From positions 1 to 64,000 of the forward strand of contig CAJXKJ010000010.1 in NCBI GenBank assembly GCA_913055605.1: a stretch of 64,000 nucleotides of DNA. Direction: 5' to 3'. Origin of the DNA: an uncultured Euryhalocaulis sp. (GTDB lineage Bacteria > Pseudomonadota > Alphaproteobacteria > Caulobacterales > Maricaulaceae). Below are positions 1-64,000 of the stretch, piece after piece. The notes under the pieces are model-generated. The model was given only the letters and a program-made list of their open reading frames with translations. It ran no database searches and was not told the DNA's origin. A program made the translations under genes and the position numbers. The stretch's first letter is position 1; the number at the start of each line of letters is the position of its first letter.

Positions 1-519
1 CACGAGCTGCCGCCGCAGCTGGCCGTGGAGCTGGCCGAGGGCGCGCGGGAGCGCGCGACGATCGACCTGATCGACCAGGCCGAATGCTCAAGCGACATGA
101 CGCGCTTTGTGCAGCAGCTGAATCTGAACGGCCGGCTGACGCCGTCGCTGGTGGTGCGCGCCGCGTGCGCCGGAGCGATCAATTTCTTCGAGCACTGCAT
201 CGCGGAGCTGGCGGGGATTCCGCATCAGAAGACCTGGATCCTGGTCCACGACGCGGGGCCGCTGGGCCTGCGCGCGGTGTTCGACCGGACGGGCCTGCCG
301 GAGCGCATTTTTCCGGCGATCCGCACGGCGCTTGACGTGTTTCACGAGACCGATATGGGCTCGGCCGCCGATGCGCGGGCGCGGTTCAGCCAGCGCATCA
401 CCCAGCGCATCCTGACGCAGCGCCAGAGCTTCGCGCCCGAGGACCTGGAGTATCTGATGGACCGTCTGGACGCGCACACGAACGCGCCGGCGGAGCGTCC
501 GCGCCGCGCGGCGGCCTGA
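1..519 (+). CDS. DUF2336 family protein, C-terminal part
   Basis: The reading frame is open from the left edge of the window, so the true start lies outside; a GTG at 25 is probably internal. The visible 172 residues are alpha-helical with a C-terminal Arg/Ala-rich tail. The pattern (helical bundle, 'NLNGRLTPSLVVRAAC', then 'IPHQKTWILVHDAG') is typical of the C-terminal half of DUF2336 proteins, an alphaproteobacterial family of unknown role with HEAT-like helical repeats. A second DUF2336 protein lies at 1913-2980 on the other strand. The downstream gene is convergent, so no operon partner is visible. Function unknown. Confidence 0.75.
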   Translation, partial: HELPPQLAVELAEGARERATIDLIDQAECSSDMTRFVQQLNLNGRLTPSLVVRAACAGAINFFEHCIAELAGIPHQKTWILVHDAGPLGLRAVFDRTGLPERIFPAIRTALDVFHETDMGSAADARARFSQRITQRILTQRQSFAPEDLEYLMDRLDAHTNAPAERPRRAAA

Positions 520-566
520 GCCTCAGGCGTCTTCAGAAAATCGCGAAAAAAGAGACGGGCTGCCGG

Positions 567-1055
567 TCAGCCGGCCGCGGCGATCATCGCCTCGACGCGG
601 GACTCCAGCTCGGTCGTGATCGCCTGGGTCACCGGATGGTCGCCGTCCTTGATCTCCTCCCGCACCGCGGCGGAGATCGCGTCGACATGCGCTTCGGCCA
701 GACGCTGGGCGTCCTTGCCGGTGAGCGCTTCGCATTCCAGCAGCTTGCACAGCACGGAGGCGAGCCGGCCGACGATGGGATAGCCGTAGGTGCCGCCCAT
801 GCCTTTCAGGTCGTGCGCGCCGCGATACAGCTTGGCGCGCGGTTCGCCGGTCAGGCCGCCTTCGCGCACGGCGTCGCGCGCGGCCTCGAGGCTGGCGACC
901 TCGGTCTTGATCCATTGGTCGAATTCGCCGGCCATGGAGCGCAGGGCCGCCTCGGCGCGCTCGATCGCGGCCATGTTGACGCCCACGCGGCCGCCGACTT
1001 TCACTTTCAGCATATTGGGAGGCGTAATCACCTCCAGAGGTCGTTGACCAGCCAT
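567..1055 (-). CDS. HPt (histidine phosphotransfer) domain protein
   Basis: This 162-residue cytoplasmic protein has a four-helix HPt signature with the likely phospho-accepting His81 in 'GAHDLKGMGG' (about residues 79-88), followed by helices that would pack against it. HPt proteins relay phosphate between a hybrid histidine kinase receiver and a response regulator. The start ATG at 1055 is preceded by a GGGGAG ribosome site. It follows nadK on the same strand by 74 bp, with a small GC hairpin (about 1094-1113) but no U-tract between them, so it may be the last gene of a DUF2336-nadK-hpt operon. No kinase or response regulator partner is adjacent, so its pathway cannot be named. Confidence 0.8.
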   Translation of the reverse strand: MAGQRPLEVITPPNMLKVKVGGRVGVNMAAIERAEAALRSMAGEFDQWIKTEVASLEAARDAVREGGLTGEPRAKLYRGAHDLKGMGGTYGYPIVGRLASVLCKLLECEALTGKDAQRLAEAHVDAISAAVREEIKDGDHPVTQAITTELESRVEAMIAAAG

Positions 1056-1129
1056 GGCTCGCTCCCCGTCACCCAGGCCCGGGAACCTAAGGCGCCCGCC
1101 CTTAACGGCGGGCTAATGGGGCGCTTTAC

Positions 1130-1903
1130 CTAGGTTGTGAACTGTTCGGCCAGCACGCGTTCCGACAGGGTGCGGCCGGGATCGAACAGCATGGTCATCT
1201 CGGCGTCCTTGTCCTCCCGCACCTCCACCCAGGCGGCGTCGCGGAATTCGCGATTGTCGGCCACTGCGGACACGGGGCGGCGTTCGGCCTCCGAAATCTC
1301 GAACCGCACGGTGGCGGTGTGCGGCAGCAGGGCGCCGCGCCAGCGGCGCGGGCGGAAGGCGCTGATCGGCGTCAGCGCCAGTACGTTGGAGTCCAGCGGA
1401 ATGATCGGACCGTGCGCGGACAGATTATAGGCGGTGCTGCCGGCCGGAGTGGCGATCAGCACGCCGTCGGCCACCAGTTCGGGCAGGCGTTCGCGGCCGT
1501 CGACCAGGATGCGGATCTTCGCGGTCTGGCGGGTTTCGCGGAACAGCGAGACCTCGTTCACCGCCAGCGCCTCGAACGTGTCGCCGCCGGTGGTTTCGCC
1601 GCGCATGCGTAGCATATGGATGACCGCGCGCTCCGCGCCGGCCAGCCGCTCCATCAGGCCGTCCTCGCGGAAATCGTTCATCAGGAAGCCGACCGCGCCG
1701 AAATTCATGCCGAAGATCGGGGTGCGCAGGCCGAGATTGGCGTGCAGCGTGTCCAGCATCAGGCCGTCGCCGCCGAGCGCGACGATCACTTCGGCCTCCT
1801 CCGCCGGGACAGCGCCATAGCGCTCCACCAGGCGGCGGCGGGCCTCCTGCGCTTCGGGGCGCGGGCTGGCCTCAAAGGCGATTTTGGAAAACGCGGCGCT
1901 CAT
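1130..1903 (-). CDS. nadK: NAD kinase
   Basis: Phosphorylates NAD to NADP using ATP. The 257-residue protein carries the family hallmarks in order: GGDG with the catalytic Asp in '[14 protein letters not shown]' (about residues 42-55), '[11 protein letters not shown]', and the substrate loop '[19 protein letters not shown]'. The length is normal for alphaproteobacterial short NAD kinases. I chose ATG at 1903; a GTG three codons upstream is also possible but would overlap the stop region of the preceding gene. The DUF2336 gene ends at 1913, 9 bp upstream, so the two are probably cotranscribed. Confidence 0.95.
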
Positions 1904-1912
1904 GCGCCGCAC

Positions 1913-2980
1913 TCAAGCCTCAGCGCCGAGGCGGCGCAAGGCGGCGAGCGCGCTGTGGGCCGTATGTTCGGTGAAGGCGCAGGCGCAGTCGCGGCGCGCA
2001 TCGGTGTTCAGCCCGCCCTTCAGACGGCCCGCCCGGGTCAGCGCGTTCACCAGCCGTACGCAATAGCGGCTGTTCAGGCCGGCGGCGTGGAAGGCGAGCG
2101 CGGCGGCCGCCGCCCCGCGCCGGTCCAGCGCCCGGCCGATGACCCAGGAATCGGTCTCGCACAGGCGCGCGAGGCCCAGTTCGAACAGATTGATGCGGCC
2201 GTCCTGCGCCGCCTCCAGGAAGAAATCCTCGGTCAGGCCGCCGGCGCCGTAGAGCTCCTCCACCAGCCGCTCATTGGCCGACATGCCGGGGCCGCGGGCG
2301 GCCTTCGCGCTTTCCACCGCGGCGTCGGCCTCGCCCGCCAGAAGGTCGGCGAATTGCGGATAGCGTTCGGAAATGGCGTCTTTCAGCGCATCGCCCACGG
2401 CGCGGTAGGCGGCGTGCACGACATCCTCGCTGAGCCCGTCGCGCTCCACGATCGCGGACCACAGACCCGGCTCCGCCTCGGCGGCGGCGGTGCAGTGGCG
2501 CAGCGCGTCTTCATGGACGTCGGCGCTGGGATTGGCGAGCAGGACGCGGATCACGTCGCATTCGCGCGGCCGGGCGACGGCCTCGCACGCCTTGCTGGAG
2601 AGGCCCGGCCGCCGCGCCAGCGCGCGCCGGTGGGCGTGGCCGAGCTGGCAGGCGATGTCGATCATGTCCGCCTCGCGCAGGACGGGGCTGCCGGCCAGCA
2701 CGGGCTCGGCGGCCTCGATCTCGTCATGCGCCAGAAGCAGGATCAGGGCGCGCGGCGCCCAGGGCGTGGCGGCGAGACGGGTCGCAAGCTCCGCCCGCAC
2801 GGCGAGCTCCGCATTGCGGGCCAGGCGCAGGAACACGTCCTCCGCCGTTTCGGCGTCCTCTCCGGTGCCGAACGACCGCTCCGCGCACAGATCGCCCAGG
2901 GCCAGAAGCAGCGCATCGCGGCTTTTGGCGTCTGTGGCGCGCGCAAGCGCGATCAGGCGATCTCCGCTAAGCTCGCTCAT
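1913..2980 (-). CDS. DUF2336 domain-containing protein
   Basis: This 355-residue soluble protein is built of Ala/Leu-rich helices resembling HEAT-type repeats ('RNAELAVRAELATRLA', 'AEPVLAGSPVLREADMIDIA', 'VIRVLLANPSADVHEDALR'), followed by the DUF2336 core and a C-terminal 'RINLFELGLARL..DSWVIGRAL' region. It has no signal peptide and no catalytic motif that I recognise. It is the second DUF2336 protein in the window (the other is at 1-519). It sits 9 bp upstream of nadK. The family is common in Caulobacterales and Rhizobiales but has no settled function; a scaffold or regulatory role would be inference. Confidence 0.8.
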   Translation of the reverse strand: MSELSGDRLIALARATDAKSRDALLLALGDLCAERSFGTGEDAETAEDVFLRLARNAELAVRAELATRLAATPWAPRALILLLAHDEIEAAEPVLAGSPVLREADMIDIACQLGHAHRRALARRPGLSSKACEAVARPRECDVIRVLLANPSADVHEDALRHCTAAAEAEPGLWSAIVERDGLSEDVVHAAYRAVGDALKDAISERYPQFADLLAGEADAAVESAKAARGPGMSANERLVEELYGAGGLTEDFFLEAAQDGRINLFELGLARLCETDSWVIGRALDRRGAAAAALAFHAAGLNSRYCVRLVNALTRAGRLKGGLNTDARRDCACAFTEHTAHSALAALRRLGAEA

Positions 2981-3059
2981 GCGTTATAAGGTCCTCGACT
3001 CCCCCGTTCGCGCAATTTGCACGGATCAAATTTACCTGCGGTAAACGACGAAGGTGACG

Positions 3060-4343
3060 ATGAGCATCGCTGAAGCCACACGCGACACCGGCGCGCGGCG
3101 CGCGGAATTGCAGCAGCGCTTTGCGGAGATGCGCGCGCGATCACTGACGCTGGCCGCGCCGCTGAGCGTGGAGGACCAGACCGTCCAGTCGATGCCGGAC
3201 GTGAGCCCCACCAAATGGCATCTGGCGCATGTGACGTGGTTCTGGGAGACGTTCGTCCTGGGTCCGAACCTCTGCGGTTACGAGACCTGCGACGCGCGGT
3301 TCAACTATCTGTTCAATTCCTATTACGAGCAGGTCGGCGACCGGCACCCGCGGCCGCATCGCGGCCTGCTGACCCGTCCGTCGCTGGACGAGGTGCGCGC
3401 CTATCGCGCCCATGTCGACGATGCGATGGGCCGCCTGTTCGAGACGCTGGGCGAGGCGGCGTTCGCGGAGCTGGCGCCGCTGATCGATCTGGGGATCGCG
3501 CACGAGGAGCAGCATCAGGAATTGCTGCTGATGGACATCAAGCACGTCCTGTCCTGCAACCCGTTCCATCCGGCGGCCTATCCGGCGCCGGAGCGCGCGG
3601 CGCAGGGCGCAGGCGCGCAGGGATGGACCGCGCATGAGGGCGGGCTGCTGCGCTTTGGCTGGGACGGGACGGAATTCTGTTTCGACAACGAGCAGCCGCG
3701 CCATCAGGCGTTCCTCGCCCCGTTCGCGCTGGCCGACCGGCCGGCGACCAATGGCGAATACGCCGACTTCATCGCGGACGGCGGCTATCGCAATGCGCCG
3801 CTATGGCTGTCCGACGGCTGGGCCTGGGTGCGGGAGGGCGGGCGCACGGCGCCGGCCTACTGGACCGAGCGCGACGGGGAATGGATGCGCTTCACTCTGC
3901 ACGGTCTGGTCCCGCTCGACCGCGAGGCGCCGGTCTGTCACCTGAGCCTGTACGAGGCGGCGGCGTTCGCCGAATGGATGGGCGCGCGCCTGCCGGACGA
4001 GCGGGAGTGGGAGCACGCGGCGGGCGGCATGGACCCGGACGCCGGCGACTTCATGCAGCCCGGACTGTCCGCCGATCCGGCGCCGACGCCGGGGACCGGG
4101 CCGCGCGGCTTTTTCGGCCATGTCTGGGAATGGACGCAGAGCGCCTATTCGCCCTATCCGGGTTTCCGCCCGGCGGCCGGGGCGGTGGGCGAGTACAACG
4201 GCAAGTTCATGTCGGGCCAGAACGTGCTGCGCGGCGGGGCTTGCGTGACCGTGCGCGGCCATATGCGCGCGACCTATCGGAATTTCTTCTATCCCCACCA
4301 GACATGGCAGTTTGGCGGCGTGCGCCTGGCGAAGGACGCCTGA
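3060..4343 (+). CDS. egtB: Ergothioneine biosynthesis sulfoxide synthase EgtB-like
   Basis: EgtB is a non-heme iron enzyme that couples a thiol substrate (cysteine or gamma-glutamylcysteine) to hercynine with O2. The protein is 427 residues, the usual length. An N-terminal DinB-like domain (about 15-170) holds the iron histidines in 'WHLAHVTW' (His54/His57) and 'HEEQHQE' (His148/His152). A C-terminal FGE-sulfatase domain (about 205-425) ends with the typical 'NVLRGGACV..RNFFYPHQTW.FGG' block. ATG at 3060 has an AAGG site 6 nt upstream and is preferred over GTG at 3054. The methyltransferase egtD, often the neighbour, is not in this window; either it is elsewhere or the enzyme serves a related thiol-histidine route. 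Confidence 0.9.
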   Translation: MSIAEATRDTGARRAELQQRFAEMRARSLTLAAPLSVEDQTVQSMPDVSPTKWHLAHVTWFWETFVLGPNLCGYETCDARFNYLFNSYYEQVGDRHPRPHRGLLTRPSLDEVRAYRAHVDDAMGRLFETLGEAAFAELAPLIDLGIAHEEQHQELLLMDIKHVLSCNPFHPAAYPAPERAAQGAGAQGWTAHEGGLLRFGWDGTEFCFDNEQPRHQAFLAPFALADRPATNGEYADFIADGGYRNAPLWLSDGWAWVREGGRTAPAYWTERDGEWMRFTLHGLVPLDREAPVCHLSLYEAAAFAEWMGARLPDEREWEHAAGGMDPDAGDFMQPGLSADPAPTPGTGPRGFFGHVWEWTQSAYSPYPGFRPAAGAVGEYNGKFMSGQNVLRGGACVTVRGHMRATYRNFFYPHQTWQFGGVRLAKDA

Positions 4344-4361
4344 GAAACACGCCTGAGAAAC
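4336..4361 (+). repeat. 13-bp tandem duplication over the egtB stop codon, with adjoining hairpin
   Basis: The 13-mer ACGCCTGAGAAAC occurs twice head to tail (4336-4348 and 4349-4361). The first copy contains the TGA of egtB. The second copy also forms the left arm of a perfect 7-bp hairpin, GCCTGAG (4351-4357) with CTCAGGC (4365-4371). No U-run follows, so it is not a standard intrinsic terminator. Confidence 0.8.
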
Positions 4362-4431
4362 AACCTCAGGCTGTCCATCGGCTGATTTGCGGTCATAATC
4401 CCCTCAGACGCGGCGTTGGGGCTGAGCTGCG

Positions 4432-5223
4432 ATGGGGTTCGGGTGGAAGACTGCGGGCGCTTTGGCGCTCGCCTGCGCGCCGGTGTGGGCGCTGGCCGGC
4501 GCCTGGCCAAAGGCGCCGGGCGAGGGTCAGATCATCCTGACGACAACCTATGACCGCGCGCGGCGCGGTTTCGACGCCGACGGCGAACTGGGCCAGGAGC
4601 TTCGCTACGACAAGATCGAGGTTTCGGCGTTTGGTGAATTCGGCGTGCTTCCGCGCCTGACGGCGGTCGGGCGCACGGCGTTTCAGGACGTCACGATGGA
4701 GAACGAGTGGGGGCGGGAGGCGGCCTCCGGCCTGTCGGCCAGCGAGGCGGGATTACGCGCGACCCTGTTGCAGCGGGACTGGGACGTGCTGTCGGTCCAG
4801 GGAACGGCGATCGTGCCGGGCGATGTGGAGAACGTCACCGACCTGCGGCTGGGCGAGGGGGGCTGGGACTATGAGGCGCGCGTGATGTACGGGCGGGCCT
4901 TCGAATTCCAGGGCGGCCACGGGTTCGCGGAAGGCCAGTTCGGCTGGCGCTGGCGCGCCGGAGCGCCGCCGGACGAGGCGCGCGTCGACCTGACGCTGGG
5001 CTGGAGCAAGGGCCCCTGGACGGTCATGGGGCAGGCCTTTGCCCTGAAAGGGACCGGGGCGCAGCCGCCGCGCCGCGACTATGAGAATGTGAAGCTGCAG
5101 GCCAGCGTGGCGCGCGACATCAGCGACGATACGCGCCTGCAGGCCGGTGTGTTCCGCACCGTGTCCGGCAATTCCATCGTTCAGGAGACGGCGGTGTTCC
5201 TGGGCCTGTGGAAGCGGTTCTGA
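4432..5223 (+). CDS. Probable outer-membrane beta-barrel protein
   Basis: This 263-residue protein has an N-terminal signal peptide of about 22 residues ending in an Ala-rich cleavage region before 'AWPKAPGEGQ'. The rest alternates polar and hydrophobic residues ('QIILTTTYDRARRG', 'ELRYDKIEVSAFGEFGV', 'RLTAVGRTAFQDVTM') and ends in an aromatic residue, 'VFLGLWKRF'. That pattern of short antiparallel strands with a terminal Phe is what outer-membrane barrels show. I do not recognise a specific family. It follows egtB by 88 bp on the same strand, but a hairpin separates them, so joint transcription is uncertain. Confidence 0.6.
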   Translation: MGFGWKTAGALALACAPVWALAGAWPKAPGEGQIILTTTYDRARRGFDADGELGQELRYDKIEVSAFGEFGVLPRLTAVGRTAFQDVTMENEWGREAASGLSASEAGLRATLLQRDWDVLSVQGTAIVPGDVENVTDLRLGEGGWDYEARVMYGRAFEFQGGHGFAEGQFGWRWRAGAPPDEARVDLTLGWSKGPWTVMGQAFALKGTGAQPPRRDYENVKLQASVARDISDDTRLQAGVFRTVSGNSIVQETAVFLGLWKRF

Positions 5224-5226
5224 GCG

Positions 5227-5670
5227 CTATTCGCCGCCGCCGGTCTCGTCGTACAGCCAGGCGATCAGGCTGTGGCGCAGCTCCGCGTCATAGACGCCGG
5301 GGAAGGTCATGCGCGTGCCGGGCATGAAGCCGGTGGGATCGGTCAGCCAGGATTCCAGCTGGTCCGGCGTCCACACGAAATCGGCGTCCGTCAGCGCCTC
5401 CGAGAATGCGTAGCCGGGCGCGGTGCCGACCGTGCGGCCGAACAGGGCGTGCAGGTTGGGACCGACCGAGTGCGGCGCGTCCGCCGCGAAGGTGTGGCAG
5501 AGCGCGCATTTGCGCCCTTCCTCGGCCCCCGGCGCGGTGTCGAGATTCTGGTAGGCGTCGGGCAGGGCGACCGCGACGCGGGCCGGTGCCTCGGCGGCCG
5601 GGGCGTCGGACTCGCCGCCGCAGGCGGCCAGGAGCAGGAGCGGGGCGAAGAGACAGGCAGCGCGGATCAT
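5227..5670 (-). CDS. c-type cytochrome lipoprotein
   Basis: A 147-residue monoheme class I cytochrome c. The signal peptide ends in a lipobox (LLAAC, Cys17), so it is probably anchored to a membrane facing the periplasm. Heme is attached at 'CALCH' (about residues 55-59), 'SVGPNLHALFGR' is the family loop, and the axial Met is likely in 'GFMPGTRMTF'. It resembles the small cytochrome c family (cytochrome c2/c550 type) used as electron carriers. It is convergent with the barrel gene (stop codons 3 bp apart) and has no oxidase or reductase genes beside it, so its redox partner is unknown. Confidence 0.88.
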   Translation of the reverse strand: MIRAACLFAPLLLLAACGGESDAPAAEAPARVAVALPDAYQNLDTAPGAEEGRKCALCHTFAADAPHSVGPNLHALFGRTVGTAPGYAFSEALTDADFVWTPDQLESWLTDPTGFMPGTRMTFPGVYDAELRHSLIAWLYDETGGGE

Positions 5671-5757
5671 GAGCGGGGTCTAGCGCCGGACGGGGCGCGC
5701 GGAAAGCGGCGTTGCGCCGCAACCGTGCGTTAACGGGGCCGGGCGCTGAGTGCGGCC

Positions 5758-6261
5758 ATGGTCATGGAAATCGCATCCGGGCGCCGGTCATCCCGCCCGC
5801 GCCGCCGCCGCGGCCCGCGCGGCGGCTGGGCGCCGCTGCTGGGCGTCGCCGTCGTTATGGCGCTGATCGCCTTCCGCATCCTGCCCGAAGACATGCTGGA
5901 CAGCGTTCTGGACGAAGCTGGTGCGGGCGGCGGGACGCTGGTCGTTGGCGGCGTCACGGTGACGGACGGCGACACGATCCGCATCGCGGGCGAGCGCATC
6001 CGGATCGAGAATATCGACACGCCGGAACTGGGCGACGGCGCCGAATGCCTGGCCGAACGCCGGCTGGCGGACATGGCCCATTCGGCCGCCGCCGCGATGT
6101 TCGCGGAGGGCGGCGAGGTGCGCGTCGCGCGCAGCGGCGAGGACCAGTACGGGCGGACGTTGGCGCGGGTTTCGGTCGGGGGCAGGGATTTCGGCCGCGC
6201 GATGATCAGCGCCGGCTATGCCGAGCCCTGGACCGGGCGCCGCGTCGACTGGTGCCGCTAG
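5758..6261 (+). CDS. Thermonuclease (SNase-like) family protein, membrane-anchored
   Basis: A 167-residue protein with a very basic N-terminus (Arg-rich, residues 9-20), one hydrophobic segment (about 24-42) and an SNase-like OB-fold domain. Motifs 'VTDGDTIRIAGERIRIENIDTPEL' (catalytic Asp and Arg region, shown here as two adjoining motifs) and 'DQYGRTLARV' match the staphylococcal nuclease family. The domain would face the periplasm. The C-terminus is shorter than in full-length SNases. Its stop overlaps the convergent hydrolase gene by 4 bp. An ATG two codons in (5764) is an equally good start. Confidence 0.85.
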   Translation: MVMEIASGRRSSRPRRRRGPRGGWAPLLGVAVVMALIAFRILPEDMLDSVLDEAGAGGGTLVVGGVTVTDGDTIRIAGERIRIENIDTPELGDGAECLAERRLADMAHSAAAAMFAEGGEVRVARSGEDQYGRTLARVSVGGRDFGRAMISAGYAEPWTGRRVDWCR

Positions 6262-6971
6262 GCCGGCCAGCCCAGCCAGTCGCGCATTACCTCGGCCACG
6301 GCACCCGGCTGCTCCACCGGCGTGAAATGTCCGGAATGCTCGATCACCGTCAGGCGTGCGCCGGGGATCAGGCCGGCGAGCTTTTCGTGCTGGGCGACCG
6401 GGCTCCAGACATCGTCGCGGCCCACCAGAACCAGAGTCGGCACGCGGATGGTCGATAGAACCGGCGTGGCGTCGGGGCGGGTCAGCGCGGCGCGTTGCTG
6501 CCGTTCGAACCCGTCCACGGTCTGGCGCAGCACCATCTGGCGCAGCTCCCCCGCGATGGCGGGGTCGTCCCGGAAATCCGGATGCAGCATGGGCGGCAGC
6601 CAAATCTCGTTCAGCACGCCGATCCCTTCGCGCCGGGCGCGTTCCACCAGGGCGAGGCGGGACTGGTCCTCGCCGTCCTTTTTCGGGCCGTAGCCGGTGT
6701 CGAGCAAAGCGAGGCGGCTGACGCGCTCCGGCGCCAGACGCAGCATCTCTAGAGAGATGCGGCCGCCGAAGGAATAGCCGGCCAGGGCGAAGGGGCCGTC
6801 CGGCGCGGCGGCGAGGGCCGCCCGCGCCATGTCGTTGATCGTCTCGCAGTCGGCGAGCCCTTCCACGATCTGCGGACGGGCGACGTCCTCCAGCCGCGCG
6901 GCGACGTCGCGCCAGGCGCGCGCGTCGCACAGAAGGCCGGGAATCAGCAGGAGCGCAGGTGTGTCCGCCAT
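6258..6971 (-). CDS. Alpha/beta-fold hydrolase
   Basis: A 237-residue cytoplasmic alpha/beta hydrolase. The oxyanion region 'LLLIPGLLCDARAW' near the N-terminus, the nucleophile elbow 'GYSFGG' (about residues 64-69), an Asp near 'LVLVGRDDVWSP' and the catalytic His in 'EHSGHFTPVEQP' give a complete Ser-Asp-His triad. It resembles the MhpC/BioH-like carboxylesterase group. The substrate cannot be read from sequence. It is convergent with, and overlaps by 4 bp, the thermonuclease gene. Confidence 0.88.
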   Translation of the reverse strand: MADTPALLLIPGLLCDARAWRDVAARLEDVARPQIVEGLADCETINDMARAALAAAPDGPFALAGYSFGGRISLEMLRLAPERVSRLALLDTGYGPKKDGEDQSRLALVERARREGIGVLNEIWLPPMLHPDFRDDPAIAGELRQMVLRQTVDGFERQQRAALTRPDATPVLSTIRVPTLVLVGRDDVWSPVAQHEKLAGLIPGARLTVIEHSGHFTPVEQPGAVAEVMRDWLGWPA

Positions 6972-7120
6972 GGCGGGCGCACGCTATCCGCAAACGCCGC
7001 CAAAGGCGAAGCGCCGGCGCCCGTGCGGCTGGGCGCCGCGTTGGGATGGACGGGCGGATCGGTGATAGGATCGGTGCGCCGACAGCGGACGGCGAGATCC
7101 GCACTCGGGAGGATGGAAGA

Positions 7121-7921
7121 ATGGGACTGATCGAAACCAGAAGCCCGGAGGCCGCGCGCCTGACCGGCCTGCATCTGTATCATGCCGGCAAGTCGGCCTG
7201 TTCGGCGCGGGTGCGCCTGCTGCTGGAGGAGAAGGGGCTGGAATGGACCGGCCACTATGTGGACATCTACACGCGGGCCAACGTCTCCCCCGAATATTTC
7301 GCGATCAATCCCAAGGGGCTGGTGCCGACGCTGGTGCATGACGGCCGGGTGATCGTCGAGTCGAACGATATCCTTCTGTATCTGGACGAGGCCTATCCGC
7401 AGCCGTCCTTCATGCCGGATGACGCAGCCCAGCGCGTGAAGATCGAGGACTGGCTCAATAGGTGCGGCGACCTGCATCTGCCGGCGGTGAAGACCTATGC
7501 CTATGCCCGCATGCACGCGAAGAATGTCGTGAAGACGAAGGAGGAGGTGGAGCTGTACCGCTCCCTCCAGACCGACAAGGATCTGCTGGATTTCCACGGC
7601 AAGCATGACGGGGACGGGGCCTCGGGCTTTTCGGACGCCGAGGTGGAGGCCGCGGCGGCGCTGCTGCGCTCCACGCTGACCGAACTGTCGGAAGGAATCG
7701 AAGCCGGCGGCTGGATCGTCGGCGACGCCTATTCGCTGGCCGATATTTCCTGGGCGCCGGCGATCCTGACGATCACGGGCGCGGGCTTCCCGCTGGACGA
7801 ATTTCCGGCGATCGAGGACTGGTACGCCCGGGTCGCCGCGCGCCCGGCCTATGACCGCGCGGTGCTGGCCTGGCGGCGGACCGAGCGGCCGGATCTGGAG
7901 CCGCAGGCCGCCACCGCCTGA
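7121..7921 (+). CDS. Glutathione S-transferase family protein
   Basis: A 266-residue GST-fold protein. The N-terminal thioredoxin-like domain shows 'LYHAGKSACSARVRLLLEEKGLEW' features with a Ser/Cys at the usual active-site position, 'NPKGLVPTLVHDG' with the cis-Pro, and 'VIVESNDILLYLDE' (glutathione-binding Glu-Ser). The C-terminal helical domain holds 'GDAYSLADISWAPAI', the N-capping box. ATG at 7121 follows a GGGAGG site. GSTs of this type detoxify electrophiles or act in catabolic cleavages; the adjacent genes give no hint to the substrate. Confidence 0.9.
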   Translation: MGLIETRSPEAARLTGLHLYHAGKSACSARVRLLLEEKGLEWTGHYVDIYTRANVSPEYFAINPKGLVPTLVHDGRVIVESNDILLYLDEAYPQPSFMPDDAAQRVKIEDWLNRCGDLHLPAVKTYAYARMHAKNVVKTKEEVELYRSLQTDKDLLDFHGKHDGDGASGFSDAEVEAAAALLRSTLTELSEGIEAGGWIVGDAYSLADISWAPAILTITGAGFPLDEFPAIEDWYARVAARPAYDRAVLAWRRTERPDLEPQAATA

Positions 7922-8124
7922 ACGGCCCGGCGGGCGGGCATTTCCCGGTGTATGACAGTGAGTTAATACCGTTTTCGCGGTCGGGAATGGTATAATCATT
8001 GACCGGACTCGCAGGGATTCCGGGCGTATCCGGCACGGCTTCCGGGTGAATTCGCCGCCCGCGAGGCTTACATAAGGGACCGGAAGGCGCGGCGATAACG
8101 CGCCCCGGCGGAGGAAGAGACATC

Positions 8125-9069
8125 GTGCGTTCGTTCGAAACCATGAATCGGCGCGGCCTGCTGGCCGGGATCGGCGCGAGCGCGCTGGTCTGCGCCGGCG
8201 TGCCGGGCGCGCGCCGGGCCATGGCCGCCGACGCGGCGCTGAGCGCCGAGGATATGGGCGACGGCCTGACCCTGTTCACCGGGGCCGGCTGCAACGTTCT
8301 GACCATGCCGGACCGCGGCGGGCTGATGATGGTCGACGGCGGATCGCGCGAGCACGGCGCGGCGCTGCTGGACTTCGTCGCCGAGCGCACCGGCGGGGCG
8401 CCGGTGAATACGCTGTTCAACACAAACTGGCGCAATACCGGCGCGAACGACATTCTGGGCGCGCGCGGCGCGACCATCGTCGCGCACAAGAACACCGCGA
8501 TGTGGATGGGCGCCGAATACGGCGTCGACTGGGAGAACCGCCGCTATGCGCCGCGCGATCCGGCGGCGCGGCCGAACCAGACTTTTTATGAGTCCGGGGC
8601 GACGTCCGCGGACGGCGCGCGCGTCGACTATGCCTATATGCTGCAGTCCCATACCGACGGAGACATCTATGTCTTCCACCGGGACGCCGACGTGATGATG
8701 GCCGGCGGCGTGGCCGCCGACCCGGCGCTTGGCTATCCGGTGCTGGATTACTGCACCGGCGGGTGGATCGGCGGCATGCTGGACGGCCTGCAGGACATGA
8801 TGGAGGCGGGCGGGGCGGACACGCTCTATGTCCCCGCGCAGGGCCGGGTTCTGACCCGGGCCGATCTTCAGGCGCAGTACGACATGCTGCTGACGTTGAA
8901 GGCGCGCTTCATCGATCTGATGAAACAGGGCATGGGCGCCGAGGACATGCTGGCCGCCGGCGCGACCGCCGAATACGACGAGACATGGGGCGATCCGGAG
9001 CTGTTCGTCCATACCGCATGGCGCGGGATGCTGGGCCATCTGCGCGTGCTGGGAGGGATCATCGCATGA
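8125..9069 (+). CDS. Exported MBL-fold protein with lost metal ligands
   Basis: A 314-residue protein with a Tat-type signal ('MNRRGLLAGIG', residues 7-17). The body aligns by eye with metallo-beta-lactamase-fold hydrolases: 'GGLMMVDGGS' (65-74), 'LFNTNWRNTGAND' (98-109), 'IVAHKNT' (118-124), 'HTDGDIYVF' (176-184) and 'GGWIGGML' (212-219). The metal motif HxHxDH, normally written NTHWHxDHTGGN here, is NTNWRN--TGAN, and the bridging Asp region reads AGG instead of GD. Metal-dependent hydrolysis is therefore unlikely; a binding or structural role is inferred. GTG start at 8125 has a strong GGAGG site. It overlaps the next gene by ATGA, indicating translational coupling. Confidence 0.75.
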   Translation: MRSFETMNRRGLLAGIGASALVCAGVPGARRAMAADAALSAEDMGDGLTLFTGAGCNVLTMPDRGGLMMVDGGSREHGAALLDFVAERTGGAPVNTLFNTNWRNTGANDILGARGATIVAHKNTAMWMGAEYGVDWENRRYAPRDPAARPNQTFYESGATSADGARVDYAYMLQSHTDGDIYVFHRDADVMMAGGVAADPALGYPVLDYCTGGWIGGMLDGLQDMMEAGGADTLYVPAQGRVLTRADLQAQYDMLLTLKARFIDLMKQGMGAEDMLAAGATAEYDETWGDPELFVHTAWRGMLGHLRVLGGIIA

Positions 9070-11546
9070 GTGCGCACCGCACCATCCGCGCCGCGCTGCT
9101 GGCCGGCGGTTTCGCCGCCGCCGGTTTCGGCGCGCAGGCCGCTGAGGCTGATGCGGCGCATGGCGAAGCCCATAGCCAGGCATTGGCCACCGCCGAAGCC
9201 GACATCGGCGGCAAGTGGGACCTGCTGGAGACCTATTGCGTGGAGTGCCACAACTTCACCGACTGGGCCGGCGGCGTGGCGTTCGACACGATGTCGCCCG
9301 ACGGCGTGCCGGACGACGCCGAGATCTGGGAAAGCGTCGTGGCGCGCCTGGGCGCGCGGATGATGCCGCCGCCGGGCTCCGACCAGCCCGAGCAGGGCGA
9401 GGTGGATTCCTTCGTCGCGTCGCTGGAAGGCTATCTGGACACCGCCGGGGAGGGCGAGGCGCATGCGGGCTGGATCCCGCTGCACCGGCTGAACCGCACC
9501 GAATATGCGCGCGCGGTCTATGACCTGCTGGCGCTGGAGGTGGACGCCGAGGCGCTGCTGCCGCGCGATCCGGAAAGCGACGGCTTCGACAATATCGCCT
9601 CCATGCTGGGCACCTCCCCGGCCTTTGTGGAGCAGTTCGTGGCCGCGGCGCAGGACGTCAGCATGCAGGCGGTCGGCGACCAGTCGCCGAAGGTCGCCAC
9701 GCGCACCTATCGCCCCGAGACCGGCAACCAGACCGGCCATGTCCGTGGCCTGCCGCTGGGCACGCGCGGCGGCATGGCGGCGGAGCATTTCTTCCCCGCC
9801 GACGGCGAATATGAATTCGATATCGCCGGGCCGGGCGGCGGCGCGGGCTATATCAACGCGCTGGACCACAAGCACACCGTGATCATGACGATCGACGGCG
9901 AGCAGGTGTTCGAGGCCGAGCTGGGCGGCGAGGACGACCTGAAGGCCGCCGACCAGAAATACGAACCGGCGCTGGCCGCGATCCAGTCCCGCTTCCAGGA
10001 CATCCGCGTGCCGGTCAGCGCCGGGCCGCACGAAGTGGGCGTGGCGTTCATCGCGCGCTCTCTGGCCAAGGCCGACGACACGCTGTTCCAGATCAATCCG
10101 CTGGGCGGCATGGACCGCGCGCCGCGTATTTCCGGCGTGACGATCACCGGGCCGTTCAATCCGACGGGAATCGAGTCCACGCCTTCGCGCGACCGCATCT
10201 TCATCTGCCGCCCCGAGGCGGCGGACCAGGAGCGCGCCTGCGCCGAACGGATCATGAAGAACCTGGCCGCGCGCGCCTTCCGCCGCGACGTGACCGACGC
10301 GGACATCGAAGACCCGATGGCCTTCTATGACCAGGGCGCGGCAGAGGGCGGGTTCGAGGCCGGCGTGCAGCAGGGCCTGATGGCGATCCTGGCCAGCCCG
10401 AAATTCCTGTACCGGGCGATGGTCCCGGCCGAGGGCTCCGACCTGCAGGCTGCGGGCGTCGCGCCGCTGGACGACACGGCGCTGGCGTCCCGCCTGTCCT
10501 TCTTCCTGTGGAGCCAGCCGCCCGATGCGGAGCTGCGGGACCTCGCCGCCTCCGGCGCGCTGCAGGACGCCGCCGTGCTGGACGCGCAGGTGGACCGCAT
10601 GCTGGCCGATCCGCGGGCCCGGTCGCTGACGACCAATTTCGCGTTCCAGTGGCTGCGCATGCGCCTGCTGGACGATGTCGATCCCGACCCGGCGCTGTTC
10701 CCGGAATTCGACGGCGATTTGCGCCGCGCCTTCCGCACCGAGGTCGAGCTGTTCGTCGACGACGTGTTCCGCAACGACCGCAGCATCCTGGACCTGCTGA
10801 CCGCCGACGACACCTATGTGAACGAGCGGCTGGCCCTGCATTACGGCATCGCCGGGGTGCGCGGCGACCGGTTCCGCAAGGTGACGCTGGACAATCCGGC
10901 CCGTTACGGCCTGCTGGGCAAGGGCGCGATCCTGATGTCGACCTCCTACGGCAACCGGACCTCGCCGGTGCTGCGCGGGGCGTTCGTGCTGGAGAACATG
11001 ATCGGCACGCCGGCGGCGGCGCCGCCGCCGAACGTTGAGGCGTTCCCGGAGACGCAGCCGGGCGAAAAGGCCCTGACCGTGCGCGAGCGGCTCGAGTCGC
11101 ACCGCGCGATCCCGTCCTGCAACCAGTGCCACGGCGTGATCGACCCGCTTGGCCTGGCGCTGGAGAGCTTCGACGCCATCGGCACGTTCCGGGAGAAGGA
11201 CCGTTTCGCCGGGATGCAGATCGACGCCTCCACCACCATGGTGGACGGCACGGTTCTGGACGGTCCGGCGGACCTGTCCGCCGTGCTGGCCGATAGGCCG
11301 GACCGCTTCGCCCAGACCCTGACGCGCAAGATGATGACCTTCGCGCTCGGCCGCACGGTGGAGTACGAAGACATGCCGCGCGTGCGCGCGATCGCGCGCG
11401 AGGCGGCGGCGGAGGACTATCGTTTCTCCGCCATCGTCAAAGGCATCGTGGAAAGCCCGCAATTCCGGATGATGAATCCGCCGGAAGCGGAAACCGAGGA
11501 AGCGTCCGCCGGGCCGGGCCCGGTGCGGGAAGCCAGCTTGCAGTAG
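9066..11546 (+). CDS. Diheme DUF1592/DUF1588/DUF1585-type exported protein
   Basis: An 826-residue secreted protein. The signal peptide covers about residues 1-26. A first heme c motif, 'CVECH', lies near residue 58. DUF1587 ('WIPLHRLNRTEYARAVYDLL', about 137-156) follows, then a jelly-roll-like carbohydrate-binding type region, DUF1595 ('AARAFRRDVTDADIEDPM'), DUF1592 ('ASRLSFFLWSQPPD'), DUF1588 ('MSTSYGNRTSPVLRGAFVLE' to 'CNQCHGVIDPLG', the second CxxCH) and DUF1585 ('MMTFALGRTVEYED'). This multidomain set is well known from planctomycetes, myxobacteria and some marine proteobacteria, without a proven activity. Start ATG 9066 overlaps the previous stop. Confidence 0.88.
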   Translation: MSAHRTIRAALLAGGFAAAGFGAQAAEADAAHGEAHSQALATAEADIGGKWDLLETYCVECHNFTDWAGGVAFDTMSPDGVPDDAEIWESVVARLGARMMPPPGSDQPEQGEVDSFVASLEGYLDTAGEGEAHAGWIPLHRLNRTEYARAVYDLLALEVDAEALLPRDPESDGFDNIASMLGTSPAFVEQFVAAAQDVSMQAVGDQSPKVATRTYRPETGNQTGHVRGLPLGTRGGMAAEHFFPADGEYEFDIAGPGGGAGYINALDHKHTVIMTIDGEQVFEAELGGEDDLKAADQKYEPALAAIQSRFQDIRVPVSAGPHEVGVAFIARSLAKADDTLFQINPLGGMDRAPRISGVTITGPFNPTGIESTPSRDRIFICRPEAADQERACAERIMKNLAARAFRRDVTDADIEDPMAFYDQGAAEGGFEAGVQQGLMAILASPKFLYRAMVPAEGSDLQAAGVAPLDDTALASRLSFFLWSQPPDAELRDLAASGALQDAAVLDAQVDRMLADPRARSLTTNFAFQWLRMRLLDDVDPDPALFPEFDGDLRRAFRTEVELFVDDVFRNDRSILDLLTADDTYVNERLALHYGIAGVRGDRFRKVTLDNPARYGLLGKGAILMSTSYGNRTSPVLRGAFVLENMIGTPAAAPPPNVEAFPETQPGEKALTVRERLESHRAIPSCNQCHGVIDPLGLALESFDAIGTFREKDRFAGMQIDASTTMVDGTVLDGPADLSAVLADRPDRFAQTLTRKMMTFALGRTVEYEDMPRVRAIAREAAAEDYRFSAIVKGIVESPQFRMMNPPEAETEEASAGPGPVREASLQ

Positions 11547-11580
11547 AATTAGCGTCTGACCTCAAAGGGAGGCCGTGCCG

Positions 11581-12900
11581 ATGTATCTGAAGAAAAAACA
11601 TCTTTCCCGCCGCACCATGCTGCGCGGCATGGGCGCCGCGGTGTCCCTGCCGCTGCTGGACGCGATGATCCCGGCCGGCACGGCCCTGGCCCAGACGGCG
11701 GCCGCGCCGAAGCTGCACATGGGCTTTGTCTATTTCCCGCACGGCGCGGTGATGAACAAATGGACGCCGGCCAAGGAGGGCGCGGATTTCGACACGCCCT
11801 ACATCATGGAGCCGCTGGCGAAGTTCAAAAAACAGATGACGGTCGTCTCCGGCCTGGAGAACAAGCCGGCGGTCAGCCCCGCGGTGCACGGCATCACGCC
11901 CGGCACCTGGCTGTCCTGCGTGCATCCGGCCAAGCAGCATGAGCCGCTGGGCGGGACCACGATCGACCAGATGGCGGCCCAGCACCTGAGCTCCGACACG
12001 CCGTTCCCGTCGTTGGAGCTGGCGGCCGAGCAGCGCAGCGGCACCGGCGCCTGCGATGGCACTTATGGCTGCGGGTTCGGCGACACGGTGTCGTTCCGCA
12101 ACCCGACCACGCCGCTGCCGATGGAGGCCAATCCGCGCAAGCTGTTCCAGCGCCTGTTCGGGCGCGGCGACAATCCGGCCGAGCGCCAGGCGCTGGCCGA
12201 GCAGCAGATCAGCCTGCTGGACATGATCTCCGAACAGACCGCGGAGATGAACAAGTCGCTGGGCGCGGCGGACCGGGTGACCATGGAAGGCTTCCTGGAG
12301 AATGTCCGGGAGATCGAGCGCCGGGTGAACCAGATGGGCGAACGCGACCTGTCGCATCTGGACCTGCCGGAAGCGCCGATCGGCGTGCTGGACAATTTCG
12401 ACGAGCAGCTGAACCTGATCTTCGACATCGCGGCGCTGGCCTATCAGGCCGGACTGACGCGCGTGTTCTCGATGATGATGGCGGGCGAGGCGACCAACCA
12501 GACCTATAACCACATCGGGATTCCGGACGGCTTCCACCCCATCTCGCACCACCAGAACGACCCGGCGCGGATGGAGAAGCTGTCGCAGATCCAGCGCTAC
12601 AACACCGAGGTGTTCGCGAAATTCGTGCAGAAGCTGGCCGACATGCCGGACGGCGACGGCTCCATGCTGGACCACACCATCCTGCTGTTCGGCTCGAACA
12701 TGTCGAACTCGAACCTGCACGATAATTTCCCGCTGCCGTCGGTTCTGGTGGGCGGGGGCTGCGGCGCGATCCGCGGCAACCAGCACCTGAAATACGCCGA
12801 CCGCACCCCGCACGCGAACCTGCTCTATACGCTGATGCTGCGGGCCGGGCTGGACGTGAATTCGGTGGGCGACTCCACCGGCGAATTCACGGAGATCTGA
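11581..12900 (+). CDS. DUF1552 domain protein, Tat-exported
   Basis: A 439-residue protein starting with a clear Tat signal ('SRRTMLRGMGAAVSLPLLD'). The rest matches DUF1552: 'GFVYFPHGAVMNKWTP', 'TVVSGLENK', 'HGITPGTWLSC', 'EATNQTYNHIGIPDGFHPISHH' region and 'LLFGSNMSNSNLHDN'. DUF1552 is related to the DUF1501 sulfatase-like superfamily and almost always accompanies DUF1592/DUF1588 proteins. Folding before Tat export suggests a cofactor or metal. ATG at 11581 has an AAAGGGAGG site 8 nt upstream. It lies 34 bp after the diheme protein and 2 bp before the ankyrin gene, within one operon. Confidence 0.9.
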   Translation: MYLKKKHLSRRTMLRGMGAAVSLPLLDAMIPAGTALAQTAAAPKLHMGFVYFPHGAVMNKWTPAKEGADFDTPYIMEPLAKFKKQMTVVSGLENKPAVSPAVHGITPGTWLSCVHPAKQHEPLGGTTIDQMAAQHLSSDTPFPSLELAAEQRSGTGACDGTYGCGFGDTVSFRNPTTPLPMEANPRKLFQRLFGRGDNPAERQALAEQQISLLDMISEQTAEMNKSLGAADRVTMEGFLENVREIERRVNQMGERDLSHLDLPEAPIGVLDNFDEQLNLIFDIAALAYQAGLTRVFSMMMAGEATNQTYNHIGIPDGFHPISHHQNDPARMEKLSQIQRYNTEVFAKFVQKLADMPDGDGSMLDHTILLFGSNMSNSNLHDNFPLPSVLVGGGCGAIRGNQHLKYADRTPHANLLYTLMLRAGLDVNSVGDSTGEFTEI

Positions 12901-12902
12901 CG

Positions 12903-14474
12903 ATGCGGGCGGCTCTCCTCGGCGCGGCGGCGCTCGCGGCCTCATTCGCCGCCGCGCAGGCGTCCGAGCTGGTCGACGCGGTGCGCGCGGACGACGACGC
13001 GGCGGCGATCGCGCTGATCGAGTCCGGCGCCGACGTGAACGCCATGACGCCGGACGGCGCCACGGCGCTGCACTGGGCCGCCTATCAGGACGATGTGGAG
13101 ATGGCGCGCCGTCTGATCCGCGCCGGCGCGGACGCAAGCGTCGCCAACGATTACGGCTCCACGCCGCTGAGCGAGGCGGCCGTGGCGGCGGATGCGGAGA
13201 TGATCGCCCTGCTGCTGGACGCCGGGGCCGACCCGAACGAGACCAACGCCGACGGCCAGACCGCGCTGATGCTGGTCGCACGCACCGACCGGACCGAGGC
13301 GGCGCGGGCGCTGATCCGCGCGGGCGCGGACGTGAACGCCGCCGAGCAATGGCGCGGCCAGACCGCGCTGATGTGGGCCGCCCACGACCAGCGCCCGGCG
13401 ATGACGGAGCTGTTGCTGGAGGCGGGCGCCGATCCGAACGCGCGGTCCTTCGTCAATGACTGGAAGCGTCAGACAACCATCGAGTCGCGCGCCCAGTACC
13501 GGCCGTCCGGCGGGCTGACCCCGCTGCTGTACGCCGCGCGCGAGGGGTGCCTGGACTGCGCCCGGGCGCTGGTGGAGTACGGGGCGGATGTGGACCTGCC
13601 CGATCCGGACGAGATCGCGCCGCTGCTGATGGCGATCGACAATCTGCATTTCGACGTCGCGCAATTCCTGCTGGAGGCCGGCGCCGATCCGCAGAAATGG
13701 GACCGCCGCGGCCGCACCCCGCTTTATGTCGCGGTCGACGTGAACACGCTGCCCAATGGCGGGCGGCCGGACCTGCCCTCCATGGACGAGACGACCGCGA
13801 TGGACATCGCGCGGGCGCTGCTGGCCATGGGCGTGGAGATCGACCCGCAGCTGAAGCTGCGCGCGCCGTACCGCAATGTCGGGGCGGACCGGGGCGGCGA
13901 CATCACGCTGACCATCGGCGTCACGCCGCTGTACCGCGCCGCCAAGGCGTTCGACCTTGAGGCGACGGCGCTGCTGCTGGAGCACGGGGCGGACCCGAAC
14001 ATGCCGCAGGTCGGCGGCATCACACCGACCATGGTTGCGGCCGGGCAGGGCTCTTTCGATTCCGACACGCGCGGCGCCTATGACACCGCGGACGTGCAGA
14101 AGCGCAGCATCGCCACGCTGGAGCTGCTGATCGCGGCGGGCGGCGACGTGAACCGCACGATGTACGACAACCGCCGTCATGTGGTGATCGAGCCGTCGCT
14201 GCAGCCGCGCCAGGGCCAGACGGCGGCGCACGGCGCGGCGATCTGGGGCTGGGGCGAGGTGATCCGCTATCTGGCCGAGAACGGGGCGGACCTGACCATC
14301 ACCGACACGGCCGGCAAGACGGTCCTGGATGCGGCGCTTGGCCGCGCGGGCGGCAATGGCCGCGGCGGCACGTCGATCACCCCGCATCCCGAGACGGGCG
14401 CTTTGATCGAGACCCTGCTGGCGCAGGATACGGCCAGCGCCGAAGACCCGACGCGGACCGCCAGCGCGCAATAG
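12903..14474 (+). CDS. Exported ankyrin-repeat protein
   Basis: A 523-residue protein with a signal peptide (about 1-20) followed by roughly nine to ten ankyrin repeats spanning residues 22-490 ('GADVNAMTPDGATALHWAAYQ', 'GADASVANDYGSTPLSEAA', 'GADPNETNADGQTALMLVA' and so on). Some repeats are separated by longer insertions (about 178-200 and 280-340). A Cys pair occurs in 'GCLDCARALVEYG'. The protein ends in a polar tail. Ankyrin arrays bind other proteins; here, in the periplasm, the likely partners are the DUF1592 and DUF1552 products encoded directly upstream (2 bp gap). The binding partner is inference. Confidence 0.88.
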   Translation: MRAALLGAAALAASFAAAQASELVDAVRADDDAAAIALIESGADVNAMTPDGATALHWAAYQDDVEMARRLIRAGADASVANDYGSTPLSEAAVAADAEMIALLLDAGADPNETNADGQTALMLVARTDRTEAARALIRAGADVNAAEQWRGQTALMWAAHDQRPAMTELLLEAGADPNARSFVNDWKRQTTIESRAQYRPSGGLTPLLYAAREGCLDCARALVEYGADVDLPDPDEIAPLLMAIDNLHFDVAQFLLEAGADPQKWDRRGRTPLYVAVDVNTLPNGGRPDLPSMDETTAMDIARALLAMGVEIDPQLKLRAPYRNVGADRGGDITLTIGVTPLYRAAKAFDLEATALLLEHGADPNMPQVGGITPTMVAAGQGSFDSDTRGAYDTADVQKRSIATLELLIAAGGDVNRTMYDNRRHVVIEPSLQPRQGQTAAHGAAIWGWGEVIRYLAENGADLTITDTAGKTVLDAALGRAGGNGRGGTSITPHPETGALIETLLAQDTASAEDPTRTASAQ

Positions 14475-14480
14475 CTGCGT

Positions 14481-14531
14481 TGCAGCGCACATTGACAAAA
14501 CATGCGCGCGCAATGCCTTTTTTGCGCTGCA
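14481..14531. promoter_or_regulatory. 9-bp inverted repeat flanking a TTGACA box upstream of the XRE regulator
   Basis: TGCAGCGCA (14481-14489) and its exact complement TGCGCTGCA (14523-14531) are separated by 33 bp. Between them lies TTGACA (14492-14497), a perfect -35 hexamer, though no good -10 follows at 17 nt. The arrangement fits an operator pair for the helix-turn-helix gene that starts just downstream. Promoter function is inferred. Confidence 0.45.
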
Positions 14532-14559
14532 TGATTTGCGACTCCCTTCCGGCGCTCCT

Positions 14560-15399
14560 GTGAGCGAGACAGCCCAGCGCGAAGCCCTCTCGGCGTTCCT
14601 CAAGAACCGCCGGGCGCGGCTGAGCCCCGCCGAGGCGGGTTTCCCCGACACCAAGCGGCGCCGCACGCCGGGCCTGCGGCGCGAAGAGATCGCGGCGCTC
14701 TCCGGCGTAAGCGTCACCTGGTACACGCATCTGGAGCAGGGGCGGGACGTGCGCGCCTCCATCGACGTGCTGGAGCGGCTGGCCTCGGCGCTGCAGCTGT
14801 CCAGCGCCGAGCGCCAATATCTGTTCGAGCTGGGCCAGAGCCGGCCGGCGCCGATCCCGCCGGGCGAGATCGACGCCCTGCCGCCGGCCCTGCTGACCAT
14901 GATCGAGGCGCTGAACCTGCCGGCCTATGTGATCTCCATGCGCTGGGACGTGCTGGCCTGGAATCCGATGTGCACCGAGGTGCTGCGCGACTATGACGCG
15001 CTGCCGAGGGGCGAGCGAAACCTGCTGAAAATCCTGTTCTCCCAGACCGATTATCCGAAGGACCGGGACGAGTATCTGGCGATGGCGCGCCGCCTGGTGG
15101 CGAAGCTGCGCATCGACTACAGCCAGTTCCCCGGCGATCCGGGGCTGGAGAAGCTGGTCGCCGACCTGAAGCGCGATTTTTCGGTGTTCCGCGAGCTGTG
15201 GGCGACGCCGGAGGTCGAGGCCCGGTCGGAGGGGGTCAGCGTGCTGGACCACCCCGTCGGCGGAGCCATGCGTCTGCAGCATTCCTCCTATGTCCCCGAG
15301 GGGTGCCCGACCCTGCGTCTGGTGATGTTCGCGCCGCTGGATGCCGAGAGTTCAAAAGCGCTGCAGACGGTTCACGGGCAGTTAGTCCAAACGGCCTGA
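14560..15399 (+). CDS. XRE-family transcriptional regulator with MmyB-like ligand domain
   Basis: The 279-residue protein has an N-terminal helix-turn-helix ('LRREEIAALSGVSVTWYTHLEQGRDV', about residues 40-66) and a C-terminal MmyB-like domain, a PAS-like fold thought to bind a fatty acid or similar ligand ('VISMRWDVLAWNPMCTEVL', 'QHSSYVPEGCPTLRLVMFAPLD'). The GTG at 14560 gives the usual N-terminus for the family; a TTG at 14536 is an alternative. Family members often repress a divergent or downstream oxidoreductase. Here the downstream neighbours are the O-demethylase cluster after a 337-bp gap. An inverted repeat just upstream suggests autoregulation. Confidence 0.85.
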   Translation: MSETAQREALSAFLKNRRARLSPAEAGFPDTKRRRTPGLRREEIAALSGVSVTWYTHLEQGRDVRASIDVLERLASALQLSSAERQYLFELGQSRPAPIPPGEIDALPPALLTMIEALNLPAYVISMRWDVLAWNPMCTEVLRDYDALPRGERNLLKILFSQTDYPKDRDEYLAMARRLVAKLRIDYSQFPGDPGLEKLVADLKRDFSVFRELWATPEVEARSEGVSVLDHPVGGAMRLQHSSYVPEGCPTLRLVMFAPLDAESSKALQTVHGQLVQTA

Positions 15400-15736
15400 A
15401 CAGGGTGGCAGACTTTCTGATAGGATGAAGTCGCCTCTATTCCGTAATGCGTTGCCTTTGCTAGGTTCCGCCGCCATAAGTCCGCCGGTCCGGTCAAAAT
15501 TGTCTTCGCCCTCCGCCGCGCAGGGACGAAGCAGCGGCCCGGCGTCGTAGGGAGAACGTCCAGCGCGGCTTTCGGCTTTCCGTCCCGGGGCGGTTGCGCG
15601 TTTCACGCGCATCGGCGCCGGCGCGATCTAACCGGCCAGATCTCATTCCTTGGCCATCCCGGCGCATTCGGCGCCAGCGGCCTGCATCGCCGTGTCCGGC
15701 GGAGCCTGGTCCTGTCTATTTGGAGAACGTGACGAT
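15400..15736. other. 337-bp intergenic region before the LigM-like gene
   Basis: No coding sequence of plausible composition and no recognisable riboswitch or tRNA is visible. A small hairpin GGCGC-attcg-GCGCC lies near 15660-15675. A weak promoter-like pair (TTGCCT near 15453, then CATAAG after 17 nt) is possible. The length would suit a regulated leader for the demethylase gene. Confidence 0.4.
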
Positions 15737-17134
15737 ATGAGCGGTAAGAGTCTCGAAGACCTGTTGAAGGGCAAGAACCCGGTCGAAGTGCTGCGCAATT
15801 CGCAGGCCGGCCCGAACGTCTATCCCGGCGTCCCCCCCGAATTCACCAACTGGCGCGACGAGCAACGCGCCTGGCAGGAAACGGCGGTTCTGTTCGACCA
15901 GTCCTTCCACATGGCGGACCTGTTCGTCGAAGGCCCGGACGCCTTCAAGCTGCTGAACCATCTCGGCATCAACAGCTTCAACAACTACCAGCCGATGAAG
16001 GCCAAGCAGTTCGTTCCGGTGACCCCGGACGGCTATGTCATCGGCGACGTCATCCTGTTCTATTACGAAGAGAACAAATTCTCCCTGGTCGGCCGCGCGC
16101 CGGTTCTGAACTGGATCATGTTCCACGCCGAAACCGGCGGCTATGACGTCAAGGTGACGCTGGACCAGCGCTGGGCGCTGCGCGACGACAACAAGCGCGC
16201 GATGTACCGCTTCCAGGTCCAGGGCCCGAACGCCATGAAGGTGATCGGCAAGGCCATCGGCACCACGCCGCCGGACCTGAAGTTCTTCAACATGACCTCG
16301 CTGAAAATCGGCGGCAAGGATGTCGGCGCGCTGCGTCACGGCATGGCCGGCCAGCCGGGCTTCGAGCTGTACGGCCCGTGGGAGCATTACGATGCGGTCC
16401 GCGACGCGCTGATCGCGGCGGGCGAGGAATTCGGCCTGACCCTCGTGGGCGGCCGCGCCTATTCGTCCAACACGCTGGAATCGGCCTGGATTCCCTCGCC
16501 GCTGCCGGCGGTGTATTCGGGCGAGGGCACGAAGGCCTATCGCGAATGGGCCCCGGCCACCGGCTATGAAGGCACCTGCTCCATCGGCGGCTCCTTCCTG
16601 TCCGAAAACATCGAAGACTATTACTTCACGCCGTGGGACCTGGGTTATGGCCCGTTCGTGAAGTTCGACCACGACTTCATCGGCGCCGACGCGCTGAAGA
16701 AAATGTCGGAAGGCCCGCACCGCAAGAAGGTGACGCTGGTTCTGGACGAAGCCGATGTGCTGGGCGCGATCGGCAGCCAGTATCAGAAGGGCAACCGCGC
16801 CAAGTTCATCGAATACCCGTCGGCGGTGTACTCGATGCACCCGTTCGACGCGGTGTACGGCAAGGGCGGCAAGGCCGCCGGCGTGTCCACCTGGGTCGGC
16901 TACAGCTCCAACGAGCGCGCCATGCTGACCCTGGCCGTGCTGGACCAGGAGTTCGCCGAGCCCGGCACCGAAGTGACCTTCGTGTGGGGCGAGGAAGACG
17001 GCGGCACGTCCAAGCCGACCGTCGAGCCGCACTCCCAGACCGAGATCAAGGCCACGGTCGCTCCGGCGCCGTACGCCGAGGTCGCCCGCAAGCAATACGC
17101 CGCGGGCAGCTGGCGCGAGAAGGCCACGGCCTAA
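15737..17134 (+). CDS. LigM-type tetrahydrofolate-dependent aromatic O-demethylase (GcvT family)
   Basis: A 465-residue cytoplasmic protein of the aminomethyltransferase (GcvT) fold, close in length and pattern to vanillate/3-O-methylgallate O-demethylase LigM, which moves the aryl methyl group to tetrahydrofolate. Visible blocks: 'DQSFHMADLFVEGPDAFKLL' and 'QFVPVTPDGYVIGD' near the N-terminus, 'RFQVQGPNAMKVIGKA', 'LRHGMAGQPGFELYGPW' and 'GRAYSSNTLESAW' in the folate domain, and a beta-barrel C-terminus. ATG 15737 follows a TTTGGAG site. The exact substrate (vanillate, a methoxybenzoate or another methyl donor) cannot be told. A terminator follows directly, so the gene may be monocistronic. 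Confidence 0.8.
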   Translation: MSGKSLEDLLKGKNPVEVLRNSQAGPNVYPGVPPEFTNWRDEQRAWQETAVLFDQSFHMADLFVEGPDAFKLLNHLGINSFNNYQPMKAKQFVPVTPDGYVIGDVILFYYEENKFSLVGRAPVLNWIMFHAETGGYDVKVTLDQRWALRDDNKRAMYRFQVQGPNAMKVIGKAIGTTPPDLKFFNMTSLKIGGKDVGALRHGMAGQPGFELYGPWEHYDAVRDALIAAGEEFGLTLVGGRAYSSNTLESAWIPSPLPAVYSGEGTKAYREWAPATGYEGTCSIGGSFLSENIEDYYFTPWDLGYGPFVKFDHDFIGADALKKMSEGPHRKKVTLVLDEADVLGAIGSQYQKGNRAKFIEYPSAVYSMHPFDAVYGKGGKAAGVSTWVGYSSNERAMLTLAVLDQEFAEPGTEVTFVWGEEDGGTSKPTVEPHSQTEIKATVAPAPYAEVARKQYAAGSWREKATA

Positions 17135-17164
17135 GGGCCGCGGGCATTCACGCCTGACGTATCG

Positions 17165-17202
17165 GGGCGGCGGGGACTGGTCTCCGCCGCCCTTTCTTTT
17201 TC
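17165..17202 (+). terminator. Intrinsic terminator after the LigM-like gene
   Basis: GGGCGGCGG (17165-17173) pairs with CCGCCGCCC (17184-17192), followed by a T-rich run to 17202. Confidence 0.85.
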
Positions 17203-17275
17203 TCCGGGGACGTTGCATCAGGACGGGCGCGTCAGCGCCGGTGTGATGGGCGCGGCCGCAACCAGGAACACGGCC

Positions 17276-18199
17276 ATGCGCCTGCATCCCACCGGCGATT
17301 TCGATAACAGTCCGCTTCCCTGCAAGCATATTCGGGTGGAGCCCATCGCCGCGGCGATGGGTGCGGAAATCCTCGGCGTCGATCTGACGCAAATCACCGA
17401 AGCCCAGTTTGACGAGGTTCGGCAGGCGCTGTTCCGGCACAAGATGATCGTCTTCCGGAACCAGAGTCTGGACCATGCGGCGCAGGAGGCGTTCAGCCTG
17501 CGCTTCGGCGCTTTCGCGGAGGACGCCTACACTTCCGGCGTGCCCGGCCATCGCAATGTGCACCCGCTGATCAAGGAGGCGGACGACGCCTCGCGCATGA
17601 TCTTCGGCTCCGGCTGGCACACCGACTCGCCGTTTCTTGCCGAGCCGCCGTCGGTCACGCTCCTGCGTTCGGTCGAGGTCCCGCCTTACGGCGGCGACAC
17701 GATGTGGGCGAATTCGGCGCTCGCCTATCGCAGCCTGAGCGAGACCTATCGGCGGTTGATCGCGCCGCTGCGCGTACGCTTTTCCCTGCGGAATGTCTTG
17801 CGCTCCGCGCGCGAGGGGGCGGAGGCGCGGGAGAATCCCATCGGCCGGCTCGCCGCCACGCGCGATGCGCAAAGCCTGCCTGACGACATGATCCGCAAGA
17901 TCGAAGGCGCTGCCCATCCGATGGTGCGCACCCATCCGGCGACCGGCGAAAAAGCGCTCTATCTAGACCAGACCTACGCGGTGGGCATCGAGGGCATGAA
18001 CGAGGACGAGTCCCGGCCGATCCTGGATTTCCTGTCGGGACATATCGTGCAGCCCGCCTTCACCTGCCGTCTGCGCTGGGACGCCGGCATGCTGGTCGCC
18101 TGGGATAACCGGCTCTGCGTGCATCAGGCCTTCAACGACTATCAGGGCCGCCGGCGGGAGATGTACCGGACCACGGTGGCGGGCGAGCGGCCCGCATGA
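17276..18199 (+). CDS. TauD/TfdA-family Fe(II)/2-oxoglutarate dioxygenase
   Basis: A 307-residue enzyme with the facial triad: 'GWHTDSPF' (His and Asp) and the distal His in 'CVHQAFNDYQG', with an Arg in 'GRRREMYRTTV' that would bind 2-oxoglutarate. N-terminal 'AMGAEILGVDLTQI' and 'HKMIVFRNQSL' are typical of the TauD/TfdA group, which oxidises taurine, 2,4-D, alkyl sulfates or related small acids. I chose ATG 17276, which has an AGGA site 8 nt upstream; longer starts exist at 17213-17246. It lies between the O-demethylase and the MetE-like gene, each with its own apparent start signals, suggesting a shared catabolic theme. Confidence 0.88.
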   Translation: MRLHPTGDFDNSPLPCKHIRVEPIAAAMGAEILGVDLTQITEAQFDEVRQALFRHKMIVFRNQSLDHAAQEAFSLRFGAFAEDAYTSGVPGHRNVHPLIKEADDASRMIFGSGWHTDSPFLAEPPSVTLLRSVEVPPYGGDTMWANSALAYRSLSETYRRLIAPLRVRFSLRNVLRSAREGAEARENPIGRLAATRDAQSLPDDMIRKIEGAAHPMVRTHPATGEKALYLDQTYAVGIEGMNEDESRPILDFLSGHIVQPAFTCRLRWDAGMLVAWDNRLCVHQAFNDYQGRRREMYRTTVAGERPA

Positions 18200-18297
18200 G
18201 GATTGCGGCCAGTCATATGGCCTTTAATTGGGCGGCGGCGATGGCGTCCGCTTGCCCGCTTTTATAGTCTGCCCCGAACCATTCTGGAGGCCTCTAC

Positions 18298-19464
18298 GTG
18301 AAGCGCAGCACTGATCGAATCCTGACCACCCATGTCGGCAGCCTGCCGCGGCCGAAAGCGATGCTGGACCTGTCCAGCTCCACCTCCGGTCCGCCGAAGG
18401 ACAAGGCGAAATATCTGGAGGTCGTGCGCCAGTCGGTGAAGGACGTGGTGAAGCGTCAGGCCGAAGCCGGCATCGACATCGTCAATGAGGGCGAGTTCGG
18501 CAAGGCGCACTGGGCGAACTACATCATCAAGCGGATGTCCGGCTTCGAATACCGGCCGGATGACAAGCGCGAGCCGGAATTCTTCGGCAGCGACCGCGTG
18601 CGCTTCCACGACTTCTTCATGGAGGCGCAGGGCCATCTGATGGCCGGGGCGCCGACCGAGGCCTGTACGGGCCCGATCTCCTATGCCGACCGGGACAGCA
18701 TTCAGGTGGCGATTTCCGCGCTGAACGACGCGCTGGCCGAAGTGGACGTGGCCGAGGGGTTCATGACCGCCGTGGCGCCGGCCTCCACCGCCTATGACGG
18801 CGTGAACGAATATTACAGCAGCGAGGAAGAGTTTGTGTTCGCCATCGCCGATGCGCTGGCCGAGGAATACAAGGCGATCCACGAATCCGGCCTGCTGGTG
18901 CAGGTGGACGACGCGGTGCTGGCCAACATGTTCGACGCGCTGAACAGCCAGAACCCGAAAAAATACCGCGACTGGGCCGAGCTGCGTATCGAGGCGCTGA
19001 ACCGGGCGCTGTCCGGCATCCCCGAGGACCGTATCCGCTATCACGTCTGCTTCGGCAGCTGGCACGTGCCGCATGTGTGCGACGTGGAGCTGGAGACGAT
19101 CATCGATCTGGTGCTGCGCGTGAACGCCGGCGCCTATTGCATCGAGGCGGCCAATCCGCGGCACGAGCACGAATGGCGGGTGTGGCAGAAGCACAAGCTG
19201 CCCGAGGGGCGCATCCTGATCCCCGGCGTGATCACGCACCATCTGGTGACGGTCGAGCATCCGCGCCTGGTGGCCGACCGGATCGTCCGCTACGCCAAGA
19301 TGCTGGGCCGGGAGAACGTGATCGCGGGGACCGATTGCGGCTTCGCCCAGGTCGACACCTATCAGCGCGTCCATCCGGACATCATGTGGGCGAAATTCGA
19401 GTCGCTGGCCGAGGGCGCGCGGATCGCGACAGAGGAATTGTGGGGCCGGCAGGCCGCCGCCTGA
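18298..19464 (+). CDS. Cobalamin-independent methionine synthase II-like (MetE catalytic-domain) protein
   Basis: A 388-residue protein equal to the C-terminal zinc barrel of MetE, without the N-terminal half. It opens with 'TTHVGSLPRP', the family substrate loop. The zinc ligands are all present: His249 and Cys251 ('YHVCFGSWH'), Glu283 ('CIEAANPRH') and Cys347 ('GTDCGF'). Stand-alone proteins of this type include methionine synthases, CoM methyltransferases and epoxide:CoM transferases; the true methyl acceptor here is unknown. GTG start at 18298 has a CTGGAGG site. It follows an O-demethylase that should produce methyl-THF, making a methyl-transfer role plausible. Confidence 0.85.
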   Translation: MKRSTDRILTTHVGSLPRPKAMLDLSSSTSGPPKDKAKYLEVVRQSVKDVVKRQAEAGIDIVNEGEFGKAHWANYIIKRMSGFEYRPDDKREPEFFGSDRVRFHDFFMEAQGHLMAGAPTEACTGPISYADRDSIQVAISALNDALAEVDVAEGFMTAVAPASTAYDGVNEYYSSEEEFVFAIADALAEEYKAIHESGLLVQVDDAVLANMFDALNSQNPKKYRDWAELRIEALNRALSGIPEDRIRYHVCFGSWHVPHVCDVELETIIDLVLRVNAGAYCIEAANPRHEHEWRVWQKHKLPEGRILIPGVITHHLVTVEHPRLVADRIVRYAKMLGRENVIAGTDCGFAQVDTYQRVHPDIMWAKFESLAEGARIATEELWGRQAAA

Positions 19465-19478
19465 TGGGGAGAGCGCCG

Positions 19479-19958
19479 ATGACGATGCTGACCAGACTGG
19501 TCCTGACCGCGCTGGCCGGGAGCCTGCTGGCGGGCGCGGCGTCGGCGCAGGGCGTCTCGCTGTGGGCGGCGCGCGTCGGGGCGGAGGACGTGGAAGGCGC
19601 GGCCGAGTTCTACAAACAGGCGTTCGGCATGCAGGAGGTCGACCGGCTGATGTTCCCGAGCGGCGATCCGGAGATCATCCTGAATTTCGGCGCGACGCTG
19701 GACGAGGCGCGGGCCAATAGCGACGCCCATATCGCGATCATGCCGCGCGAGGCGAACGATTCCGAAGACCCGGTGCCGCCGCTGATGCTGTATGTCGAGG
19801 ACATCGCGGCGACGGCGGAGGCGGTGAAAGCCGCCGGCGGCACGGTCTATCGCGAGCCGATGGCGTTCGGCGGCTCCGGCGCGTCGCTGGCCTTCGTTCA
19901 GGACCCCGCCGGCAACCGGATCGAGCTGATCCAGCCCGGCCCGGATTCCGGGCAATAG
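19479..19958 (+). CDS. Exported VOC (glyoxalase/dioxygenase-fold) protein
   Basis: A 159-residue protein with a signal peptide (about residues 1-24, cleavage after 'GAASA'), followed by one VOC module pair ('DVEGAAEFYKQAFGMQEV', 'MLYVEDIAATAEAVKAAGG', 'LAFVQDPAGNRIELIQPG'). The final Glu of 'RIELI' is in the metal position, but a matching His at the strand 1 position is not evident. ATG 19479 has a GGAG site; an ATG at 19464 overlaps the previous stop. It is directly downstream of the MetE-like gene and probably cotranscribed. A periplasmic VOC protein is uncommon. Confidence 0.78.
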   Translation: MTMLTRLVLTALAGSLLAGAASAQGVSLWAARVGAEDVEGAAEFYKQAFGMQEVDRLMFPSGDPEIILNFGATLDEARANSDAHIAIMPREANDSEDPVPPLMLYVEDIAATAEAVKAAGGTVYREPMAFGGSGASLAFVQDPAGNRIELIQPGPDSGQ

Positions 19959-20012
19959 CCCCCAGGCGCCGCGCGCCTGCCGTTTGTAGGCGGCGGGCAT
20001 GGGGTTCAGGGG

Positions 20013-20032
20013 CGCCGAATGCGGCGTTTTTT
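20013..20032 (+). terminator. Intrinsic terminator after the exported VOC gene
   Basis: CGCCG-AATG-CGGCG followed by six T. The stem is short but the U-run is perfect. Confidence 0.7.
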
Positions 20033-20191
20033 ATGCGCCATGGCGGCTTAAGTTATTGAAATTTAATGGCGCGACGCAGCGCCGCGCTTGACCGGAGGCC
20101 CGGTGAGGCACATCTTGTAGGCAGGATCAGCACCCGAGCGGCGCGGTGATTTCGCGCGCCCGGGTCAGGAGAGAGGATCTGGGAGGAGATT

Positions 20192-20827
20192 ATGGACGGA
20201 CACGCCAACCCCGCCGGCGCCGCCGACGTCGAGGCCTATCGCAAGGAATCGCAGGAACGCCAGGCGAAGAACCCGGTGAAGCGGCTTCACCACCACGCCT
20301 ATCTGGCGCGCGACATGGAAGAGACGCGCCATTTCTATGAAGACATTCTGGGCTTCCCGCTCGTGGGCACCTGGATCGAGCGCTTCAATCCGGTGACCAA
20401 CCAGCCGGACAACTACATGCACACCTTCTTCGAACTGGGCGACGGCTCCTGCCTCGCCTTCTTCCAGTTCAAGAACAAGGCCTATAACGACGAGATCGCG
20501 CTCGGCCAGTTCAACAACAACAACCCGTTCTCCCACCACATCGCGCTGGAAGTGGACGGGATGGAGTCGCTGGAAGGCATCAAGAAGCGGCTGAAAGACG
20601 CCGGGGTCGAGTACGTCGATACCGATCACGGCTTCTGCTACTCGATCTATTTCTTCGACCCGAACGGCATGCAGGTCGAGATCGCGACCAATGTCGAGGC
20701 GACCGAGGAAATGTTCGCCAATGCCGGGCCGGCCGCGCTGGAAACCATGCGCACCTGGCTCGCCACCGAAGACATGGCGACCAACAACGAAAAACGCGCC
20801 AAGGAAGGCTGGGTGAAGGGCAAGTAG
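20192..20827 (+). CDS. VOC family dioxygenase-like protein
   Basis: A 211-residue cytoplasmic VOC protein. Candidate metal ligands are the His cluster in 'RLHHHAYLARDM' (about 30-34), His in 'PFSHHIALEV' (about 111-112) and Glu in 'GMQVEIATN' (about 167), giving the His-His-Glu set of extradiol dioxygenases and glyoxalases. 'HFYEDILGFPLVGTW' and 'YSIYFFDPNG' are typical. The C-terminal 40 residues are polar and charged. The ATG has a GGGAGGAG site. A terminator follows. An extradiol role would fit an O-demethylase neighbourhood but is inference. Confidence 0.85.
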   Translation: MDGHANPAGAADVEAYRKESQERQAKNPVKRLHHHAYLARDMEETRHFYEDILGFPLVGTWIERFNPVTNQPDNYMHTFFELGDGSCLAFFQFKNKAYNDEIALGQFNNNNPFSHHIALEVDGMESLEGIKKRLKDAGVEYVDTDHGFCYSIYFFDPNGMQVEIATNVEATEEMFANAGPAALETMRTWLATEDMATNNEKRAKEGWVKGK

Positions 20828-20858
20828 CCCCGCCCGCGTTCGAAGCGTTTCGCGACAG

Positions 20859-20886
20859 CGCCCCCGCCGACGGCGGGGGCGTTTTT
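20859..20886 (+). terminator. Strong intrinsic terminator
   Basis: CGCCCCCGCCG and CGGCGGGGGCG around a single A, followed by five T, right after the VOC gene. Confidence 0.88.
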
Positions 20887-20931
20887 CGTTTGCGCCCACC
20901 TTCGTCTGGATTTGGGGCCGCGCTGCCGGAT

Positions 20932-20960
20932 TTGACTCAAAGTACTTTGTGATACAAAGT
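20932..20960 (+). promoter_or_regulatory. Promoter with two overlapping palindromes (candidate operator)
   Basis: TTGACT (20932-20937) is followed by CAAAGTACTTTG (20938-20949), a perfect 12-bp palindrome. This overlaps ACTTTGT-gat-ACAAAGT (20944-20960), a perfect 7-bp inverted repeat. A TACAAA element (20953-20958) could be the -10. The palindromes cover the -35/-10 spacer, ideal for repression by the winged-helix regulator encoded as the third gene of the operon. Confidence 0.65.
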
Positions 20961-20989
20961 TGCCTCCGCAATCGAAGCGGGAGGACGGC

Positions 20990-22390
20990 ATGGCGGACAA
21001 ATCGGCGAGGAACGCCCCTGGGATCATGGGGGCGGGCGCGATCATCGGGGCGGCGCTGCTGTGGTGCGGCGCGGCGCTGGGACAGACCCAAGGGGATGCC
21101 GTCGCAAGCCAGGCGGGCGGGCACACCGTCACCGTGGCGGTGGACAATGTGCGGTCCGACGCCGGATCGATCATCGCCAGCCTGTGCGGAAATCCGGAGA
21201 CGCCCTATTGCCTGGACTACCGGGCGCAGGCGCCGGCCGATCCGGCCGGGGCGGAACTGGTGTTCAGCGGCGTGGCGCCGGGCCGCTATCTGCTGGCGGC
21301 CTTCCATGACGAGAACGGCGACGGCCGCACCCAGATCCCGCCGGAGGGCTATGCCTATGGCAATGGCGCGGGCTTTCCCCCGGCGTTCGAGGACGCCTCC
21401 ATCCAGGTGGACGGCGATGTGCGGACCGGGCTGACGCTGACCTATCTGGCAGGGGGCGCGGCGGCCGGGATGGCGCCCGTCGGATCGCAAGGCGCGCCCG
21501 CGCCGGACGGGGTGACCCGGACGGATCTGCGCGAGGACGGGCTGTATGGCGAATTCTATGCGCCGGAGGACGCCGCCGGGCCGCTGCCGGGCCTGATCCT
21601 GATCGGCGGGTCGGAAGGGGGGATCGACGCGATCAGCGCCATGGCGGCGCCCTTTGCGGAGGCCGGCTATGCGGCGCTGGCTATCGCCTATTGGGGCGAG
21701 CAGGGCCTGCCGCAGACGCTGGAGGAGATTCCGCTGGAATATTTCGACCGCGCCGCAGCCTGGCTGGCCGCGCGGCCGGAGGTGGACGCCGGCGCCATCG
21801 GCGCGGCGGGCTGGTCGCGCGGGGCGGAGGCGGCGCTGCTGCTGGCCGCGCGCAATCCCCGCATCCGGGCGGTGGCGGCATTGGCGCCCAGCGGCGTCGT
21901 CTGGCAGGGGCTGGATTTCGCCGACCCGATGAATATGGGCCCGGCCTGGACCGCGCAGGGACAGGCGCTGCCCTTCGTCACGCCGGACGCGGCCTTCTAC
22001 AGCCCCGGCGGCGCGATGACGCCGATGTTCCTGGGCGCGATGGACGAGGCCGACGCGCGGCCGGAAACGGCGATCCCGGTGGAGGCGATCAACGGGCCGG
22101 TGCTGCTGATCTCCGGCGATGACGACCAGATGTGGCCGTCGGCGATGATGGCGGAGCGGATCGAAGCGCGGCTGGCGGCGGCGGAGTTTCCGCACAGGGT
22201 CGAGAACTGGGTCTATCCGGGGGCCGGGCACGCAGTGTTCGTCGGCCCGGCGGAGGGATTGATGGCCCGCACCGTGGGCGCGCCCAGCCCGATGCTGGGC
22301 GGGTCCGAGGCGGCCAATCGCGCGGCCTGGGAAGACAACTGGCCCCGCACGCTGGACTTTTTCGATGCGGCGCTGAAGGACGGGGAATGA
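20990..22390 (+). CDS. DUF2141 - BAAT-like hydrolase fusion, exported
   Basis: A 466-residue protein. A signal-like hydrophobic stretch (about 11-30) is followed by a DUF2141 beta-sandwich (about 44-152, 'AFHDENGDGRTQIPPEGYAYGNG'). A C-terminal alpha/beta hydrolase of the BAAT (acyl-CoA thioester hydrolase/amino acid N-acyltransferase C-terminal) type follows (about 175-466), with nucleophile elbow 'GWSRGAEAA' (Ser276), an Asp in 'ISGDDDQMWPS' and a His in 'GAGHAVF'. ATG 20990 has a GGGAGG site. It is the first gene of a three-gene operon, overlapping the next by 4 bp (ATGA). The substrate is unknown; if exported it would act on an extracytoplasmic ester. Confidence 0.8.
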   Translation: MADKSARNAPGIMGAGAIIGAALLWCGAALGQTQGDAVASQAGGHTVTVAVDNVRSDAGSIIASLCGNPETPYCLDYRAQAPADPAGAELVFSGVAPGRYLLAAFHDENGDGRTQIPPEGYAYGNGAGFPPAFEDASIQVDGDVRTGLTLTYLAGGAAAGMAPVGSQGAPAPDGVTRTDLREDGLYGEFYAPEDAAGPLPGLILIGGSEGGIDAISAMAAPFAEAGYAALAIAYWGEQGLPQTLEEIPLEYFDRAAAWLAARPEVDAGAIGAAGWSRGAEAALLLAARNPRIRAVAALAPSGVVWQGLDFADPMNMGPAWTAQGQALPFVTPDAAFYSPGGAMTPMFLGAMDEADARPETAIPVEAINGPVLLISGDDDQMWPSAMMAERIEARLAAAEFPHRVENWVYPGAGHAVFVGPAEGLMARTVGAPSPMLGGSEAANRAAWEDNWPRTLDFFDAALKDGE

Positions 22391-22974
22391 CCATGACGAT
22401 GGACCGCGACGAGGCCGAAAAGGCGCTGGCCGAAATCCGCGACGCGCGGGGGCGGGCGGATCGCGCCCGCTCCTATGCCGACGCCTCGCCCTTTTTCATC
22501 CTGTGGGGGCTGATCTGGCTGGTCGCCAATGTGGTCACGGGGCTCGCGCCGGAACTGTCCGGCCCCGCCTGGCTCGCCGGCCTCGCCATCGGGTCGGTGG
22601 CGACGGTCTGGCTGTCGGTTCGGCAGGCGCGCCGGCGGGGAGCGCAGGCGTTGCAGGAGGGCCGGGATATGGGCGAAGAGGGCGCACGGACCGGCATGAC
22701 CATGGGCGCGATCGCGCTGTTTCTGATGGCGCTGTTTTTCGTGGTCTGGCCGCTGGACGCGCGGCAGATGAACAGCGCGATCTCCCTGTTCTGGGCATTC
22801 GCCTATCTGGCGGCCGGGATCTGGCTGGGCTGGCGGCTGGCGGCGATCGGGGCGGCCACGGCGGCGGCGATCCTGTTCGGCTATTTCGCGCTGGACGCGT
22901 TCTATTTCATCTGGATGGGGCTGGCGGCCGGGGGCGGGCTGATCGCCGGCGGGCTATGGCTGCGGACGATCTGA
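22387..22974 (+). CDS. Multi-pass membrane protein
   Basis: A 195-residue protein with a short charged N-terminus (coiled-coil-like 'DEAEKALAEIRDARGRADRARSY') and about six hydrophobic segments near residues 35-52, 60-77, 104-121, 130-147, 150-168 and 171-192. No catalytic motif is seen. It overlaps the upstream hydrolase gene by ATGA, and the downstream regulator begins 1 bp after its stop, so the three are almost certainly translated as a unit. Such small membrane proteins paired with HTH_34-type regulators are common in proteobacteria and are of unknown function. Confidence 0.8.
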   Translation: MTMTMDRDEAEKALAEIRDARGRADRARSYADASPFFILWGLIWLVANVVTGLAPELSGPAWLAGLAIGSVATVWLSVRQARRRGAQALQEGRDMGEEGARTGMTMGAIALFLMALFFVVWPLDARQMNSAISLFWAFAYLAAGIWLGWRLAAIGAATAAAILFGYFALDAFYFIWMGLAAGGGLIAGGLWLRTI

Positions 22975-22975
22975 C

Positions 22976-23269
22976 ATGGATGCGCCAGACGAGATCATCC
23001 ACCAGTCGATGCGGCTGCGCATCACGTCCACGCTGAACGCGCTGGGGCCGAAGGAGAAGATGGAGTTCGGCCGGCTGAAGGCGCTGCTTTCGGCGACCGA
23101 CGGCAATCTGGCCACCCATCTGACGGCGTTGGAAAAGGCCGGCTATGTCGACATCGCCAAGGACTTCGTCGGCAAGAAGCCGCGCACGCGCGTGGCGCTG
23201 ACCCCGGCGGGGCGCAAGGCCTTCGCCCGTCATGTCGCCTATCTGAAGGCGCTGATTGAAGGGGAATGA
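22976..23269 (+). CDS. Winged-helix transcriptional regulator (HTH_34 type)
   Basis: A 97-residue single-domain winged-helix protein: 'RLRITSTLNALGPKEKMEFGRLKALLSATDGNLATHLTALEKAGYV' pattern with recognition helix around 'TDGNLATHLTALE' and the wing around 'KKPRTRVALTPAGRKAF'. This is the MarR/ArsR-like HTH_34 group. It has no ligand domain beyond the helix pair. Its position as the last gene of the operon headed by overlapping palindromes suggests it autoregulates that operon. Confidence 0.88.
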   Translation: MDAPDEIIHQSMRLRITSTLNALGPKEKMEFGRLKALLSATDGNLATHLTALEKAGYVDIAKDFVGKKPRTRVALTPAGRKAFARHVAYLKALIEGE

Positions 23270-23285
23270 GGGGGGAATAGGGGCG

Positions 23286-23361
23286 TGGTGCCGGATGCAG
23301 GATTCGAACCCGCGACCTTCGGTTTACAAAACCGCTGCTCTACCAACTGAGCTAATCCGGC
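23286..23361 (-). tRNA. tRNA-Thr (anticodon UGU)
   Basis: On the minus strand a complete 76-nt cloverleaf reads from 23361: acceptor stem GCCGGAT/ATCCGGC, D-arm GCTC..GAGC, anticodon arm with loop TTTGTAA (anticodon TGT), T-arm with TTCGAAT, discriminator A and an encoded CCA. The 27-43 pair of the anticodon stem is a mismatch; the other four pairs are good. Confidence 0.96.
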
Positions 23362-23396
23362 CTGGCGCGGGCCTTTGCTAGCCTGCCCGGCGGGCA

Positions 23397-23428
23397 AGGA
23401 AAAGGCGGCGCGGATGTCCGCGCCGCCC
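23397..23428 (-). terminator. Intrinsic terminator for the OmpA-like lipoprotein gene
   Basis: On the minus strand GGCGGCGCGGA pairs with TCCGCGCCGCC (23404-23427), followed by TTTTCC. Confidence 0.85.
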
Positions 23429-23454
23429 GATCCCGCCGGTAAGGCCGCCGTTCC

Positions 23455-24120
23455 CTAGGACTGGGTGATCGGCTGGAGGATGATTTCCACGCGGCGGTTG
23501 CGCGCGCGGCCTTCCTCGGTGTCGTTGCTGGCGATCGGCTGGCTCTCGCCCATGCCCTGCACATAGATGCGCTGGGCCGCAACGCCGCGGGCCGTCAGGG
23601 CGCCGGCGACCGCGCTGGCGCGGCGTTCGGACAGGCCCTGATTGTACTGGTCGGTGCCCACCGAGTCGGTGTGGCCGATCACGTTGACCGTGGTCTGATT
23701 GTACTCGACCAGCGTGCGGGCGACGTCGTCCAGCACCGGATTGAATTGCGGCGCGATGTCCGCGCGGTCGAAGGCGAAGGTGATGTCGCCCGGCATGTTC
23801 AGCACGATATTGTCGCCGCGGCGGTCAACCTCGATGCCCGTGCCGGCGAGTTCCTGATTCAGCTGGCGCTGCTGGCGGTCCATGTACTGGCCCACGGCCG
23901 CGCCGGCCAGCGCGCCCAGGGCGCCGCCGATGGCCGCGCCTTCCAGATCGTCGCCTTCGCCGGCGAAGATCGCGCCCGCGCCTGCGCCCAGAACCGCGCC
24001 CGCGCCCGCGCCGATGGCGGTGTTGTTGCGTTGCGGCTGGCCCGTATAGGGGTCGTAGGTGGTGCAGGCGGTCGCCAGGAGGGCGACGGCTGCGGTAGCC
24101 GTGATGGTCTTGAACGTCAT
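23455..24120 (-). CDS. OmpA-family outer-membrane lipoprotein with glycine-zipper
   Basis: A 221-residue lipoprotein. The signal peptide ends at a lipobox, LLATAC (Cys near residue 18). Next is a Gly/Ala-rich glycine-zipper (about 35-85: 'GAGAGAVLGAGAGAIF', 'GGALGALAGAAVGQ'), then a C-terminal OmpA domain (about 110-215) with 'FDRADIAPQF', 'VIGHTDSVGTDQYNQGLSERRA' and 'ARNRRVEIIL', which binds peptidoglycan. The layout matches YiaD-type proteins. ATG 24120 has an AGGAGAAAT site. A perfect EcfG-type promoter lies 44 bp upstream, so it is probably a general-stress envelope protein. Confidence 0.92.
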   Translation of the reverse strand: MTFKTITATAAVALLATACTTYDPYTGQPQRNNTAIGAGAGAVLGAGAGAIFAGEGDDLEGAAIGGALGALAGAAVGQYMDRQQRQLNQELAGTGIEVDRRGDNIVLNMPGDITFAFDRADIAPQFNPVLDDVARTLVEYNQTTVNVIGHTDSVGTDQYNQGLSERRASAVAGALTARGVAAQRIYVQGMGESQPIASNDTEEGRARNRRVEIILQPITQS

Positions 24121-24163
24121 GGGAGATTTCTCCTGACCCGAGTTAAAGCGTCCCTGCCGCGAC

Positions 24164-24188
24164 AACGTCCCGGCGGGGAGCCGGTTCC
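24164..24188 (-). promoter_or_regulatory. EcfG-type promoter, exact match, for the OmpA lipoprotein
   Basis: On the minus strand GGAAC (24188-24184), 16 nt, CGTT (24167-24164). Predicted start of transcription is near 24157, about 37 nt before the ATG. Confidence 0.8.
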
Positions 24189-24336
24189 TGTTCCTGTCCG
24201 CCCAACCGGCGCGATCCTTGGACTACGAATGTGAACGTGGCTTGAACCCCCGCGGCTTGTCCTTGCGCCGGGCAGGGGTTTAGCTGTCCGCCGAACCCGC
24301 ACAGGCGGGATACGCAGGAAAACAGGGAGGGACGCC

Positions 24337-24951
24337 ATGAAAATCGCGCTGATCGGAGCCACCGGGAATATGGGCGCGCGGCTGACGGCGGAAGCCAAGA
24401 GCCGGGGCCACGACATCGTGGCGATTTCCCACAACGCCGGAAAGCTGGCGGCCATGGAGGGCGTGGAGAAGGCGGAGGCGAAGCTTTCGGACGCCGCGGC
24501 GCTTGGCGCGGCCATTAGCGGCGCGGATGCGGTGATCCTGTCGGTGAAATTCCAGGGCAACGACGTCACCCCTGTGTTCGACGCCATGCGGGCGGCGGGC
24601 GTGGAGCGCCTGGCCATCGTGGGCGGCGCGGCCAGCCTGAAGAACGTCGAGGGCGTGCGCCTGCTGGACACGCCGGGCTTCCCGGCGGAGATCGCGGTGG
24701 AAGCGTCCCCGGCGGCCGACGCGCTGGACTGGATCAAGGCCAATGTCAGCGACATCGACTGGGTGTTCGTCTCCCCCTCCATGTTCCTGGGGCCGGGCGA
24801 GCGGACCGGGAATTTCCGCCTGGGCAAGGACGAGCTTCTGGTCGCCGAGGACGGCAAGAGCAGCATTTCCTATGAGGATCTGGCCGTCGCGATCATCGAC
24901 GAGCTGGAATCGCCCAAGCACCATCGCGAACGTTTCACTGTGGGTTATTAG
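24337..24951 (+). CDS. NAD(P)H-binding (NmrA-like/YwnB-type) oxidoreductase
   Basis: A 204-residue Rossmann-fold protein of the atypical short-chain dehydrogenase group. The dinucleotide-binding 'ALIGATGNMGARL' sits at the N-terminus (residues 4-16). 'ADAVILSVKFQGN', 'RLAIVGGAASL' and 'WVFVSPSMFLGPGERTGNFR' are typical of the YwnB/NAD(P)-binding_10 family. No YxxxK catalytic pair is clear. The ATG has a GGGAGGG site. It is divergent from the OmpA lipoprotein gene and no EcfG-type site points its way. The substrate is unknown. Confidence 0.88.
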   Translation: MKIALIGATGNMGARLTAEAKSRGHDIVAISHNAGKLAAMEGVEKAEAKLSDAAALGAAISGADAVILSVKFQGNDVTPVFDAMRAAGVERLAIVGGAASLKNVEGVRLLDTPGFPAEIAVEASPAADALDWIKANVSDIDWVFVSPSMFLGPGERTGNFRLGKDELLVAEDGKSSISYEDLAVAIIDELESPKHHRERFTVGY

Positions 24952-24987
24952 GCGGCTATTGAGGCGGCTGCTGCTGACGCCGCGCCG

Positions 24988-25683
24988 CTAGCGGCACAGG
25001 TTGAACCGCCCCATATCCAGATGGAAATGGTCGTGGTGCGCGGCGTTGTAATCCGGGCTGAGAACGGTGCGGAAGGTGCGGCAGGCGCCGTCGCGGACCT
25101 CGTGCAGGAAGCGGCTGCGCGTGCTGTCGCCCTCCCAGTCCTGCTGGACGCGGACGGTGCGGCCGTCCTCCAGCCGGAAGGCCGCGATGTCGATGGCGTT
25201 GGCGGTGGCGTGCTCGCTGAACCGGCCGCGCGAGGCGCCGTTCACGCGACGGCAGCTATAGGTGCCGTAATGCTCGATCCGCGCGACCTTCTGGCCGAAA
25301 TAATGCTGGGCCGCCGGCTGGACGATGTCGCGCTCCCACAGATACAGCGCCGCGGCGCCGGCGCAGGTGATGCGCACCGGCGCGGAATAGGGGGTCACCG
25401 ACTGTTCGATATTCACGACGTTCTCGAACCGGCAATTGTCGGCGAAATCCTCGTCCGGGATGGGCGTGAATTCGACCTCGGAATCGCTCAGCAGGGATTT
25501 GCAGTTGGCGTCGCGGTTGTTGAGCTGGGACAGCTTCATGTCGGTGAACGGGCCCACCGGCTGGTCCAGCTCCAGCTCGCCCCACGGCGTCTGTTCCGGC
25601 GGCAGCGAAATAATATACGCCACGGCCAGGCCAATGCCGACCGAGATCGCCAGATATCCCGCTATCGTGCGGATTATCGCCAT
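24988..25683 (-). CDS. Extensin-like C-terminal domain protein, membrane-anchored
   Basis: A 231-residue protein with one N-terminal transmembrane helix (about 5-28) and a periplasmic extensin-like domain. 'GAALYLWERDIVQPAA', 'YGTYSCRRVNGASRGRFSEHATANAIDIAAF' (conserved Ser-Glu-His around 'SEHATANAIDI') and 'HHDHFHLDMG' are its marks. The fold resembles D-Ala-D-Ala/LAS metallopeptidases, with His/Asp/His residues that could bind zinc. Four or more Cys may form disulfides. I chose ATG 25683. It starts 20-25 nt downstream of the minus-strand half of a bidirectional EcfG promoter. Confidence 0.88.
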   Translation of the reverse strand: MAIIRTIAGYLAISVGIGLAVAYIISLPPEQTPWGELELDQPVGPFTDMKLSQLNNRDANCKSLLSDSEVEFTPIPDEDFADNCRFENVVNIEQSVTPYSAPVRITCAGAAALYLWERDIVQPAAQHYFGQKVARIEHYGTYSCRRVNGASRGRFSEHATANAIDIAAFRLEDGRTVRVQQDWEGDSTRSRFLHEVRDGACRTFRTVLSPDYNAAHHDHFHLDMGRFNLCR

Positions 25684-25707
25684 TCGCACCGCTCCGTTTC
25701 GCGCAAA

Positions 25708-25735
25708 GGAACTGCCGCGGCGCACTCAACGTTCC
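25708..25735. promoter_or_regulatory. Bidirectional EcfG-type promoter (inverted repeat)
   Basis: Plus strand: GGAAC (25708-25712), 17 nt, CGTT (25730-25733), facing the lipid kinase operon. Minus strand: GGAAC (25735-25731), 17 nt, AGTT (25713-25710), facing the extensin-like gene. The -35 box of each direction overlaps the -10 box of the other. Confidence 0.75.
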
Positions 25736-25811
25736 CACAGGGCAAGACACCTTCCAGGACGCCTCACATGAAATCCAGCGGGAATGCGGCGCGCGCCGCC
25801 ATTGCGCGCCC

Positions 25812-26693
25812 ATGAGTTATGCAGCGGTGGTGAACCGCAATTCCGGCTATGTCATGGCAAAGTCGCCCGCCACCGTGCGCGCGATGCTGGAGAACGCCAC
25901 GCATGGCGAGCTGGGCTCGCTGCGCATGGTGGCCGGGGCCGAAGTGGAGGCCGCGCTGAAGGAGGCGTTCGACAGCCGCCCGTCGGCGGTGATTGTCCTC
26001 GGCGGCGACGGCACCGCGCGCAGCGCCGCGGCGCACGCACGGCGCAGCGAGACCCCCTTCATCCCCCTGCCGGGCGGCACGATGAACCTGCTGCCGCGGC
26101 GGCTCTATGGTGACGGCGATCCGGCCGAGTGCCTCAGCAAGGCGCTGAAGGGGAGTTTCCGGCGGCTGGACGCCGGGTGCGCCGGCGAGCACCTGTTCTT
26201 CCTGCAGGGGTTTTTCGGCGTCGCGCCGAACATCGCCCGGGCGCGCGAGGCGGTGCGGGAGCTGACCTCGCTGGACGATCTGCCGGGCGTGTTCGGCCAG
26301 GCGCGCAAGGCGTTGAAAAGCCTGTCCGGCCATGGCCTGACGTATCATCTCGGCAAGGACGAGGGAGAGCACAAGGCCGAGACGCTGGTCGTGTCCATCG
26401 GGTCGCTGGACGACGTGATGTCGCCGTCGCCGCGCGAGCTGGAGCACAGTTTCGAGGTGATCGGCGTGGACGTGCACAATCTGGGCGAGATCGCGCGGCT
26501 GGGCTTCAACGCGCTGATGCAGCATTGGCGCGATGACCCGGGCGTGGAGGTGGCGCGCGCAACGGAATTGTCGCTGCATCTGTGCGAACATGACCCCTGC
26601 GCCGTGCTGGACGGCGAGCCGGTGGAGCTGCCCGTGGACGTGACGGTGCGCTATCTGCGCGACGCGATTCCCGTGGTCGTCCCGGCCGGATGA
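25812..26693 (+). CDS. Diacylglycerol/lipid kinase catalytic-domain protein
   Basis: A 293-residue soluble kinase of the DAGKc family (YegS/sphingosine kinase group). The nucleotide-binding loop 'VLGGDGTAR' (62-70) and 'LPGGTMNLLPR' (86-96) are intact; the C-terminal beta-sandwich is present. The protein probably phosphorylates a diacylglycerol or another membrane lipid with ATP. It overlaps the phosphoesterase gene by 4 bp (ATGA), so the pair is coupled. The plus-strand half of the bidirectional EcfG promoter is about 75 bp upstream, suggesting stress-induced lipid or signalling turnover. Confidence 0.88.
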   Translation: MSYAAVVNRNSGYVMAKSPATVRAMLENATHGELGSLRMVAGAEVEAALKEAFDSRPSAVIVLGGDGTARSAAAHARRSETPFIPLPGGTMNLLPRRLYGDGDPAECLSKALKGSFRRLDAGCAGEHLFFLQGFFGVAPNIARAREAVRELTSLDDLPGVFGQARKALKSLSGHGLTYHLGKDEGEHKAETLVVSIGSLDDVMSPSPRELEHSFEVIGVDVHNLGEIARLGFNALMQHWRDDPGVEVARATELSLHLCEHDPCAVLDGEPVELPVDVTVRYLRDAIPVVVPAG

Positions 26694-27493
26694 CGGCGCT
26701 GGTCCAGATATCCGACCTGCATTTCGGCGCCGAGGATCCGGTGCTGGTCGACGCGCTGGAAGAAAAGATCGGAGAGCTGGCGCCGCACGCCATCGCGGTC
26801 AGCGGCGACCTGACCCAGAAAGGCCGAAGGGGAGAGTTCGAGGCGGCCTCCGCCTTCCTGTCGCGCCTGCCGTATCCGAAGCTGATCGCGGCGGGCAATC
26901 ACGACACCCCGCTGTTCAATATCTTCGCGCGCATCGCCGACCCGTTCGCGCGCCATCACAAGCGCATGGCGCCGGGCGCGGTGGCGCGCTTCTGCGGTGA
27001 GCGGCTGGTGGCGCGCACGCTGAACACCGCGCGGGGCGTGCAGCTGCGCCCCGACTGGTCGCTGGGCGCGGTGAATCTGGACCATGCCGAGGCCGTCGCG
27101 GCGGACTTGGCCGCCGCGCCGGGCAATTTCGCCCGGGCGCTGATCTGCCACCATCCGCTGGTCAATCCGGCGGCGGCCCCCTTTGCCCCGCGCACGCGGC
27201 GGGGGGAAGCGGCGGCGCAATTGCTGGCCGACCAGGGCGTCGATCTGGTCCTGACCGGGCATCTGCATGTCGAGTTCGCCGAGCCGCTGCCCTATGGCGA
27301 CCGGCTGACCTGGGCGATCGGATCGGGCACCGCGCTGTCGCGGCGCCTGCGCGGGACGCCGGCCGGATTCAACGCGGTGATCGTGGAGCCGGACCGGATC
27401 CGGGTGCAGATTTTCCATTCCGGCGGCTCCCGCTTCGACCTGGCGGACGAACATGTTCTCGAACGGCGGAGGCGGGAACAAAGCGGGGCCTGA
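26690..27493 (+). CDS. Calcineurin-like metallophosphoesterase
   Basis: A 267-residue dimetal phosphoesterase with all motifs: 'SDLHFG' (Asp9, His11), 'GDLTQ' (Asp40), 'GNHD' (Asn70, His71), 'CHHPL' and 'GHLHVE'. It resembles the CpdA/3',5'-cyclic nucleotide phosphodiesterase-like group; substrate could be a cyclic nucleotide or a phospholipid-derived phosphate. Translationally coupled to the lipid kinase upstream, so the two may act on the same compound in opposite directions (inference). Confidence 0.9.
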   Translation: MTALVQISDLHFGAEDPVLVDALEEKIGELAPHAIAVSGDLTQKGRRGEFEAASAFLSRLPYPKLIAAGNHDTPLFNIFARIADPFARHHKRMAPGAVARFCGERLVARTLNTARGVQLRPDWSLGAVNLDHAEAVAADLAAAPGNFARALICHHPLVNPAAAPFAPRTRRGEAAAQLLADQGVDLVLTGHLHVEFAEPLPYGDRLTWAIGSGTALSRRLRGTPAGFNAVIVEPDRIRVQIFHSGGSRFDLADEHVLERRRREQSGA

Positions 27494-27538
27494 GCGATTT
27501 ATGGTTGCAATAACCGTATCGCTAACCGGACAGGTTTC

Positions 27539-28249
27539 ATGCCTCGCAAGACAATGATTCGTATGGGCATTCTAGGCGGAGCCGCCGTCGTGGCCACCGC
27601 CGCCGCGCTGACGGTCGCCCATGCCGGCGGCCAGCAGGCCGCCCCGGCCTTCGCCCCCGAAACCGCATCCGGCGCGCGCTATTCGCCGGCGTCCGAACTG
27701 GGCGCGGCGGACCTGCTGAACGCGCCGGTCCTGTCGGCGCAGGCGCGCGGCATGGGCCGGATCACCAAGGTCAATTTCGACGATCGCGGCCAGGTCGAAT
27801 GGGTGTGGCTGCGCTTCGACGGCGTGTTCAGCGACTGGGAGCTGCGCGCCCCGGTCTCCAGCCTCTATATGGACCGCACCGCCGGCAAGCTGCGCACCGA
27901 CCGCACGCTGGACGAGCTGCGCCGCCTGGCCGAAGCCGATCCGGAGACCAGCGCCCGCACCGCCACCGCGATCCCGGCGCGCTATGCCCCGGCCTCCCGC
28001 CTGATGGGTCTGAAGATCGTCGGCAATCGCGACGACCAGGTCGGCTATGTGCACAGCGTCCGGGCCGACGCCTCCGGCGCGGCGGACTATCTGATCGTGG
28101 AGCGCCGCTTCGGCCTCTTCCACGCCAAGACCGAGCGCTACACCGTTCCGGCCGATCAGGTGTCCTATCTGCCGGTGACGCAGAAGCTGAAAATCCACGA
28201 AATGCCGCAGCCGGTGCTGGCGTCCCTGTCCGGGCACGCCGAGGGCTAA
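27539..28249 (+). CDS. Exported PRC-barrel-like protein
   Basis: A 236-residue protein with a signal peptide (about residues 1-29). Two similar beta-barrel modules can be seen: 'SELGAADLLNAPVLSAQARGMGRITKVNFDDRGQVEWVWLRF' region (about 53-95) and 'SRLMGLKIVGNRDDQVGYVHSVRADASGAADYLIVERR' region (about 152-190), both typical of PRC-barrel sheets. No catalytic residues. A terminator follows. Role unknown; exported PRC-barrel proteins are frequent in envelope-stress loci of alphaproteobacteria. Confidence 0.75.
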   Translation: MPRKTMIRMGILGGAAVVATAAALTVAHAGGQQAAPAFAPETASGARYSPASELGAADLLNAPVLSAQARGMGRITKVNFDDRGQVEWVWLRFDGVFSDWELRAPVSSLYMDRTAGKLRTDRTLDELRRLAEADPETSARTATAIPARYAPASRLMGLKIVGNRDDQVGYVHSVRADASGAADYLIVERRFGLFHAKTERYTVPADQVSYLPVTQKLKIHEMPQPVLASLSGHAEG

Positions 28250-28271
28250 AGGTCCCCGCCACACGCGCATA

Positions 28272-28303
28272 AAAAAACGCCCGGCTCGCGCCGGGCGTTT
28301 TTC
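28272..28303. terminator. Bidirectional intrinsic terminator
   Basis: ACGCCCGGC-tcgc-GCCGGGCGT flanked by A-run on the left and T-run on the right; it serves the PRC-barrel gene (+) and the entericidin gene (-). Confidence 0.9.
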
Positions 28304-28320
28304 TGTGTCTGGAAGGAGCC

Positions 28321-28446
28321 TTAGTCCGCGGCGTCCTGCACGGCTTCGCCGGCGCTTTCCACGTCCTGACCGGCGCCTTCGACGGTGTTGCACGCCGCGG
28401 CGCCAAGAGCCGCCAAGGCCACGAGAACGGAAAACAGCTTCTTCAT
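28321..28446 (-). CDS. Entericidin-type small lipoprotein
   Basis: A 41-residue protein. 'MKKLFSVLVALAALGAAAC' is a short signal with a lipobox (Cys19), followed by 'NTVEGAGQDVESAGEAVQDAAD', the EcnA/EcnB pattern of a small amphipathic lipoprotein. In enterobacteria such proteins are stationary-phase, sigma-S-dependent; here an exact EcfG promoter lies 42 bp upstream, the alphaproteobacterial counterpart. The RBS GGAGTTAATCCC is good. A terminator follows. Confidence 0.9.
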   Translation of the reverse strand: MKKLFSVLVALAALGAAACNTVEGAGQDVESAGEAVQDAAD

Positions 28447-28487
28447 GGGATTAACTCCGGTTATTGGCTAGCTGGGTACCGGCTGCC

Positions 28488-28512
28488 AACGATTGGGCGG
28501 AGCAAGGGTTCC
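28488..28512 (-). promoter_or_regulatory. EcfG-type promoter, exact match, for the entericidin gene
   Basis: Minus strand GGAAC (28512-28508), 16 nt, CGTT (28491-28488). Predicted start near 28481, leaving a leader of about 35 nt. Confidence 0.85.
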
Positions 28513-28604
28513 GGTTTTCCCCGCAAGCGCGCGATTTTCCGTGGCTATTAGGTCCGCCTCGAATTATTGATCCATATTATAATTGCTTGCAGCGGGGAGC
28601 GGGC

Positions 28605-28967
28605 ATGACCCGGGTGGATCACATTACGTTGCCGGTCAAAGACTGGCGCGCGTCGCGGGACTGGTACATCGCCAATCTGGGTTTCCGCCTGGCCGCCGAC
28701 ATGCCCGAGCAGATGACCGCGGCGGTGCGCGACGACGGCGAATTCACCCTGTTCTTCGTTTCGGCCGACGTGCCCTCCTGCCCGGGGCTGAGCTTCACGC
28801 TGGACGTGGAGGACGTGCACGCCGTGCATCAGCGCCTGACCCAGCGCGGGGCGGCGTTCGAGCACGGCCCCCAGGCCATGGACTGGGGCTATGGCGCGGA
28901 GCTGCGCGACCTGAACGGCTATTCTCTGAGGATCCGGGGCAAGGCCCAGGGCGCGGCGAACGGCTGA
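28605..28967 (+). CDS. VOC family protein
   Basis: A 120-residue single-chain VOC protein ('RVDHITLPVKDWRASRDWYIANLGF', 'FTLDVEDVHAVHQRLTQRG', 'GAELRDLNGYSLRI'). The N-terminal His of 'VDHITL' is a metal candidate, but the final Glu is replaced by Ser-Leu-Arg, so metal binding is doubtful. ATG 28605 follows a GGGGAG site. A perfect TATAAT (28578-28583) sits 22 bp upstream without a matching -35. It is convergent with ecfG (7 bp apart). Function unknown, possibly resistance or binding. Confidence 0.85.
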   Translation: MTRVDHITLPVKDWRASRDWYIANLGFRLAADMPEQMTAAVRDDGEFTLFFVSADVPSCPGLSFTLDVEDVHAVHQRLTQRGAAFEHGPQAMDWGYGAELRDLNGYSLRIRGKAQGAANG

Positions 28968-28974
28968 AGGGCGG

Positions 28975-29613
28975 TCAGTCCCGCTTCTTGATCTTCATGC
29001 CGGCGCGGTCGGCCAGCGCGTCGGCGTCGCGCAGAATGCTGTCCATCGCCTGCGTCGCGGAGACCGAGCGGCCTTCCTTGTCGCCCGCGCCGCGCGTTTC
29101 GGCCATCAGGCCCTCCAGCGCGCGGCGGGCGCGGTTCACCCGGCTCTTGATCGTGCCCACGGCGCATCCGCAGATGTCCGCCGCCTCTTCATAGGCGAAG
29201 CCGCCGGCGCCGACGAGGATCAGCGCCTCGCGCTGTTCCTCGGGCAGTTTGGTCATCGCGTGGCGGAGGTCTTCGAGGTCCAGGATCGTGTCCTGGTCGG
29301 CCGGCGCGGTCAGGGTGCGCTCGGCCTTTTCCTCATCCCAGGCGGCCTGGCGCCAGGCGCGGCGCTTTTCGGAATAGAAATGGTTGCGCAGGATCATGAA
29401 GGTCCAGGCCTTCATGTTGGTGCCCGGCTGGAAGCTGTCGCGCGCGTTCCACGCCTTCACCAGCGCTTCCTGCGCCAGATCGTCGGCGGCTTCCCGGTTG
29501 CCGGTCAGGCTTCGGCCGAAGGCGCGCAGATACGGGATCTGCTCGACCAGTTCGGCCTTGAACGCCTCATCGCCCTCCCGCGGGAGCGAGGGATCCTTCT
29601 TTTCCTTGGTCAT
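28975..29613 (-). CDS. ecfG: EcfG-family RNA polymerase sigma factor (general stress response)
   Basis: A 212-residue ECF15-type sigma factor. Region 2 spans about 28-95 ('FGRSLTGNREAADDLAQEALVKAW', 'WTFMILRNHFYSEKRRAW' parts) and region 4 about 115-170 ('LPEEQREALILVGAGGFAYEEAADICGCAVGTIKSR' parts). The C-terminal tail of about 40 residues is charged. It directs RNA polymerase to GGAAC-N16/17-CGTT promoters and is held by NepR until phosphorylated PhyR releases it. Start ATG overlaps the nepR stop (ATGA), so the pair is coupled. Many matching promoters lie within 9 kb. Confidence 0.95.
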   Translation of the reverse strand: MTKEKKDPSLPREGDEAFKAELVEQIPYLRAFGRSLTGNREAADDLAQEALVKAWNARDSFQPGTNMKAWTFMILRNHFYSEKRRAWRQAAWDEEKAERTLTAPADQDTILDLEDLRHAMTKLPEEQREALILVGAGGFAYEEAADICGCAVGTIKSRVNRARRALEGLMAETRGAGDKEGRSVSATQAMDSILRDADALADRAGMKIKKRD

Positions 29614-29795
29614 TTTTTCGACTTCGACTCATCGATCTGGTTCAGCAGATCGGCGAAATCGTCCGGGATCGGTTCGTTCACCACGTCGTCATACATCTGA
29701 CGCAGGCGGCGTCCGATGCCGCTCTGGCGGGACCGGACCTCTTCGTTGCTCCGGTGTTCGCCCTTCTTGGAATCGGGCTTGTCTTTATCCGACAT
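29610..29795 (-). CDS. nepR: Anti-sigma factor NepR
   Basis: A 61-residue protein with the NepR two-helix core: 'IGRRLRQMYDDVVNEPIPDDFADLLNQID' lies at about residues 27-55 (quoted in two parts by position), with charged disordered ends. NepR sequesters EcfG and is itself captured by the sigma-like domain of phosphorylated PhyR. It is divergent from phyR and overlaps ecfG by 4 bp. The GGAAC-N16-CATT site 78 bp upstream suggests that the operon feeds back on itself. Confidence 0.95.
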   Translation of the reverse strand: MSDKDKPDSKKGEHRSNEEVRSRQSGIGRRLRQMYDDVVNEPIPDDFADLLNQIDESKSKK

Positions 29796-29872
29796 TCAGT
29801 ACTGGCCCCCTGGGCAACCCCCGCCCATGCAAAGAATTCCGACCTTCCGCCCGCAAGGCCCCGGGGACGCTA

Positions 29873-29897
29873 AATGCCTGACGCAAATTTGGGTTCC
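29873..29897 (-). promoter_or_regulatory. Candidate EcfG promoter for nepR-ecfG (one mismatch)
   Basis: Minus strand GGAAC (29897-29893), 16 nt, CATT (29876-29873); consensus CGTT. Autoregulation of nepR-ecfG is the rule in this system. Confidence 0.6.
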
Positions 29898-29915
29898 CGG
29901 CGGGATGCAGAAAAT

Positions 29916-29940
29916 GAAACCTTTTTCCAGCGAGCGTGTT
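29916..29940 (+). promoter_or_regulatory. Candidate EcfG promoter for phyR (two mismatches)
   Basis: Plus strand GAAAC (29916-29920), 16 nt, TGTT (29937-29940). It deviates at one position in each box, so a weaker promoter is expected. Confidence 0.45.
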
Positions 29941-30015
29941 ACACGCCCTGACGCCAGCGCCGCCCCCCAAGCGGCGCTTCAACGGATTTTCAGGGGTACT
30001 TAGGGGAGTTTCCGC

Positions 30016-30813
30016 ATGGGTCTGGCCGATAATCTTGGGCCGCATCTTCCGTATCTGCGCCGGTATGCGCGCGCCCTGACCGGGTCGCAGCGCAGCGGCG
30101 ACGCATATGTGCGCGCCTCGCTGGAGGCGCTGCTGGCCGGCGACACCGAGCTGGAGGAGGATTTGTCCCCGCGCGTCGCCCTGTACCGGCTGTTCCACGC
30201 GATCTGGGTGTCCTCGGCCCCCGCGAACGAGGCCGGCGGAGACGATTCCGACGCCGACCGCCCGGCCGACCGCCTGATGAAGCTGGCCCCGGCCAGCCGG
30301 CAGGCGCTGCTGCTGACCGCCATGGAAGGCTTCAGCAACAAGGAGGCCGCGCGCATCCTGGATGTCGAGGAAGACGCCGTCGACAAGATGGTCGCCGACG
30401 CCCAGGCCGAGATCGAGCAGGAGCTGGCCACCGACGTCCTGATCATCGAGGACGAGCCGGTCATCGCAATGGATATCGAGTCCATGGTGCGGGAGCTGGG
30501 CCACAACGTGACCAGCGTCGCCACCACGCGCGACGAGGCCGTGAAGGCGGCCCGCGAGAACCCGCCGGGCCTGGTGCTGGCCGACATCCAGCTGGCCGAC
30601 GGATCGTCCGGGATCGACGCGGTGAAGAGCATTCTGGGCAGCCACGACGTGCCGGTGATCTTCATCACCGCCTATCCCGAGCGGCTGCTGACCGGGGAGC
30701 GGCCGGAGCCGGCTTTCCTGATCACCAAGCCCTTCCTGCCGCAGACGGTGAAGGCCGCGATCGGACAGGCCCTGTTCTTCCATCCCCGGGGACGGCAATC
30801 TAGCGCTGCGTGA
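30016..30813 (+). CDS. phyR: Response regulator PhyR (sigma-like anti-anti-sigma factor)
   Basis: A 265-residue protein with an N-terminal sigma-factor-like domain (about 1-135; degenerate region 2 'LRRYARALTGSQRSGDAYVRASLEALL' and region 4 'APASRQALLLTAMEGFSNKEAARIL') and a C-terminal receiver (about 140-260) with acidic pocket 'IIEDEP', phospho-acceptor Asp190 in 'LVLADIQLADG', 'FITAYPERL' and Lys in 'FLITKPF'. Phosphorylation opens the sigma-like domain to capture NepR. It is divergent from nepR-ecfG. No HWE/HisKA2 sensor kinase gene lies next to it in this window. Confidence 0.96.
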   Translation: MGLADNLGPHLPYLRRYARALTGSQRSGDAYVRASLEALLAGDTELEEDLSPRVALYRLFHAIWVSSAPANEAGGDDSDADRPADRLMKLAPASRQALLLTAMEGFSNKEAARILDVEEDAVDKMVADAQAEIEQELATDVLIIEDEPVIAMDIESMVRELGHNVTSVATTRDEAVKAARENPPGLVLADIQLADGSSGIDAVKSILGSHDVPVIFITAYPERLLTGERPEPAFLITKPFLPQTVKAAIGQALFFHPRGRQSSAA

Positions 30814-30845
30814 GCCAGATTCCGTCCGAAACGGACTGGATTTGA

Positions 30846-30870
30846 GGAACGCGAAGGCCCGACACGGGTT
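30846..30870 (+). promoter_or_regulatory. Candidate EcfG promoter for the DUF883 gene
   Basis: GGAAC (30846-30850), 16 nt, GGTT (30867-30870); one mismatch to CGTT. Predicted start near 30877, 37 nt before the ATG. Confidence 0.7.
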
Positions 30871-30913
30871 GAGTCGGGCGTGTTCACGCAACTAGCTTGA
30901 AGGAGTGCCTCTA

Positions 30914-31204
30914 ATGGCCGCCGCCGACGAAAAGCTGATCTCCACCGAGGAAGCCGCCCAGCTGAAGGGCGATATCGAAGCGATCCGCAAGGATATCAAA
31001 CAGCTGTTCACGGACCTGACGAAATTGACCAAGAACGAAGCCGATTACGCCGGCCGCAAGGCCACCGAGCTGAAGGGCGCCGCGGTTGACGCCGCCAAGG
31101 AGCGCCGGGACGAAGTCGAGGACTACGTCAAGGAGCATCCGCTGGGCGCGCTGGCCGCCGCCGCGGGCGTGGGCTTCGTGCTGGCTCTGCTGGTGGGTCG
31201 TTGA
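30914..31204 (+). CDS. DUF883 (ElaB/YqjD-like) membrane-anchored protein
   Basis: A 96-residue protein: a long amphipathic, charged coiled-coil helix (about 1-70, 'EAIRKDIKQLFTDLTKLTKNEADYAGRKATELKGAAVDAAKERRDEVE' region) followed by 'HPLGALAAAAGVGFVLALLVGR', the C-terminal transmembrane helix and Gly-Arg end typical of the family. In E. coli the relatives ElaB and YqjD are sigma-S-dependent and bind ribosomes at the membrane; here the gene has an EcfG-like promoter. It overlaps the next gene's TTG start. Confidence 0.9.
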   Translation: MAAADEKLISTEEAAQLKGDIEAIRKDIKQLFTDLTKLTKNEADYAGRKATELKGAAVDAAKERRDEVEDYVKEHPLGALAAAAGVGFVLALLVGR

Positions 31205-31593
31205 TCCGGAAGTTTCTTCCAAGCTTTGCACTGATCGTCGTAGCGTGGATTTGCGTGCTGGCCTGCGCCGGCGCGCTTACCGCGGCCGCGGCGATCTGGC
31301 TGTCGGAGTATTGGGGCGCGATCGGCGCGTTGCTGGCGGTAGCCGGCTTCCTGGCCGTCGCGGCGCTGGTGTCGTTCGGCCTGTCTATGGCGATCGGCCG
31401 GGCCGCCTCCAAACAATCCGACCCGGTCAGCGACACGATCGACGGGCTGTGGCGCACCCACCCGGCCGCCGTCATGGCGGTGACCGGGCTGGCCGTGTTC
31501 TTCCTGGCCCGCAAGCCGATGCTGATCACGCGCGCCTTCACCGCGATCATGCGCTCCAGCGCGGCGGTGCTGATGTTGCGCAAATTCTTGTAA
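31201..31593 (+). CDS. Phage-holin-superfamily-like small membrane protein
   Basis: A 130-residue protein with two strongly hydrophobic helices (about 8-33 and 40-67), a charged loop and a third weaker hydrophobic stretch (about 88-103). This resembles the YqjE/holin_X superfamily proteins that accompany YqjD/DUF883 proteins. The start is a TTG at 31201 overlapping the previous TGA, giving translational coupling. It is probably the second gene of a yqjD-yqjE-like stress operon. Confidence 0.75.
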   Translation: MIRKFLPSFALIVVAWICVLACAGALTAAAAIWLSEYWGAIGALLAVAGFLAVAALVSFGLSMAIGRAASKQSDPVSDTIDGLWRTHPAAVMAVTGLAVFFLARKPMLITRAFTAIMRSSAAVLMLRKFL

Positions 31594-31663
31594 AGTCCGC
31601 GCGAGCGGTCCAGTCAGGCCCCGCCGCCTGCACCTGGCAAATGAATGATGAGGGAGACCATCA

Positions 31664-32293
31664 ATGAGCTTTTCGCTGCCCGACCTGCCGTATGACAAAT
31701 CGGCGCTGGATCCGCACATCTCCGCGGAGACGCTGACCTTCCACCACGACAAGCACCACGCGACCTATGTCACCAAGACCAACGACGCCATCAAGGGCAC
31801 GGACCTGGAGGGCAAGTCGCTGGAAGAGGTGATCAAGGCGGCGGAGCAGAAGGGCGACAAGGGCCTGTACAACAACTCCGCGCAGACCTGGAACCACACC
31901 TTCTACTGGAATTCCATGAGCCCGAATCCGGGTGCGCCGTCGGATGCGCTGAAGGGCGCGATAGACGCGGCCTTCGGCGGGATGGACGCCTTCCTGGACA
32001 AGTTCAAGGCGGCCGGCGCGGGCCATTTCGCCTCTGGCTGGGTGTGGCTGTTCGCCAAGCGCGACGGGTCGGTGGAAATCCGCGACACGCATGACGCGGC
32101 CTGCCTGCTGCCGTCGGACGAGGGCGTTCCGCTGCTGCTCGTCGATGTGTGGGAGCACGCGTATTACGTCGACCGGCGCAACGACCGCCCGGCCTATCTG
32201 GCGGCCGTCACCGGCAATCTGCTGAACTGGGATCTGGCCAGCTCCCAGTACGACGCGGCCAAGGCCGGCCAGACCGGCTGGACGCACCCGTAA
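31664..32293 (+). CDS. sodB: Superoxide dismutase (Fe/Mn type)
   Basis: A 209-residue cytoplasmic SOD. Metal ligands: His27 in 'LTFHHDKHH', His in 'TWNHTFYWNSM', Asp and His in 'LLLVDVWEHAYYVDR'. The 'NHTFYWNSMSPN' block and Gln-free C-terminal motif favour the iron form found in alphaproteobacteria. The ATG has a GGGAG site. It converts superoxide to H2O2 and O2. It carries no GGAAC-type promoter, unlike its neighbours, and ends at a strong hairpin. Confidence 0.95.
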   Translation: MSFSLPDLPYDKSALDPHISAETLTFHHDKHHATYVTKTNDAIKGTDLEGKSLEEVIKAAEQKGDKGLYNNSAQTWNHTFYWNSMSPNPGAPSDALKGAIDAAFGGMDAFLDKFKAAGAGHFASGWVWLFAKRDGSVEIRDTHDAACLLPSDEGVPLLLVDVWEHAYYVDRRNDRPAYLAAVTGNLLNWDLASSQYDAAKAGQTGWTHP

Positions 32294-32305
32294 GCAGGCG
32301 GGTCC

Positions 32306-32330
32306 GGAACTCCGCCGGACCGCACACGTT
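32306..32330 (+). promoter_or_regulatory. EcfG-type promoter, exact match, for the DUF1328 gene
   Basis: GGAAC (32306-32310), 16 nt, CGTT (32327-32330). The start would fall near 32337, at the base of the hairpin at 32335-32361. Confidence 0.85.
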
Positions 32331-32334
32331 TCAG

Positions 32335-32368
32335 GCAGCGCGCGGGTAGACCGCGCGCTGCTTTTCTT
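32335..32368 (+). terminator. sodB terminator or 5' leader hairpin of the DUF1328 transcript
   Basis: GCAGCGCGCGG (32335-32345) pairs with CCGCGCGCTGC (32351-32361), followed by TTTTCTT. It terminates sodB transcripts, but the exact EcfG promoter just upstream would place the same hairpin at the very 5' end of the next mRNA. Confidence 0.8.
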
Positions 32369-32379
32369 AGGAGTCTGCG

Positions 32380-32553
32380 ATGCTTGGCTGGGCCCTTATC
32401 TTCCTGATCCTCGCGCTGGTCGCGGCGTATTTCGGCTTTGTCGGCGTCGCCGGGGTGAGCATGGCCATCGCGAAAATCCTTTTCGTGATCTTCCTGATCC
32501 TGCTGGTCGTCAGCGCGATCGCCGGCGCCGTTCGCGGCCGCCCGCCCGTCTGA
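32380..32553 (+). CDS. DUF1328 (YtjA-like) small membrane protein
   Basis: A 57-residue protein: '[20 protein letters not shown]' opens the first transmembrane helix, '[13 protein letters not shown]' links to the second, and it ends 'VRGRPPV'. This is the DUF1328 family, common, tiny and often stress-induced. The ATG has a TTAGGAG site. It is the only gene between an exact EcfG promoter and a bidirectional terminator, so it is probably monocistronic. Confidence 0.92.
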
Positions 32554-32580
32554 CGTCCCGGCCCTTCGCTGGGGAGACCG

Positions 32581-32617
32581 AAAAAAACGCCCCGCGGCTG
32601 GGCCCGCGGGGCGTTTT
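32581..32617. terminator. Bidirectional intrinsic terminator
   Basis: AAAAAACGCCCCGCGG and CCGCGGGGCGTTTT around a short loop, between the DUF1328 gene (+) and the small TM gene (-). Confidence 0.88.
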
Positions 32618-32643
32618 GCTGTCTGGAAACGGGACAGGGCCGC

Positions 32644-32892
32644 CTATTCGGCGGCTTCGGTTTCCGTGCCCGGCACGACGTCCACGGCCTCTTCCGCGGT
32701 GACGCCGGCCGCCTCGCTCCGCTCGATTGCGGTCTGACCCGCGGCCTGATCCGCGGTGTTGTCCGCCGCGAACAGCGAGAACAGGCCCCACAGCGCCAGC
32801 GCCGCCAGCACGGTGGAGACCACCAGGATGACGAAAATATCCAGGCCCCGTCCGCCTTGTTTCGCCTTGGTTTCCGATTCTTCGATCGTCAC
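32644..32892 (-). CDS. Small single-TM protein with acidic tail
   Basis: An 82-residue protein: a charged N-terminus (about 1-18), one transmembrane helix ('DIFVILVVSTVLAALALWGL', about 19-38), then an Ala/Glu-rich acidic tail to the end. The GTG at 32892 has an AGGAG site 8 nt upstream and fits the predicted EcfG start near 32923. No family recognised. It is transcribed away from the tiny gene at 32963 from a shared palindromic promoter. Confidence 0.75.
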   Translation of the reverse strand: MTIEESETKAKQGGRGLDIFVILVVSTVLAALALWGLFSLFAADNTADQAAGQTAIERSEAAGVTAEEAVDVVPGTETEAAE

Positions 32893-32927
32893 CGTTTCGC
32901 TCCTTTTGTCGTTCCGGCTCAGACATT

Positions 32928-32955
32928 GGAACGGGCAGGGCGCGTCTCGCGTTCC
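32928..32955. promoter_or_regulatory. Palindromic bidirectional EcfG-type promoter, exact in both directions
   Basis: GGAACG (32928-32933) and its complement CGTTCC (32950-32955) create GGAAC-N17-CGTT on both strands. Plus direction leads to the tiny TM gene (start near 32960), minus direction to the small TM gene (start near 32923). Confidence 0.82.
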
Positions 32956-32962
32956 CGGTTTT

Positions 32963-33127
32963 ATGTTTGCTGGACTACGATATTGGCGTTTCGTGGCGCT
33001 CGCGATCTTTGCGGTGCTGCTGATTTTGGCCTTCATGATGTTCGGGGGATCGCCGGCCCAGAGCCCGGATTCCGTTGGAATCCCAGCGGAATCGCCGGTT
33101 CCGGCGGGGGCGCCTGCAGACAGCTGA
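32963..33127 (+). CDS. Tiny single-TM protein, possibly leaderless
   Basis: A 54-residue protein: a short basic N-terminus 'MFAGLRYWR', a transmembrane helix ('FVALAIFAVLLILAFMMFG'), then a Pro/Ala/Ser-rich tail with three 'SP'/'AP'-type repeats. No Shine-Dalgarno is visible. The predicted EcfG transcription start lies 2-4 nt before the ATG, so the mRNA would be almost leaderless. The evidence is promoter position plus a clean N-in TM design; no family is recognised. Confidence 0.55.
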   Translation: MFAGLRYWRFVALAIFAVLLILAFMMFGGSPAQSPDSVGIPAESPVPAGAPADS

Positions 33128-33145
33128 TTTTTTTTCAGCAGGCAG

Positions 33146-33170
33146 GGAACGCTTGGGGGGCGCCCACGTT
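33146..33170 (+). promoter_or_regulatory. EcfG-type promoter, exact match, upstream of a putative sRNA
   Basis: GGAAC (33146-33150), 16 nt, CGTT (33167-33170). There is no credible coding sequence downstream before the terminator. Confidence 0.82.
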
Positions 33171-33176
33171 TACACG

Positions 33177-33299
33177 TCACGGACATGCGATGCGCGGGGC
33201 TGTCGTCCCTCCCCCCTTCCCCCGCCAGTTCCGCGGCGCAGGTCCCCTAAAAGTCCAAAGGCCGCCGCATCCCCCAAATGCGGCGGCCTTTCAATTTTT
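33177..33299 (+). ncRNA. Putative EcfG-dependent small RNA with C-rich loop (GsrN-like)
   Basis: Predicted transcript of about 120 nt. Hairpin 1 spans 33191-33240: UGCGC pairs with GCGCA, GGGGCUG pairs with CAGUUCC (two G-U pairs), with a GCG bulge; it presents a 23-nt loop (33203-33225) that is almost all C and U. Hairpin 2 is the terminator, a 14-bp stem 33257-33270/33278-33291 with loop CCCCCAA, then CAATTTTT. A single-stranded linker joins them. The design (sigma-EcfG promoter, C-rich 5' loop, intrinsic terminator) resembles the Caulobacter general stress sRNA GsrN. The start position is inferred from the promoter. Confidence 0.65.
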
Positions 33300-33326
33300 C
33301 AGACACTTAGAGGCTGAAAACCCCGC

Positions 33327-34289
33327 CTAGCGGGCGTTCCAGAGCTCCTGCGGGATGGTGAAGCTGCCGTCCCAGTACGGCCCCCAGTTCGGCAGGGTGA
33401 CGTCCGGATCCGCATACAGCATGGCCGAATACACGTCGCTGATGCCCTCGGAGCCCGCGATCCAGAAATATTCCGAGAAATAATTCCGGCGCTTGGGCGT
33501 GCCCGGCGTGCGCAGGAACACCGCATAGGCCAGGACGACCTGCTGTTCCTCGTCGATCACCGGATAGCGGCGGGCGGCCACGGCCTGGACGTCGAAACTG
33601 CCCTGGCCGGAGGTGCAGTCCGACCGGCCCTCGAACCCGTCATCCCGCCGGTCCTCCGGCAGGGGCCGGCCGGTGACCAGCAGGCCGTTTTCCCGCCGCA
33701 TGCAGCCCGGCTTGGCGATGATCAGGTCGGCGTTGGCCTGTGCGATGCCGTCGAAATAGGAGTTCGCGACCGCCTCCAGATCGCGGCGCGACAGGCGCTG
33801 GCTTTCCGGAACGGTGCGGGCGGCGGGCGGCGGCTCGGCCACCAGGCCTTCAAGATTGTACATCACGGTCGGGATCGCGCCGTCGATGCTGACATCGTTC
33901 TGGTGAACGGTGTTCCACTCCGCCTCGACGATCTCGCCCGCATCGACCTTCAGGCGCAGATTGACGATGGCCTGTTCGCCCTTGTCCGTCGCGGTGCCGA
34001 AATAGGCGGCGTTGCCGCTGACCGGGTCGTAGAAGCGCCGGTCCAGCGGGCCCATCGCCGTCAGCGTTTCCCACACGCCGTCGCCGACCGGAACGCCGCG
34101 TGCGTTCTCGGTCTGGCGGAAGCCGATGGACAGCGGAACCTGGTCCGGCGCGTTCGCCGCGACGGCGTCCAGATAGGCCTGCAGGTGGCCGGCCAGGCAG
34201 TCGCGGCCGCAGTCTGTGTCCTGCGCCTGCGCGCCGGCGCCCATCGCCGCGGCGGCGGCCGCGCCCATCATCCAAGTGCGTAACGTCAT
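33327..34289 (-). CDS. Exported protein of unknown function
   Basis: A 320-residue protein with a signal peptide (about 1-23, ending 'GAGAQAQ'). The mature part starts with a Cys pair ('DCGRDCLAGHLQAYLDAVAAN') and shows an NTF2/SnoaL-like pattern in which 'LEAVANSYFDGIAQANADLI' and 'YAVFLRTPGTPKRRNYFSEYFWI' recur. Further Cys at 'KPGCMRRENG' and 'SDCTSGQGSF' could form disulfides. The sequence resembles secreted NTF2-like proteins, but no activity is known to me. ATG 34289 has a GGAGG-like site (AGGATACAG). It runs against the sRNA terminator. Confidence 0.7.
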   Translation of the reverse strand: MTLRTWMMGAAAAAAMGAGAQAQDTDCGRDCLAGHLQAYLDAVAANAPDQVPLSIGFRQTENARGVPVGDGVWETLTAMGPLDRRFYDPVSGNAAYFGTATDKGEQAIVNLRLKVDAGEIVEAEWNTVHQNDVSIDGAIPTVMYNLEGLVAEPPPAARTVPESQRLSRRDLEAVANSYFDGIAQANADLIIAKPGCMRRENGLLVTGRPLPEDRRDDGFEGRSDCTSGQGSFDVQAVAARRYPVIDEEQQVVLAYAVFLRTPGTPKRRNYFSEYFWIAGSEGISDVYSAMLYADPDVTLPNWGPYWDGSFTIPQELWNAR

Positions 34290-34374
34290 CTGTATCCTCC
34301 CCAGGAATTGTCGGAAATTTTTTCGCGATTGTGGGCGCCGCACCGGCCATGACAAGCGGAGAGACGGCGCGGGG

Positions 34375-34409
34375 CAAACAAAACGGGCCGGCGCAGCGCG
34401 CCGGCCCGT
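34375..34409 (-). terminator. Intrinsic terminator after the peptidyl-prolyl isomerase genes
   Basis: On the minus strand a 12-bp stem (34398-34409 with 34383-34394), then TTTGTTTG. It closes the gyrA-coaD-ppi-ppi cluster. Confidence 0.85.
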
Positions 34410-34442
34410 CATCTGTCCGCATAGCGGAGAAAGCGGCGGGAT

Positions 34443-34910
34443 TTACGCGTCCGCGGCCACGCGCATGGAGACGATCTTGCCCGGGTTCGCCGGCGGCTCG
34501 CCCTTCGGGATGGCGTCGACATGCTCCATGCCGTCCACCACTTCGCCCCAGACCGTGTACTGACCGTCCAGGAAACGGGCGTCGTCCAGACAGATGAAGA
34601 ACTGGCTGTCGGCGCTGTCGGGGTTCTGCGCGCGCGCCATGGAGGCCGCGCCGCGATTGTGCGGGAGGTTGTTGAACTCCGCCTTCAGCTTCTGGCCGGA
34701 GCCGCCCATGCCGCTGCCGTCCGGACACCCGCCCTGGGCCATGAAACCGTCGATCACGCGGTGGAAGGTCAGGCCGTCATAGAAGCCGTCCCGCGCCAGC
34801 TCCTTGATGCGGGCGACGTGGCCGGGGGCGGCCTCGGGCTTCAGGGCGATCGTGATCTCCCCGCTCTCGGTGGTCAGGATCAGGGTGTTTTCCGGGTCGC
34901 TATCGGCCAT
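34443..34910 (-). CDS. ppiB: Cyclophilin-type peptidyl-prolyl cis-trans isomerase, cytoplasmic
   Basis: A 155-residue cyclophilin without a signal peptide. 'DGLTFHRVIDGFMAQGG' holds the catalytic Arg, and 'SADSQFFICLDDARFLDGQYTVWGEVVDGMEHV' parts form the active-site wall. It catalyses proline isomerisation during folding. It follows the exported cyclophilin gene by 33 bp in a cluster gyrA-coaD-ppi-ppi, an arrangement often seen in Caulobacterales. Confidence 0.93.
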   Translation of the reverse strand: MADSDPENTLILTTESGEITIALKPEAAPGHVARIKELARDGFYDGLTFHRVIDGFMAQGGCPDGSGMGGSGQKLKAEFNNLPHNRGAASMARAQNPDSADSQFFICLDDARFLDGQYTVWGEVVDGMEHVDAIPKGEPPANPGKIVSMRVAADA

Positions 34911-34943
34911 GCGTTCAGGCCTCCGTGTCTAGATGGGTGAAAA

Positions 34944-35861
34944 CTATTCGGCGGTGCGGGTCGGCACTTCGACGTCGCAGACATTGACCGCGACGCCCGC
35001 GGCCTCCGCGCCCGCGCGCACTTCGTCGACCAGCGTCTGGAACGCCTCGGAGTCGGTGCGCATCACCTGGATGTGCGGGCGCTCCTCCTCCGGAATATCG
35101 GCCATCAGGCGCAGGCTGCCGATCGTGTCGGGCTGGGCCACCGGCTCGCCGATCTTGATCGCGTCCACGGCGTCCTGGCCCGCGCGCACGCGGCCCCAGG
35201 CGGTGTACTGGCCGTCCAGCCAGGAGGGCTCGCCGCGCGTGATGTAGAACTGGAAGTTCGCGCTGTCGGGGTTGGACGTGCGCGCCATCGCGGCGGTGCC
35301 GGGGCAGTGCAGCATCCAGACGTCGCGCTTGCCGTCGGCGCTGACCATGGCCTGGGCCGCGGGCTGATAGCCGACGGGGAAGCCGTCCATGAAGCCGGCC
35401 TCGGTGACCGGGGAATTGCCGCTGCGCGGATCGCGGCGGCGGGCCTCCTGCACCATGGTCATGTCCGCGTCCGGACCGATGCGGGCGGTGAATTCGCCCT
35501 GCAGGACGGGAAGCGGGGACTCGCCGCCGGTGGGGTCGCCGGGCACGCCGCCGGCCTGGGCCATGAAGCCGTCGATCACGCGATGAAAGGTGCGGCCGTT
35601 ATAGAAACCCTGACGGGCCAACGCCTTCATCCGGTTGACGTGGCCGGGCGCCAGCTCCGGCGCCATTTCGATCACCACGGTCTGGGAGGCGCCGCCGGAC
35701 AGCAGCTCGTCCGGCGTCGTGGCGCGCTTCTGGACTTCCAGAACCAGCGTGTTCTGCGGGTCCAGATCGCGCCAGGTATCGTCCTGGGCCAGCGCGGCGC
35801 CAGGAAGGGCGGCGGCGGCCAGGACGGCGGGAATCATTGCGGCGGAAATCTTGTGGTTCAC
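34944..35861 (-). CDS. Exported cyclophilin-type peptidyl-prolyl isomerase
   Basis: A 305-residue protein: signal peptide (about 1-25, 'AALPGAALAQ'), then a cyclophilin domain with 'GRTFHRVIDGFMAQAGGVPGDP' parts. It has a larger insertion (about 115-185, 'EARRRDPRSGNSPVTEAGFMDGFPVGYQP') than PpiB, and ends 'SANFQFYITRGEPSWLDGQYTAWGRV' plus a C-terminal extension of about 60 residues. The extension and insertion distinguish it as the periplasmic paralog. It overlaps coaD by 4 bp, suggesting coupling. Confidence 0.9.
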   Translation of the reverse strand: MNHKISAAMIPAVLAAAALPGAALAQDDTWRDLDPQNTLVLEVQKRATTPDELLSGGASQTVVIEMAPELAPGHVNRMKALARQGFYNGRTFHRVIDGFMAQAGGVPGDPTGGESPLPVLQGEFTARIGPDADMTMVQEARRRDPRSGNSPVTEAGFMDGFPVGYQPAAQAMVSADGKRDVWMLHCPGTAAMARTSNPDSANFQFYITRGEPSWLDGQYTAWGRVRAGQDAVDAIKIGEPVAQPDTIGSLRLMADIPEEERPHIQVMRTDSEAFQTLVDEVRAGAEAAGVAVNVCDVEVPTRTAE

Positions 35862-36346
35862 GAGAATTTCTCCTTCAGCCGGCGCTGCACGTCCGGCGCG
35901 ACGAATGCCGACACATCGCCGCCCAGCCGCGCAATCTCCTTCACCAGACGGGAGGACACGGCCTGGTGGCGCGGATCGGCCATCAGGAACACGGTTTCAA
36001 TGTCCGGATTAAGGCGCTGGTTCATTCCGGTCATCTGGAATTCGTATTCGAAATCCGACACCGCGCGCAGGCCGCGCACGATGACCCGGGCGCCGATATC
36101 CTCCGCGAAGCGGATCAGCAGGCCGGAAAAGGGCATGACCTCGATCTGAGCGCCGCCGGCGAGGCCGGCGCATTGTTCGCGGGCGATCTCAACGCGCTCC
36201 TCGACCGAGAAGAGCGGGCCTTTCTCAGCGTTGGCGGCGACGCCGATGACCAGACGGTCCACCAGCTTCACCGCGCGGCCGACAACGTCGCCATGGCCCA
36301 TGGTGAAGGGATCGAACGTGCCGGGGTACAGGCCGATCCGGGTCAC
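35858..36346 (-). CDS. coaD: Phosphopantetheine adenylyltransferase
   Basis: A 162-residue enzyme of coenzyme A synthesis, converting 4'-phosphopantetheine and ATP to dephospho-CoA. It carries '[16 protein letters not shown]' (nucleotidyltransferase HxGH motif as the family T-x-GH), '[15 protein letters not shown]', and '[16 protein letters not shown]'. The length is typical. It overlaps gyrA by 4 bp upstream and the exported PPIase by 4 bp downstream, so it is translated within a coupled run. Confidence 0.95.
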
Positions 36347-39102
36347 GAGGCTTCGCCTTCGCCGTCCGCTTCTTCACCGGCCTCTTCGCCGGTCTCGTGA
36401 TCGGCGATGCGGCGCACGCTGACCACGCGCTCCCCGTCCCGCAGGCGCACGATAATGACGCCCTGGGTGTTGCGCGAGGCGATGCGGATGCCGGAGACCG
36501 AGGTGCGCACCACCTGGCCGCCGGAGGTGACGATCATCAGCTCGTCGTCGTCCTCCACCGGGAAGGACGCCACGACCCGGCCGCCGCGGCGCAGATCGTG
36601 CGCGATCAGGCCTTTGCCGCCGCGCCCGGTGACCCGGTATTCGTAGGACGACGTCAGCTTTCCATAGCCCTTGTCGTCGATGGTCAGCATGAACTGCTCC
36701 GCCGCGCCCAGCTCCGCGATGCGGGCCTGGTCCAGCGCGGCGTCCTCGTCGCCCTCGTCGGCGTCCTCGTCGGGCGCCGCGGCTTCGGTCTCGTCGTCTT
36801 CATCCTCGCCGGCGGCCTGACGCATGGCGCGGGCGTGTTTCAGATAGGCGCGCGCCTCGGCCGGATCGACGTCGATATGGCGCAGGATGGCGGTGGAGAT
36901 GACCTCGTCGCCCTCGTCCAGCCGGATGCCGCGCACGCCGGTGCTGGTGCGCCCGGCGAAAACGCGCACATCGTCCACCCGGAAGCGGATGCAGCGGCCG
37001 AGCGCGGTGGTCAGCATATAGTCCTCGTCCGGCGTCGCGACGCGCACGCCGACGATGCCGTCGCCTTCGTCCGGCTTCATCGCGATCTTGCCGTTGCGGT
37101 TCACCTGGACGAAGTCGCTGAGCTTGTTGCGGCGGACATTGCCGCTGCGCGTGGCGAACATGACGTCCAGCTGGTCCCAGCTGTCTTCGTCCTCCGGCAG
37201 GGCCATGACGGAGTTCACCGGATCGTCGGAGGCCATGCCCGGCATGATGTTGCCGATGAACTTGCCGCGGCTGTTCGGCGCGCCCTGGGGCAGGCGCCAG
37301 ACCTTTTCCTTGAACGCCATGCCGGAGGCCGTGAAGAACAGGATCGGCGAGTGCGTATTGGCGACGAACATTTCGCCGATCAGGTCGTCGTCCTTGGTCG
37401 ACATGCCGGCGCGGCCTTTGCCGCCGCGGCCCTGGGTCCGGTAGATCGAAAGCGGCGTGCGCTTGACGTAGCCGCCCTGGGTCACGGTCACGACCATGTC
37501 CTCGCGCGCGATCAGGTCTTCGTCCTCGACCTCCAGCTCGGCTTCCAGGATTTCGGTGCGCCGCGGCACGCCGAATTTCTCCTTCGTCTCGGCCAGTTCG
37601 TCGCGGATGATCTGAACCACGCGGGCGCGCGAGCGCAGGATGTCCAGAAGGTCGCTGATGTTTTCGGTCAGGCCCTTGGCCTCGTTGCCGATCTCCTCGC
37701 CGCCGAGCGCGGTCAGCCGGTTCAGGCGCAGCTCCAGGATGGCGCGGGCCTGTTCGTCGGTCAGGCGGATCTGGCCGTCTTCGTCCATTACGCTGCGCGG
37801 GTCGGCGATCAGCTCCACCAGCGCGCGCATGTCGCCGGCCGGCCATGTGCGGGCGCGCAGCGCCTCGCGCGCGGCCGCGGCGTCCGGGCTGCGCCGGATC
37901 AGGGCGATCACCTCGTCGATATTGGCCACCGCCATGGCCAGGCCGACCAGGACGTGGGCGCGGTCGCGCGCCTTGGCCAGCTCGTGCTTGGCGCGGCGGG
38001 CCACGACCTCCTTGCGGAAGACGATGAAGGATTCCAGCAGGTCGCGCAGGGTGAAGACGCGCGGGCGGCCGCGGTCCAGCGCCAGCATGTTCACGCCGAA
38101 ATTCACCTGCATCGGGGTGAAGCGGTAGAGCTGGTTCAGCAGGACGTCGGGATTGGCGTCGCGCTTGACCTCGATCACCACGCGCACGCCGTGGCGGTCG
38201 GATTCGTCGCGCATGTCGGCGACGCCCTCGATCCGCTTGTCGCGCACGAGCTCCGCGATCTTTTCGAACATCGCGGCCTTGCTGACCTGATAGGGGATTT
38301 CGGTGATGATCAGCGCCTCGCGCGGGCCGATCTGTTCGGTCGAGACCCGGGCGCGCATCACGACGCTGCCCCGGCCGGTCAGCAGGCCGCGTTTGGCGCC
38401 GCTGCGGCCGACGATATAGCCGCCGGTCGGGAAGTCCGGCCCCGGCACGATGTCCAGCAGCGCCTCTTCTGAGGTCTTGGGATCGTCCAGCAGAGCCAGC
38501 GTGGCGTCGACGATCTCCGTCAGATTGTGCGGCGGGATATTGGTGGCCATGCCGACGGCGATGCCGCCGGCGCCGTTGACCAGCATGTTCGGGAAGCGGG
38601 CGGGAAGGACGACCGGCTCGCGCTTCTTGCCGTCATAGTTCGGCTGGAGGTCGACCGTGTCCTTGTCGATGTCCGCGAGCAGATAGTTGGCGGACTCCGC
38701 CATTCGCGCCTCGGTGTAGCGCATGGCGGCGGGGGGATCGTTGTCGATGGAGCCGAAATTTCCCTGACCGTCGATCAGTTTCAGGCTCATCGACCAGGGC
38801 TGCGCCAGGCGCACCAGCGCGTCATAGATCGCGCTGTCGCCGTGGGGGTGATACTGGCCCATCACGTTGCCGACCGTGGTGGCCGATTTGTTGTACGGCT
38901 TGTCGAAGGTCTGGCCGTTTTCGTGCATCGACCAGAGGATGCGGCGGTGCACCGGCTTCAGCCCGTCGCGCGCGTCCGGGATCGCGCGGCTGACGATCAC
39001 GCTCATGGCGTAATCGAGATAGGAGCGACGCATTTCCTCTTCGATGGAAACGGGCTCCACGCCCTCCGGGCGGTGCGGGGTGTTGTCGTCGATGTCGGTC
39101 AA
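36343..39102 (-). CDS. gyrA: DNA gyrase subunit A
   Basis: A 919-residue subunit that breaks and rejoins DNA and wraps it. The catalytic Tyr lies in 'AMRYTEARM' (about residue 129); the quinolone-resistance region '[19 protein letters not shown]' has the usual Ser replaced in context by 'DSAIYD' with Ser/Asp intact; the GyrA box is 'QGRGGKG' in the C-terminal wheel. There is an acidic Asp/Glu-rich insertion in the C-terminal domain (about residues 755-795). It heads the coaD-ppi-ppi cluster. Confidence 0.97.
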
Positions 39103-39289
39103 ATCGGGGTCCGTTCAGGGCCGGTAATGCGGGCGGCCCAGGGAAGGGGATTCGGCCACCGTCAGGAGCGAAAGGATAGCAAACCGGCGCCGCCCCGCAA
39201 AGCCTCACGCAGGGTCTGTGTGCTGTTCTAATGAATTGAAATCGAAGCGGTTTTCTCCGCGGGAGAGGCGGGCGGCGCCGAGGGGCGGT

Positions 39290-40357
39290 TCAGGCCTCGT
39301 TTTCGGAAATTTCCCCGGTTTCGCCGGCCTGGCGCCGGCCCGTCAGCACGAACCCGGCGGAGTGCGGCCAGCGGGCGCCGAGGAGGCGATTGCGCGTCAG
39401 CCGCGTCGAGCAGACCTTGTTGCTCTGGTTGCCGCCGATGACGTGATAGCAGCGCGAATCTTCGCCGCCATAGAAGCCGACATGGCCTTGCCAGCCGTCG
39501 CGCGAGCCGCGCCAGAAGACCAGAACCGCTCCCCGCTGCGGTTCGCACGGCACTCCGAATTTCATCCAGTTCCGCGCGCCAAGCGGATTGTCGGGCAGCG
39601 GCTCGTCCGGCAACGCGGCCGCCACGCAATGCGCGGCGAACAGGCCGCACCAGGGGGTCTCGTCATCCGGGTACCAGAGGCCCAGGCGCTGGGCCCAGTC
39701 CATGATGACCGGATTATGCCGGGCGCCCGGCGTTTCACACACGCCAAGCAGGCGGGAGGCCTCCCCGAACCACGGGATGATCTGCGCCTCCTCCGGCGCG
39801 CAGGGACTGGCGAACAGCATCTCGGCGGTGGCGGGGCCGCACATGCCGTCCGCGGTCACGCCGCGATCGGTCTGGAACTGTTTGAGCGCGGCGATGGTCA
39901 GCCGTCCGCGGACGCCGTCGATCGGGCCGGGGTCGTAGCCCAGTACGGACAGCCGCTCCTGGATGGCTTTCATGGAAACCGGTTCGGCTGGCGGAGGGGC
40001 CACCGGGGCCGTCGGCGCAAGCTGGGGCTGCGGAGCAGGCTCCTGTTCGGGGGCGGCGTCCGCGTCTTCGCCGGTTTCGGGAGCGGCTTCGGGTTGCGGC
40101 TCCCCTTCCTCCGGCCGCCAGCCCGGCGGCGGGGTGGGCCGCAAATCCACCGGGGGGCCGGGCGCGTCGGCGGGAATTGCGTCATCGGATAACAGGGCGG
40201 CGCGCGTCAGCGGTCCGGCGACGCCGTCGACCGGCAATTCGTTCTGCGCCTGGAAACGGCGGATAGCCTCGACCGTCTTCTGACCGTGAATGCCGTCGAC
40301 GGGGCCGGGCTCATAGCCCAGCTCGGCGAGCCGCCGCTGCAAGTCGCGCGTGGACAT
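39290..40357 (-). CDS. Peptidoglycan-binding protein with TIGR02594 (NlpC/P60-CHAP-like) domain
   Basis: A 355-residue protein. Two peptidoglycan-binding_1 domains lie at about 3-55 ('LQRRLAELGYEPGPVDGIHG') and about 127-182 ('IQERLSVLGYDPGPIDGVRG'), joined by a Pro/Ala/Glu linker. The C-terminal amidase-like domain (about 190-335) has Cys in 'TPWCGLFAAHCV' and His in 'WQGHVGFYGG', the pair used by cysteine endopeptidases/amidases. No signal peptide is obvious, as in many alphaproteobacterial members with holin-independent export or phage ancestry. It probably cuts or remodels peptidoglycan. Confidence 0.88.
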   Translation of the reverse strand: MSTRDLQRRLAELGYEPGPVDGIHGQKTVEAIRRFQAQNELPVDGVAGPLTRAALLSDDAIPADAPGPPVDLRPTPPPGWRPEEGEPQPEAAPETGEDADAAPEQEPAPQPQLAPTAPVAPPPAEPVSMKAIQERLSVLGYDPGPIDGVRGRLTIAALKQFQTDRGVTADGMCGPATAEMLFASPCAPEEAQIIPWFGEASRLLGVCETPGARHNPVIMDWAQRLGLWYPDDETPWCGLFAAHCVAAALPDEPLPDNPLGARNWMKFGVPCEPQRGAVLVFWRGSRDGWQGHVGFYGGEDSRCYHVIGGNQSNKVCSTRLTRNRLLGARWPHSAGFVLTGRRQAGETGEISENEA

Positions 40358-40455
40358 CCCCCAATATCCCTGCCTGCGCCCGCCGGCAGTATAACCTAAA
40401 CGCGCCCCGCAGGGGAGGCTGTCCGCGCCGGACGGAGTCGAAAATCCGCTGCGCT

Positions 40456-40480
40456 GGAACGAAAACAGGCGCTCGAAGTT
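40456..40480 (+). promoter_or_regulatory. Candidate EcfG promoter for the SodC-like gene (one mismatch)
   Basis: GGAAC (40456-40460), 16 nt, AGTT (40477-40480). Confidence 0.6.
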
Positions 40481-40555
40481 TGCTCACTAGACCGGGCCGT
40501 TATGCTGCGCTGAAGCGCATGGCTTTGCGCCAGCCGGACAGGAAGGACATCACCC

Positions 40556-41260
40556 ATGACACGAATGATGGCGATACTGACCTCCGCCTCCGTTTGCGCG
40601 CTGGCGCTCGCCGCGTGCGGCGACAACGACACGTCCAGCCAGGCGGAGCTGGAAGCCGCCGCTCCGACGCCGGAGATGGACGCCGATCCGAACGATCTGC
40701 CCGATCCGGCCATGGAAGAGGACATGGCGGCGGTCCCCGACACCGCGCCGCCCCCGGCCCTGGACGTGGACGAGCCCTATGATCCGGAGGCCGATTACGG
40801 CGAGCCGGGCGCCCGCGCCGATTTCGAATTCGCCGAAGAGGGCAGCGGCACGGCCTGGTTCTTCGAGACCGGCGAGGGCGTGCGCGTCTATGCGCTGGTG
40901 CGCGGGATGAGCCCGGGCGGCCACGCCATACACCTGCACGTCACGGGCGACTGCTCGGCGCCGGACTTCTCCAGCGCCGGCGGGCATCTGGGCGAGGAAG
41001 CCGGGATGGAGCTGCCGGACAAGCCGGACGATTTCGAGGCCGGGGTCCTGCCCGATCTGACGGTGGGCGACGATGGCTCCGGCACGCTGAACGCGACGCT
41101 GGAATTCGTCACCTTCTCCGAGGACACCGAGCGGACCTGGCCGATGTTCGACGCGGACGGCGCGGCGATCGTGATCCACCGCTATGCGAGCGGCGAGCTG
41201 CCCGCGGGCGAGGACAATCCCCGGATCGCCTGCGGCGAAATCTTCGAATCCAGCCTTTAA
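40556..41260 (+). CDS. SodC-like (Cu/Zn superoxide dismutase family) lipoprotein, zinc site apparently lost
   Basis: A 234-residue protein. The signal ends at a lipobox (LALAAC, Cys21); an acidic Pro-rich linker (about 25-85) leads to a SodC domain (about 88-230). Copper ligands are kept: His126 and His128 ('IHLHVTGDC'), His144 ('SAGGH') and His208 ('IVIHRY'). The disulfide Cys133/Cys226 and Arg223 are kept. The zinc loop, normally H..H-x-G-D, reads 'DDFEAGVLPDL', with Glu and Val replacing the zinc His and Asp. It may be a copper-only SOD. The AGTT/GGAAC pair upstream suggests EcfG control. Confidence 0.82.
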   Translation: MTRMMAILTSASVCALALAACGDNDTSSQAELEAAAPTPEMDADPNDLPDPAMEEDMAAVPDTAPPPALDVDEPYDPEADYGEPGARADFEFAEEGSGTAWFFETGEGVRVYALVRGMSPGGHAIHLHVTGDCSAPDFSSAGGHLGEEAGMELPDKPDDFEAGVLPDLTVGDDGSGTLNATLEFVTFSEDTERTWPMFDADGAAIVIHRYASGELPAGEDNPRIACGEIFESSL

Positions 41261-41342
41261 GCCGCGTTCGCCGTCCCTAAAATCGGGAACCGCCGGGCGT
41301 CCCGGCGCTTAAACCCGGCGGAACAACGGCGAAGGACGGCGC

Positions 41343-42284
41343 ATGGCCGCACAGACTCCGGCTCCTGAACAGATCACGGACGCGCTGGCCTCCCTCGCGG
41401 AGCCGGCGGCGGGCGAGGAGCTGGCGCCGGTGGAGGCGCTCACCCAGACGCTGATCCAGCTTGGCAACGGGGTGATCGAGCGGTTGCCCTATCTGGGCAT
41501 CGCCGTAGTCCTGATTTTCATCACCGCGGTGTTCGCCGCGTTCGTCGCCAAATTCTCCGAAAAGGCGCTGATGCGCGCCCATATGCGGCGCGAACTGGTG
41601 ACGCTTTTCACCAACATGTCGAGCATCTTCATCTGGTTGCTGGGCATCGCCATCGCCACGGTGGTCGTCATCCCGAGCGTGACGCCGGCCAAGCTGCTGG
41701 CCGGTCTCGGCATCGGCGGCATCGCGGTCGGCTTCGCCTTCAAGGACATTTTCGAGAATTTCCTGGCCGGGGTGATCATCCTGTTCCGCAAGGAGATGCG
41801 GATCGGGGATTTCATCGAATGCGAGGGCGTGGAGGGCGACGTGGAGAAAATCTCCATCCGCGAGACCCATGTGCGCCAGAAGGACGGCCAGCTGGTGATC
41901 GCGCCGAACGCCATGCTGTTCACCAATCCGGTCTTTATCCGCACCGACCTTAAGCTGCGCCGGGAGGAGCTGGTGGTCGGCGTCGATTACGCCACCGACC
42001 TGTCCAAGGCGGCCGATGCGCTGAACGCGGCGCTGCAATCCTGCGAGACGGTGAGCAGCGAGAAGGAGACGGAGGTGAAGCTGATCTCCTTCGGCGGGTC
42101 GTCCATCGACTTCAAGATTCTGTGGTGGACCGGCTCCGCCCCGAAAGACCAGCGCGCCTCGTTCGACGAGGTGGCGTTCGCGGTGAAGCGTGAGCTGGAC
42201 GCCGCGGGCATCACCATCCCGTTCCCGCAGGTCACGCTGTCGGCGCGCGAAGTGCTGCGCTTCACCGGGCCCGGCTCCGACTAG
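41343..42284 (+). CDS. Small-conductance mechanosensitive channel (MscS family)
   Basis: A 313-residue membrane protein. TM helices lie near 45-75 and 90-110, then the pore helix with small-residue pattern 'LLAGLGIGGIAVGFAFKDIFENFLAGVIILF' (about 118-148, read as two parts). A cytoplasmic MscS beta domain follows ('GDFIECEGVEGDVEKISIRETHVRQKDGQLVIAPN'). It opens on membrane tension to release osmolytes. It sits 82 bp after the SodC-like gene; no clear EcfG promoter precedes it. Confidence 0.92.
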   Translation: MAAQTPAPEQITDALASLAEPAAGEELAPVEALTQTLIQLGNGVIERLPYLGIAVVLIFITAVFAAFVAKFSEKALMRAHMRRELVTLFTNMSSIFIWLLGIAIATVVVIPSVTPAKLLAGLGIGGIAVGFAFKDIFENFLAGVIILFRKEMRIGDFIECEGVEGDVEKISIRETHVRQKDGQLVIAPNAMLFTNPVFIRTDLKLRREELVVGVDYATDLSKAADALNAALQSCETVSSEKETEVKLISFGGSSIDFKILWWTGSAPKDQRASFDEVAFAVKRELDAAGITIPFPQVTLSAREVLRFTGPGSD

Positions 42285-42323
42285 CGGGCGGCGCAGCCCC
42301 GACGGGTCCGCAGACACCCCGCA

Positions 42324-42349
42324 GGAACCCTGCAGGGCAGGCGGACGTT
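42324..42349 (+). promoter_or_regulatory. EcfG-type promoter, exact boxes (N17), for the AsmA-like gene
   Basis: GGAAC (42324-42328), 17 nt, CGTT (42346-42349). Confidence 0.65.
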
Positions 42350-42382
42350 CTTGGGCGATAATCAATGTCATAGGGATGATTC

Positions 42383-44200
42383 ATGGCTCAGGGCCGCCCT
42401 TTCCAGACGGCGATTGTCGCAATTCTCGCAATCGCGGCGGTTCTGGCCGGAATCGTATTCCTGGGCCTCATCGCCCTGACCAATCCGGCCATCGCCACCC
42501 CCCTCACGCGCACCGCCATCGGCGTCGCTACCGGGCAGGACACCGAGCTGGAGCGCGCGCAGCTGGTCCTGGGCTGGCCGTTCGGGTTCGAGATGCGCGG
42601 CCTGCAGATCGCCGGCGGCGTCGCGCCGACCAGCGTGGGCGCCATAAACGGAAAGCTGAATCCGCTGGGCGTGCTGCCGGGCGTTTCGGCGCTGCCGCTG
42701 GTGCAGACCAGCGAGGGGCGGCTGAGCGCGCGGGTCGGCGGCGAGGCGGGCGGCGCGGCGCCGGGCTGGCTGGCGGAGATCGGCCAGGTCGACGCCGAAA
42801 ATATCGAGATCGCTTTGGCGCGCGAGGGGGAGGCCGAGCCCGACATCTTCGTCATCGACACCGCCTCGGGCCGCCCGGCCGGCGGGGCGCTGAACCTGGT
42901 CGGACGCGGCGGCGGCGCAACGGTGTTCTTCGACGGCGGTCTGGCCGGCCCGTTCACGCGCGGCATCGAGGGGGACATCACGCTCCGCGGCGAGAATCTG
43001 GCGCAGTTCGCCGACCTGCTGGGCCTCGCGGCGCCGGACACCCCGCCCTATGAGTGGAATGCGCGCCTGTCCTCCGGCGTGAACACTTGGCGGCTGGAGG
43101 GCATCACCGGGACGGTGGGCGACAGCGACCTGGCCGGCGACATCGAGGTGGCGCTGGGCGGCGAGCGGCCCTTTATCGACGCCGATCTGCGCTCCGACTC
43201 GCTGGATTTCGACGATCTGGGCCTGTTCATCGGCGCCCCGACCCAGGTGGAGGGCGAGGAGACGGCCAACGAGCTGCAGCGCCAGACAAACGAGGCGTTC
43301 CAGCAGAGCGACCGGCTGATCCCCGACTCCACGCTGGACCTGCAGCGAATCCGGGCGGTGGACGCCGACGTGAATTTCGAGGCCGGCAGCGTGCGCGCCG
43401 GCGGCTTTCCGCTGGAAACCGTGTCCACCCATATGACGCTGGAAGACGGCGTGATGCGGTTCGACCCGATCGAGTTCGACGCGGCGCGCGGCCATCTGCT
43501 GTCCACCATCAAAATTGACGCCAGCGGGGAGACAGTGTCCACCGACGCCTCCGGCCAGATCGACGGCGTCCAGCTGGGCGACATGGCCGGCGGGAATATC
43601 GGCCGCGGGGAGCTGGAGGGCCGCTTCGCGCTCAGCACGACGGGCCAGAATCTGCGCGAGGCCGCGGCGGCGGCCAACGGCGCGCTGGCGATGTGGATGC
43701 GCGACGGCGCGATCCGGGCGCTGGCCGAGGAAGGCGCGGACCTGGACCTGGGCGAGGCGCTGATCCTGCTGGTGTCGGAGGAGGAGGATCAGCCGATCCT
43801 GTCCGAACTGCGCTGCGGCGTGGTGCGCTTCAACATGGACAGCGGCGCCGCGCGCGCCGAGCCGATCGTGTTCGACAGCACCGACAGCACGATCGCGGTG
43901 CAGGGCCAGATCGATTTTTCGGACGAAAGCCTCGATCTGGATATCGACGCGGACAACAAGGATTTCAGCTGGGGCCAGATCCTGGGCGATATCGAGATCG
44001 GCGGCACGCTGCGCAATCCGGCGATCCGGCCCGAACTGGGCGGCGCCATCGCCCAGGGCGGGATCGCGGCGCTGCTGGGCGCAATCGCCGGGCCGCTGGC
44101 GGCGCTGCCCTTCTTCAATCCGGAGGAGGCGGACGACGCCCCCTGTCAGGAGCTGATGGCCCGGGCGCGTCAGGCACCCACGCCCGCCGCCGCGCCCTGA
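42383..44200 (+). CDS. AsmA-like inner-membrane protein
   Basis: A 605-residue protein with one N-terminal TM helix (about 9-33) and a long periplasmic beta-rich part with repeating '[24 protein letters not shown]'-type strands (about 240-270) and a C-terminal AsmA signature ('[40 protein letters not shown]' parts, about 400-440; '[17 protein letters not shown]' near the end). AsmA-like proteins are thought to move phospholipids between membranes. A cytosine-rich '[13 protein letters not shown]' tail closes it. It is preceded by an exact EcfG site and followed by queA. Confidence 0.88.
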
Positions 44201-44246
44201 CTGCTGGCGCCTTGACCCCCGGCTTCCGCGGCGCCCATACCGCGCC

Positions 44247-45299
44247 ATGCGCGTCGACGCTTTCGATTTCGACCTTCCCGAAGAGCTGATCGCCCTGCGC
44301 CCGGCGCGGCCGCGCGATTCCGCGCGCCTGCTGGTGGTGCGGCCGGGCGAGGCGTTCGGCGACCGGTGGATGCGCGACCTGCCGGACCTGCTGCGGGCCG
44401 GGGACCTGATGGTGTTCAACGACTCCCGGGTCATCCACGCGGCGCTGGCCGGAACGCGCGCGCCACGCGGCGACGGCGAGGCCGTGCGGATCGAGGCGAA
44501 TCTGCACGCCCGCGACGGCGCCGATCTGTGGCGCGCCTTCCTGCGCCCCGCCAAGCGGGTGCGGGAGGGAGACGCGATCCGGTTCGGCGATCTGGAAGCG
44601 CGTGTGGAAGCGCGCGGGGAGGGCGGGGAGGCGGCCCTGCGTTTCGCAGAGTCCGGCGCGGCGCTGGACGCGGCGCTGGAGCGCGTCGGCGCGCCGCCGC
44701 TGCCGCCCTATATCGCGCGCAAGCGGGCGCCGGACGCGGACGACGAGGCGGACTATCAGACCGTGTTCGCCGACGCGCCGGGGTCGGTCGCCGCGCCGAC
44801 GGCCGGGCTGCACTTCACGCCGGGACTGCTGTCGGGGCTGGAGGGGGCGGGCGTGCAGTCGGCCCGGGTGACCCTGCATGTCGGGGCGGGAACGTTCCTG
44901 CCGGTGAAGAGCGACGACACCGCCGGCCACCGCATGCATTCGGAGCGGTTCGAGATTTCCGAGGCTGCGGCGGCCGCGATCAACGCCGCCAAGGACGAGG
45001 GGCGGCGCGTGATCCCTGTGGGCACGACCGCGCTGCGCACGCTGGAGGCGGCGGGGGCCGGGGGGCGCGTGGCGGCGGGGGCGGGGGCCACGGATATCTT
45101 CATCACCCCCGGCTACCGGTTCCGGATCGCCGATGCGCTGCTGACCAATTTTCACCTGCCCCGGTCGACGCTTTTCATGCTGGTGAGCGCGTTTTCGGGC
45201 CTGGAGCAAATGCAATCCGCGTATTCGTACGCAGTTGCACAAAAATTCCGGTTTTATTCTTACGGCGACGGATGCCTGCTCTTTCCACAGGGCGGATAG
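44247..45299 (+). CDS. queA: S-adenosylmethionine:tRNA ribosyltransferase-isomerase
   Basis: A 350-residue enzyme of queuosine synthesis. It opens with '[26 protein letters not shown]', has '[13 protein letters not shown]', '[18 protein letters not shown]', '[15 protein letters not shown]', '[17 protein letters not shown]' and '[21 protein letters not shown]' (quoted in short parts). It transfers and isomerises the ribosyl group of SAM to 7-aminomethyl-7-deazaguanine in tRNA. In many genomes tgt follows; here it does not. Confidence 0.95.
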
Positions 45300-45315
45300 A
45301 TATTCGCGTTTATCC

Positions 45316-45396
45316 GTTACCGGCCCCCTAAATGGGTAACCAACCGTTAGAAACCATTACAATTGCGCACAAGATGGACCCGAATCGGCAATCTTG
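45316..45396 (+). repeat. Inverted repeats in the queA downstream region
   Basis: GTTACC (45316-45321) with GGTAAC (45335-45340), and CAAGAT (45370-45375) with ATCTTG (45391-45396), the latter enclosing CCGA-A-TCGG (45380-45388). The second set could fold as a nested hairpin in the leader of the small gene at 45468. No U-run follows either. Confidence 0.5.
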
Positions 45397-45467
45397 CGTT
45401 TCATTAGGGCGCGAAGAGGCGAGAACCGCCCAAGCGTTTGAAATGAAGTAGCGAATGGGCGTTTGTC

Positions 45468-45629
45468 GTGGTTGACGATACGGATCCGAGGCATATCTGG
45501 CGCGGCATCGGCCGTGGGCTGGATCAATGCTACCCGCCGGACCGGGAGCAGGTCGACAACACGTTCGACGATCTGCTCGATGCGCTCCGCCAGAAAGACC
45601 AATCGAAAGACGCCTCGGCCGGGGCCTAG
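45468..45629 (+). CDS. Small 53-residue protein, possible NepR-like fold
   Basis: GTG start at 45468, stop 45629. The sequence contains 'IGRGLDQCYPPDREQ' followed by 'VDNTFDDLLDALRQ'. Compared with NepR (29610-29795), the spacing I-G-R-x-L-x-Q-x-Y and V-x-x-x-F-x-x-L-L-x-x-L is the same apart from one missing residue between the helices. No good Shine-Dalgarno is visible and no EcfG promoter lies upstream. It may instead be an unrelated short ORF. Confidence in coding is modest; the NepR link is a hypothesis. Confidence 0.4.
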   Translation: MVDDTDPRHIWRGIGRGLDQCYPPDREQVDNTFDDLLDALRQKDQSKDASAGA

Positions 45630-45647
45630 CCCCAGCGAGCCGAAGGC

Positions 45648-46295
45648 CTAGCCGCCGGCGCCGAGCCAGCGGGACGGATCGGCCATGCCCTGCGGGTCCG
45701 CCTGCGGCTGTGTGGCCTGTCCGGAATATTCCCGCTGGACGGAATAGCGCGGCGGGCCCGATCCGCGCGGCATGGAGGTGACGCGCGCCGTCGGCTGGGC
45801 GCTCTGCTGGCCGTCTGCGGTCTGCGTGACGGCGGGGGCGGTCTCTTCGGCCTCCGACTCCTCTTCGGCCTCGTCCTCCTCCTCGCCCTGCTCCCACATG
45901 CCGCCGGGCACGTTGACGAGCTGGACCGGCGGGCCGCCGGGGTCCTGGGACAGGCCGGCATATTGATTGCCCCGGAACATGGAGGATGAGCCGGCCGCCG
46001 CGACGGGCGTTCCGACATTGCCGGACAGGCCGGAGTCGCAGCAGGAATCGGGCTTGGTCGCGACCTCGCCGGACAGCAATTCGCAGCGCGCCTGGGGGCC
46101 GTCGGCGCCGGGGCGGACCCAGCTCCAGCCCGAGCACGCGGCATTCAGGGAACAGGACAGGCGGCACATGAAGGCGCTGCCGCCGGGCGTGCTCTGCTGG
46201 ACCGTGCCGGTGCGCGCGACGCCGCGCTCCATCAATTGCGCATGCGCCGGCGCGGCCAGCGCCAGCACCGCAAGGACGATCAGGACGGGTTTCAT
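45648..46295 (-). CDS. Exported PAN/apple-domain-like protein
   Basis: A 215-residue protein with a signal peptide (about residues 1-19) and an N-terminal PAN-like Cys pattern (about 20-75): 'MCRLSCSLNAACSGWSWVR' then 'ARCELLSGEV' and 'DSCCDSG', six Cys forming probable disulfides. The rest is low-complexity: a Glu-rich stretch (about 128-145) and a Gln/Pro-rich tail. PAN domains bind carbohydrate or protein; here it is probably surface or periplasmic. ATG 46295 has a GGAGGCG site. It ends 18 bp from the small gene on the other strand. Confidence 0.75.
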   Translation of the reverse strand: MKPVLIVLAVLALAAPAHAQLMERGVARTGTVQQSTPGGSAFMCRLSCSLNAACSGWSWVRPGADGPQARCELLSGEVATKPDSCCDSGLSGNVGTPVAAAGSSSMFRGNQYAGLSQDPGGPPVQLVNVPGGMWEQGEEEDEAEEESEAEETAPAVTQTADGQQSAQPTARVTSMPRGSGPPRYSVQREYSGQATQPQADPQGMADPSRWLGAGG

Positions 46296-46334
46296 GTACG
46301 CCTCCGGGGCCGCCATCCGGCCGCCGGACCGGGG

Positions 46335-46583
46335 TCAGGCGGCGGCGTAGAAATCGTTCACGTCGGCCGCGCCAGTGACGCTGATCGCGACCTTTTCCCC
46401 CTGGATCACAATCTCCCCGCGCGCGATCGGGTGGTTGTTGGCCAGCACCCAGACCTCGTCGCTTTCGCGCGCGTCCAGAGGAATGACCGCGCCGCGACCC
46501 ATGCGCAGGAACTGGCCGATCGGAATCTTCGATCGTCCCAGCAGGATCGAAATCTCGACCTCGACTGCGTCGAGTTGGCTCAT
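46335..46583 (-). CDS. FliN-like SpoA-domain protein
   Basis: An 82-residue protein equal to one SPOA (FliN/YscQ C-terminal) domain: '[31 protein letters not shown]' (parts), '[18 protein letters not shown]' and 'KVAISVTG'. FliN forms the flagellar switch C-ring and binds CheY/FliM. The protein is at the short end for FliN, with no N-terminal extension. No other flagellar or type III secretion gene is nearby, so its location is orphan. It is 39 bp from the PAN gene. Confidence 0.8.
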
Positions 46584-46687
46584 TCCCCGGCCCTTCCACC
46601 GTTTGGGGCGGACAATGCGCGCGCGCCGGTTACGCGCCGATTAACGGCAAGCTGTTCAAAAACCGCCCGCCGTGCGAGCAAAGCCCC

Positions 46688-47386
46688 ATGAGCAGGGCGG
46701 ATTTTCCCGACGTGGAATGGGCGGTGTCGCCGGGCGCGGTTCCCTATGAACCGGCGGTCGCGGCGATGGAGCAGCGCGCCGCGGACATCCGCGCCGGGAC
46801 GGCGCGGGAGCTGGTCTGGCTGGTCGAGCATCCGCCGCTCTACACCGCCGGGTCCGGCGCGCGGGCCGAGGAAATCGCGCAGGCCCAGCGTTTCGCGCTG
46901 CACCGTACCGGGCGCGGCGGGCAGGTGACCTATCACGGCCCGGGCCAGCGCGTGGCCTATGTGATGCTGGACCTGGCTTTGCGGGACCGCGACGTGCGCG
47001 CCTATGTGCGCGGGCTGGAGGCCTGGCTGATCGCCGCGCTGGCCGAATTCGGCGTGACGGGCCTGCGCCGGCCGGACCGGGTCGGGGTCTGGGTCGACCG
47101 GACGCGGCCGGGCGGCATGGAGCGCGAGGACAAGATCGCCGCCATCGGCGTGCGCGTGCGCAAATGGGTGACATTCCACGGCGTCGCGCTGAACGTGGAG
47201 CCGGACCTGTCGCACTATGAGGGGATCACGCCGTGCGGGGTGATCGACCCGCGCTATGGCGTGACCAGCCTGGTCGATCTGGGCGTGCCGGTGACGATGG
47301 CGGACGCCGACGAGGCGCTGCGCCGCAGCTTCCCCGCCGTGTTCGGCGCCCGCCCTGTCAGCGCCGCGCCGCCGGCGGTTACTTAG
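46688..47386 (+). CDS. lipB: Octanoyl-[acyl-carrier-protein]:protein N-octanoyltransferase
   Basis: A 232-residue enzyme that moves octanoate from ACP to lipoyl domains. The catalytic pair is Lys149 ('[19 protein letters not shown]') and Cys183 ('[16 protein letters not shown]'). '[15 protein letters not shown]' (about 73-87) is the substrate motif. The length is typical. It is divergent from the FliN-like gene and overlaps the DUF805 gene at the stop (4 bp, convergent). Confidence 0.95.
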
Positions 47387-47871
47387 TCGGCCGGCGGGGG
47401 GCCGTACGGGTTCGGGCCCGGATCGCTCTTCAGCAGCATGTTGCCGAGATAGACGAAGGCGAAGGAGATCACCGCGCTGGCGATCCCGGCCGGGATCGCG
47501 GTGGCGCGGGCCGAGGCCTGGGCCTGTTCGAACACCGCGCTGACCGTCGTCGGCTGGGTCTCCGGCGGCGGCGGCGCGAACATGCCGGTGATGATCTGGC
47601 TGACCACGATGCTGACGATGATCCAGACGACCAGGACGGCGATCACCAGCCATCCCGATTTGCCGGCGTCGTGCAGGCGTTTCACCCAGATCACGACCCA
47701 GGGATAGAGCAGCAGGATCGACAGCAGGCCGGAGATGATCAGCACGGCCGGGCTGACGACCGTCAGTACGGAAATCAAAAACCCGATCACGATCAGGATA
47801 AGACCGCTTTTCAGGAACATCGAAGGGCCCAGGCGGCCGCCCGGACTCAGCAGTGCGGAGCCGATACTCAT
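47383..47871 (-). CDS. DUF805 family membrane protein
   Basis: A 162-residue protein with about four TM helices (about 18-38, 40-58, 75-95, 118-142) and the DUF805 signature around '[22 protein letters not shown]' (His-Asp in 'RLHDAG'). A Pro-rich end, '[14 protein letters not shown]'. Small envelope membrane proteins of unknown function. A short CCCC-AGTCTTGTT-GGGG hairpin separates it from the next gene. Confidence 0.85.
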
Positions 47872-47908
47872 GAAAACCTCCCCAGTCTTGTTGGGGCGAT
47901 GATAGCGA

Positions 47909-48331
47909 TTACGACCCTTCGGGGAAGAACCGCACCTCGACCCGCCGGCGCATCGGTTCGGTCACGCCCTCGGCGCTGCGGGCTCCGGCCTCGCCGATCG
48001 CCAGGATCTCCACCTGTTCGGCGGTGACGCCGCGCGCCAGCAGCGCCTCGAACACCGCATGGGCGCGGTCGGACGAAATCTGGCGGTTGGTTTCGGGATC
48101 GCCGGCCGGGTCGGCAAAGCCGGCCACTTCCAGACGGGCGCCTGCGCATCCGGCGATCTGGTCCGCGGCGGCGTCCAGCACCTCGTTGGACAGCTCGTCC
48201 AGCATGACCTGGTCGCGCGCGAAATAGATCGAGAAAATCTCCGCCGGGCAGGCGCCGGCCGCGTCCATGCGGGGCGCGGTGGCGCAGGCGGCAAGGCCCA
48301 GCAGCATTGCGCAGAGTACGAGCAGGCGCAT
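47909..48331 (-). CDS. OmpA-family small lipoprotein
   Basis: A 140-residue lipoprotein with lipobox (LAACA, Cys near 16) and a C-terminal OmpA-like peptidoglycan-binding domain ('FSIYFARDQVMLDELSNEVLDAAADQIAG', 'VAGFADPAGDPETNRQISSDRAHAVFEALL', 'RRRVEVRFF', in parts). It lacks a glycine-zipper, unlike the protein at 23455. Probably tethers the outer membrane to peptidoglycan. Convergent with a GH5 gene upstream by 89 bp. Confidence 0.9.
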   Translation of the reverse strand: MRLLVLCAMLLGLAACATAPRMDAAGACPAEIFSIYFARDQVMLDELSNEVLDAAADQIAGCAGARLEVAGFADPAGDPETNRQISSDRAHAVFEALLARGVTAEQVEILAIGEAGARSAEGVTEPMRRRVEVRFFPEGS

Positions 48332-48429
48332 CGGCGTCCCTCTTTGCCGTTCACCAAAAGCAAGCGTTCATATTAGCGCCCTTTTAGGGGCTCTGCGCGA
48401 CAATTCGGCCAGAAAACGGGGTGGATGCG

Positions 48430-49476
48430 ATGGTTCGCCGGGGATTTGGACGATTTCTGCCGGGCGCAGCGGCCGCGGCGCTGCTGGCGTCCTGCTCGCC
48501 GGGCGGGCCGGAGACCCATGCGCCGACCGCCTCCAGCGCCTATTTCCCGGTCCAGCGCTGCATCAATCTGGCCAACGCCCTGAACGCCCCGAACGAGGGC
48601 GACTGGGGCTATACGATCACCGAACAGGATTTGCAGCGCATCGCGGGCGCGGGGTTCGACACGGTGCGCGTGCTGGTCGACTGGCACAGCCATGCGCTGG
48701 AGACCCCGCCCTTCATGGTGGACCCGGCCTATTTCGCGCGCATCGACGAAGTGATCGCCCAGAGCTTCGCGGCCGGGCTCACCGTCATCATCGACATGCA
48801 CAATTACGAGGACATCTACAGCGACCCGCGCGGCCATCGCGACCGCGCCATCGCGATCTGGCGGCAGATCGCGGAGCATTATGCGGACTATCCGCAGGGG
48901 CTGATTTTCGAACTGGTGAACGAGCCGCGCGACGTTCTGGAGGGCGCGCTGTGGGAGGCGATGGCCGCCGACCTGGTGCGCGCAGTGCGGGAGTCCAACC
49001 CGGTGCGGACCATCGTGCTGGGCGGCGACAACTGGTCCTCTCTGTGGGGGCTGCAGCGCCTGCATCTGCCCGAGGACCCGTATCTGGTCGCCACCTTCCA
49101 TTATTACGAGCCGTACGATTTCACCCATCAGGGCGGCGACTGGTTCGAGGATCCGCCGCCGCTGGGCGCGCCCTGGGGCGCGCCGGAGGAGCGGGACCAG
49201 CTGCGTGAGCACATGAATACGGCCGGGGCCTGGGCGGCGGAGAACCGCACGCCGGTCTTCCTGGGCGAATTCGGCGCCTTCCACAAAGCGAACGCCGTGG
49301 ACCGCGCGGCCTGGACGCAGGCGATGCGCGAGGGCGCGGAGGCCAACGGCATGGGCTGGTGCTATTTCGACTATGCGGCCGGCTTCGACGCCTTCGACCG
49401 GGAGCAGCAGCGCTGGCTGCCCGAAATCGTGGCGGCGCTGGACACCGCCGGCTCGCCGCCCGCCCTGCGCCGCTAG
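48430..49476 (+). CDS. GH5-type glycoside hydrolase (cellulase family), lipoprotein
   Basis: A 348-residue protein. A lipobox (LLASC, Cys22) follows an Arg-rich N-terminus. The (beta/alpha)8 GH5 domain shows 'GFDTVRVLVDW', 'VIIDMHNYEDI', the acid/base Glu in 'IFELVNEPRD', 'TFHYYEPYDFTHQG' and the nucleophile Glu in 'FLGEFGAF'. It probably hydrolyses a beta-glucan or mannan outside the cell. The ATG at 48430 is preferred over a GTG at 48421. No sugar transporter or other CAZyme is next to it. Confidence 0.9.
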   Translation: MVRRGFGRFLPGAAAAALLASCSPGGPETHAPTASSAYFPVQRCINLANALNAPNEGDWGYTITEQDLQRIAGAGFDTVRVLVDWHSHALETPPFMVDPAYFARIDEVIAQSFAAGLTVIIDMHNYEDIYSDPRGHRDRAIAIWRQIAEHYADYPQGLIFELVNEPRDVLEGALWEAMAADLVRAVRESNPVRTIVLGGDNWSSLWGLQRLHLPEDPYLVATFHYYEPYDFTHQGGDWFEDPPPLGAPWGAPEERDQLREHMNTAGAWAAENRTPVFLGEFGAFHKANAVDRAAWTQAMREGAEANGMGWCYFDYAAGFDAFDREQQRWLPEIVAALDTAGSPPALRR

Positions 49477-49498
49477 GCGCTCACTCTCTAGCGCGCCG

Positions 49499-49708
49499 CT
49501 AGGCGCCGGCCCGTTTCAGCAGCCAGACGCGCACCGCGCTCGCCAGACCCTGATCGGGGTCTCGCTCAGCGTCGATGTCGGCGATGAGGGCGGGGACGCT
49601 GCATTTGCGGTCCGCGGCCGCAGCCTCCAGCGCCGCCCAGAATTCGGGCTCCAGCGCCAGCGAGCTTTGATGGCCGGCGATGGAGAGCGAACGCTTCTTC
49701 AGCGTCAC
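49499..49708 (-). CDS. RHH_4-type ribbon-helix-helix protein
   Basis: A 69-residue ribbon-helix-helix protein ('KKRSLSIAGHQSSLALEPEFWAALEAAAADRKCSVPALIADIDAERDP', parts). The N-terminal strand and 'SLALEPEFWAALE' are the RHH_4 family pattern. It may bind DNA, but in many alphaproteobacteria it simply follows DUF4169 and fumC with no known targets. It overlaps the DUF4169 gene by 4 bp. Confidence 0.88.
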   Translation of the reverse strand: MTLKKRSLSIAGHQSSLALEPEFWAALEAAAADRKCSVPALIADIDAERDPDQGLASAVRVWLLKRAGA

Positions 49709-49914
49709 GCCGCGCCGCCGTCGTCTTCGGGGGCGTCGCCGGGGTCGCGCCGGTGGCCCTCAAGATCGCGCACGGACTTTTCGGCGTCCGCCGCGTCCTT
49801 TTGCTTCTGGCCCTTGGTGCGCCCGAATTTGGCGCGGTTTTCGGCGGCCGCCTGATCCTTCTCCGCGCGCTTCCTGCGCTTGCGCGCCTCGCGAAGATTG
49901 ACGACCTCGCCCAT
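49705..49914 (-). CDS. DUF4169 family protein
   Basis: A 69-residue highly charged protein: 'MGEVVNLREARKRRKRAEKD' at the N-terminus, then Ala/Lys/Glu-rich. This is the DUF4169 family, found beside fumC in alphaproteobacteria. It begins 2 bp after fumC's stop on the same strand and overlaps the RHH gene by 4 bp, so fumC-DUF4169-RHH form one operon. Role unknown. Confidence 0.9.
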   Translation of the reverse strand: MGEVVNLREARKRRKRAEKDQAAAENRAKFGRTKGQKQKDAADAEKSVRDLEGHRRDPGDAPEDDGGAA

Positions 49915-49916
49915 CC

Positions 49917-51308
<1,392 letters not shown>

Positions 51309-51424
51309 GCGCGTCTGTCTCCTTGACCGCGCGGGTCTAGCCAGCGCCGGGGCGCGGATCAATGCGGCGGAACGGACCGCGGGGGCCATGCGTAGGCCCC
51401 GGCAGGGCAGACAGGGAGGAAAGC

Positions 51425-51664
51425 ATGCTGCGCCGGCTCATCAAGGACTTTCCCATGGTGCACGCGACCATCGGCCTGGTCGGGAACGCGACCTTCGTCG
51501 CCGGGTCGATCCTGTTCTTCGAACGGTTCGACGCGCGGACGCTGGGCGTGTGGCTGTTCGTCGCCGGGTCGAGCTTCATGTTCCTGGGCGCGGCCGGCGA
51601 CTGGCTGCTGAAATACTACAGGTTCGAGCCGCGGCGGCTGGAGCCGCACGGCGACGCCGACTGA
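51425..51664 (+). CDS. YrhK-like small membrane protein
   Basis: A 79-residue protein with two TM helices ('[22 protein letters not shown]', about 9-30, and '[24 protein letters not shown]', about 37-60, shown in short parts) matching the YrhK domain, found in proteobacteria and Bacilli with no known activity. ATG 51425 has a GGGAGG site. A GGAAC-N17-CGTA near-match lies upstream (51369-51394). A bidirectional terminator follows. Confidence 0.85.
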
Positions 51665-51682
51665 GACGGAACCCGCCATGAG

Positions 51683-51713
51683 AAAAGGCCCGCCGGGAGG
51701 GGCGGGCCTTTTC
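51683..51713. terminator. Bidirectional intrinsic terminator
   Basis: AAAAGGCCCGCC-gggaggg-GGCGGGCCTTTT between the YrhK gene (+) and the repetitive secreted protein gene (-). Confidence 0.9.
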
Positions 51714-51770
51714 CTGTTGCTGCACGCTACGCGTTGGCCCCCACGGCCAGAAACGGGATTAGAGGCTGGA

Positions 51771-53243
51771 TCAGTAGCCGCCCACGCCGCCGGACAAATA
51801 CAGGCCGGCGGTGGAGACACACTGCATGACCTCCACTTCCTGATACTGCTCCTCGATACGGGTCATCAGGATCTTGGTGCCCGGACCGTATTTGCGGAGC
51901 AGCGAACGCTCGAAGCAGTCGCGCTGGGGCGCCTGCGGGCGGCAGGACAGCTCGCCCGTGGACGCCTCGTGCCACAGGGCTTCGCCCTTGCGGCACTCCA
52001 TGGTCTGCCCGCCATTGAAGTCGCCTTCGGCGGTGCCGAACGTGACCTGCATGAACGAGCCGGCGACGCAGCGATACAGTTCGCCGCTATAGCCCGCCGC
52101 GATCCGCTCGTCCCCGTTCAGGCGCGAGGCCGGGTGGGGGGCGCCGCGGTCGTCGATGCAGACCGCGCGGATCATGACCATCTGCTCGATCAGCCGGGTC
52201 TTGGTGACCAGCTGCTCGCGGTCGACGCACATATTGACCTGGCCCTGCGCCACGACGCCGGACGGGGCGTAGAAGCTGCCGCCGCCGCCGGTGGCGAAGC
52301 CGGACCCGGTGCCGAGGCTGCGGGCATAGGCGTTGGCCGTGCCGGACGCCGCGCTGGCGCCCATCGCGGTGGCGTAGGCATAGGCGTTGGCGGTGTTGCT
52401 GTTGACGACATTGACGTTGCCGCCGCCGCTGCCGCCGCCGTCGCCCGAACCGGTGCCCGTGCCGTTGCCTTCAGCGCTTTGCTGCTGCTGCTGGCCCTGC
52501 TGCTGACCGTTGGTGACCGTCACCGTCTGCGAGCCCGAACCGGGCGTGCCGTCGCCGGGGGTCGTGGTGATGTTCACCGTGAAATTATTGCTGGCGTTGT
52601 TGTTGGCCGAGCTGTCCGAGGACGAGTTCGAATTGCCGCCGGTGGCGTCGCTGTTCGAATTGCCGCCGGTGCCGTTGCCGCCGCCGCCGCCCTGGCCGCC
52701 CGCGCCGCCGGTGCCGACGCCCACGCCGGTGCCGCCGCCGCCGCCATTGGCGGTGTTGTTGTTGTTGTTCTCGCTGTTCTGGTTCTGCTCCTGGCCCTGA
52801 CCCTGGTTCTGTTCCTGACCCTGGCCCTGATTTTGGCCTTGGCCCTGGTCGCCGCCGCCACCGCCGCCGCCTTTGCCGCCGCCCTTGCCGCCGCCGCAGC
52901 AGCCGCCGCCGAAGCCGTAGATATTGGTGATCTTCGGGCCGGTCACATTGACCTTGGGGCCGCCGATATTGATGTTCGGGCCGCCGATATTGACGTTGTT
53001 ATAGACCTTCGGCGCGCCGACATTCACCTTGTTCACCACATTGGTGTTGTTGATGATTTTCGGCTGGCTGACGACGTTCGGCTTGTGCTCGCAGCACACC
53101 GGCGGAGGGGGCGGGGGCGGAGAGCCGCTGCAGCCGCCGCAGCCGTCGCCGCCATAATTGCCCGCATTCGCGGCGGCCGCGCTCAGCAGAAGGACCGCTC
53201 CCGCGGCGCCTGCAGCGAGGGTGTACCGGAATGAAACGCTCAT
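51771..53243 (-). CDS. Secreted Gly/Asn/Gln-rich low-complexity protein with cysteine-rich end domain
   Basis: A 490-residue protein with a signal peptide (about 1-26). After Cys/Pro motifs ('GCGGCSGSPPPPPPP', 'VCCEHK'), a run of parallel Val-Asn-Ile/Gly-Pro strands ('KIINNTNVVNKVNVGAPKV', 'NINIGGPKVNVTGP') is followed by Gly, Gln and Asn tracts. Motifs like 'GQGQNQGQGQEQNQ' and Ser/Asn blocks alternate to about residue 300. The C-terminal 190 residues are ordered, with several Cys ('NMCVDREQLVTKTRLIEQ', 'LYRCVAGSF', 'TMECRKGEAL', 'SCRPQAPQRDCF'). No known family; it resembles surface or extracellular-matrix proteins. ATG 53243 has an AGGAG site. Confidence 0.75.
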   Translation of the reverse strand: MSVSFRYTLAAGAAGAVLLLSAAAANAGNYGGDGCGGCSGSPPPPPPPVCCEHKPNVVSQPKIINNTNVVNKVNVGAPKVYNNVNIGGPNINIGGPKVNVTGPKITNIYGFGGGCCGGGKGGGKGGGGGGGDQGQGQNQGQGQEQNQGQGQEQNQNSENNNNNTANGGGGGTGVGVGTGGAGGQGGGGGNGTGGNSNSDATGGNSNSSSDSSANNNASNNFTVNITTTPGDGTPGSGSQTVTVTNGQQQGQQQQQSAEGNGTGTGSGDGGGSGGGNVNVVNSNTANAYAYATAMGASAASGTANAYARSLGTGSGFATGGGGSFYAPSGVVAQGQVNMCVDREQLVTKTRLIEQMVMIRAVCIDDRGAPHPASRLNGDERIAAGYSGELYRCVAGSFMQVTFGTAEGDFNGGQTMECRKGEALWHEASTGELSCRPQAPQRDCFERSLLRKYGPGTKILMTRIEEQYQEVEVMQCVSTAGLYLSGGVGGY

Positions 53244-53385
53244 GTGCTCGCTCCTGTCGTCTTCGCGTCTCGGGGTGCAATCAGGGCGCCGGAATTCCCC
53301 CTCAGGGCGAGAAGCGACGGATTCGATGCAGTTTTTCTGGCCCGCGGATTGCGACCAGCCCCCGCAAACGATGCGAGAGGGGACA

Positions 53386-54030
53386 ATGCGGCATCCGAAC
53401 ACACGAGCGATCGCGGACTATTGGGAATCGCTAAAAGAAGGTGAGGGCACGCCGGCGCGGGACGATCTGTCGCCGTCGGATCTTTCGTCCCTGCTGGCGA
53501 ACGTATTTATCCTGCAGAAGCTGGACGGGGAGCACGCGGTGTTCCGCCTGGCCGGCACCAATCTCTGTTCTCTGTATCAACGCGAATTCCGCGAGCACAA
53601 TTTCCTGGGCCTGTGGCAGGGCGCCGACCGGATGCATATGGCGGCGCTTCTGGCCGCCGCCGCGATCGCGCCGGGACCGGCCATCGCGCTGGCCGGGGCC
53701 GAGACAATCGACGGCCGCAAGATCAAGGCGGAAATCTTCCTGGCCCCGCTGGCCGGCGCGGACGGCGAGGTCGACCGTTATCTGGGCCTGTTCCAGCCGC
53801 TGTCCGGCGAGGATGCGCTGGGCGGACGTCCGCTGATCCGCCAGCATCTGATCGCGCTGTATCCGCCGAACGCGCACGCCGCGCCGTCGCGCCGCATGGC
53901 GCCGGCCCAGGCGGAGCGTCAGGCGCCGGCCCCGCGCCGCGCCCGTCCGGCGCTGCGCCTTGTGGCCGACAACAGCGCCGCCATGGCGCGCGACATGGCC
54001 CAGGCGGACGCCGGCGCGACCCCGGCCTGA
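53386..54030 (+). CDS. PAS_5-type sensor-like protein
   Basis: A 214-residue cytoplasmic protein with one PAS-like domain (about 8-145: 'IADYWESLKEG', 'VFILQKLDGEHAVFRLAGTNLCSLYQREF', 'LAGAETIDGRKIKAEIFLAPL', in parts). This is the alphaproteobacterial PAS_5 family, often linked to c-di-GMP or cell-cycle regulation but with no catalytic domain. The Ala/Pro/Arg-rich C-terminal 65 residues are disordered. ATG 53386 has a GAGAGGGG site. A PilZ gene lies 75 bp downstream. Confidence 0.8.
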   Translation: MRHPNTRAIADYWESLKEGEGTPARDDLSPSDLSSLLANVFILQKLDGEHAVFRLAGTNLCSLYQREFREHNFLGLWQGADRMHMAALLAAAAIAPGPAIALAGAETIDGRKIKAEIFLAPLAGADGEVDRYLGLFQPLSGEDALGGRPLIRQHLIALYPPNAHAAPSRRMAPAQAERQAPAPRRARPALRLVADNSAAMARDMAQADAGATPA

Positions 54031-54105
54031 GGGCCGGTTTTTCGCCCGCCATCAGCCATTTCTTAAAATCCGCGGTCCTAGTCTCCCCGTGCGGGGGACG
54101 GGACC

Positions 54106-54726
54106 ATGGAAGCCACACGACGTCTGGATAAGAAGAAAGCGCGCATCGCCGCGCGCGGGATGGAAGAGTCGCGGCGCTTTCAGCGCGTCGCGCTGCCCCT
54201 CGACGGGGTTTTCCTGGGCGCCGACGAGCGCGAGCATGCCTGCACCATTGTGGACCTGTCGCCCGGCGGGGCGCGGATCACGGCGGAATATGCGCCCCGG
54301 CCCGGCGCGCTGACCGTCATCCATGTGGATCATTTCGGGCATCTGGAAGCCGAAGTCGTGCGCCAGGCGGAGGGGGAATTCTCCGTCCGCTGGCTGGCGG
54401 GCCCGCGCCGGCGCGAGCGGCTCGCCGAGCTTCTGATCTGGCGCTACAACGCGCCGCGCCTGGGGCTGGGCGACGACCGGACCAGCGTCCGCGACAAGCG
54501 CCGCGGGGAGGCGAAGATCGTGTTCGCCGACGGCGCGGAGGTCCGCGCCAAGGTCGTGGACGTTTCGGCCACCGGCATCGCCTTCCGCAGCGAATTCAAG
54601 CCGCGCCTGGGCATGACGGCCCGGCTCGGCCGTCTGTCGGGCGAGGTTTCGCGGCATTATCCGGACGGTTTCGCGGTGCGCCTGGACCCGCCGCCGGCCC
54701 GCGAGGAACAATCCGACGCGGCCTGA
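54106..54726 (+). CDS. Tandem PilZ-domain protein
   Basis: A 206-residue protein with two PilZ domains. Domain 1 (about 22-115): 'RRFQR' (R23-R27, RxxxR) and 'DLSPGG' (D50-G55, DxSxxG). Domain 2 (about 128-200): 'RDKRR' (R129-R133) and 'DVSATG' (D152-G157). Both keep the two motifs that bind c-di-GMP. No enzymatic domain is attached, so it probably relays c-di-GMP to a partner, perhaps motility, holdfast or envelope proteins. It follows the PAS gene on the same strand. Confidence 0.9.
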   Translation: MEATRRLDKKKARIAARGMEESRRFQRVALPLDGVFLGADEREHACTIVDLSPGGARITAEYAPRPGALTVIHVDHFGHLEAEVVRQAEGEFSVRWLAGPRRRERLAELLIWRYNAPRLGLGDDRTSVRDKRRGEAKIVFADGAEVRAKVVDVSATGIAFRSEFKPRLGMTARLGRLSGEVSRHYPDGFAVRLDPPPAREEQSDAA

Positions 54727-54805
54727 AACGTCCTCGGCCAAATTTTTTTATGAAATCTGTGCGTCTGGCGCGGTGAGAGTTTGTTCACCCGGCTATGATG
54801 AAGTG

Positions 54806-54925
54806 TGGTTGCGATTCGGAAGGCGGATCGCACGGGATGAGGGCGGACGTGAGGTCATGCGCATCCGATCGGGGTCTTAACCCCCGCCAGAACCGCCGAG
54901 CACGGCGTTCGGCTTTTCTTCTGAC
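54806..54925 (+). ncRNA. Candidate structured small RNA (multiple hairpins, terminator)
   Basis: The stretch can fold into four short hairpins ending in GCCGA-N9-TCGGC followed by TTTTCTTCT. It is about 120 nt and has no reading frame of note. Only the fold potential and the U-run support it; a promoter with a good -35 was not found. It could equally be the leader of phoH. Confidence 0.35.
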
Positions 54926-54938
54926 CATGCACATCACC

Positions 54939-54960
54939 GGGGCCGCCATGCGGCCCTTTT
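54939..54960 (+). terminator. Intrinsic terminator upstream of phoH
   Basis: GGGCCGC (54939-54945), CAT, GCGGCCC (54949-54955) followed by TTTTT. Confidence 0.75.
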
Positions 54961-55033
54961 TGTTTGCCCTGCCTCCCTCCTCAACGGGGCGGCGCCGCCG
55001 CCCGTGTTTCACACCAGGATACGGAGTTTCCTA

Positions 55034-55804
55034 ATGGCCAAACGGTCCACGAGACGACGCGCGCGCCCGGGCGAGTTCAACGCCGAACACTACCGGGAGG
55101 AGGAATCCAAAGTGCGTGCGCTGTTTCCCGACCGCGCCGGCGGACCCGGCGACAGCGCGCCCAATGTGCAGCGGGACCAGTCCTATCTGCGCCGGATAAA
55201 ACCGCGCTCGGACGGGCAGGGCGGCCTGATCGAGGCGATCGAGGAGCACAATCTGACCTTGGCGCTGGGCCCGGCGGGCACCGGCAAGACCTATATCGCC
55301 GTGGCCAAGGCCGTGGAGGCGCTGGAGGACGGCGATGTCGGGCGGATCGTCCTGTCGCGTCCGGCGGTGGAGGCCGGGGAGTCCATCGGCTTCCTGCCCG
55401 GGGCGATGGAGGACAAGCTGGCGCCGTATCTGCGCCCGCTCTACGACGCGCTGGCCGACCGGCTGTCGCCGAAACGGCTGCGCGGCCTGATGAACGAGGG
55501 GCTGATCGAGATCGCGCCGGTCGGATACATGCGCGGCCGTACGCTGAACAACGCCTTCGTCGTGATCGACGAGGCGCAGAACTGCACCTTCGGTCAGCTG
55601 AAGATGCTGCTGACGCGGCTGGGCTGGAACTCCACGATGGTGGTGACGGGCGACCCGCACCAGAGCGACCTGCTGCCCGAACTGTCGGGACTGGCGGGCG
55701 TGGCCGAGAAGCTGGAGGCGGTGGAGGACATCGCGGTCATCCGGCTGGGCCAGGAAGACATCGTGCGTCACCCGCTGGTGGCGAGCATGCTGGACGTCCT
55801 TTAG
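55034..55804 (+). CDS. PhoH family ATPase
   Basis: A 256-residue P-loop protein. Walker A 'GPAGTGKTYIAVAKAV' and Walker B 'AFVVIDEAQNCT' are intact; 'RLSPKRLRGLMNEGLIEIAPVGYMRGRTL' parts are family-specific. PhoH-like proteins bind RNA and often accompany ybeY and other RNA genes; here they are not adjacent. A Lys/Arg-rich N-terminus (about 1-30) replaces the KH domain. ATG 55034 has a GGAG site. Confidence 0.92.
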   Translation: MAKRSTRRRARPGEFNAEHYREEESKVRALFPDRAGGPGDSAPNVQRDQSYLRRIKPRSDGQGGLIEAIEEHNLTLALGPAGTGKTYIAVAKAVEALEDGDVGRIVLSRPAVEAGESIGFLPGAMEDKLAPYLRPLYDALADRLSPKRLRGLMNEGLIEIAPVGYMRGRTLNNAFVVIDEAQNCTFGQLKMLLTRLGWNSTMVVTGDPHQSDLLPELSGLAGVAEKLEAVEDIAVIRLGQEDIVRHPLVASMLDVL

Positions 55805-55823
55805 GGCGCAGAAGGCCGGCGCG

Positions 55824-56834
55824 TCAGGCGCCGGCCTTCGCTTCCTTTTCCTCGAACGACACGCCTTCCTCGCGGGCTTCGACCCGCTCTTTATTCTCCT
55901 CCGCGCCTTCCTCCACCTTCTCGTCGGTCGGGCCTTCGGAATCGGACTCGTTGAGGGACAAATGCCTGCCGGTCTTGCCGGTGAGGACGGCGTTGAACTG
56001 CGCCCCTAGGCAGATGATGAAGGCGGATATCCACAGCCACATCAGCAGCGCCGCGGCCGCGCCCAGGCTTCCGAACGTCTCGTTATAGTTCGCGAAATTC
56101 TGGGCGTAGATGGAGAAGGCCGCCGAGGCGACGATCCACAGAAGCGCCGCGCCCAGCCCGCCCGGCGAGATCAGGCGAAAGCGGGGACGGTCGCCCGCCG
56201 GCGCCCAGTAATAGACGGTCGCCAGCGCCAGCAGGAACAGCAGGATCACCCCGGCCCAGCGGGCGATATGGATCAGCGTCTCGGCGAACAGGCCGAGGCT
56301 GATCGCCTGCAGGATCGGCGGGATGGCGGCGATGGCCGCGACCGACAGCACGACGAACAGGATGCCGCCGAACGTGAAGGCCAGCGCGATCAGATAGTGC
56401 ATCACGATGTTGCGGGCGGACTTCACTTCATAGGCGACGTTCAGCGCCAGGATCAGGGCGCGCGCGCCCTTGGAGGCGGCCCAGATTGCGAAGCCGAGCG
56501 CGAAGACCGCCCCGATCGTGGAGGTCGCGCCGTTTTCCTGTTCGGTCCCGGTGATCGCCTGAAGCTGGGTGACGATCACGTCATAGGCGCCGGCCGGCAT
56601 GATGGTGCGCAGGAACTCCACCCGCTCGAACACCGCGGCGGGGTCGGCGAACAGGCCCCAGATCATCAGCACCGCGCCCAGCGCGGGAAAGATCGCGAGA
56701 AAGCCGAAAAACGCCACGCCGGCCGCCAGCAGCGCCAGCTTGTGCTCGCCGGCGTGCATATAGGCCTGGATGGCGGCGCGGCCCCATCCGCGCAGGCTAC
56801 GCGGGATGTGCATCGGCGCGGCTGCGGCGTCCAT
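55824..56834 (-). CDS. YihY/BrkB-family inner-membrane protein
   Basis: A 336-residue protein with about six TM helices in the YihY/virulence factor BrkB (RNase BN-like name) fold ('HKLALLAAGVAFFGFLAIFPALGAVLMIW', 'LGAALLWIVASAAFSIYAQNFANYNETFGSLGAAAALLMWLWISAFIICLGAQFNA', in parts). The motif 'NETFGSLGAA' is typical. The last 55 residues are charged, acidic and cytoplasmic. Possible role in lipid or cell-envelope transport. It faces phoH convergently. Confidence 0.92.
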   Translation of the reverse strand: MDAAAAPMHIPRSLRGWGRAAIQAYMHAGEHKLALLAAGVAFFGFLAIFPALGAVLMIWGLFADPAAVFERVEFLRTIMPAGAYDVIVTQLQAITGTEQENGATSTIGAVFALGFAIWAASKGARALILALNVAYEVKSARNIVMHYLIALAFTFGGILFVVLSVAAIAAIPPILQAISLGLFAETLIHIARWAGVILLFLLALATVYYWAPAGDRPRFRLISPGGLGAALLWIVASAAFSIYAQNFANYNETFGSLGAAAALLMWLWISAFIICLGAQFNAVLTGKTGRHLSLNESDSEGPTDEKVEEGAEENKERVEAREEGVSFEEKEAKAGA

Positions 56835-56873
56835 GAATGGCGAATCCGGTTGTCATATGCCCGCAAAGCGCCC

Positions 56874-58451
56874 TCAGGGGGCCGCGGGTTCCCCGGAAAT
56901 CCCGATTTCGGAGGCGAGGAACGCCGCCGCAGCCTCCGGCGACTCCCCCTCCAGATCGACCATCGCGTTGGCGCGGCGCATCGCGCCCGGCGGAATCGCG
57001 CCGAGCAACGGGCGCAGCGCATCGGTCAGGGCGCGGTCCGCGCCGGCGGCGGGCGACAGCAGCAGGATCGCGTCATAGGGCGGCAGGGCGCCGGCCGGAT
57101 CGGCCAGCAGGACCAGATCGAAGGCGTCGATCCGCCCGTCGGTCGTATAGGCGGTAATGGCGTCCACCGCCCCGTCGCGCACCGCGCCATACATGAAGGT
57201 GGAGTCCATCGGCCGCGTGCGTGTGGCCTGCAGGCCGTAGGCGTCGCGCGCGGCGATCCATTCCGGGCGGCCGAAGAATTCCGGGTCGCCGCCGATGGAC
57301 AGCCCGTCCAGACGGTTCAGATCCGCGACGGACGCGAGGCTGTTCTCCTGCGCCGCCGCGCGGGTGACGGCGAAGCCGTAGGCGTTCTCGAAACCGAGGC
57401 GACCCAGATCGGTGACGCCGTGCTGGTCCAGCAGCCAGGCGGCGACGCGCACCGCCATGGCGTCGCGGCCCGCCGCATCGTCCCGGTTCATCACGCTGGC
57501 CCAGATCGTTCCGGTGTAATCGACATAGAGGTCGATCTCGTCCCGGATCAGGGCGTCGAAGGCGATGGTGGAGCCCAGATCCTCCCGCAGCCGGACCTGT
57601 GCGCCGGCGTCCTCCAGAACACCGGCGATCAGATGGGCCAGCACATATTGTTCGGTGAACGGCTTGCCGCCGACCGTGACGCGCCGCCCGGCCAGAGACG
57701 GCGCGGGACCGGATGCCACGGCAGCGTGTCCTGCGGCGGGCGCGGAAGATGACGCGGGCAGAAGGGCCGGCGCGATGGCGGCGAGGATCAGCGCGGCGAA
57801 GCCGGCGGCGGCGCCCGCAGCCCGCGCGGGGCGGCGGCGCGCGACGCCCGATTCCAGCGCGCGCAGCAACTGGTCCAGCGCCAGCGCCAGCAGCGCCGAG
57901 GCGACGCAGCCGAACAGCACCGCCGTCCAGTTCCGAGTCTGCAGGCCGGAGAAGATGTAATTGCCGAGGCTGGACGCCCCGACGGGCGTGGCCAGCGTCG
58001 CCATGCCGACGACCCAGACCGTTGCCGTACGAACCCCGGCCAGAATGACCGGCGCGGCCAGCGGCAGCTCCACCTTCCACAGCGATTGCGCGGGCGTCAT
58101 GCCGACGGCGCGCGCGGCCTCGCGCACCGCCCCGTCGACGCCGGCAAGGCCGACCACGGCGTTCCGCAGCATCGGCAGCATCGAATAGAGCGTCAAAGCG
58201 AGGAAGGCGGGCAGGAAGCCGATCCGCCCGACCAGCGGGACCATCAGCGCGAGCAGGGCCAGCGCCGGCACGGTCTGGATCGTGGACGCGAAACCGACCG
58301 CCGGGCCGCGCAGGCGGGGCGAGCGGGCGCACAGAATCCCGAGCGGCAGGCTGATCGCCGCGCCGGCGGCGAGCGCGGCGGCGACCAGCAGCATGTGCGC
58401 GGCCAGCAGGTCTGGCAGGCGCGAAAACTGTTCGGCGAGATTGGCGCTCAT
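56874..58451 (-). CDS. OpuC-type ABC importer, fused permease and substrate-binding protein
   Basis: A 525-residue protein. The N-terminal permease domain (about 15-210) has TM helices and the 'EAARAVGMTPAQSLWKVELPLAAPVILAG' ATPase-coupling loop. A TM or signal region (about 215-240) connects it to a C-terminal OpuAC-like binding domain ('VTVGGKPFTEQYVLAHLIAGVLEDAGAQVRL', 'ALIRDEIDLYVDYTGTIWASVMN', 'DAITAYTTDGRIDAFDLVLLAD' parts). Such fusions import glycine betaine, choline or carnitine as osmoprotectants. Its ATPase gene is upstream, 9 bp away. Confidence 0.93.
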   Translation of the reverse strand: MSANLAEQFSRLPDLLAAHMLLVAAALAAGAAISLPLGILCARSPRLRGPAVGFASTIQTVPALALLALMVPLVGRIGFLPAFLALTLYSMLPMLRNAVVGLAGVDGAVREAARAVGMTPAQSLWKVELPLAAPVILAGVRTATVWVVGMATLATPVGASSLGNYIFSGLQTRNWTAVLFGCVASALLALALDQLLRALESGVARRRPARAAGAAAGFAALILAAIAPALLPASSSAPAAGHAAVASGPAPSLAGRRVTVGGKPFTEQYVLAHLIAGVLEDAGAQVRLREDLGSTIAFDALIRDEIDLYVDYTGTIWASVMNRDDAAGRDAMAVRVAAWLLDQHGVTDLGRLGFENAYGFAVTRAAAQENSLASVADLNRLDGLSIGGDPEFFGRPEWIAARDAYGLQATRTRPMDSTFMYGAVRDGAVDAITAYTTDGRIDAFDLVLLADPAGALPPYDAILLLSPAAGADRALTDALRPLLGAIPPGAMRRANAMVDLEGESPEAAAAFLASEIGISGEPAAP

Positions 58452-58460
58452 CGGCCCGCC

Positions 58461-59228
58461 CTAGCCGTGGCCCCGGCGCGCGGCGGCGAAGGCCGCGGCC
58501 TCCCGCTCCGGCGCGGCGAGCAGGTGGGCGACATAGTCGTCGGCGGGGCGGGCGATCAGTTCGGCGGGCGCGGCGTCCTGCAGCACGCGCCCCTCCTGCA
58601 TCACCAGGATGCGGTCGCCCAGGATCGCGGCCTCCGCCATATCGTGGGTGACCAGGACGATGGCGAAGCCGGCCTCGGCCTGGATCGCTTTCAGGTCGGA
58701 TCGCAGATCGTGACGGGTGAGGGGGTCGAGCGCGCCGAACGCCTCGTCCATCAGCAGCAGCGATGGCTGGCTGGCGAGCGCCCGGGCGATGGCCACGCGC
58801 TGGCGCTGGCCGCCGGACAGTTCGCCGGGCATGGCCCCGCGCCGCGATGCGCCAAGGCGCACCATGTCCAGTAGCGCGTCCACGCGCGCGGCGATGCGCG
58901 CCTTGTCCCATCCCAGAAGTGCGGGCGTGATCCCGATATTTTCCGCGACGGTTAGATGCGGAAACAGGCCGATCTCCTGAAACACATAGCCGATGCGGCG
59001 GCGCAGCAGCGGCGCGGGCGCGGCCTCCGCCGGTTCGCCGAACAGCATCAGCTCGCCGGAATCCGGCTCGATCAGCCGGTTGATCATCTTCAGCGTCGTG
59101 GTCTTGCCGCAGCCGGACTCCCCGACCAGCGCCACGGTCTCGCCCTCGGCCACGGAAAACGAAACGTCCGCAACGGCCGGGCGGCCGGCGAAGGCTTTGG
59201 AGACGTTGCGAAGCTGGACTACCGCCAT
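58461..59228 (-). CDS. OpuC-type ABC importer ATP-binding protein
   Basis: A 255-residue ATPase. Walker A 'GESGCGKTTTLKMINRL', signature 'LSGGQRQRVAIARAL', Walker B 'LLLMDEAFGALDPLTR' and the switch His in 'LVTHDMAEA' are intact. It lacks the C-terminal CBS domains seen in some OpuCA proteins. It pairs with the fused permease-binding protein just downstream to import a quaternary ammonium compound. It is the first gene of the pair. Confidence 0.94.
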   Translation of the reverse strand: MAVVQLRNVSKAFAGRPAVADVSFSVAEGETVALVGESGCGKTTTLKMINRLIEPDSGELMLFGEPAEAAPAPLLRRRIGYVFQEIGLFPHLTVAENIGITPALLGWDKARIAARVDALLDMVRLGASRRGAMPGELSGGQRQRVAIARALASQPSLLLMDEAFGALDPLTRHDLRSDLKAIQAEAGFAIVLVTHDMAEAAILGDRILVMQEGRVLQDAAPAELIARPADDYVAHLLAAPEREAAAFAAARRGHG

Positions 59229-59341
59229 GACCCGATGGTCTGCCCGTGCGGGCGCCGGATCAAGCCGGGCCTTGGCGGCGATTTCGCTGGACAGGCGCGT
59301 GGCTGAATAAGAACATAAAGGGAACGAAACTGGAGGCCGGC

Positions 59342-59701
59342 ATGGGTGCGCGCTGCGTGATCGATTATGTGGAGCTGCGGAGCGCCGATGGCGCGGCCAG
59401 CCGGAAATTCCTGGAGACAGCGTTCGGCTGGGGCTTCGTGGATTACGGACCGGACTATTCGGCGTTCGAAAAGGACGGGCCGGACGGGACCGGGCTGGAC
59501 GGCGGGATCGACAATACCGGGCCGGCCGGCGCGCCGCTGGTGATCCTGAAGACCGCGGACCTGCCGGCGGCGCTGGCGGCGGTGACGGCCGCCGGGGCGG
59601 AGATCACGCGCGAGCCGTTCGATTTTCCGGGCGGCCGGCGGTTCCAGTTCCGCGAGCCGGGCGGGGCGGAAATGGCTGTCTGGGCGGAGCCGGAGGCCTA
59701 G
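59342..59701 (+). CDS. VOC family protein (glyoxalase-like)
   Basis: A 119-residue protein: 'CVIDYVELRSADGAASRKFLETAFGWGFVDYG', 'AALAAVTAAGAEITREPFDFPGGRRFQFREPGGAEMAVWAE' parts. The family's usual pair of metal residues is replaced at the first strand (Asp-Tyr-Val-Glu) and by Met-Ala at the last, so it may not bind a metal. ATG 59342 has a TGGAGG site. It is 84 bp upstream of the MerR gene. Confidence 0.86.
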   Translation: MGARCVIDYVELRSADGAASRKFLETAFGWGFVDYGPDYSAFEKDGPDGTGLDGGIDNTGPAGAPLVILKTADLPAALAAVTAAGAEITREPFDFPGGRRFQFREPGGAEMAVWAEPEA

Positions 59702-59784
59702 GCTCCCCGCCCGCAAATCGCCGCTTGACCCTGACGCCGCGTGATAGGCCAGAAGGGGCGCCGTCACGGCGAAAGAGCGGTTCG

Positions 59785-60558
59785 ATGAAGCGGTATACGG
59801 TCAGCGAGGTCGCGCGGATGTCCGGCGTGTCTGTCCGGACGCTGCATTATTACGACCAGATCGGCCTGCTGCGTCCTGCGGAGCAGGGCGGCAACGGCTA
59901 TCGCTATTACGGTCGGGAGGAATTGCTGCGCCTGCAGCAGATCCTGTTCTATCGGGAGCTGAAATTCCCGCTGGAGGACGTGCGCCGCATTTTGGCGGCG
60001 CCCGATTTCGACCGGGCCGAAGCGCTGCGCGCTCATCGCGCGCGGCTGGCCGAAGAGGCGGAGAATTATCGCCGCCTGCTTCAGACCATCGACCGCACGC
60101 TCGCCGATCTGAACGGAGACGGGACCATGAGCGACGACGACATTTTCTATGGGCTGAACTCGCCCAGACAGAAGGAATACGAGACCTGGCTGGTCGATCG
60201 CTTCGGCGACGGCATGCAGGAAAAAATCGACGAAAGCCGCGCGAAGCTGCAGGCGGCGGGCGGCGATCCGAAAATCCAGGCCGCGATGGGCGAGGCCCAG
60301 GACATCAACGCCGATTTGGCGGCGGCGATGAAAAAGGGGCTGCCCGTGGATTCCGAAGAAACACAGGCGGCCGTGCATCGCCACTATCAATGGGTGACCA
60401 CGTTCTGGACGCCGGACCGCGAGTCCTATGCAGGCCTCGGCCAGCTGTATCTGGAGCATCCGGATTTCCGGAAATTCTACGATACGCCGGGGCGGGACGG
60501 GCTGGCGGCCTATCTGGCCGAGGCGATGGCGGTCTATGCGGAGCGGACGCTGGCCTGA
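59785..60558 (+). CDS. MerR-family regulator with TipAS ligand domain
   Basis: A 257-residue regulator. The N-terminal MerR winged helix ('YTVSEVARMSGVSVRTLHYYDQIGLLRPAEQGGNGYRYY', about 3-42, in parts) is followed by a dimerising coiled coil (about 80-110) and a TipAS-like antibiotic-recognition domain (about 125-255, 'EKIDESRAKLQAAGG', 'HYQWVTTFWTPDRESYAGLGQLYLEHPDFRKFYD'). TipA-type proteins sense thiopeptides or other multidrug ligands and activate promoters with a 19-bp spacer. Downstream genes include two small secreted proteins. Confidence 0.92.
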   Translation: MKRYTVSEVARMSGVSVRTLHYYDQIGLLRPAEQGGNGYRYYGREELLRLQQILFYRELKFPLEDVRRILAAPDFDRAEALRAHRARLAEEAENYRRLLQTIDRTLADLNGDGTMSDDDIFYGLNSPRQKEYETWLVDRFGDGMQEKIDESRAKLQAAGGDPKIQAAMGEAQDINADLAAAMKKGLPVDSEETQAAVHRHYQWVTTFWTPDRESYAGLGQLYLEHPDFRKFYDTPGRDGLAAYLAEAMAVYAERTLA

Positions 60559-60640
60559 ACGGCGCTTCGCGCCGGGGGCGCCGGCCGGTAGAGTCCTCCC
60601 CGAACGGGCCGCAAGCGCCCGCAAACGGGGAGGTTCACCG

Positions 60641-61147
60641 ATGAAGATGTTCGCATGCGTCCTCGCGGCGGCGGTCTGCGCCGCCGCGATTCCCGCCGGG
60701 GCCCGTGCCGAAGATGGCCCGACGCTCGCCGACCGCGAAGCCATCGAGGCGACGCTGTACCGCTATTCCCGCGGCCTCGATCGCGGCGATGCGGAGCTCT
60801 ACGCCAGCGCCTGGGCGCCGGACGGAGTCTTCGCCGCCGGCAACATGGAGGCGCAGGGCCACGATGCGCTGAAGGCGATGGCCCAGGGCGTCGCGGACCG
60901 GCGCGAGCAACTGGCCGCCGACGGCGAGCCGCCGCGCCAGTTGTTCCATATGGACGCGAATTCCAGCGTGGAGTTCGACGGCGCCGATCACGCCTATCAC
61001 CACGCCTATTTCCTGACCCTGGCGCGCAGCGGCGAGGGCGCGGAGACCGACATTTCCGTCGTGCAGATCGGAAGCACGGTGGACGAGCTGCGCAAGATCG
61101 ACGGCGAATGGCTGATCGTGAAGCGCACCGTGTCCGAAGCGCCCTGA
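60641..61147 (+). CDS. Exported SnoaL/NTF2-like protein
   Basis: A 168-residue protein with a signal peptide (about 1-23), then an NTF2-like alpha+beta barrel ('REAIEATLYRYSRGLDRGDAELYASAWAPDGVFAAGNMEAQGHDALKAM', 'LFHMDANSSVEFDGADHAYHHAYFLTLAR', parts; 'ELRKIDGEWLIVKRTV'). The conserved Tyr, Asp and His of the cone-shaped pocket are present. Such proteins can be cyclases, dehydratases or binding proteins. ATG 60641 has a GGGGAGG site. Confidence 0.85.
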   Translation: MKMFACVLAAAVCAAAIPAGARAEDGPTLADREAIEATLYRYSRGLDRGDAELYASAWAPDGVFAAGNMEAQGHDALKAMAQGVADRREQLAADGEPPRQLFHMDANSSVEFDGADHAYHHAYFLTLARSGEGAETDISVVQIGSTVDELRKIDGEWLIVKRTVSEAP

Positions 61148-61180
61148 CGCGCGCCACACACCGAAACAAGGGAGGTTTCC

Positions 61181-62074
61181 ATGAACCGCAAAATGAACCG
61201 CACACTGGCGGCGCTGGCCGGGCTGGCCGCGGCCGCGCTGGTCTCCGGCGCCGCGCTGGCGCAGCCGGCCGGGATCACGCTCGAGATGATCGAGCGGACG
61301 CTGCCGGAGGAGGGCGCGCCGCTGGCCGAGGTCGGGCCCTATGACGTTCTGTCCAACCGGACCGAAGGGTCGGACGTGAACACATTCTTCCGGCCCGAAG
61401 ACCTGGAGGCGTTTCCGGGCGAGGACACGCTGCCCGTCGTGCTGTGGGGCAATGGCGGCTGCGCCGCCGATCCGGGACGGTTCAGCGGCTTCCTTCATAC
61501 GCTGGCGTCCTACGGATACCTGGTCGTCACGACCGCCGATGACGGGACCGGCCGCCGCGCCACGGCGGCGGATCTGGGCGCGGGACTGGACTGGGCGTTT
61601 GCGGAAAACGAACGGGCGGACAGCCCGCTGGCGGGCAAGGTCGACACCGGCAATGTCGCGGTCATGGGCGTGTCCTGCGGCGGTGTGATGGCGCTGGACA
61701 ACGCCGCCGACCCGCGCGTGACGACGGTCGGGGTGTGGAATTCAGGCGTGTCGGGCGAGGCGATGTCGGTCCTGTCCGACCTGCACGGGCCGACGCTGTA
61801 TATCGACGGCGGCGAGGTCGATTTCATGTACGAGGCCGCGCGCGCGAATTTCGAGGCCATCGACGATGTGCCGGTATTCTATGGCTCGCGGGACAATGCC
61901 GGCCATTCGGCGACCTATTTCCATCCCAATGGCGGGGAGTTCGCGAATGTCGCGGCCGACTGGCTGAACTGGCGGCTGAAAGGCGACGAAGAGGCGTCTC
62001 GCCGGTTCGTCGGCGCCGATTGCGAGCTGTGTACGGATTCGAACTGGGAGGTCGCGAAGAAGGGGATCGACTAG
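61181..62074 (+). CDS. Exported alpha/beta hydrolase (dienelactone-hydrolase-like)
   Basis: A 297-residue protein with a signal peptide (about 1-27). The hydrolase has a GVSCGG nucleophile motif ('AVMGVSCGGVMALD', Ser near residue 164), an Asp/Glu in 'YIDGGEVDFMYEAARANFE' and a His in 'NAGHSATYFHPNGG'. It resembles secreted PET-hydrolase or cutinase-like/BAAT fold enzymes of marine bacteria, without a specific match. The C-terminus has a Cys pair, 'GADCELCTDS', that could form a disulfide. It follows the SnoaL-like gene by 33 bp. Confidence 0.82.
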   Translation: MNRKMNRTLAALAGLAAAALVSGAALAQPAGITLEMIERTLPEEGAPLAEVGPYDVLSNRTEGSDVNTFFRPEDLEAFPGEDTLPVVLWGNGGCAADPGRFSGFLHTLASYGYLVVTTADDGTGRRATAADLGAGLDWAFAENERADSPLAGKVDTGNVAVMGVSCGGVMALDNAADPRVTTVGVWNSGVSGEAMSVLSDLHGPTLYIDGGEVDFMYEAARANFEAIDDVPVFYGSRDNAGHSATYFHPNGGEFANVAADWLNWRLKGDEEASRRFVGADCELCTDSNWEVAKKGID

Positions 62075-62102
62075 CGTCGCTTCTCCCGCGGCTCTGAATA
62101 AG

Positions 62103-62137
62103 AAAACGGGGAGCGCCGGCCGCCCGCCGGGCTCCCC
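62103..62137 (-). terminator. Intrinsic terminator after hfaD
   Basis: Minus strand GGGGAGC (62137-62131) with GCTCCCC (62114-62108), then GTTTTCTTATT. Confidence 0.7.
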
Positions 62138-62215
62138 AAAGTCCCGCGCCTGTTCAGACGCGGCCCCCTCGAAAGCGGACGCGGGTGCGCCGTCCGCCTT
62201 CGCCCCACCGAAGGG

Positions 62216-63445
62216 TTATCCCTCCGGCGATCCGACGGTGTAGGTGGCGGTGTTGCCCGCGGCGACGGTCGTGGCCGTCAGCGCAGCCGCGTCGCCCGCA
62301 TAATTGTAGGCGCGTCCGCGGACAGGACCGGAATTGGTCTGAACGTTACGGGCGGTCATGGCGCCGTCGCAATTGCACAGCGTGCCGGTGGCCGAGTTGC
62401 CGTAGGCCGAGGCGTTGGTCGTGGCGACCATGCCGCTGACCCCGGTGACCAGCGCATCGCTCAGCACCGCGCCCTGATTGTTCTGCACGATATTGATGTC
62501 CGACTGCGGGCCGGTGGTGTTCGTGCTGGCGCTGTTGCCGATCGCGGTCGCGGTGGACGACAGCACGCCCGGGAAGGCGCCCGCGTCGACGAAGCTTTCG
62601 GCTTTCAGGTCGCCGCTATTGGTCTGGTTTGCGTCGAACGCGCCGACGCCGCCCTCATTGATCATGTTGAGGTTGTTGCCGGTGATCGTCGCCGCGCCGG
62701 TCGCGCCATAGGTGCCGTTGGTCAGCACCACGGTGCGGGCGTTGCCGTCGCCGCTATTGGTCTGCTCGCCGGCCAGGCGCGCTTCGCCCTGGGTGGCGAG
62801 GTCGGCGTTGTTCATCACGGCGAAGGACGTGCCGACGGCGACCGGAATATCGGCCTGTTCGGACAGGATCTCCGCCTCGGCGTGCAGTTCCGCGCCGTTG
62901 GACTGGACCACATCGGCGCCGGCATAGCCGGACTCGGAGATCACGGCGGTGGTGTTGGCGCCGGCCACGGCCGTGGCGGTGGCGTTTTCGGCGTACTCCG
63001 CAGCCTCGATCAGCGCGCGCGACTTGATCCAGCCGCCTTCGCCGATGGTCTGGTTGCTGTTCACGCCGATATCGGCCTCGCCGTTTTCGGCGGTGAAGGT
63101 GTTGCCATAGGTCGTGCCGGTGGTCGTCATCGGACCGGCCTGACGGACCAGGCCCTGGGCCTGGCTTTCGACATGGCCGCGCAGTTCCTGGACGTTGTCG
63201 GCCTGCAGGCTGACGTCTTCCGAAGTCGTGGCGGACGCGGTGTTGCCGAGGGCGACGCCGGCGCTGGTCACGGCCAGGGCGGTGTCCGCCTCGTTACCCG
63301 CGAAGCCCCAGACATCGGACTCCAGAGCGGACTGGTCGTTGTCGACGACGGCCGTCGGGTTGTCGATCGTGTCGGCGAAGGCCGGGGCGGCGATCAGGAC
63401 CGCCAGGGCCGAACCGACCAGCAGGGACTTGGTGATGATGGTCAT
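62216..63445 (-). CDS. hfaD: Holdfast attachment protein HfaD-like
   Basis: A 409-residue secreted protein with a signal peptide (about 1-24). The rest is a run of Asn/Thr/Ala/Gly-rich segments with recurrent 'NSNQT', 'NTASA', 'VQTNSG' and 'NSGDLKAESF' motifs, the pattern of HfaD, the protein that anchors the holdfast to the stalk tip in Caulobacter. A pair 'CNCDGAM' near residue 357 may form a disulfide. It starts at ATG 63445 with a GGAGC site, 25 bp after the hfaB stop, as in the hfaABDC operon. Confidence 0.82.
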   Translation of the reverse strand: MTIITKSLLVGSALAVLIAAPAFADTIDNPTAVVDNDQSALESDVWGFAGNEADTALAVTSAGVALGNTASATTSEDVSLQADNVQELRGHVESQAQGLVRQAGPMTTTGTTYGNTFTAENGEADIGVNSNQTIGEGGWIKSRALIEAAEYAENATATAVAGANTTAVISESGYAGADVVQSNGAELHAEAEILSEQADIPVAVGTSFAVMNNADLATQGEARLAGEQTNSGDGNARTVVLTNGTYGATGAATITGNNLNMINEGGVGAFDANQTNSGDLKAESFVDAGAFPGVLSSTATAIGNSASTNTTGPQSDINIVQNNQGAVLSDALVTGVSGMVATTNASAYGNSATGTLCNCDGAMTARNVQTNSGPVRGRAYNYAGDAAALTATTVAAGNTATYTVGSPEG

Positions 63446-63470
63446 CGGTCTTGCTCCAGAGCCGGACGGA

Positions 63471-64000
63471 TCAGTACGTGCCGCGCAGGTACGAACGGAC
63501 ATACGGGTCGCCGCCCGCCGGGGCCGCCGCCTGGGCGCCGACCGCGACTTGCGGCTGGCTGTAGGCGTAGGCCTGCGGGGCCGGATAGGCCGCGCTCGGG
63601 GTTTGCTGGACGTAGGGCTGGGCGACGGCGTTGGCCAGCGGATCGCTGTAGCCGCACACGCCCGGCGCCGCGCCGTACAGATTGCTGCTCATCTCCAGGA
63701 CCGCGCGCTCGATCACGGTGCGCACCGCCAGCTGGATCGGCTCCAGCGCCTTGCCGCCCGCGCCGATGTCGGCCGAGACGGTCTGGCCGCCGAAGAAGGT
63801 GAACAGGCCGGCCGAGATTTCGCGGCCGATGATCTGCTTCTGGTAGGAGATCACGTCCACGACCTCGAGGGTCTGGGTGTCCACCAGGCGCAGGTCCAGG
63901 CCAACGTTCATCACGAAGACCCGGCGGGAGAACAGGCCCGAGCCGTCGGTGGCGTTCACGCCGCCGCCCATGATGTCCACGCCCGAGGAGTGGATGTTGT
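63471..64000 (-). CDS. hfaB: CsgG-family holdfast attachment protein HfaB, C-terminal part
   Basis: The frame is open to the right edge, so only the C-terminal 176 residues are seen; the start lies outside. 'GGGVNATDGSGLFSRRVFVMNVGLDLRLVDTQTLEVVDVISYQKQIIGREISAGLF' region matches CsgG-type secretion lipoproteins, with 'IQLAVRTVIERAVLEM' next and a Pro/Ala/Gln/Tyr-rich tail (about the last 60 residues). HfaB is an outer-membrane export protein for HfaA and HfaD. It lies immediately upstream of hfaD, and hfaA is expected beyond the window. Confidence 0.85.
   Translation of the reverse strand, partial: NIHSSGVDIMGGGVNATDGSGLFSRRVFVMNVGLDLRLVDTQTLEVVDVISYQKQIIGREISAGLFTFFGGQTVSADIGAGGKALEPIQLAVRTVIERAVLEMSSNLYGAAPGVCGYSDPLANAVAQPYVQQTPSAAYPAPQAYAYSQPQVAVGAQAAAPAGGDPYVRSYLRGTY

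Follow-up and report, generated by a model that had tools for sequence, protein, structure and literature searches.

Does the stretch at positions 33146–33300, within a general stress response locus, hold the gene for a small RNA (sRNA), and if so, of what kind? The window (the whole stretch of DNA analyzed, 64,000 nucleotides [nt]; GC content, 68%) contains this locus at 28401–33500, with ecfG and nepR on the minus strand and phyR on the plus strand. The ECF sigma factor gene ecfG (28975–29613; Pfam Sigma70_r2 and Sigma70_r4_2) adjoins nepR (29610–29795; Pfam NepR, 62.2 bits), and phyR lies at 30016–30813 (Pfam PhyR_sigma2, PhyR_sigma-like, and Response_reg). Behind phyR follow genes for a DUF883 protein, a holin-like protein (score under the Pfam cut-off), an Fe/Mn superoxide dismutase (SOD; 31664–32293, plus strand, assigned by Pfam), and a small membrane protein, then a small minus-strand ORF and the candidate sRNA, 2.3 kb downstream of phyR. 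We consider it likely that 33146–33300 is the gene for a trans-acting sRNA of ~120 nt, which is transcribed by EcfG and pairs with G-rich leaders through its loop.

The EcfG-type promoter GGAACGCTTGGGGGGCGCCCACGTT (33146–33170, plus strand) is an exact match, with a −35 GGAAC, a 16-nt spacer, and a −10 CGTT. Eight exact EcfG-type sites were found in the window, compared to 0.83 on average (maximum, 3) over 30 dinucleotide-preserving shuffles. Five of them fall within 28401–33500, where 300 shuffles gave 0.13 (maximum, 2). Another exact promoter (32306–32330) precedes the small membrane-protein-like ORF at 32380–32553, and a palindrome at 32928–32955, which separates a minus-strand small gene from a plus-strand small ORF, can be read as an EcfG promoter in either direction (GGAAC-N17-CGTT). 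The small ORF at 32963–33127 had no homologue in the phyR region of genome G003 (locus L054; best E value, 1.1).

The predicted sRNA spans 33177–33300 on the plus strand, its start placed from the promoter and its end from the T run of the terminator. Its 5′ hairpin (33181–33245) is predicted to comprise a ten-pair helix (33193–33202/33226–33235), two inner pairs, and irregular outer pairs. At the top is a C-rich apical loop, UCGUCCCUCCCCCCUUCCCCCGC (33203–33225; 16 C, 5 T, and 2 G of 23), which reads CCCUCCCCCC. The core of the loop, CCCUCCC, has an unpaired probability of 0.98 in the predicted fold and is a predicted seed for G-rich mRNA. Over its two strands, the window has 13 places with at least 16 C in 23 nt; three of these are on the plus strand, and this loop is the first of them. 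An intrinsic terminator follows at 33257–33291 (14-bp stem, 33257–33270/33278–33291; loop CCCCCAA; then CAATTTTT), which may also end the convergent minus-strand gene. The promoter, the hairpin with its 23-nt loop, and the 14-bp terminator stem were all found where a preliminary description of this DNA had located them. The fold of the 122-nt RNA has a free energy of −56.9 kcal/mol (z = −5.46 against shuffles). The first 105 nt past the promoter, which lack the 3′ arm of the terminator, were as stable as their shuffles (z = 0.2), and the strong z-score of the whole RNA is therefore mostly due to the terminator.

When the whole RNA was used as a BLAST query against 119 genomes of the family, five had matches at E ≤ 0.01, namely the genome of the window itself and four with matches of 19 to 28 bases; the orthologue in G003 was missed. 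DNA matches in loci L003 and L004 were rejected, as they are located in unrelated sequence. Because BLAST yielded no convincing homologue, phyR was taken as the anchor. In G003, the one other genome in the set from this genus, an exact EcfG promoter is located 3.1 kb downstream of phyR, followed by GUCGUCCCUCCCCCUACCCCUGUC and a terminator. The same genes precede it, those for the DUF883 protein, the holin-like protein, SOD (66% identity), and the small membrane protein (74% identity). The loop is nearly identical to that in the window, with a one-base indel, and the nine-pair core of the terminator (GGCCGCCGC/GCGGCGGCC) is identical. Among the 12 pairs of the inner helix, six are unchanged, two are changed on one side, four are changed on both sides, and none is broken, while in a control with slid partners 38 to 50% of the cells were paired. 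Since only two sequences are compared and 43 of 500 shuffles reach these values, this covariation is good but not overwhelming.

Of the 119 family genomes, 46 contain phyR at E ≤ 1e-30, and 51 phyR regions, several of them cut by contig ends, were fetched. An EcfG-promoted hairpin with a C-rich loop was found in 12 of the 46 genomes, from six genera (G000, G003, G010, G013, G015, G029, G061, G063, G081, G089, G095, and G102). These copies comprise 8 of 24 near-phyR candidates and one from a further scan, all chosen by eye, two more from a later scan, and the RNA of the window; the discarded near-phyR candidates looked like coding sequence or mRNA leaders. Ten of the 12 copies are within 10 kb of phyR, whereas those in G029 and G015 are 16 kb and 1.3 Mb away, respectively. 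Between genera, the stems differ strongly, but the loop retains CCCUCCC or a plain C run. In 13 folded RNAs (those of the 12 carriers and of G087), the best-exposed C motif had an unpaired probability of 0.77 to 0.99, and the z-scores of the hairpins ranged from +0.2 to −6.0. A terminator with a T-rich tail is clearly present in six carriers (G000, G003, G010, G081, G095, and G102); it is partial in G013, G029, and G061 and weak in G015, G063, and G089. The loop conservation in relatives looked for by the preliminary description was thus borne out in G003 and, as a C-rich loop, in 12 genomes, but 34 of the 46 phyR-bearing genomes, some with phyR regions cut by contig ends, showed no clear RNA of this kind.

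Automatic group alignments suggested mixed support for the stems. For G089 and G081, 2 of 21 pairs were changed on both sides and none was broken; for G015 and G029, the corresponding values were 0 of 23 and none, and with G063 added, 5 of 18 and three. The alignment of G061, G102, and G095 gave one pair changed on both sides and seven broken among 29. A family-wide covariance model was not built, because MAFFT misaligned the stems of nine hairpins. The pattern GGAAC-N16,17-CGTT-N25,55-WCCCYCCC was found in 11 of the 119 genomes, each of which belongs to the 46 phyR carriers (Fisher p = 1.3e-5), and a reversed control pattern in four, three of which have phyR. In a class-wide set of 387 genomes, the pattern itself was no more frequent than background, with 17 genomes matched (that of the window among them) versus 22, by our count, for the control. 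Two of the 11 genomes, G081 and G087, are not clean: the match in G081 abuts an ATG, and the pattern misses the other copy in this genome. The element in G087 (L195; G087:C1:573935), 0.28 Mb from phyR, consists of an EcfG promoter and a hairpin with a UUCCCUCCCCCUUCCC loop, lacks a clear terminator, and could be either an sRNA or a leader. Separately, an EcfG-promoted leader in G061 (L194; G061:C3:75034) carries GACCCUCCCCCC shortly ahead of the start codon for a protein that begins with MNSLKDLYIDQLQDLYSADKQ; this C-rich element may act in cis.

What could the loop bind? Its core is the complement of GGGGAGGG, which reads like a strong Shine-Dalgarno sequence. The pattern GGGGAGGG-N2,14-ATG has 60 matches in the genome of the window (reversed pattern, 2) and 33 in G003 (reversed, 5), counts that also cover ATGs that do not start a gene. 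The genome of the window contains katG, with a leader that reads GGGCGGGG...GGGAGG ahead of the ATG. The predicted pairing of this leader with the loop amounts to −34.4 kcal/mol, a value equalled or beaten by 0.6% of 3000 random 75-mers; for a longer katG leader, 2.4% of 2000 random 170-mers equalled or beat the pairing. In G003, the katG leader reached only −16.5 kcal/mol. The pairing with a katG-like leader that the preliminary description had in mind is thus strong in one genome of the genus and weak in the other. The SOD leader paired no better than average (52.6% of random 75-mers equalled or beat it). The sets of genes with GGGGAGGG-ATG hardly overlap between the two genomes: 49 ORFs from the genome of the window and 22 from G003 (at least 40 codons each) gave three protein pairs at E ≤ 1e-5, none of them a convincing conserved target. 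From these pairing data and with no convincing target common to both genomes, the best-supported explanation is that an RNA controlled by EcfG uses its exposed C-rich loop as a seed for pairing with G-rich leaders. Such pairing has been demonstrated for GsrN and supported for sX13, according to passages of PMC5869019 and PMC3771888, respectively.

We therefore read the interval as a real EcfG-dependent sRNA gene, transcription of which we infer from its promoter and terminator. In the proposed mechanism, PhyR would free EcfG from NepR, a switch taken from the literature on relatives, and EcfG would then transcribe the sRNA from the promoter at 33146. The RNA would fold into two hairpins, the 5′ one with CCCUCCCCCC at its apex and the intrinsic terminator showing a second C run. 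Most likely, the CCCUCCCCCC loop pairs with G-rich leaders and Shine-Dalgarno sites; the segments bound would be of the GGGGAGGG type and often the Shine-Dalgarno region itself, so that under stress the sRNA would mainly block ribosome access. It could also activate some messages, as GsrN does katG. Both the pairing and its sign are putative, and repression at the ribosome site for most targets is a guess.

Candidate C-rich RNAs were also seen near phyR outside the family. In 28 of 58 further loci (L127 to L184), an RNA is predicted on the minus strand, 2.0 to 2.5 kb upstream of phyR (e.g., L131:7798–7898). These loci are mostly titled Sphingomonas, with one Stakelama and one unclassified metagenome-assembled genome (MAG). 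The promoter is an exact EcfG type in 17 of the 28, and the other 11 keep GGAAC with a −10 of mostly GGTT or TGTT. The RNA is ~100 nt long and has two hairpins, each with a C-rich loop (GCCCCCCCGCUC and CCCUCCCCCC); 13 of its 27 consensus pairs are changed on both sides. A covariance model (R1) added one further locus (L179:7798–7899, 93.9 bits), giving 29, and matched one of 387 genomes drawn across the class. Rfam 15 gave no match over its cut-off at this RNA in the two loci searched, L131 and L134, the best weak match in L131 being Scr3202 (31.5 bits against a cut-off of 52). The window was not among the matches of R1 in a search of 66 sources at E ≤ 10; with filters off, the best score in 171 bases of the window was 7 bits (E = 0.014 for this stretch), over the terminator. 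These data support the view that the C-rich RNA kept at this locus differs from family to family, either by descent beyond recognition or by convergence.

Two more observations were made in this set. In a Parvibaculum MAG (L130), 2.24 kb upstream of phyR on the minus strand, an EcfG promoter is followed by a 13-bp hairpin with the loop AUUUCCCCGCCCCCCAAGCCCCA, a possible further member of this theme. L127 and L128, titled Steroidobacter and Peristeroidobacter, which we take to be gammaproteobacterial names, encode PhyR proteins 62 to 63% identical to the query, and either transfer or mislabelled records could account for them.

Could the interval encode no functional RNA and consist just of a terminator that serves two convergent genes in both directions, plus a promoter and a C-rich spacer that arose by chance? 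The stem lies between A's and T's, the gene at 33327–34289 converges on it, and the 5′ hairpin alone is, as mentioned, not unusually stable. This gene encodes a secreted-looking protein of no Pfam family; a search with it gave 17 matches in its own genome, counting itself, and at E ≤ 1e-10 no match in any of the other 118 family genomes. It was useless as a synteny anchor, with no match even in G003. Promoter, loop, and terminator core are nevertheless retained in G003, and thus the terminator is not kept merely for that gene. The compensatory stem changes and the recurrence in six genera also argue against a bare terminator, which we regard as very unlikely. A small protein gene, or the leader of a longer transcript, is barely credible. 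A 21-codon ATG...TAA frame (33185–33250) does lie inside the hairpin, so the stretch, which had been described as gene-free, is so in substance rather than to the letter. However, this frame has no ATG-frame counterpart in G003, where the loop differs by the one-base indel, no purine-rich ribosome site precedes its ATG, and no ORF in the interval is common to the window and G003, while the next gene is on the opposite strand, which speaks against a leader.

What remains is whether this sRNA belongs to a known family. If it were GsrN itself (the RF01529 lineage), vertically inherited and with katG as its main target, the mechanism would be the one proposed above, and only descent and target would differ. 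We infer from its position that RF01529, named CC3552, is GsrN; the text of PMC5869019 names R0081 and does not contain "CC3552". According to that source, BLASTn placed GsrN only in Caulobacteraceae, where its homologues lie at the phyR locus downstream of an EcfG promoter, and accordingly the RF01529 matches in two Caulobacter loci (L106 and L108) directly follow an EcfG promoter next to phyR. Bacterial class, promoter type, locus, and C-rich loop are shared with the window RNA, and the strong katG pairing fits as well. Yet the covariance-model comparison envisaged in the preliminary description came out negative: RF01529 had no match in 33100–33330 at E ≤ 10 and no match over its cut-off in any of the 119 family genomes. 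Weak matches (E ≤ 10) occurred in 51 of these, the two in the genome of the window being below the cut-off and on other contigs. In the same genome-wide search, which was run with stricter filters throughout, 4 of 14 control genomes matched, Caulobacter vibrioides included, and one exceeded the cut-off. In addition, the C run is apical here but on the 5′ side under the second hairpin in the predicted folds of three Caulobacter RNAs, and the katG pairing is weak in G003. That the window RNA is GsrN itself is thus unlikely. Nor do we give much credit to an alpha-r14 ("cuckoo") anti-Shine-Dalgarno RNA under EcfG control, a quite unlikely reading, the mechanism of which overlaps the favored one. 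Of all Rfam matches, that of alpha-r14 (RF02344) had the lowest E value (22.9 bits, E = 0.0079 for 131 bases), with both the terminator loop and the apical loop of CCUCC type included in the alignment. In alpha-r14, the stems vary while the CCUCCUCCC motif is constant (PMC10746234, in the passages available). The score is, however, far under the gathering score of 58.8, exact CCUCCUCCC is absent from the loop, two hairpins are predicted rather than three, and none of eight relatives' loci matched this family at E ≤ 10.

In the alphaproteobacterial general stress response, GsrN is a tested case of posttranscriptional control. RNAs that share its type of promoter, its locus, and its loop chemistry, with no recognizable sequence relation to it, are now predicted in another family and in Sphingomonas. 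It is conceivable, though rather doubtful, that the stress locus of alphaproteobacteria regularly comprises, as a fourth element, a riboregulator with a C-rich loop (ecfG-nepR-phyR-sRNA), the stems and topology of which change so fast that the families look unrelated, although loop chemistry and promoter persist. If true, GsrN would hold this place in Caulobacteraceae, the window RNA in the family that contains Robiginitomaculum, a third RNA in Sphingomonas, and perhaps a fourth in Parvibaculum. With such RNAs at hand, one can test whether the PhyR-NepR-EcfG switch generally has a C-rich sRNA among its outputs; homology models alone miss them, while position, promoter, and loop reveal them. 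Neither the window RNA nor the Sphingomonas RNA was described among the literature matches listed, which come mostly from open-access papers. Term searches of two further papers gave no sRNA terms in PMC6599016 and one non-coding RNA, in the reference list, in PMC7083833.

Among known systems, alpha-r14 and NfeR1 of rhizobia resemble the window RNA in combining variable stems with constant unpaired C-rich anti-Shine-Dalgarno motifs (PMC10746234, in part) and differ from it in that the window RNA has an EcfG promoter. PmaR of Agrobacterium and sX13 of Xanthomonas also bind targets through a single-stranded C-rich loop (PMC6234868 and PMC3771888); they belong to other lineages, the passages available mention no EcfG link, and sX13 has three C-rich loops. 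The GsrN-like RNAs predicted in Rhizobiaceae and Brucella were found by similar criteria (EcfG site, proximity to general stress response genes, and C-rich loop; PMC5869019, in part), and transcriptome data back those of R. etli, S. meliloti, and B. abortus, whereas the window RNA is predicted from its sequence. With GsrN, it shares an EcfG/σT promoter, here an exact GGAAC-N16-CGTT, a position near phyR-nepR-ecfG, which is typical of GsrN in relatives but not universal, and an exposed C-rich loop (for GsrN, passages of PMC5869019). The tract of the window RNA is apical and interrupted by U, whereas GsrN has a plain C run between an outer stem and an inner hairpin (predicted folds of L106, L108, and L109). 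Other traits of GsrN are its processing to a stable 5′ isoform and an effect of Hfq. The EcfG-driven sRNA with a C-rich loop that the preliminary description proposed is supported by anatomy, synteny, the orthologue with its compensatory stem changes, and co-occurrence with phyR. The analogy to GsrN drawn there is fair in terms of function, and the window RNA probably works like GsrN; that it is GsrN by descent is unsupported.
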